Virus record (IMG/VR): IMGVR_UViG_3300037346_000461
Coordinates: 1-23,996 of that record
Source: a virus
Length of the DNA stretch: 23,996 nt
Reading direction: 5' to 3' (one strand)
Under the pieces are notes generated by a model, which saw only the letters and a program-made list of their open reading frames with translations, had not been told where the DNA came from and ran no database searches. This document shows positions 1 to 23,996 of the stretch, piece by piece (positions within the stretch are counted from its first letter, which is position 1; each line of letters begins with the position of its first letter). The translations under genes were made by a program, and so were the position numbers.

Positions 1-498
1 GACGCTATGGGCGGCGGAGCTTCAAACACATTTAACGTTGTTCAGTCTTTTAACGGAACGGGTACGTCTAGAGGATCTCTTACTAGGAATAATTTGAGTG
101 GCACTGGTGAAAGACCTGTAAGAGTTGGGTCTACAGGATATCTAGTCCCAGGAACTTCCGATGCTAGGCTTAAAGATAAAATAGCACCTCTAACTTTAGG
201 CGTAGAGTTTCTAGATAACATTAATCCAAAACAATTTATATATAAAGATGAACCCGAACTTGTAGAGTATGGACTAATAGCTCAGGAACTAAAAGAAACT
301 TTAAGGAGTCTAAACGTTGCTACAGACACAAACCTAGTTTATGAAGACTCTAACGAGCATAACCTCAGAAGACTGCCAGAAGGGGAGTCTGGACCGGTAC
401 TAGGAATTGAATATACAAAGTTTATTCCAATCTTAATTAACTCTATAAAAGAACTAAAAGCTAGAATAGAAACACTAGAAAGAGAGAGAAATTTATAA
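1..498 (+). CDS. Tail fibre/spike C-terminus with S74-type intramolecular chaperone (partial, 5' end outside window)
   Basis: The reading frame is open to the left edge (GAC GCT precede the first ATG at 7), so this is probably the 3' end of a longer fibre or spike gene. Numbered from the ATG at 7, residues 51-56 read SDARLK, the signature that opens the peptidase S74 / endosialidase chaperone domain. It is followed by a G-L-I-A-Q-E-L segment, an EYTKFIPILI segment and a terminal Leu/Glu/Lys coiled coil (about 142-163). In this family the domain helps fibre trimers fold and then cuts itself off between the Ser and Asp, here expected at S51/D52. The end overlaps the next gene in a TAATG junction, so the two are probably co-translated. 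The family call is strong. Which fibre it belongs to cannot be seen. Confidence 0.85.
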   Translation, partial: DAMGGGASNTFNVVQSFNGTGTSRGSLTRNNLSGTGERPVRVGSTGYLVPGTSDARLKDKIAPLTLGVEFLDNINPKQFIYKDEPELVEYGLIAQELKETLRSLNVATDTNLVYEDSNEHNLRRLPEGESGPVLGIEYTKFIPILINSIKELKARIETLERERNL

Positions 499-818
499 TG
501 ACAACTACTATTCTCTATACAATCTATAGAGATGTAAATAATATATTAGACTACCCTAAAATGTACAAAATCTATTTAAGTGGAGAAGAAGAACTTTTAA
601 GAACTTTAGTAGACTTTTCCGAAGCCCCTCGAGAAACGGTGGCCGCTTATGTATCAGAGTTTAGATCCTATGTTTCTGAGCTACTTTTATCCATCGGTGA
701 TATAGACACTTCTACTCCTGAAGTAGCTAGCAAGCTTCGAGCGTTAACCGGAGCCGCGTCCTATATAGAGGGCGCTATACCTCTTAGGTTGGACGAACAA
801 GAAAGTGAATCTGAGTAG
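498..818 (+). CDS. Small acidic phage protein of unknown function
   Basis: This 106-residue protein starts inside the stop codon of the fibre gene (TAATG). I do not recognise a family. It looks soluble and mostly helical, has no signal peptide or membrane segment, and has an acidic tail ending in DEQESESE. Its position directly after an S74 fibre suggests a role in fibre assembly or an unrelated small virion accessory protein, but that rests on context alone. The coding call is supported by tight packing between two genes on the same strand. Confidence 0.6.
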   Translation: MTTTILYTIYRDVNNILDYPKMYKIYLSGEEELLRTLVDFSEAPRETVAAYVSEFRSYVSELLLSIGDIDTSTPEVASKLRALTGAASYIEGAIPLRLDEQESESE

Positions 819-1293
819 TACTATGCTATCAGTGAGAGACAGGGATAGAACGCTGCAGTTTAATGGCGTCTTGCTCGCTAAATCTACATCAGAAGGTAAA
901 ACCTCTACCCGATGGATTGAGTTTGAACTGTACAGAACCGAAAGTGGCTCCTACATTCTTTCCAGGGTTGGTGTGTCTCTAGTTTTTCACGGAGCAGCTT
1001 GTTCTTTAGTTAGCAGATATGGTCTACAAGAGTCTCCAAGTACCGATTTGGCAGAGAATGCAACTCCTTGCTACGATTGCGACCCAGACGAAAGCTTGGC
1101 CCTGATATTTCCCGAAAAGCATCGTTACTGGGCACAAGTTTTTGAAAAGCCCGAAGCTGCTCTAGGCGCACTATATAAATTTGACGACTACGGCACAAAA
1201 TACCTGACTTCTGTTGCCCAACGCTTACTGGAGGCTGCAGCTAAACTTGACTCTGACATCGCAAACGTATACAATTATGAAATAATCCCTTAG
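805..1293 (+). CDS. Hypothetical phage protein
   Basis: This is a 162-residue protein of no family I recognise. The longest frame starts at GTG 805 and overlaps the preceding gene by 14 bases. An in-frame ATG at 823, just after that gene's stop, is an equally plausible start and would give 156 residues. Neither has a clear Shine-Dalgarno sequence. The first 70 residues look beta-rich (alternating hydrophobic residues, RWIEFELYR). A short C-Y-D-C pair follows, then a helical C-terminus. It is the last gene before DNA polymerase, 31 bases upstream, and may be transcribed with either the fibre or the replication genes. Confidence 0.6.
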   Translation: MNLSSTMLSVRDRDRTLQFNGVLLAKSTSEGKTSTRWIEFELYRTESGSYILSRVGVSLVFHGAACSLVSRYGLQESPSTDLAENATPCYDCDPDESLALIFPEKHRYWAQVFEKPEAALGALYKFDDYGTKYLTSVAQRLLEAAAKLDSDIANVYNYEIIP

Positions 1294-1324
1294 GGGCAAA
1301 CAACTACCGAACGAAACGACAAAA

Positions 1325-3151
1325 ATGACATCAGGACTCCAAGGGGTCAACTTAAACCTAGTTGATAGCGTTGAAGAGGCTCAAAAATTTTTGTCTTGGC
1401 TTGGAGAACGTCGACCACATAACGCTCTTGCAATCGACACCGAGACCGGTGAGCTCCCGGGGATGCCTAAATCTCACGCACTCTCACCTTGGCATGGCCG
1501 ATTAAGAATGGTTCAAGTTGGTGACGCTATGACCGGCTGGTCTATCCCCTGGGACGAGTGGAAGGGCGTTTTTTACGAGGGTATGGAACGAGTAGATGGC
1601 CCTCTTGTTTGTCACAACGTAGCTTTTGAGGCCCGTTGGTTTGACATACAGTCAGAGTGGAAGATGCCTTGGCACAGAGTTCACGACACGATGATTATGG
1701 CCCAGCTTTTAGACCCTCTCGGTTCTGGAGCTTTGAAGAAGCTCACTGAAAAATACATAGACCCTCAAGCCGCAAACCTCCAAAAAGTTTTAGATGATGG
1801 ACTTATGGATAACGGGTGGACTTGGGGATCGGTGCCAATGCAGTTTCAGCCTTACTGGTCCTACGGCGCTCTAGATCCTGTTTTGACAATGCGTCTTTGG
1901 GAAAAATTTTGGCCTAAGTTTAGTCACGGTGGAGCATACTACCTACCCTACGAACTAGAAATGAATACACGTCGAATAGTAACTCGAATGGAGTTAAACG
2001 GGGCTAGGGTGGATTTAGACTACTCCAAGAAAAAATATGATGAACTTTTAAGTTACACGGATCAAGTCAAGTCTTGGGCTAAATCAACCTATAGTGGGCT
2101 ATCAATCGGCAGTAACCAACAATTAGTCAAGCAGTTTGAATCAATGGGTGCCGAGATTACAGAGCGCACGGAAACTAATCAAAAATCAGCTTCAGCAGAT
2201 CAATTAAAGTTTTTGGTAATTAACGGAACTCCAGAAGTAAAGCAGCTTGCCGAGACTGCTCTTAAATATAGAAAAGCTGGAAAACTTGCTAGCACCTACT
2301 TCTTAAACTTCTTAAACGACAATGTAGATGGCTTTGTTCACCCGTCAGTAAAAACTATGGGCGCTAGAACAGGGCGTATGTCTATTCAAAATCCTGCCCT
2401 CCAAACACTCCCCAAGGGGGATGACACCGTAAGAAAAGCATTTTTACCTAAAGACGATAACCACGTAATTGTAACCTCAGACCTCGATCAGGTAGAGTTT
2501 AGAATGTTTGCGTCTTTGTCAGACGATCTAAACCTAATTCAATTATTTAATTTAGCGGATGCAACTGGCTCTGACCCATTTACGGAAATTGGTAGAGAAA
2601 TTTATCAGGATCCGGATATGCAAAAATCAGACAAACGTCGCGCTCTAATTAAAGGCGTTGTGTATGGACGTCTATATGGTGCCGGTGTTGCAAAACAGGC
2701 TCTTACCGCTGGTGTACCCGAAGAGCAGATGCGATCTGTATCTAATGCTTTTGATAAGAGATTCCCCGGAATGCAGAAGTTCCAACGTAATGTAGAAGAT
2801 CGTGGTATGCGTAGACTTCAAGAAGAGGGACAGGGATATATAACAACTTGGACTGGCAGAAGAATCCCTTGTGATGACGATCGTGTGTATACTCTAGTCA
2901 ACTACTTAGTTCAGGGTGGAGCGGCTGAAGTTTTTAAATCTAACCTAATTAAATTAGATCAGGCAGATTTAACTGAGTATTTAATTGTCCCCGTGCATGA
3001 TGAAATTGTTTTAAATGCTCCGAGAGAAGATGCAGAGGAGATAAAAAGAATTGTAAGATCTTGTATGACAACTTCCGGGGAGCCGTGGTCGGTGCCGCTC
3101 ACCGCTGATGTCGATGGCCCCCTAGAAAATTGGGGCTCAAAATATGCGTAA
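1325..3151 (+). CDS. Family A DNA polymerase with 3'-5' exonuclease domain
   Basis: This 608-residue PolA-type replicative polymerase has a proofreading domain and no 5' nuclease domain. Exonuclease motif I is D38-T-E40. Motif II is HNVAFEARWF, with Glu where E. coli Pol I has Asp424. Motif III lies in YGALDP. Polymerase motif A is DLDQVEFR with D386 and E391. Motif B is KGVVYGRLYG with K443 and Y447. Motif C is VHDE with H558 and D559. By family knowledge D386 and D559 bind the two catalytic metals. Y447 occupies the position of E. coli Phe762, as Tyr526 does in T7 polymerase, a feature linked to poor discrimination against dideoxynucleotides. No clear Shine-Dalgarno precedes the ATG. It heads the replication block, and its stop overlaps the start of the 34-codon gene. 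Confidence 0.95.
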   Translation: MTSGLQGVNLNLVDSVEEAQKFLSWLGERRPHNALAIDTETGELPGMPKSHALSPWHGRLRMVQVGDAMTGWSIPWDEWKGVFYEGMERVDGPLVCHNVAFEARWFDIQSEWKMPWHRVHDTMIMAQLLDPLGSGALKKLTEKYIDPQAANLQKVLDDGLMDNGWTWGSVPMQFQPYWSYGALDPVLTMRLWEKFWPKFSHGGAYYLPYELEMNTRRIVTRMELNGARVDLDYSKKKYDELLSYTDQVKSWAKSTYSGLSIGSNQQLVKQFESMGAEITERTETNQKSASADQLKFLVINGTPEVKQLAETALKYRKAGKLASTYFLNFLNDNVDGFVHPSVKTMGARTGRMSIQNPALQTLPKGDDTVRKAFLPKDDNHVIVTSDLDQVEFRMFASLSDDLNLIQLFNLADATGSDPFTEIGREIYQDPDMQKSDKRRALIKGVVYGRLYGAGVAKQALTAGVPEEQMRSVSNAFDKRFPGMQKFQRNVEDRGMRRLQEEGQGYITTWTGRRIPCDDDRVYTLVNYLVQGGAAEVFKSNLIKLDQADLTEYLIVPVHDEIVLNAPREDAEEIKRIVRSCMTTSGEPWSVPLTADVDGPLENWGSKYA

Positions 3152-3248
3152 AAAACGTAATATTGGCTATCCTTGCAGAAAGCATAAGATCAGGTTTTTG
3201 GGTAGTTATTGCCCCAAATGCTACCTAGAAAGGCAAGCAAAACGATGA
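3144..3248 (+). CDS. 34-residue Cys/His microprotein, possible zinc knuckle
   Basis: This is a short frame that fits exactly between polymerase and resolvase. Its ATG (3144) overlaps the polymerase stop, and its TGA (3246-3248) overlaps the ATG of the resolvase (3245-3247). The product is very basic and has one Cys-x-His pair (C12, H14) and a C-P-K-C pair (C23, C26), giving four potential zinc ligands in a 15-residue span. Precise coupling on both sides and the metal-ligand spacing argue for a real gene. I do not recognise a family. A nucleic-acid-binding zinc knuckle or an accessory of the polymerase or resolvase is an inference. The alternative is that it is only a translational coupler. 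Confidence 0.55.
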   Translation: MRKKRNIGYPCRKHKIRFLGSYCPKCYLERQAKR

Positions 3249-3712
3249 AGAAGTACGTACTATCTGTAGACCCTGGAAAAGCCACTGGAATGGCCCTATT
3301 TAGCCTCCAGACGGGCCAGGAGCCCGTTTTAGAGTGGTCTGGGGAGTTCCAACAGGATGAATATGCAGAGCCTATACGAGCCGTTTTAAGCAACCCCGAG
3401 ATATCTGAAAATCTAGATGTCGTCTGCGAAAGATTTACAATTAACGCTCAGACCTTGCGCAATTCTCAATCGCCCTATAGTCTAGAGCAGATAGGAATTC
3501 TTAAGCAGTGCTTATTGGACTCTGGAAGGAAGGCGGAAGATTTGATATTTCAAGCGCCAGCGGATGCAAAGGCACTTTTTCCAAATAAAGCACTAAAGTT
3601 TTTGGAGTACTGGCACCGAGGTGGAGAGGGTCACGCGCTAGATGCGATCCGACACGCCCTACTAAGACTTGTAAAAACTGGCTGGAAACCAGTAAAGTTA
3701 CTTGAAAGATAG
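3245..3712 (+). CDS. RuvC-like Holliday junction resolvase
   Basis: The 155-residue protein begins MKKYVLSVDPGKATG. The RNase H-fold signature D-P-G-x-x-T-G has D9 as first acidic residue, E62 lies in VVCERF, and the C-terminal GHALDAIRHAL supplies D133 and H137. This is the pattern of RuvC-family endonucleases, which cut four-way junctions with two metal ions, and the length fits the family. An upstream in-frame ATG at 3209 would add 12 residues, but 3245 is preferred. It follows an AAAGG sequence at a reasonable distance and overlaps the stop of the microprotein. In a phage replicating through recombination the enzyme would resolve branched DNA before packaging. A role in packaging-related debranching is also possible. 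Confidence 0.85.
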   Translation: MKKYVLSVDPGKATGMALFSLQTGQEPVLEWSGEFQQDEYAEPIRAVLSNPEISENLDVVCERFTINAQTLRNSQSPYSLEQIGILKQCLLDSGRKAEDLIFQAPADAKALFPNKALKFLEYWHRGGEGHALDAIRHALLRLVKTGWKPVKLLER

Positions 3713-3713
3713 G

Positions 3714-3756
3714 TATTATCAAAAAATAAACACATAAAACTTTTTTTCTGATAATA
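3714..3756. promoter_or_regulatory. Inverted repeat overlapping a putative extended -10 promoter
   Basis: The arms TATTATCA (3714-3721) and TGATAATA (3749-3756) are perfect reverse complements. After one mismatch the pairing continues through an A-run (3723-3726) and a T-run (3744-3747), leaving a 17-base loop. No T-run follows the structure, so it is a poor terminator candidate. The right arm contains TGATAATAT (3749-3757), a TGn-TAATAT extended -10 element located about 30 bases before the helicase start. An operator sitting on a promoter is the simplest reading, but the -35 region is weak. Confidence 0.45.
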
Positions 3757-3778
3757 TACAAATACAAAATGACGAGAT

Positions 3779-3783
3779 GGAGG
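3779..3783 (+). promoter_or_regulatory. Shine-Dalgarno GGAGG fixing the GTG start of the helicase
   Basis: GGAGG lies four bases upstream of GTG 3788. It is one of the strongest ribosome-binding sites in the window and supports the non-ATG start. Confidence 0.7.
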
Positions 3784-3787
3784 CCAA

Positions 3788-5602
3788 GTGCCTGTTTATG
3801 TTGAGCTTGATGAGTCAGCAACTAGCATTCAAATAAATGCTGAGTGGAGACTTAAAGAAGTTTGTAGAGCCCTACCTGGCTCTGCTTGGAGTGCAAAAGA
3901 TCAAGTCTGGCGCATACCGGTGTCATGGACTGGTTGTTTAGCACTGAGGTCTACATTTAAGACCGAGCTAGAGGTAGGTCCTCGACTTACACAGTGGGCA
4001 AAAAATGAAAGAAATTCTAGAATAGACCCCAGCAACTCTCTTAGAGATATAGAAGAGCAAGACTCTGGTGATGTAGATCTTTTTCCACATCAGAGGGCTG
4101 GAGTAGATTTCCTGGTTAAATCTCGACGTGCTTTGCTGGCCGACGAGCCTGGACTCGGTAAGACTGCTCAGGCTATCCGAGCTCTAAAAAAGATGTTTGA
4201 TGCAGGCGATAAAGTTTTTCCTGCCTTAGTTGTATGCCCTAACACACTCAAAAGCAACTGGGAGCGGGAGTTTGATAAGTGGTGGCCGGGAGTTAATGTT
4301 TCCGTGGTTAAGGGAAGTGCTGCTCAGCGGAAAAAAGCTTTTGAGGAGGAGGCGGACGTCTACGTAATTAATTGGGAATCTTTGAGAACTCACTCTAAGT
4401 TGCTGTCTTATGGTTCTATAGCCCTAGCTAGATGCGAAGAGTGTGGTGGCCACGATTCTAGAGTCACTGCAACACGCTGTGAAGTACATATGAGAGATCT
4501 TAATTTAATAGATTTTAAAGCAGTGATTGCTGATGAGATTCACCGCTCTAAAGACCCTAAGTCTAAGCAGACTCGCGCGCTTTGGGCTGCAACTGGCAAT
4601 GCTGATATTAGATACGCGCTTACCGGAACTCCGATTGCAAACAATGTTGTCGACTTGTGGCCCATCCTTCACTGGTTAGACCCTAAAGAGTGGCCATCAA
4701 AGACTAAGTGGATTGACCGCTATGTGAATACGATGATGAACGCATTTGGCGGGATGATGGTTCTTGGGCTAAAGCCATCAATGACCGATGAGTTTTATGC
4801 TGGAATCAATCCTAGAATGCGTAGAATGCTGAAAGCTAGAGTTTTGCCTTGGCTACCTAAAGTTATGGTTGAGCGTCGCGACGTTGAGATGGGGGCAAAG
4901 CAGCTTAAGGCTTATAAGCAGATGCTTGAAAACATGATTGCGATGTTAAACGCTGACGAAGACTCTGGCCTTACTGGCGATGCCGTGGTTGCACCAAACC
5001 CGCTTACTCAAACTCTAAGGCTTTTGCAGTTTGCTAGCGCCTACGCTCAGATTGAAGTAACAGATGCAGGTAAAGAAAAAGTACTTTTGTCAGACCCATC
5101 CTGTAAAGTTGACGCTCTTATGGACGACTTGAAAAACGGCGACTTTGGTGATGACTCTGTAGCTGTGTGTGCGGTGTCTAGACAACTTATTGAGCTACTA
5201 AGTGCCAGACTACAAAAAGAAGGAATCGCTCACGGGCTAATAACTGGGGCTCAGGGGGGAGACGAACGTCAGAAAGCAATTGACGACTTTCAGGCTGGTA
5301 AAACTAAGTGGATTCTTTTTACTGCTCAGGCTGGTGGTGTTGGGGTCACCTTGACAGCGGCAAGAAGACTTGTTATGCTTCAGAGACCATGGTCACTTGT
5401 TGACTACCGGCAGGCTCTTGATAGAGTCCACCGGATTGGATCAGAGATTCACGATTCAATTATCATTACCGATTATGTTACAGAAGGAACCATAGAAGAA
5501 AGAGTTATAGAAGCTTTGGATGTAAAGTCTGACAACTTCGATGAGCTAGTCAAAGACAGAGCAAAGCTACTCGATATGTTAAAGAACGGAGTACCTAAAT
5601 AA
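3788..5602 (+). CDS. SNF2-type (superfamily 2) DNA helicase/translocase
   Basis: This 604-residue SF2 ATPase begins at GTG. An N-terminal module of about 90 residues precedes the motor. Walker A is ADEPGLGKT with K125, and the Walker B box is DEIH (249-252). ALTGTPIANN is the motif III region. The C-terminal RecA-like lobe carries FTAQAGGVGVTL and, as motif VI, QALDRVHRIG (542-551). These are hallmarks of the SNF2 branch, as in phage helicases and SMARCAL1-like fork remodellers. Between motifs Ia and II is an insertion with C216, C219, C231 and H234, spaced like a zinc finger. The gene overlaps the nuclease gene in a TAATG junction, so the two probably act together on replication or recombination intermediates. 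Fork reversal or strand annealing is a plausible activity but not shown. Confidence 0.92.
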   Translation: MPVYVELDESATSIQINAEWRLKEVCRALPGSAWSAKDQVWRIPVSWTGCLALRSTFKTELEVGPRLTQWAKNERNSRIDPSNSLRDIEEQDSGDVDLFPHQRAGVDFLVKSRRALLADEPGLGKTAQAIRALKKMFDAGDKVFPALVVCPNTLKSNWEREFDKWWPGVNVSVVKGSAAQRKKAFEEEADVYVINWESLRTHSKLLSYGSIALARCEECGGHDSRVTATRCEVHMRDLNLIDFKAVIADEIHRSKDPKSKQTRALWAATGNADIRYALTGTPIANNVVDLWPILHWLDPKEWPSKTKWIDRYVNTMMNAFGGMMVLGLKPSMTDEFYAGINPRMRRMLKARVLPWLPKVMVERRDVEMGAKQLKAYKQMLENMIAMLNADEDSGLTGDAVVAPNPLTQTLRLLQFASAYAQIEVTDAGKEKVLLSDPSCKVDALMDDLKNGDFGDDSVAVCAVSRQLIELLSARLQKEGIAHGLITGAQGGDERQKAIDDFQAGKTKWILFTAQAGGVGVTLTAARRLVMLQRPWSLVDYRQALDRVHRIGSEIHDSIIITDYVTEGTIEERVIEALDVKSDNFDELVKDRAKLLDMLKNGVPK

Positions 5603-6540
5603 TGACAGAAACAACAGCACCAATTAAAATTTCTAACTCGGAGATTCAAACATTTAAAGATTGCCGCAGGCGTTGGTGGTTAACCTACTACCGTCGTCTA
5701 AAGCCTAAGATGCAGGACTTTACGGGAGCTTTAGCACTTGGCTCTCGTATTCACGAAGCACTAGACCGATACTACTCGACTGGTCAACCACTACTAGACG
5801 CTCACTCAGACCTAGTAAAAAAGGACCTTAAAAAGCTAACTGATGCCTACCGCGATACAAGTAGCTTAGAGACAGAAGCCGAGCTCGGCCGCGTGATGCT
5901 CGAAGGCTACTTAGAGTGGGTGGAAATGGAAGGCATTGACGCTGAACTTGAAATGATATCTACAGAAGAAATCCTTGAGCGTCCAATGATGGATGGCAAA
6001 GTTATTCTTCAAGGAAAAATTGATATGCGCGTCCGTCGTAAGATTGACGGTGCTCGTATGATTCGTGACTTTAAAACAGTTGGAGGATCGTTCTCTGACT
6101 TTGGTGCCATGGCTCACATGAATGAGCAGGTCAAAACTTACATGCTTTTGGATGAAGTTCAGAGTGAAGAGGATGGTAACAGGACTGATGGTGCCATCTT
6201 TACAATGCTTCGTAAGGTTAAACGCGGTGCTTATGCTAAGCCACCGTTTTATGACCAAATTGAAGTTCGTCACAATAGGTTTACACTTCGCGCTTTTCTA
6301 GAACAGCTGGAAGGCACTCTTGAAGACATGCTTCGCGTCCGTGACGCGTTGGATGCTGGAGGGAGTCACTATAAAAATGCATACCCTACTCCAACTAAGG
6401 ACTGCAAGTGGAAGTGTCAATTCTTCGCTACGTGCCCGCTCTTTGATGACGGCTCTGCCGCAGAGGCAGCACTTAGCGATGCGTTCGCGGTCGCCGACCC
6501 GTACGGTTATTATCAAACAAGTGAAACAGAAAGGAAGTGA
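5602..6540 (+). CDS. Cas4/RecB-like PD-(D/E)XK nuclease with probable Fe-S cluster
   Basis: The 312-residue protein has the RecB/Cas4 nuclease order: H51 in GSRIHEALDRYY, D141 in KIDMRV, D156-F-K158, and Q176-x-x-x-Y180. Four cysteines, C21 near the N-terminus and C268, C272, C278 near the C-terminus, match the split arrangement that holds a [4Fe-4S] cluster in AddB and Cas4 proteins. Such enzymes trim or resect DNA ends. In phages they commonly sit beside a Sak4 ATPase and SSB, as here, and serve recombination-dependent replication. CRISPR adaptation is not implied, since no cas1 or cas2 is present. The TAATG overlap with the helicase gene suggests a helicase-nuclease pair. Confidence 0.9.
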   Translation: MTETTAPIKISNSEIQTFKDCRRRWWLTYYRRLKPKMQDFTGALALGSRIHEALDRYYSTGQPLLDAHSDLVKKDLKKLTDAYRDTSSLETEAELGRVMLEGYLEWVEMEGIDAELEMISTEEILERPMMDGKVILQGKIDMRVRRKIDGARMIRDFKTVGGSFSDFGAMAHMNEQVKTYMLLDEVQSEEDGNRTDGAIFTMLRKVKRGAYAKPPFYDQIEVRHNRFTLRAFLEQLEGTLEDMLRVRDALDAGGSHYKNAYPTPTKDCKWKCQFFATCPLFDDGSAAEAALSDAFAVADPYGYYQTSETERK

Positions 6541-6543
6541 GTA

Positions 6544-7311
6544 ATGGCTAACGCAGTCGATCGCAGTTTAACAATTATGGTTTATGGCGAATCAAAAGTT
6601 GGCAAGTCCAGCTTTGCTGTAACAGCTCCATACCCACGCCTAATGCTTGACGTTGAGGGAGGCCACCGCTTTCTACCAATCAACATTAAGTATTGGGATC
6701 CTATGACTGAAGAGCCACCACAGGCGGATGGAACATGGGACACCGTTGTGGTCCAGGTTCGTGAATACGATGTAGTTATTAAAGCCTTCCAGTGGCTTCA
6801 GTCAGGTAAACATCAATTCAAGTCTTTGATCATCGACTCTATCTCTGAGTTGCAGGTCAAGTGCATGGACAACATTGCAGGTACCGAACAAATGAAAATG
6901 CAACAGTGGGGCGAGCTACTTCGCCACATGGGTGCACTACTTCGTGACCTTCGTGACCTAACAATGCACCCTACTCAGGCTCTTGAGGCTGTAGTACTGA
7001 CTGCCATGGCTCGTAAGGGTCAGGATGGCGTATACCGTCCTTACCTACAGGGTCAGCTAGCAATTCAGGCTCCATATTTTTATGACATCCTAGGAGCAAT
7101 CACGGTAGAAACTATGCCGAACCCAGACCCACTTCAGCCACCATATCAGGTGCGTCGCATGTATGTTGAGCGAACACCAGAGTATGAAGCTGGAGAGCGC
7201 GTCCAGGGGCGTCTAGGAAAAATAGTAGAGCAGGGCGACCTCGGCGTAGAACGCATGCTAGACACGGTCTTCGGAGCGAAGACTGAAACAACAAGTAAGA
7301 AAACTAGTTAA
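6544..7311 (+). CDS. Sak4-like RecA-type ATPase (single-strand annealing/recombination)
   Basis: This 255-residue P-loop protein has Walker A GESKVGKSS with K21 and Walker B LIIDSI with D98. The short RecA core lacks the RecA C-terminal domain. The size and the neighbours (Cas4-like nuclease upstream, DUF669-like SSB eight bases downstream) match Sak4-family phage recombinases, which work with their cognate SSB. A purine-rich AAGGAAGTGAGT precedes the ATG and gives a good ribosome-binding site. The C-terminal tail is Lys/Thr/Ser rich and probably disordered. Sak4 and generic phage AAA ATPase annotations are hard to separate without a profile search, but RecA-fold NTPase is secure. Confidence 0.85.
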   Translation: MANAVDRSLTIMVYGESKVGKSSFAVTAPYPRLMLDVEGGHRFLPINIKYWDPMTEEPPQADGTWDTVVVQVREYDVVIKAFQWLQSGKHQFKSLIIDSISELQVKCMDNIAGTEQMKMQQWGELLRHMGALLRDLRDLTMHPTQALEAVVLTAMARKGQDGVYRPYLQGQLAIQAPYFYDILGAITVETMPNPDPLQPPYQVRRMYVERTPEYEAGERVQGRLGKIVEQGDLGVERMLDTVFGAKTETTSKKTS

Positions 7312-7319
7312 GGAAGTAT

Positions 7320-7859
7320 ATGAGTACAATTCAATGGTCAGAAATGATCGCGCAGGCTGGAGATTCTGCAGCTAACACTAACTACGAACCACTACCAGAT
7401 GGTGGCTACGAGCTAAAGGTCGTACAGGCCGAAGCAACTATGACCAAGACTGGAAAGGTTATGTTTAAAATTACAAACGAAGTTCAGGGTGGTCCATATG
7501 CTAAGCGTAAGGTCTGGGATCAACTTGTTGTAACCACAGATAACCCGAAGGCAATGAACATGTTCTTTATGAAGGCTAGTTCAATGGGACTTGGAAGAAC
7601 CTTCTGGGAGTCTAACCCAACTAACCCTCAGATCGAGGAGGCGCTGAATGGTAGAACTTTCCGTGCAACTTTGGGAAAGCGTACCTACAATGGGACAGAA
7701 AGTAACGAAATCAAGCGTTACTACCCTGCACCAGTAGACGCAGTGGCCACGCCATTTGCAGCTACGTCCGCGTCGGTTCCACCACCACCACCGGCTCCAG
7801 CACCCGCTCCAGCCTCGCCATCACCATCAACACCATTAACTGCTGAAGAGCCGTTTTAA
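7320..7859 (+). CDS. DUF669-like single-stranded DNA-binding protein
   Basis: This 179-residue protein has an OB-fold-like N-terminal 135 residues (LPDGGYELKVVQAEATMTKT, GRTFRATLGKR). A low-complexity Pro/Ala linker (about 145-168) follows, then a terminus TAEEPF. The architecture of core, flexible linker and acidic tip ending in Phe is that of bacterial and phage SSBs, whose tip docks partner enzymes. DUF669 proteins occupy this position next to Sak4 ATPases in many phages. An AAGGAAGTAT ribosome-binding site precedes the ATG. It is the last gene before the terminator at 7865, closing the replication operon. Confidence 0.85.
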   Translation: MSTIQWSEMIAQAGDSAANTNYEPLPDGGYELKVVQAEATMTKTGKVMFKITNEVQGGPYAKRKVWDQLVVTTDNPKAMNMFFMKASSMGLGRTFWESNPTNPQIEEALNGRTFRATLGKRTYNGTESNEIKRYYPAPVDAVATPFAATSASVPPPPPAPAPAPASPSPSTPLTAEEPF

Positions 7860-7864
7860 CTATA

Positions 7865-7907
7865 TAGCTAGGCGGGGCATCTAACGGTGCCCCGCTTTTG
7901 CTAGCTA
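7865..7907 (+). terminator. Rho-independent terminator with an outer inverted repeat
   Basis: GCGGGGCA (7872-7879) pairs with TGCCCCGC (7888-7895) around an 8-base loop and is followed by TTTT (7896-7899). This ends the replication block six bases after the SSB stop. An outer pair, TAGCTAG (7865-7871) and CTAGCTA (7901-7907), encloses the whole terminator and abuts the AAGGA ribosome-binding site (7907-7911) of the next gene. Confidence 0.88.
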
Positions 7908-7916
7908 AGGATTACT

Positions 7917-8918
7917 ATGAAAGTTTTATTTACAGGCATGGCTTCGTCCCACTGTCACCCACGAGACAATGTAAGCTTTTTTGGCACCCTTGCAAAAGCT
8001 GTAGGAGAGTTTGCCGAAGTTACTTGGGCGACTCCTAGGGTTTCTTGGACTAAGTCTCAGCTCGATCAGTTTGATTTTATATTTTTAGGTTTTATACCCC
8101 CTACAGCGTTAAGTGCAAATAAAATTTATGGCGCTATGCATGTTCTTGGTTTGATGTTTGACTCACCTAGACTTAGGCTTGTAGCCGATGGCCAACAAAT
8201 ATGGCAATACAAAAACAGCATAAATCACATTAAAAAGGATGTCTCTAAGTTGTTTGACAGTTTTTACTCAAAGAGGGCAGAATATTCTTATGCAAAAGAT
8301 CCCGCAAACTACTCGCAAATTGAGGCAGCAGCTACAAAGTTTGATTCAAGCATCTGGCCTATAACATACTATCCTGCTTTGCCCTGGACCGAACCGTCTG
8401 TTGCCGCAAGATCTTTAGGCTTTAGTTTAGAAAAAAGACTTGTTGGACTAAATCTTGACTCTATGCTACTAAATCCTGAGCCCTTAGACGCAACAAACAA
8501 AGCTCCTTATTGGTCTGTAGCACCTAGTGACCAAAAGTGGCTAAAAAAAGTTGATCCATTTATTTCTCACCCGTTGGTGGAAACGGTAGTTCACGACGAA
8601 AAATCCCTAAAAACAATAAGAGACTCTTTAGGTTTATTGATGCCACCTCAGGATAGGAACCTCGGGACTTGGTGGTCGTATCGCTATATACAGGCTCTTA
8701 ATGCAAACACCCCCATCATTACAGACTGGACGACCATTAAGGTTTTCGATTCTTCTTGGTCCTATTTAGCTTACCAATTTGAAGAGATGTCACCTGCCGA
8801 TAGGACCTTGGTAGCTAAAAGACAACTAGACTCATATCTTAGCGCCATAAAACCAAAAAATCAGCTAATTATTGATCTTAAAGAGGCTATACTAGAATTA
8901 AGTTTAGAAAGGATTTAA
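7917..8918 (+). CDS. Probable GT-B-fold glycosyltransferase
   Basis: This is a 333-residue protein with a Rossmann-like opening, MKVLFTGMASS, then SFFGTLAKAV, as in the N-terminal lobe of GT-B enzymes. Near residues 240-281 a GLLMPPQDRNLGTWWSYR segment runs into QALNANTPIITDW. This is the layout of the donor-binding lobe (a Gly turn, an aromatic run, R-x-x-QAL, then a T-P-I-I turn) seen in phage glucosyltransferase-like proteins. Phage enzymes of this kind glycosylate modified DNA bases, virion proteins or host surface glycans; the target cannot be told here. No DNA-hypermodification genes are visible in the window. It has its own AAGGA site right after the terminator. The fold is assigned with moderate confidence and the sugar is unknown. 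Confidence 0.6.
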   Translation: MKVLFTGMASSHCHPRDNVSFFGTLAKAVGEFAEVTWATPRVSWTKSQLDQFDFIFLGFIPPTALSANKIYGAMHVLGLMFDSPRLRLVADGQQIWQYKNSINHIKKDVSKLFDSFYSKRAEYSYAKDPANYSQIEAAATKFDSSIWPITYYPALPWTEPSVAARSLGFSLEKRLVGLNLDSMLLNPEPLDATNKAPYWSVAPSDQKWLKKVDPFISHPLVETVVHDEKSLKTIRDSLGLLMPPQDRNLGTWWSYRYIQALNANTPIITDWTTIKVFDSSWSYLAYQFEEMSPADRTLVAKRQLDSYLSAIKPKNQLIIDLKEAILELSLERI

Positions 8919-9371
8919 ATGCCAGAATTAAATCATGATTGGGTGAAGGCCCAGCTGGAAGCAAAAAAAGTTAAAGTAGGGTCTGGAAAAGCAATCCTTA
9001 AACTATTAAGCACTTGGGAAGAGATCCCGTCGTTATCACCTGCAATACTAAAAGAAGTGTTGGAAATTTTTCCGAAACTAGTTATGGGAGAGCCACTAGT
9101 AGAAGACGAAGCTGACGATGATTATTACTGGGTAGATCTACAGCCCGGAAATATAACAGTTGGTGATGTTGTCATTGTTAAAAATGATGCTTTCCAGGAA
9201 AAACTCGGAACAATACACAACGGGCGTCGCGGAACTGTAGTTGGTGTTAGATACGGTGACGTAATCTTTAGTGACACTGATGGCAAGACTCCACCGCTTA
9301 AGGGCGTTCATTACTCACCGTATAAGCTACAAAAACGACTAAGAAAGGCTAAGCCATCTAATGAGAGCTAG
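8919..9371 (+). CDS. Hypothetical protein with C-terminal SH3/KOW-like region
   Basis: This 150-residue protein starts directly after the glycosyltransferase stop and is preceded by GAAAGGA. The N-terminal half (1-60) is helical. An acidic stretch VEDEADDD links it to residues 80-117, GDVVIVKNDAF, then HNGRRGTVVGVRYGDV. That is the repeated beta-strand and Gly-turn pattern of small SH3/KOW barrels. The tail is basic (KLQKRLRKAK). A nucleic-acid- or protein-binding role is possible, but no family is recognised. Confidence 0.6.
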   Translation: MPELNHDWVKAQLEAKKVKVGSGKAILKLLSTWEEIPSLSPAILKEVLEIFPKLVMGEPLVEDEADDDYYWVDLQPGNITVGDVVIVKNDAFQEKLGTIHNGRRGTVVGVRYGDVIFSDTDGKTPPLKGVHYSPYKLQKRLRKAKPSNES

Positions 9372-9609
9372 TTTTGAACTTAAAATTCTTTCACCTAATT
9401 TAACTGAAGCCGCGCAGAAAGCCTATTCTCATATGGCAGCATTTATTGGCTGTAACCCATCAGAAGTTTTGGACCGGGCAGAAGTAGAGCTTAAGGTTAA
9501 AACAATTAACACTGGTGACGACAAAAAACCTAACTGGTCTGAGGCTACTGATATGTATGAAGTAACCGTATACGGCACATTGAAGCAAAGCGTACTACGT
9601 CCAACATAA
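9361..9609 (+). CDS. Small hypothetical protein
   Basis: This 82-residue protein overlaps the previous gene by 11 bases. It has a helical first half and a beta-rich end (EVELKVKTINTG, MYEVTVYGTLK). No motif, signal peptide or membrane segment is visible and no family is recognised. The coding call rests on overlap packing and a normal composition. Confidence 0.55.
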   Translation: MRASFELKILSPNLTEAAQKAYSHMAAFIGCNPSEVLDRAEVELKVKTINTGDDKKPNWSEATDMYEVTVYGTLKQSVLRPT

Positions 9610-9645
9610 AGTGTAATGTACGGTAGGGCTCTGCCAACTTGCGTT

Positions 9646-9651
9646 TAGAAT
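9646..9651 (+). promoter_or_regulatory. Putative -10 element for a leaderless transcript
   Basis: TAGAAT fits the actinobacterial TAnnnT -10 and lies six bases before ATG 9658, so transcription would start at the A of the start codon. There is no Shine-Dalgarno before this ATG. The gap 9610-9657 is the only non-coding stretch in this part of the plus strand. No convincing -35 is seen. Confidence 0.4.
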
Positions 9652-9657
9652 AATACT

Positions 9658-10005
9658 ATGAAAGATTCGCGAATTGGAGAGTCCCTCTGGTCTCTTTGGG
9701 ACGGCCTGGGTTATACCCCCGAGCTAAACTCTTCAATAGTCTACTACACCGAAGGGCACGTAGATATAGAGCATGAGCTTGTTAGAAAAGCTTTGGCATC
9801 TTCCATACAAAGAGACGGTATTGTCTATTCGCTATTTGAAGCTTACAACTCCATAGATCGGGGTCGCGCTTCTTGTGTTTGGGCTGGTTTAGCTAATGAT
9901 GAAATATATCAAGAAGTTTGCAATGAGATCGGCGTGACTGATTCTGGCGCTGAAGTACTTGAATTGGTCCCAATTACTTTTGTAGAGGTTCCAGATCTTG
10001 TTTGA
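9658..10005 (+). CDS. Hypothetical protein upstream of WhiB
   Basis: This 115-residue acidic protein of no recognised family contains Trp-rich SLWSLWDGLGY near the N-terminus and a helical middle. It lacks a ribosome-binding site but follows a TAGAAT box, suggesting a leaderless message. It overlaps the WhiB gene by eight bases, so the two are probably made together and could be functionally linked. Confidence 0.6.
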   Translation: MKDSRIGESLWSLWDGLGYTPELNSSIVYYTEGHVDIEHELVRKALASSIQRDGIVYSLFEAYNSIDRGRASCVWAGLANDEIYQEVCNEIGVTDSGAEVLELVPITFVEVPDLV

Positions 10006-10474
10006 CCCTCAGAGTTGGCACGAAGAGGCCGAATGCGCTAAGCCAAAAAACGCTGAATTTATTGACAACTTTTTTGCAAATAAACCCGCTCAGCAGTATC
10101 AAGCAAAAAAACTTTGCGGTGGGTGCCCTGTTAAAAAAGAGTGTGCTCAGTGGGCTCTAAATGAGAAACAACTGTGGGGTATTTGGGGGGGCTTAGACTA
10201 TAAAGAAATTAGGAGAACTCTTTCGGTTAATTGGGATGGCCAGGAAATGCGTCATAAGCGCTTTCCTTTATGCCCGGGTTGCAAGTCAAAAACTTCGCAC
10301 TTAGAGACCTCTACTATAGATAGACCTGATGGTGGGCGCTGGTCAACAATGCGTATAGTGACATGCACAAAATGTAAGTTTACTTGGCAAAGTAGGACTA
10401 GTGCCAATGCTGTTGATGCATATTTTGCACTAAAAACTAAGAAGCAACAGCAGCGCGATAATAAATTAGATTAG
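9998..10474 (+). CDS. WhiB-like Fe-S transcription factor with C-terminal zinc ribbon
   Basis: The 158-residue protein starts at TTG, nine bases after AGAGG (9984-9988). The WhiB core has C13, C40, C43 and C49, the C...CxxCx5C set that binds a [4Fe-4S] cluster, followed by the G61-I-W-G-G65 turn of the family. WhiB proteins bind the primary sigma factor or DNA in Actinobacteria, and phage copies can block host functions. Beyond the core, C92-P-G-C95 and C123-T-K-C126 form a second four-cysteine set resembling a zinc ribbon, and the tail is basic and Gln-rich. This extra domain is unusual for phage WhiB proteins, which are typically about 80-120 residues. The 3' end overlaps the opposing glycosyltransferase gene by 38 bases. 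Confidence 0.88.
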   Translation: MFDPQSWHEEAECAKPKNAEFIDNFFANKPAQQYQAKKLCGGCPVKKECAQWALNEKQLWGIWGGLDYKEIRRTLSVNWDGQEMRHKRFPLCPGCKSKTSHLETSTIDRPDGGRWSTMRIVTCTKCKFTWQSRTSANAVDAYFALKTKKQQQRDNKLD

Positions 10475-11498
10475 AGATTAGTCTTTTATTTGTAGGATCT
10501 TCAGATGCAGCCCTAGATCCATAATCTATTGATTCTTTTAGTTTTCCAAGATTATAGGCGGCTAGCGCAGCTAAATCCCAGGGTGTTGCGCCCCAAGCAA
10601 ACTCCTCGCAAAGGTAGTCCAGTGGCTTATCTGCTACGGCTATAGCGGCTACAGAATACTCGTAGCATGGTTTCCAGTCTTCTTTACCGTAATAGTGTGT
10701 AGCAAGCTCTACAAGTGCCTCACGGCGACCCGGAGCCTGTTTTATGGCCATCAATAGCCATTGTACAGCGTTTTCTAAATCAACCTTAGCTAAGTATCTC
10801 ATAGAAGCTGCTCGCTCTGGTGCCCAGGTTGCCGTAGGCATATCTAAGTGACGTTTAAACTCTACTTTAGCCTTCTCGTACTGATTGTGAAAATATAACT
10901 CTCTTGCGTAGTAAAAAGCGTTTCTATCGCTGTGTGGGTCTTCTTTAACTGACATCTCTAGCAGTGGCAGATACTGAGCTCGGCTTTTTGTTGGGTCGGG
11001 GTGGTGGTGGGTCTCTATGCCAGCTGTAAACTCTTGCACTTCTTGTATCCCATACGGAGTAAGCGTTTCATGTACAGGGTGTGTCCACCTATAGCCCTTA
11101 CGTGCATGTATGTGATCATATGCAAACTCTAAGCCAGGAGCACCTTCTGCCGTCCAAGACCAGATGTGCTTGTATTTTGGTCTAGTTATTCCGCGGACCC
11201 AAAGGTCTTCTAGCGGCTTTTTCCAATTAGGGGTTACAATCTCATCCATATCTAAAGAAATACACATGTCGATATCTGCTGGGATAGCAGCTAAAGCTGC
11301 GTTCCTTGCATCATCAAAACGCCAAGGCATAACTTTTATATGAACGATGTTTATACCTAATGACTCTGCTATTTCTACAGTTTTGTCGGTGCTCCCCGTG
11401 TCAGCTATAAGTAGGTAGTCTGCATCTTTTGCACTTTCGTACCACCGTTTGACAAACTGTTCTTCGTTAAGAGCTATTGTGTATATCGCGGTTTTCAT
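10437..11498 (-). CDS. GT2-family glycosyltransferase with C-terminal helical (TPR-like) repeats
   Basis: The 353-residue protein opens with IYTIALNEE and ADTGSTDKTVEIA, the nucleotide-sugar-binding strands of GT-A family 2 enzymes. D83-M-D85 in SLDMDEIV is the metal-binding DxD, and RNAAL lies between them. Residues from about 190 to the end are repeated amphipathic helices (NAFYYARELYFHNQYEKAKVEF is the clearest pair start), as in GT2 proteins fused to TPR repeats. It probably transfers a sugar to a protein or glycan acceptor. Its start overlaps the stop of the cytidylyltransferase-like fragment (ATGA), implying co-translation. The end runs 38 bases into the WhiB gene on the other strand. 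Substrate and target are unknown. Confidence 0.85.
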   Translation of the reverse strand: MKTAIYTIALNEEQFVKRWYESAKDADYLLIADTGSTDKTVEIAESLGINIVHIKVMPWRFDDARNAALAAIPADIDMCISLDMDEIVTPNWKKPLEDLWVRGITRPKYKHIWSWTAEGAPGLEFAYDHIHARKGYRWTHPVHETLTPYGIQEVQEFTAGIETHHHPDPTKSRAQYLPLLEMSVKEDPHSDRNAFYYARELYFHNQYEKAKVEFKRHLDMPTATWAPERAASMRYLAKVDLENAVQWLLMAIKQAPGRREALVELATHYYGKEDWKPCYEYSVAAIAVADKPLDYLCEEFAWGATPWDLAALAAYNLGKLKESIDYGSRAASEDPTNKRLISNLIYYRAAVAS

Positions 11499-11689
11499 TT
11501 TTTACCTATTCCTGTCTTCAGGTCAGTACTGCTTATACCAGCAGTGTACGGAACGTATATTAATCCTATATTGCGCTCATCTAACCAGTCTTGATCAAAG
11601 CCCATCTGGGCGTAGTAGTCGCGTCTAGCCCAATCCGAGCCAATAATTATATAGTCAGGTTTTACTATGTAAGTCTTACTCGTCGACAT
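11495..11689 (-). CDS. C-terminal half of a TagD-like cytidylyltransferase (truncated)
   Basis: The 64 residues align with the second half of glycerol-3-phosphate cytidylyltransferase and related nucleotidyltransferases. PDYIIIGSDW matches their D-x-x-x-x-G-D-D-W element, and the end VPYTAGISSTDLK matches the V-P-x-T-x-G-I-S-T-T-x-I-K signature. The N-terminal half with the catalytic H-x-G-H is absent: stops TAG lie two and six codons upstream in frame, and the metallophosphoesterase gene ends just before. No Shine-Dalgarno is seen. It is either a decayed remnant or a half-domain retained for another use. Tight ATGA coupling to the GT2 gene suggests the pair once made and used a CDP-activated sugar or polyol. 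Confidence 0.65.
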   Translation of the reverse strand: MSTSKTYIVKPDYIIIGSDWARRDYYAQMGFDQDWLDERNIGLIYVPYTAGISSTDLKTGIGKK

Positions 11690-11701
11690 CGTCTAATCTG
11701 A

Positions 11702-12901
11702 CTATTTAACAGCTAAAACGCTAATAAACTCTCTAGGCTCAAGGTCCCCGCCAAGCAACATGGTGAGCAGTCCTGGCTTAGATTCAAATCCAGCTCGGTC
11801 ACGATACCACTCGCTGCCTGGGTCTGTTGTTGGGGCCTGGACCCATAAGCGCGTGCCAATATCCATTGATCTAAAGTTGTGATAGTGACCTGAGATCCAA
11901 ACATCTGCTAGCCCAAGTGCGGTCTGTCCTGCAGCCTGTTGAGAGATATACCTGACAGTGTTGTTCTGTCCAGCTTGGTGACCATGAAATAGTCCCAGCA
12001 TCGTTCCATTCACGTCTACTGTTAGAGTTTGATGACCTACAGATGGGTATCTAAATTCTATGTGTTGTAGAGCCGGGTTTTCTGCGCAAACATCTTGAAC
12101 GGCTGACGCAATTTCTACGTTCCAACCATCCGACGGATCTGTAACAACCTGCCTAGTGGCTTCATCATGGTTTCCATTTATAACTGGAACAATCATGCGC
12201 TCTGCAAGAGGGGCAAGTGCTTTTATTTGAGCTAGTAGTAGACGTCTAGCTACTCGTACCTGCTCTGTTATTCCGAGGTCGGAGGCTGCTTGTCCTTGGA
12301 GTCTTCCGTTTTGGCTGGTAATTCCTTCCACGTGATCGCCCGGTAACGCCAGACAAATTGTTCCAAGAGAAAGACCCATTTTTTTATATGCTTCAAATCT
12401 ATGCACCGCCGATTCTGTTAGTTGGAGGATCCTACCTATTGACTGAGGAGTGCCCTCTCCGTTTGCTTTTTTACCTATTTGCTGGTCGCTTGGTACTACT
12501 GTATAGGCACCAGTTCCGATAGATGTTTTTATCCTGCGCTCTGGACGCCACTTCTTCATTTCATCTACTAATTTTTCTAGATCTAGAGAGTCTAATTTAG
12601 TTCCACTAGAAGGAAGTAGATTTACTCTAATTGACTCTAAAAATTCTCCGTCAAATTTTTGCCACTTACCTCTTCGTAAAGATGACACTACCCATTCGTT
12701 TGGGTCTAAACCAAACTCTTTTATTACTTCCGTGGCATCAAAACTAGTTCCCTCTGCCTTTGGCGTAGAAATTAGATAGCCACCCCTGTTGCTGTCAATG
12801 TCCATTCTTGGACGCCAGTCCTCTGGAACACCTAACTTTTTATAGTCAGATCCCGTCGTTCCAGGTTTACGTAGTTCTTCTAATTTATCAGCTAAGCTCA
12901 T
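11702..12901 (-). CDS. Metallophosphoesterase (calcineurin-like)
   Basis: The 399-residue protein has metal-ligand motifs in order: PSDQQIG (D139, with Gln141 where the usual D-x-H has His), GDHVEG (D189), GNHDE (N244, H245), FHGH (H306, H308) and SGHYH (H339, H341). These are the signatures of calcineurin-like phosphoesterases, which hydrolyse phosphomonoesters, nucleotides or DNA. The first 120 residues form a separate basic and helical region, possibly a DNA-binding part, since proteins of this layout in actinophages follow an HTH gene. It overlaps the upstream HTH-like gene in a TAATG junction. The catalytic set is essentially complete, and the substrate is unknown. Confidence 0.85.
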   Translation of the reverse strand: MSLADKLEELRKPGTTGSDYKKLGVPEDWRPRMDIDSNRGGYLISTPKAEGTSFDATEVIKEFGLDPNEWVVSSLRRGKWQKFDGEFLESIRVNLLPSSGTKLDSLDLEKLVDEMKKWRPERRIKTSIGTGAYTVVPSDQQIGKKANGEGTPQSIGRILQLTESAVHRFEAYKKMGLSLGTICLALPGDHVEGITSQNGRLQGQAASDLGITEQVRVARRLLLAQIKALAPLAERMIVPVINGNHDEATRQVVTDPSDGWNVEIASAVQDVCAENPALQHIEFRYPSVGHQTLTVDVNGTMLGLFHGHQAGQNNTVRYISQQAAGQTALGLADVWISGHYHNFRSMDIGTRLWVQAPTTDPGSEWYRDRAGFESKPGLLTMLLGGDLEPREFISVLAVK

Positions 12902-13176
12902 TATTTACTTCCCGGTCTTTTGCATGAACACTTCTGCGCTCTATGGCGATCTACTGCACTTGTACTGACGTCATACCCCTCTTCTTTAAGTAGGGATGCT
13001 AGCGTGGAGTTTGGTAGGTAGCCCTCATCGGAATTAGTTAAATCAATAACCTTAGCGAGTGCGTCTCTATCTTTTTTGGAAATGCTTATGTCAAGGGTCA
13101 GGGCAATCAGCTTGCACGTGCTTATGCTTTGTCTATAAGTTTGTGAGGCTGCTGACAGTTTGTCTGACAATGGCAT
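12901..13176 (-). CDS. Small HTH-like DNA-binding protein
   Basis: The 91-residue protein has a C-terminal half LPNSTLASLLKEEGYDV, then STSAVDRHR, that fits a helix-turn-helix with a recognition helix ending R-H-R. It is followed by C83-S-C85 and a basic tail. Small proteins with this ending (HTH, then R-H-R and cysteines) are often found directly before metallophosphoesterase genes in actinophages. AGGAG (13182-13186) gives a good ribosome-binding site. A 13-base palindrome (13193-13205) lies just upstream and may be its promoter operator. Regulatory function is inferred. Confidence 0.65.
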   Translation of the reverse strand: MPLSDKLSAASQTYRQSISTCKLIALTLDISISKKDRDALAKVIDLTNSDEGYLPNSTLASLLKEEGYDVSTSAVDRHRAQKCSCKRPGSK

Positions 13177-13192
13177 AATGTCTCCTAGGGTT

Positions 13193-13205
13193 AAACCTTA
13201 GGTTT
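13193..13205. promoter_or_regulatory. Palindrome AAACCTTAGGTTT upstream of the HTH-like gene
   Basis: AAACCT and AGGTTT flank a single central T, 17 bases before the HTH-like start. A related element, CCTATAGGTTT, lies at 13622-13632 at the same distance from the start of the membrane-protein gene. An operator is possible; no footprint can be inferred. Confidence 0.35.
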
Positions 13206-13225
13206 ATGCTACTACAACTTTGAGC

Positions 13226-13606
13226 TTATTTAGCCTTTTTTTGGCGAGACACGCGCTTTTTTAATAAAGGCATTTCAGATGAGGGGACCATGTTATTTGG
13301 CACTGAGTTGGGGACGCTGGAGTTGTGGATGCCTAGGGTCAAGTTTTTAATAAACTCTATCTCTGTAGACACCTTGATAATGTAGTGTTCGATGTTATTT
13401 ACACGATCCGCCAGCGAACTTCCCCCGTTTTCCCACAACTGGTGCTCTACCCTATCTAGCCTGTCTGATACGCTTCTTCCGCGTTCGTCAGTACCAATAG
13501 CGGCGTCTATCTTTTTGGCTAGTTTGTAGGATGCCAGCACGGCGGCAATAATTACAGCTAAAGAGCTAAACACACCGGCGATTGTGATAATGATGTCTGT
13601 AGTCAT
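13226..13606 (-). CDS. Single-pass membrane protein with coiled coil (holin-like or DUF2746-like)
   Basis: The 126-residue protein has one hydrophobic segment (about residues 4-28, IIITIAGVFSSLAVIIAAVL) with a very short N-terminus. A charged region DERGRSVSDRLDRVEHQLW follows, then a predicted coiled coil to about residue 92, a Pro/Asn/Ser linker and a Lys/Arg-rich tail. A WENGGSSLADRV motif recalls small membrane proteins of actinophages placed near lysis genes. No endolysin is visible here. A holin or other membrane anchor is plausible. It is the first gene of the minus-strand cluster, facing away from the primase-helicase. Confidence 0.6.
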   Translation of the reverse strand: MTTDIIITIAGVFSSLAVIIAAVLASYKLAKKIDAAIGTDERGRSVSDRLDRVEHQLWENGGSSLADRVNNIEHYIIKVSTEIEFIKNLTLGIHNSSVPNSVPNNMVPSSEMPLLKKRVSRQKKAK

Positions 13607-13822
13607 AGACTATACTAAATTCCTATAGGTTTGAGAGCAATTAATTTTGCATCTGTAATAGTTTACCCTAATATATTTCCACTTATTTGCGCCCTGCATG
13701 TCACTAATTTGACAACAAAATTAAAGTTTTTTCGATTTGCGTTCTAAATCGTAGCGTGTAAGCTATTTTTACTGGTAGTGTTTTAGCTCTAGCCAGACAT
13801 TTTAATGACATAGAGGTTTGTA
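13607..13822. promoter_or_regulatory. Divergent promoter region between membrane-protein and primase-helicase genes
   Basis: This 216-base AT-rich gap is the longest non-coding stretch here. It contains a TTGACA (13709-13714) without a good -10 at the right spacing. A weaker plus-strand pair is TTGCGT (13737-13742) and TAAGCT (13759-13764), 16 bases apart. CGATTT (13733-13738) and AAATCG (13746-13751) form a short hairpin. CCTATAGGTTT (13622-13632) lies close to the minus-strand gene. Divergent genes must be expressed from here, but exact start sites are uncertain. Confidence 0.5.
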
Positions 13823-16528
13823 ATGGGAGAACTCGATTCCGCAGCTGGCGGGAGGCTAGCTAGTGGTGCCGCATGGTACGCGAGCAAAGGTTGGAAGATT
13901 CTTCCAGTTCACGGGGTTGTTGACGATAAGTGTACTTGCGGCAAGGTACATGAAGAAATAAAGGATGCAGGAAAGCACCCTGCCATTGGAGCCTGGAACA
14001 ATGAGGCAACTACAGATCCTCAAAAAATTTCCGGCTGGTGGGACGCTAATCCAAACTACAATATCGGAGTTTTTGCTAGAGAGTCTGGATTTTTAGTAAT
14101 TGATGTTGATCCGCGAAACGGTGGAGATACATCATTCCTAAAGCTAGAAGAACTTGCAAAGGGTGAACTACCTCCAACGGTAGAAGCTATTACCGGGCTC
14201 TACGCTGGCGAGCGAGGTATTGGAGAAGTTCGCGGTAGACACTTTATTTACAAATGCAGATCCAATGAAAAATTTATTGCCAACTTTAAAAAAGTTGGAC
14301 TAGACGGCATTGACGTAAAACACAACGGATACATTCTTCTTGCACCTTCTCGTCATTTTTCTGGAGTTAACTATCAGTGGAAGCCAGGTCACTCGCCGTC
14401 CCAGATAGAGATAGCCGAAGCCCCTGAAGAACTTCTTGCCGTTATAAGACAAAAAAGCTCTACTGTAACAGCTTACAGCGGTACTGCGTCTAGCTACTTG
14501 CGCGATGGCGACTGGGAGGCGCTTGGCGATCTTGAGTGGAGCGGTGAAAGAGTAGACATTGAAAAAATAATGGAGGAGGGGCTGGTTGAGGGCGAGAGAG
14601 CGGTAGAAATTTACCGACTTGCCTGCGCACTTGCAAATAAAATTGGTACTGACTCGGTGTCAAGAAACGCTATTGAAACAACTTTAATTAGGCTTAATCA
14701 CGAAAAAATTAGACCTCCTATGGCACTAGAGGGACCTAACTCTTTGCTTATGCATGTGAATCGTGCAATCAACTGGGTAGCCGAGCACCCGCTGGCCTCT
14801 AAAGCAGAAAGAGCTTGGAGTGGCATATCTGAATTTATGGGCGAATCTAGAGCACTGGATTTAGCCAAAAAAATGCAACTGGAAGGTGTAAAATCTTCTG
14901 AAGAAGTTTTAGTTGCAGAGCTAGAAGACGGTCTAGACTCGGAAGACTCGGAGTTTGTAGGACCAGCTGGTCAAGAGTTTGTTGGCGATCGAGTGACGAA
15001 ACTTGTAAAAACCGGGATGTCTGTAGCTGATGCTATCGGCGGAGGGAACATAGACCTGCCTAAAGACCAGGATGCCGTAGACGCTGAAGACGGCGGTACT
15101 ATGGGTGATAGAAGTTTTACAGATGTTGGAAACAGCAGACGACTAGTAGACACTTTTTCGTCTGCAATTAGATACACACCGGGGTTAGGTTGGTTTTTTT
15201 GGGAAGGCAATTATTGGAAGCCGGACCAAGAAAACCTAGAACTACAAGAGCTATCTAAAAGAATTGCTCCTGTGATTGCAGCTGAGGTTCAGAACTACGA
15301 CCATAAAAATCCTAAAGTCAACGAAATTATTAATTGGGCAAAGCAAGCAAAATCTAATAACAGAATATCAAACATGATAAAAAGTGCTACGTCCGATAAG
15401 CGAATAGTTGCCTCTGTTGATAAGTGGGACGGTGATACCCACCTGCTTGGAGTTAAAAACGGTGTCGTAGATCTTCGTAGTGGAGAGCTACTTACCGGGC
15501 GTCCAGATCTTTACATCACAAGGCGTGCTCCAGTCTCGTACAACCCTGGACTTAGGAACATTCGTTTTGAGCAGTTCTTAGATTTTGTTACAGGCGGAGA
15601 TAAAGAGTTCCAGGATTGGCTACAAAGAGCCGTAGGGTATACCCTAACTGGCATGAACAATCAGGATGTTCTTTTCTTGGTTTACGGTCCACCTGGATCT
15701 GGTAAAACTACATTTGTTGAAACAATTGTTAACGCCTTGGGCACTCAGGAGTATTCTTGGACCCTAGACTCTTCCGTGCTAGCTGCAGGTGATGGTCAGG
15801 CCAATAGAACAGATGAATATCACATGGCAGAGCTTAGAGGCCGCCGCATGATATGGGTAGATGAACTTCCAGAGTCAGAGCGTCTCAAAGAAAACCAAGT
15901 AAAGAAGATGACTGGTTCTGGAACACTTCAAGGTCGATCTCCTGGAGAACGTCCGTTCACATTTAGGTCTCAGGGGAAGCTGTGGGTGACAACCAACCAC
16001 AGACCTATTATTACAGACGATGCGATGTGGCGTCGACTTAGGCCTGTACCGCTAACCAACATCCCGGATGTCCCAGATAAAGATCTTCGTCCATATCTTT
16101 CAGACCCAGAAGGCGGACTACCTGCTGCTCTAGCTTGGGCCGTTGATGGTGCAATTAAGTACCTAAACTCTCCGTCTAAAGATGGTCTTGGGTGGTGCAG
16201 CGTTGTTAGAGATGCTGCAGATATCTATAGAAAGAACGAAGATAGGCTAGGTCTTTTCTTCGAGGAAGAGCTTAATAAATCCGAAGGCGCGTCTGTTCTG
16301 CTATCTGAAGTGTTTGTTCAATACAGGAGATGGTGCGATACTCGCGGGGAGCGTGCAATGACTCAAATTGCATTCCACCGTAAGATAGGTGACAGGGCAA
16401 TGGGTCTTACGGGTCAGGGCGCTGCAGCAAAACTTCAGGGATACTCTTTGCCACCTAAAGCAGTTGTAACCGTTGAAACTCAGACAGATTGGTTCACTGA
16501 ATCAAGAAAATTAAAAGATTCCTACTAG
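13823..16528 (+). CDS. Primase-polymerase / SF3 helicase fusion
   Basis: The 901-residue protein has an N-terminal archaeo-eukaryotic primase-polymerase domain (about 10-215). C37-T-C39-G and GKHP (50-53) form the small zinc-like loop typical of this phage group, and D94-V-D96 in FLVIDVDPRNGG is the catalytic acid pair. A linker with an acidic region (about 300-430) follows. The C-terminal half has a D5-type region and a superfamily 3 helicase: Walker A GPPGSGKTT (622-630, K628), Walker B WVDE (D680, E681), the sensor-like VTTNHRP and an arginine cluster MWRRLRP. Such proteins prime and unwind DNA at the fork. AGAGG (13812-13816) fixes the ATG. It stands alone on the plus strand, apart from the other replication genes, and its stop overlaps the opposing Ig-domain gene by four bases. 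Confidence 0.92.
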   Translation: MGELDSAAGGRLASGAAWYASKGWKILPVHGVVDDKCTCGKVHEEIKDAGKHPAIGAWNNEATTDPQKISGWWDANPNYNIGVFARESGFLVIDVDPRNGGDTSFLKLEELAKGELPPTVEAITGLYAGERGIGEVRGRHFIYKCRSNEKFIANFKKVGLDGIDVKHNGYILLAPSRHFSGVNYQWKPGHSPSQIEIAEAPEELLAVIRQKSSTVTAYSGTASSYLRDGDWEALGDLEWSGERVDIEKIMEEGLVEGERAVEIYRLACALANKIGTDSVSRNAIETTLIRLNHEKIRPPMALEGPNSLLMHVNRAINWVAEHPLASKAERAWSGISEFMGESRALDLAKKMQLEGVKSSEEVLVAELEDGLDSEDSEFVGPAGQEFVGDRVTKLVKTGMSVADAIGGGNIDLPKDQDAVDAEDGGTMGDRSFTDVGNSRRLVDTFSSAIRYTPGLGWFFWEGNYWKPDQENLELQELSKRIAPVIAAEVQNYDHKNPKVNEIINWAKQAKSNNRISNMIKSATSDKRIVASVDKWDGDTHLLGVKNGVVDLRSGELLTGRPDLYITRRAPVSYNPGLRNIRFEQFLDFVTGGDKEFQDWLQRAVGYTLTGMNNQDVLFLVYGPPGSGKTTFVETIVNALGTQEYSWTLDSSVLAAGDGQANRTDEYHMAELRGRRMIWVDELPESERLKENQVKKMTGSGTLQGRSPGERPFTFRSQGKLWVTTNHRPIITDDAMWRRLRPVPLTNIPDVPDKDLRPYLSDPEGGLPAALAWAVDGAIKYLNSPSKDGLGWCSVVRDAADIYRKNEDRLGLFFEEELNKSEGASVLLSEVFVQYRRWCDTRGERAMTQIAFHRKIGDRAMGLTGQGAAAKLQGYSLPPKAVVTVETQTDWFTESRKLKDSY

Positions 16529-17850
16529 CCAATAGGATCCACCCAGGCAGCACCGTTCCAAACTTTTACTGGTGCCTCCACCCAGGCAGCACCGTTCCAA
16601 ACTTTAAACGGGGCTTGAACCCAAGCAGCGCCATTCCAAACTTTCCCTGCGCCAGCCGGTTGAACCGTTAAAGATAGTGATCCAGTAAATACAGATTCAT
16701 TTATAGAGTTAGTTGCTCTTATAACAAATACATAGTTACCGACTGTTGTTGGGACTCCAAAAATTGCGCCGTCCTGTGTGTCTAACTGTATTCCAGCAGG
16801 CAAAGCTCCGCTATGTACTGCATAGCTAGTTGCGTTTGTTGCAGATACTCCGTCTAAGTAATTTTGATTTACTTTTACTGTAGTTGTAGATAGAGTAGAA
16901 TCTGTAAAAACCGGTAAACTCGGTTGGGGGGTAAAGGTATAACTTTGAGATATTGTATCTCCATCGGAGTTAGCTGCAGTTATTGTAAATGAGAAACTAG
17001 ATGTTGATGTTGGTGTTCCGCTAACTGTTGCGCTTGATACACCACCGCTAAAAGATATTCCATTTTGTGGTAAACCATTAACGCTGTATGAAGTTGCGTT
17101 GTTGGCTGAAACAGAGTCAGCAAAAGCCTGTCCAACTCTTAAATTAGTAGTATTTAAGGTGTTATCTGACCAGGTTGGTAGTGGTTGTAGTCTTGTTATA
17201 AAGAATGTATTGGAGTTTGTAGTACCACCGGATCCGGATGCTTGGACAACAAACGAAAAAGCTTGGGAACTTCCTGCAGACGCAGTTCCAGTAATAAATC
17301 CTGATGAGTTTAGGGATAATCCCGGGGGTAGACTACCAGAAGCTATAGCATAGCTGCTTGTATTGTTTGCAGATACTTGAAAAAATACTGATGAATCAAC
17401 TCTTGCTATTTCACTAAAAGAAGTAGTATCCCAACTTGGAGCTGGAGTGGGTGGCGTAAGGGCTGTAATAGTAAAAGTTCTATTAGCAGTTGTTGCGGAT
17501 CCGATACTTCCCGCTTGAGGCTGACTTGCTGTAGCGCTCACTGTTATGCTTGTGCTGCCGGTTATGTTTATTGTTCTTGTTGCTGATCTAATCTCAAACA
17601 CTCTTGTGTTTGTAGGAGACCTAAAGTCATAGGTAAAATTATTAGTAGTTATACCTGTTGGAGTACCTGTTGTAACAAAAGAAGAGTTTCCAGATCCTGC
17701 TAAAGCAAAAAATCCTGACCCACTCGGTCTTTCAATCGTTAAAATATAGCGAACCGTAACCGAAGTTGTTGTTGCGCTTTCTTGATAGGCTTGAAGTCGC
17801 AAAAGAACCGCAGAGGATCCGCTAAATGTTTTAGTTACGTTTATTGACAA
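16525..17850 (-). CDS. Ig-domain virion protein with C-terminal 13-residue repeats
   Basis: The 441-residue protein starts at TTG, supported by GAGGTGAT just upstream. Residues 1-130 are a Ser/Thr-rich beta domain typical of minor tail proteins. Three tandem putative Ig (He_PIG-like) domains follow at about 137-215, 220-302 and 308-393, each with a SYA/SYS core and, in domains one and three, a LPPG or LPAG turn (GSLPPGLSLNSSGFITGTAS is the clearest). The end, 403-441, is three copies of KVWNGAAWV plus a 4-residue spacer. Ig domains on phage surfaces bind carbohydrates weakly on host cells. The protein is probably a tail-fibre or baseplate decoration. It is the last gene of the minus-strand fibre locus. 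Confidence 0.8.
   Translation of the reverse strand: MSINVTKTFSGSSAVLLRLQAYQESATTTSVTVRYILTIERPSGSGFFALAGSGNSSFVTTGTPTGITTNNFTYDFRSPTNTRVFEIRSATRTINITGSTSITVSATASQPQAGSIGSATTANRTFTITALTPPTPAPSWDTTSFSEIARVDSSVFFQVSANNTSSYAIASGSLPPGLSLNSSGFITGTASAGSSQAFSFVVQASGSGGTTNSNTFFITRLQPLPTWSDNTLNTTNLRVGQAFADSVSANNATSYSVNGLPQNGISFSGGVSSATVSGTPTSTSSFSFTITAANSDGDTISQSYTFTPQPSLPVFTDSTLSTTTVKVNQNYLDGVSATNATSYAVHSGALPAGIQLDTQDGAIFGVPTTVGNYVFVIRATNSINESVFTGSLSLTVQPAGAGKVWNGAAWVQAPFKVWNGAAWVEAPVKVWNGAAWVDPIG
16538..16644 (-). repeat. Three 39-base tandem repeats
   Basis: The period is 39 bases: copies start at 16538, 16577 and 16616. The first two share a 29-base identical core (16538-16566 and 16577-16605) and the third differs at several positions. 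They encode the W-N-G-A-A-W repeats at the C-terminus of the Ig-domain protein. Confidence 0.9.
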
Positions 17851-17854
17851 CTAA

Positions 17855-17862
17855 ATCACCTC
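17855..17862 (-). promoter_or_regulatory. Strong Shine-Dalgarno GAGGTGAT deciding a TTG start
   Basis: On the minus strand GAGGTGAT is fully complementary to the 16S rRNA 3' end. It stands four bases before TTG 17850, directly after an in-frame TAG, which makes the TTG the only reasonable start. Confidence 0.75.
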
Positions 17863-17895
17863 TAAACTTATGTATACGTCTCTAAGTCTCATAGT

Positions 17896-18951
17896 TTATA
17901 TCTGAATCCAAACATCCCCTGTTTGTGGTGATGTAGGTTGAACTCCTACAAATAGTTTTCTATGGACCGATGCAGTGGTATAGAAAACAAAACCAGAAGG
18001 CATACTAACTGTTTGACTAGCGCCATCATATGCTATCGGTAAAGACGCAACAACAACTCCCTGCGCTCCGCTGTTTCCTGTTAGACCCGTTGGTCCAGTT
18101 ATACCGGTTGGACCTGTTGGCCCAACGTTTCCTGTTGCACCTGTAGCGCCTGTTGGTCCAGTTGGTCCGGTTGCTCCAGTAGGTCCGGTTGGTCCGGTTG
18201 GACCGGTTTCACCTTTTATACCTTGCAAAGCAGAAAGACTTATTTTTGGGTTTGACAGAGAAGATAGAGTTCCACCCGTTTGATTATAAAAAATAGTAAT
18301 TGATGCTTCTAGCCCTGTAATAGAAAATATTGTTCCGTCTGCAAAAAGTTCAGGATCCGAGTTAGAGATAATTCTTACAGTAGATCCTACTATTATTGCT
18401 CCAACTTTATTTAAATTTCCAGTTAGAGTTACGCCAGTAAATCCAACTATCGATAAAGTTATTCCATCATATCCAATTCCAGCAGTACCAGTTGCACCCT
18501 GCGGTCCAGTTGGACCTGTTGGTCCAACAACTGTAGAGTCAAAACCCCTCTGTCCAGTTGCTCCAGTTGGACCTGTTGGTCCTCTAATTGGTCCAATATT
18601 TTGCCACGCTGTCCCAGCCCAGACGTGTAAGTCATCTCCAATAACATATGCATCGCCAATAGTATTTCCACTGGTTGGTAATAGTCCAGTATTAGCTAAA
18701 GTCCCAAGGATTGTAACCCCCGACCCGTCAAGTCCTGGAGCGCCAGTTGGCCCCGTTGGCCCATCAAAACCAATAGATCCGGTGGGTCCCGTTGGGCCTG
18801 GAACCACTGATTGAGCTCCTGTTGGTCCTTGAGGTCCTACAGATATAGCGCCAAAAAGCTCCCAGACTACACCATTCCAAATCCAAGATTTCTCTGATGC
18901 TATAAATTTTTGCCCTACTGAGGGGGAATCTGGAAAATTTAACGGAGCCAT
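17896..18951 (-). CDS. Collagen-like tail fibre protein
   Basis: The 351-residue protein has an N-terminal module [13 protein letters not shown], then [12 protein letters not shown] (1-34). Short Gly-X-Y blocks rich in GPT follow at about 39-77 and 124-160. Between them sits a globular insert with [12 protein letters not shown] (109-120). A second beta-rich insert (161-242), a longer Gly-X-Y block (244-298) and a C-terminal domain ending [11 protein letters not shown] complete it. Collagen-like triple helices are common rigid shafts in phage fibres. The start overlaps neither neighbour, and it follows the 999-residue gene by two bases. It is probably a trimeric fibre. Confidence 0.88.
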
Positions 18952-18953
18952 TA

Positions 18954-21937
18954 TTATGCCTGTGCTTCAGTCCAGGACAGTCTTCCCAAAAGTTGAGCGC
19001 TTGCTGTTCCCGTATTAGTAACAATAACTGTTAGCACATCCGGTCCATCTGGATATATCTGCTCATTAACTTTTTGACTACCTCCACCTAAAATAGAGTT
19101 TCCAAGATCTCTAACTAGAGATAAATCAAGAGAATCTGTACCAGAAACAAAATATCCAGCAACAACTTCTCCACCAAAAATAGGGATGTCTTTTGTACTG
19201 TAGTCAGCAATCTGAGCCAAGGATGAGTTAGCCTGAGCACCGACTCCTCCAATAGCATCAGTCCAGTCTTGGGTTGTAGCTGGAGTACCATTTAGTACCG
19301 CTCTAACCAAAAAGTTTCCAGTACTACGAGAAGAGACTCCTAGACTTCTTAGGATTAATTGCATCCTGTTTACAACTTCTCTACCGCCATACTCGCTAGT
19401 TATACCGTTGTCTACCGAAGGCGCTACTCTAATCGAAAACAGTGATCTAGTGTCTCCAGACACTATTGTGATAGTATTTCTTTGTCCATACGTAAATACG
19501 AGGGACTTATCATCATCAAAACCACCATCCATAATTACCGACGTACCCCAGTGGGAGACTGTCGGTGAGAACTCCGGGTAAGCGTTCTCTACAATTACCG
19601 GGGCTGACTCCGAGTAGGTAAAAGACTGTTCTACCGAGCTCATTGGTGCAAAAATTACATCTGATGGGTTTGAAGTAGTAGCTGCCTTACTAAAAGTTAT
19701 AACGCTACCCGTAACGTCTGTAATAAAGGTTCCCTCTGGAAAACTAGGTGAGATAACTCTTTGCCCTACTTGAACATCTACTAAGTCTTCAATATTTGCT
19801 ACTGTACCGATTGAAGATCCAGTTAAAATTTCTAGTAATATAGATGGGTTTCCAAGTTTTGCACGCTGTAACCCATTAAACTGAGTAGGAGTTTTTGTTA
19901 GATAGTTCATTGTCTCTACTTTAGATCCAGTTCTAACTGTAATAGTTCCAGAATCATTAAATCGCTCAGTAGATGCAACGGTTAGCGTCGTGTCTTCAAA
20001 CCCTAGGTTTCCGGTTATTTTTGTGTATACCGGTGTGGTATTTGTCTCATACCTAGCTGGCAAGTTACCTGAACGCATGTAGGCTTCTAAGTTTACGTTG
20101 TTGTTTATCTCTTTGTGCACATAGGTTATTTCACCTTCAGTTGCCCTGAATCCCCAGCGGACTGCTCCAGCACCATACCATGAGTAGTCAATGTAAAGCA
20201 TTTGCATTCTATTTAAGTCAATGTCATACCCAGAAAAACCTGTACCATCAGATTTATCTATATTCCACTGCGACTGAGGAATTTTTTTGTCAAAAGTTTT
20301 TGACATTATTACGTATTCAGCAGGAACTCCTCTATAGGAAGGAGATATAGTTAAACTTGTATCGCTTTCTATGCTCAATACTTTATATGACTGTCCACGA
20401 ATAACTATGTAGTCTCCTGGATCTATTTGACTATTGAAGCTAGTAGGAAAATCTACTCCTGTTTGCTCCACTATGTTTTCGCCTTGAACTACAGAAACTC
20501 TCCCTGAGACTTGATACGTAGAGTTTCTTTGGACTGCGTATAGAGTCTCACCGTCATACTCGAAAAAGATTCCATTTTGTTCGTCAAATAGTCCAGCTCT
20601 AACAACTGAACCGGTCCAACCGCTAACTGTAATATAGTACCGACCAGTTGCCCTTGTCGGTAGTGGGACCTCAGTTTTAACAGTAAATTTATTATATGTT
20701 AGCACTGAATCAACAATATAAGTCCCGTTGTACAAAGTGGTACTTGCGTTTATGATGTTTATCTCTGCGCCAGGAATTAAGTTGTGTTGCTCTTTTGTTT
20801 GAATTGTAATTGTGTCATCAGCGCAGGATAGCTCATCTAATTGGAATGATGGTTTTAGTAGACTTCCGGAACTATACTGAATACCCTTACCAGACTGATA
20901 CCTGAAGTATCTACGGGTCTGTCTAATAGCTTGTTGGTTGTTTGAGTTTCCGTTAGAAGAAAAAATTACTCCACCATCAAATGGACGATGGGCAAAAGTA
21001 CCTTGAGGCCTAACGTATAATTTTGCGGTTCCACCTATAACTCCGGTGGGTGCAAAGTATACATAAAACTCTATAACTGTTGGACTAAGAACCGTTGCAA
21101 CCGTCCAAGAACCGTTTGGTGCATTAGTAGATGAAGTTGTTCCAGTTAAAGCAATAGGATTTCCAATTGACAACCCGTGTGGTACATCAGTTTCTACAGT
21201 TATTTTTTTGTTGTCATAGATTACTGTTGGGTTTGTGCCTATGGGTGCAGCTGCATAAGCAGTAGCTGAAAAGATTGCAGTTTTCCTGAGATCGACTATT
21301 GAGGTAATTAGAGTACTATTTTGAGCGGTAGCATAGTAACTGAACTGATTAGTACCGCCGCCCTCTTCAATTAGATAGGTTCCGTCTGCGGGCTTAACTA
21401 AAGTATCTATTATGGTTATAATTGACCCGGTTGGCGGGGCGTAACCTGAAACTGCAGTTCCATTTTGGTCTATGGCTGAAGAAGTACTAGAATTCGCAAC
21501 AGCAAAAGTTGTTGGAGATGCTATTTCTACTATCTGATACAAGCCGATGTAAGCAGCAGTAACGTTAGTTATTTCTACGTACTCTCCGATAATAAACCCG
21601 TGGTCAGTAGAAGTTGTGTAAGTAACATATCCTGCCGCGGGCTGTGACGTTGCTATATTATTAACGGTTCGTGTTTTTACTGTTAAATTTACAGTAACTA
21701 CGTTTGTTTCTTGAGGCATGGTCATAGAAGCAATATTTTTAAAAGGAATAGCCGTGCTAAATGCAAAAGGCCTGTTGTTTGTCATAGACAGAGATTCCCA
21801 CTTGGTTGACTGGGAGCCATACTCAAAGTCAGTATCAATCAGGGCAACCGACTGTGAGACTCTAAGCTTGCCTACTGGGTCAGTGAATTCTTGAGCTGGT
21901 TTAAATTCTTGATTAAAGTTTGATAAAAATTGAGTCA

Positions 21938-21953
<16 letters not shown>
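18954..21953 (-). CDS. Large virion structural protein (T4-like cyanophage type), baseplate or fibre
   Basis: The 999-residue protein opens with [19 protein letters not shown] (37-55). It later has [11 protein letters not shown] (321-331) and [19 protein letters not shown] (345-363). I recall very similar motifs from large structural proteins of T4-like cyanophages (sometimes labelled VrlC), but could not search. At least three beta-sandwich repeats share the pattern HG-x-x-x-G...I-x-x-x-x...G-x-(Y/W)-x-V-x-x-(V/I)...F-x-V (about 107-155, 250-300, 380-430). The Ser/Thr-rich C-terminal part may form a fibre-like or carbohydrate-binding end. The gene overlaps the 590-residue collagen gene by 16 bases. 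Large size and repeats suggest a baseplate wedge or fibre-anchoring protein. Confidence 0.7.
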
Positions 21954-23709
<1,756 letters not shown>

Positions 23710-23710
<1 letters not shown>

Positions 23711-23996
23711 TATGGTGTTCCTCCATCAAGAGAACTAACATTGACCCAAGTTGATATATCAGAATCATATGCAAGAAGGTCTCCGCCTTGTAAGTTTGTA
23801 AAAGATACATTTTCAAAATCATCTAAAGTTATTGTACTTACGTCTAGTTCTGGACCGGTTGGCCCGGTCGGCCCGGTCGGTCCTTGAGGTGCTGTAGCAA
23901 CTTGCACCCATTGAGAGCTAGTACCGTCTGGTATATAGACATACATTTTACCAGTCTCAACGTCGTACCAGACTTGACCATCTTCTGGGCTAGATG
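23710..23996 (-). CDS. Collagen-like fibre protein, C-terminal part (partial, N-terminus outside window)
   Basis: The frame is open to the right edge of the window. Upstream of the internal ATG (23946) it continues as [16 protein letters not shown], then MYVYIPDG and QWVQVA. That is the same P-x-x-G-x-x-W...Y-x-Y...W module seen at the ends of the other fibres, so the ATG is not the real start. A short [11 protein letters not shown] collagen stretch follows, then an acidic C-terminal segment ending in SSLDGGTP. The stop overlaps the ATG of the 590-residue fibre gene (TAATG), placing it upstream in the same operon. It is probably a fibre or adaptor subunit. Confidence 0.75.

Follow-up and report, generated by a model that had tools for sequence, protein, structure and literature searches.

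The gene at positions 9998–10474 of IMG/VR virus record IMGVR_UViG_3300037346_000461 (we analysed positions 1 to 23,996 of the record, a stretch of 23,996 nucleotides hereafter called the window) raises the question of what a phage WhiB-like (Wbl) protein does with a second set of four cysteines behind its WhiB domain. A preliminary description of the locus had read a full WhiB cysteine set and a GIWGG turn in this gene, and the translation indeed gives C13, C40, C43 and C49 with GIWGG at residues 61–65; it had also read a second four-cysteine set with zinc-ribbon spacing and a basic tail, which we find as C92/C95 and C123/C126 followed by a K/R/Q-rich tail. The start region is common to the gene and its relatives, one of which starts with ATG. 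The gene and its parts are laid out as follows:

9998–10474, plus strand: Wbl–zinc ribbon fusion (ribbon-WhiB for short), whole gene, 158 residues, TTG start, stop codon at 10472–10474
10016–10216, plus strand: Wbl core, residues 7–73, with the predicted Fe–S cysteines C13/C40/C43/C49, the turn G61-I-W-G-G65 and the aromatics W7/F25/F26/W63, placed by PF02467 and the alignment with WhiB1 (6ono)
10217–10267, plus strand: conserved junction, residues 74–90, consensus TLSVNxxGQExRxKRFP, 61% mean pairwise identity
10268–10390, plus strand: putative zinc ribbon, residues 91–131, with C92/C95 and C123/C126 (CxxC-27-CxxC), hairpin PxGGRW and a third strand at about W130
10394–10468, plus strand: C-terminal helix, residues 133–157 (AlphaFold2), opening with the invariant R133 and N137 and ending in a variable basic tail

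The product belongs to the Wbl family. Residues 7–73 match the Pfam WhiB family PF02467 (E 1.8e-17, 64 bits against a curated cut-off of 23.6), the four Wbl cysteines (C-x2-C-x5-C plus a distal Cys) are present in 117 of 117 homologues, and the G[IV]W[GA]G turn carries tryptophan at position 63 in 88% of the subfamily and arginine in 12%. Residues 6–77 match WhiB1, WhiB3 and WhiB7 in Foldseek and VIA comparisons (WhiB1 6ono: Z 11.7, rmsd 1.1, 67 aligned), and among proteins of solved structure those closest in sequence are WhiB1 and WhiB7 of M. tuberculosis and the Streptomyces WhiB seen in promoter complexes. The aromatics of the sigma interface are also kept: in the alignment of 117 sequences W7 stands at 100%, F25 at 90% (the rest W), F26 at 94% (the rest Y) and W63 at 88%, these positions being equated with WhiB1 W3, F17, F18 and W60 by motif position and by the structural and sequence matches to solved Wbl proteins. 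In WhiB3, residues F31, F32 and W76 (WhiB1 F17, F18 and W60) are required for sigma-A4 binding (PMC10245118). Given the fold and the conserved contact residues F25, F26 and W63, the Wbl domain probably docks on sigma-A region 4. The exchange of W63 for arginine, seen in about 12% of the weighted homologues, includes the Microbacterium phages, so the canonical sigma contact would be weaker in that branch. The sigma partner might, moreover, not always be the host's, since many of these phages may have a sigma-like protein of their own: in 17 of 25 records of ribbon-WhiB phages there is a gene for a protein of about 190–230 residues with a weak sigma-70 region-4-like match, six of them above the cut-off (for example NC_073468.1, 17643–18224; the Pumpernickel annotation gives helix-turn-helix only).

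The C-terminal half almost certainly folds as a genuine ribbon. AlphaFold2, run on a 62-sequence alignment, returned a model of the fusion with a mean pLDDT of 90.5 and a pTM of 0.80, in which the Wbl-core helices reach up to residues 68–75 and are followed by strands at 102–108, 117–123 and 129–131 and a helix at 133–157; the two CxxC knuckles sit on a three-stranded sheet (AlphaFold2 strands; Foldseek matches 1qyp and 7ae5). The best Foldseek match of this half is RPB9 (1qyp, probability 0.97, E 0.13), with VdcD of vanillic acid decarboxylase (7ae5) also matched, and zinc-ribbon subunits of eukaryotic RNA polymerases match it at Z 2.7–3.4 in VIA. The four cysteines would form a putative zinc site, the identity of the metal being a prediction. 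At the level of profiles, NCBIfam VdcD (NF041205) is matched by 56 of the 62 members (best E 9.5e-6) and Lar (TIGR03655) weakly by 17 of the 62 relatives (best 3.3e-4). The window protein itself falls outside the curated families, with 16.9 bits against a cut-off of 30 for VdcD, no match at E <= 0.1 to Lar (TIGR03655, PF14354) and 10.4 bits against a cut-off of 21 for the TFIIS ribbon (PF01096); a Pfam search of the C-terminal half gave weak sub-threshold matches alone (DUF7351, TFIIS, FdhE). We take the VdcD and Lar matches to reflect a common class of ribbon, without membership of either family: what the window ribbon has in common with those of VdcD/BsdD, Lar, RPB9 and TFIIS is the CxxC-CxxC three-stranded ribbon, whereas it stays below the curated cut-offs, is fused to a Wbl domain and is followed by a basic helix.

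The same fusion occurs in many other phages. In tblastn searches of named phages, full-length relatives were found in Actinomycetia phage DSL-LC01 (50% identity), in Microbacterium phages Pumpernickel, Zooman, Big4, A3Wally and Cece (34–46%) and in Arthrobacter phages Racecar, Talia1610, Mimi and Atuin (28–31%), and IMG/VR holds full-length homologues in well over 100 contigs. Two partial matches were set aside, that of Mycobacterium phage Peanam being an ordinary short WhiB and that of Gordonia phage Eggsie spanning annotated genes. Contig scans of 84,980 prokaryote species genomes yielded no relatives of the fusion, and the WhiBs present in 72,556 plasmids included none covering at least 80% of the query.

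The alignment comprises 117 distinct homologues, equivalent to about 51 effective sequences at 80% identity, the most remote sharing about 27% identity with the window protein. None of them departs from any of the eight cysteines, nor from L102, W130, R133 and N137 in the C-terminal half. The count of 117 out of 117 is partly circular, because many of the IMG/VR homologues were fetched by ribbon-derived patterns; free of this bias are the full-length tblastn matches in named phages and a census that counted Pfam WhiB domains in 25 phage records. That census found a long WhiB in all 25 records and one or two further WhiBs in 15 of them. The long WhiBs that we inspected have exactly four extra cysteines after the core and the inspected short ones have none, which agrees with the earlier remark that phage WhiBs are mostly little beyond the cluster domain. 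Many of these phages encode the long form side by side with ribbon-less WhiBs, and we take the ribbon as the sign of a separate role. Pairwise identity averages 51% in the Wbl core, 61% in the junction (residues 74–90), 57% in the ribbon plus helix and 21% in the tail; with the ribbon slightly more conserved than the core, and the junction most of all, the ribbon is not a decaying tail. Consistent with this, comparison of the window with its nearest relatives gave dS from about 1.7 to saturated and dN of 0.03–0.17 in core, linker and ribbon, and such high dS and low dN across all three parts point to purifying selection on the whole protein. The preliminary reading of a Wbl domain joined to a C-terminal zinc ribbon is thereby borne out by conservation, AlphaFold2 and Foldseek alike: where it had allowed for unconserved cysteines or the lack of a metal-binding fold, the cysteines are kept throughout and a ribbon fold is matched. 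As a separate observation, the Arthrobacter-type ribbon-WhiBs L177, L014 and L015 lack the PxGGRW hairpin insert, and the small ORF preceding them has no clear similarity to the partner gene described below.

In GenBank these phage genes are labelled plainly as WhiB family transcription factors, and it is chiefly the WhiB part of the fusion that its PHROGs families cover. A survey of actinophage WhiBs describes the replication-gene context of whiB in Microbacterium phage cluster EK, and the word zinc is absent from its text (PMC8612146); our literature search found no description of a WhiB–zinc ribbon fusion. The ribbon-WhiBs are a real, phage-specific Wbl subfamily of actinobacteria phages, apparently undescribed so far.

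The gene has an upstream neighbour that is nearly as constant as the gene itself; neither this partner nor the promoter box ahead of it figured in the preliminary description. Ahead of it in the window lie, in order:

9361–9609, plus strand: preceding small gene, 82 residues, its stop 2 nt before the box
9612–9624, plus strand: conserved 13-bp box TGTAATGTACGGT (consensus TGTAATYTACGGT), upstream of the partner gene
9646–9651, plus strand: -10-like hexamer TAGAAT in a leaderless arrangement, separated by 21 nt from the box and by 6 nt from the ATG
9658–10005, plus strand: partner gene, 115 residues, directly upstream of whiB and overlapping its start by 8 nt

An ORF of 95–140 codons directly upstream, ending at or near the ribbon-WhiB start, is present at 116 of 117 loci, the exception being cut by the contig end. 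Most of these ORFs are homologous to the window partner in phmmer searches; at the Arthrobacter-type loci the upstream ORF is present without clear similarity to it, and at one soil-type locus (L100) the test caught a different neighbouring gene. Among named phages, the searches made found relatives of the partner only in those with a ribbon-WhiB. The AlphaFold2 model of the partner has a pLDDT of 89.7, and W11, W14, L46 and G54 are invariant. Against Pfam, NCBIfam, PHROGs and PDB sequences it had no match worth naming, its sequence search gave nothing but viral proteins that are unnamed or uncharacterized, all at E >= 0.01, and comparison of its model with PDB folds gave none above Z 4.0 and no close match to a known DNA-binding domain. 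The cassette closes a replication/recombination module, as genes for a DNA polymerase, a helicase, an exonuclease, a Sak4-like and an SSB-like protein precede it in the window, and the annotated gene order of the Microbacterium phages is similar across module and cassette. Further along, the window has collagen-like genes full of GPTGPTG repeats on the minus strand (17896–18951 and 21938–23994), and in DSL-LC01 (L009) collagen-annotated genes likewise come after the WhiB region.

The box with its leaderless promoter (9610–9657 in the window) is typical of a freshwater clade. Its half-sites alternate as GTAA-T-TTAC-G-GTAA, the last of them not intact in the window, and TGTARTNTACGGT has one perfect match in the whole window, the box at 9612–9624. 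Among 80 dereplicated upstream sequences, 24 have an exact box, seven have one mismatch and five have two (36 of 80 at two or fewer), against no exact box and 0.16 expected at two mismatches in shuffled upstreams; the count of 36 is descriptive only, because these very upstreams were the ones from which the motif had been chosen by eye. Of 44 upstreams with a box, 41 have a TAnnnT placed 6–9 nt ahead of the start codon. Independent support for the box is its single exact copy genome-wide: 16 of 20 whole records searched have a single exact box, and in the six records in which the whiB position was known from the Pfam census an exact box stands ahead of the cassette in all six. When the viral collection was scanned with the exact 15-mer, a ribbon-WhiB lay downstream in 23 of 83 fetched stretches, a further 49 stretches had no box, -10 and start-codon arrangement, and 11 ended too soon to tell. 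The distance from box to -10 is 20–21 bp at 23 loci or 30–33 bp at 25 loci, and it has changed twice on the protein tree; two spacings about one helical turn apart would suit a bound protein that has to face RNA polymerase. A box regulon sought in the window, in whole phage records and in the viral collection was not found, and two-mismatch matches in whole records are about as common as with a backward-read control. A single box per genome suits autoregulation and gives no sign of a wider regulon. In Microbacterium/Arthrobacter and soil-type loci with the same protein architecture the box was sought and is absent. A different conserved string, TTAGAGACACTTT or TAGAGACACTTT, is shared by several soil-type loci (L113, L115, L122, L131, L148, L163 and L175), where it precedes the partner gene by about 100 nt.

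How might these parts work together? We propose that the subfamily acts as a self-contained, promoter-specific transcription regulator, autoregulated in one clade, an account that in its full form we hold to be evenly balanced between right and wrong. First, the Wbl domain would hold a [4Fe-4S] cluster and dock on host sigma-A region 4 as WhiB1, WhiB3 and WhiB7 do. Second, the ribbon and its basic helix would replace the AT-hook or basic tail of cellular Wbl proteins and touch either promoter DNA just upstream of the -35 or the surface of RNA polymerase, conferring a specificity for which canonical Wbl proteins depend on partners such as WhiA, or which they do without. Third, the overlapping two-gene cassette would yield WhiB together with the conserved 115-residue partner, as co-factor or antagonist. 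Fourth, the freshwater-clade leaderless promoter, with TGTAATYTACGGT at two spacings, would be an autoregulatory operator. The preliminary description had suggested that the ribbon could bind DNA or RNA polymerase and the protein redirect host sigma factor. We find this plausible in view of the retained sigma-contact aromatics (W7, F25, F26 and W63) and of the conserved promoter box ahead of the cassette. Taken singly, contact of the ribbon with promoter DNA is somewhat favoured, and for binding of the box by the ribbon-WhiB, or by its complex with the partner, we stop a little short of an even judgement. More tentative is the most specific version, a phage-invented, self-sufficient Wbl activator that, bound to sigma-A4, reads TGTAATYTACGGT with its ribbon upstream of the -35, governs the leaderless operon from which it is expressed and has its activity adjusted by the 115-residue partner translated with it; such a sigma-appropriation switch would be comparable in logic to T4 MotA/AsiA. 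Several points count against the preferred account. Microbacterium/Arthrobacter and soil-type loci share the protein architecture but lack the box; the box motif was chosen by eye, and its single copy per genome reveals no wider regulon; W63 is replaced by arginine in part of the family; the partner or another regulator could read the box; and VdcD and Lar, the closest ribbon profiles, are not known to be DNA-binding transcription factors.

The rival readings together keep half of the weight. It is possible, though unlikely, that the ribbon docks on RNA polymerase (its beta or beta' subunit) and not on DNA, in the manner of RPB9 or phage RNA polymerase-binding proteins, so that host polymerase is appropriated or inhibited and the box is read by something else. 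RPB9 is after all the best C-terminal structural match (1qyp), ribbons of RPB9, RPA12 and TFIIS fill much of the Foldseek list, and the box is missing in about half of the family though the ribbon is invariant. However, VIA Z values of merely 2.7–3.4, for small ribbons that look alike, reflect a shared fold that shows no function, and the basic C-terminal helix fits nucleic acid contact at least equally well.

Alternatively, the box could serve as operator for the partner, or for some other regulator of phage or host, with WhiB acting on host promoters only (for example in whiB2 shutdown, as TM4 WhiB does) and the ribbon merely stabilizing the fold. The partner is nearly as constant as WhiB, there is one box per genome with no sign of a regulon, and WhiB of phage TM4 represses host whiB2 (Rybniker 2010, as cited in PMC8612146 and PMC13148394). 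Yet a ribbon and junction more conserved than the Wbl core would be odd for a passive stabilizer, and no known DNA-binding domain was closely matched by the model of the partner; we consider this reading distinctly unlikely. The idea that an anti-restriction or enzyme-accessory ribbon of Lar or VdcD type was fused to WhiB by chance, leaving two unrelated functions, can draw on the NF041205 and TIGR03655 matches given above but is highly improbable, given the sub-threshold VdcD score of the window protein, the lack of a decarboxylase gene seen nearby, a search of phages that found no ribbon free of WhiB at a significant E-value, and a tightly conserved junction that implies one working unit.

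The preferred account, that of a self-contained regulator, has its nearest parallel in WhiB7 (WblC), with which the ribbon-WhiB shares the Wbl fold and, as proposed here, sigma-A region 4 docking and a C-terminal DNA-contacting element just upstream of the -35. In WhiB7 a short AT-hook reads AT-rich DNA (PMC6282962), whereas the ribbon-WhiB has a folded four-cysteine ribbon plus helix. The closest solved sequence match is Streptomyces WhiB with WhiA (8dy7, 8dy9; phmmer E 8.7e-11), a Wbl protein at a promoter with sigma, as is proposed for the ribbon-WhiB; there specificity comes from the separate WhiA, while the ribbon-WhiB may carry a fused DNA- or RNA polymerase-binding module. WhiB of mycobacteriophage TM4 and other phage WhiBs share the phage-borne Wbl domain, but the ordinary phage WhiBs inspected (a comparison that does not include TM4) have no cysteines after the core. 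Fusion of a Wbl domain to another transcription module has been reported (PMC6282962), in that case, going by its description, with a different partner domain.

How Wbl proteins find their promoters is a long-standing problem: WhiB7 alone has a recognised DNA-binding motif, and other Wbl proteins seem to need partners (PMC6282962). Here a Wbl domain comes fused to a second metal domain and accompanied by a constant partner gene and a candidate operator, so that the question of specificity can be put directly to two small proteins and a short promoter. In phages of the abundant freshwater actinobacteria, whiB genes have so far served mainly as host markers (PMC6802176, PMC10202952). Judged from its sequence, the ribbon-WhiB looks like a self-contained tool for steering host RNA polymerase, and it offers a handle on how freshwater actinobacteria phages may control host transcription.
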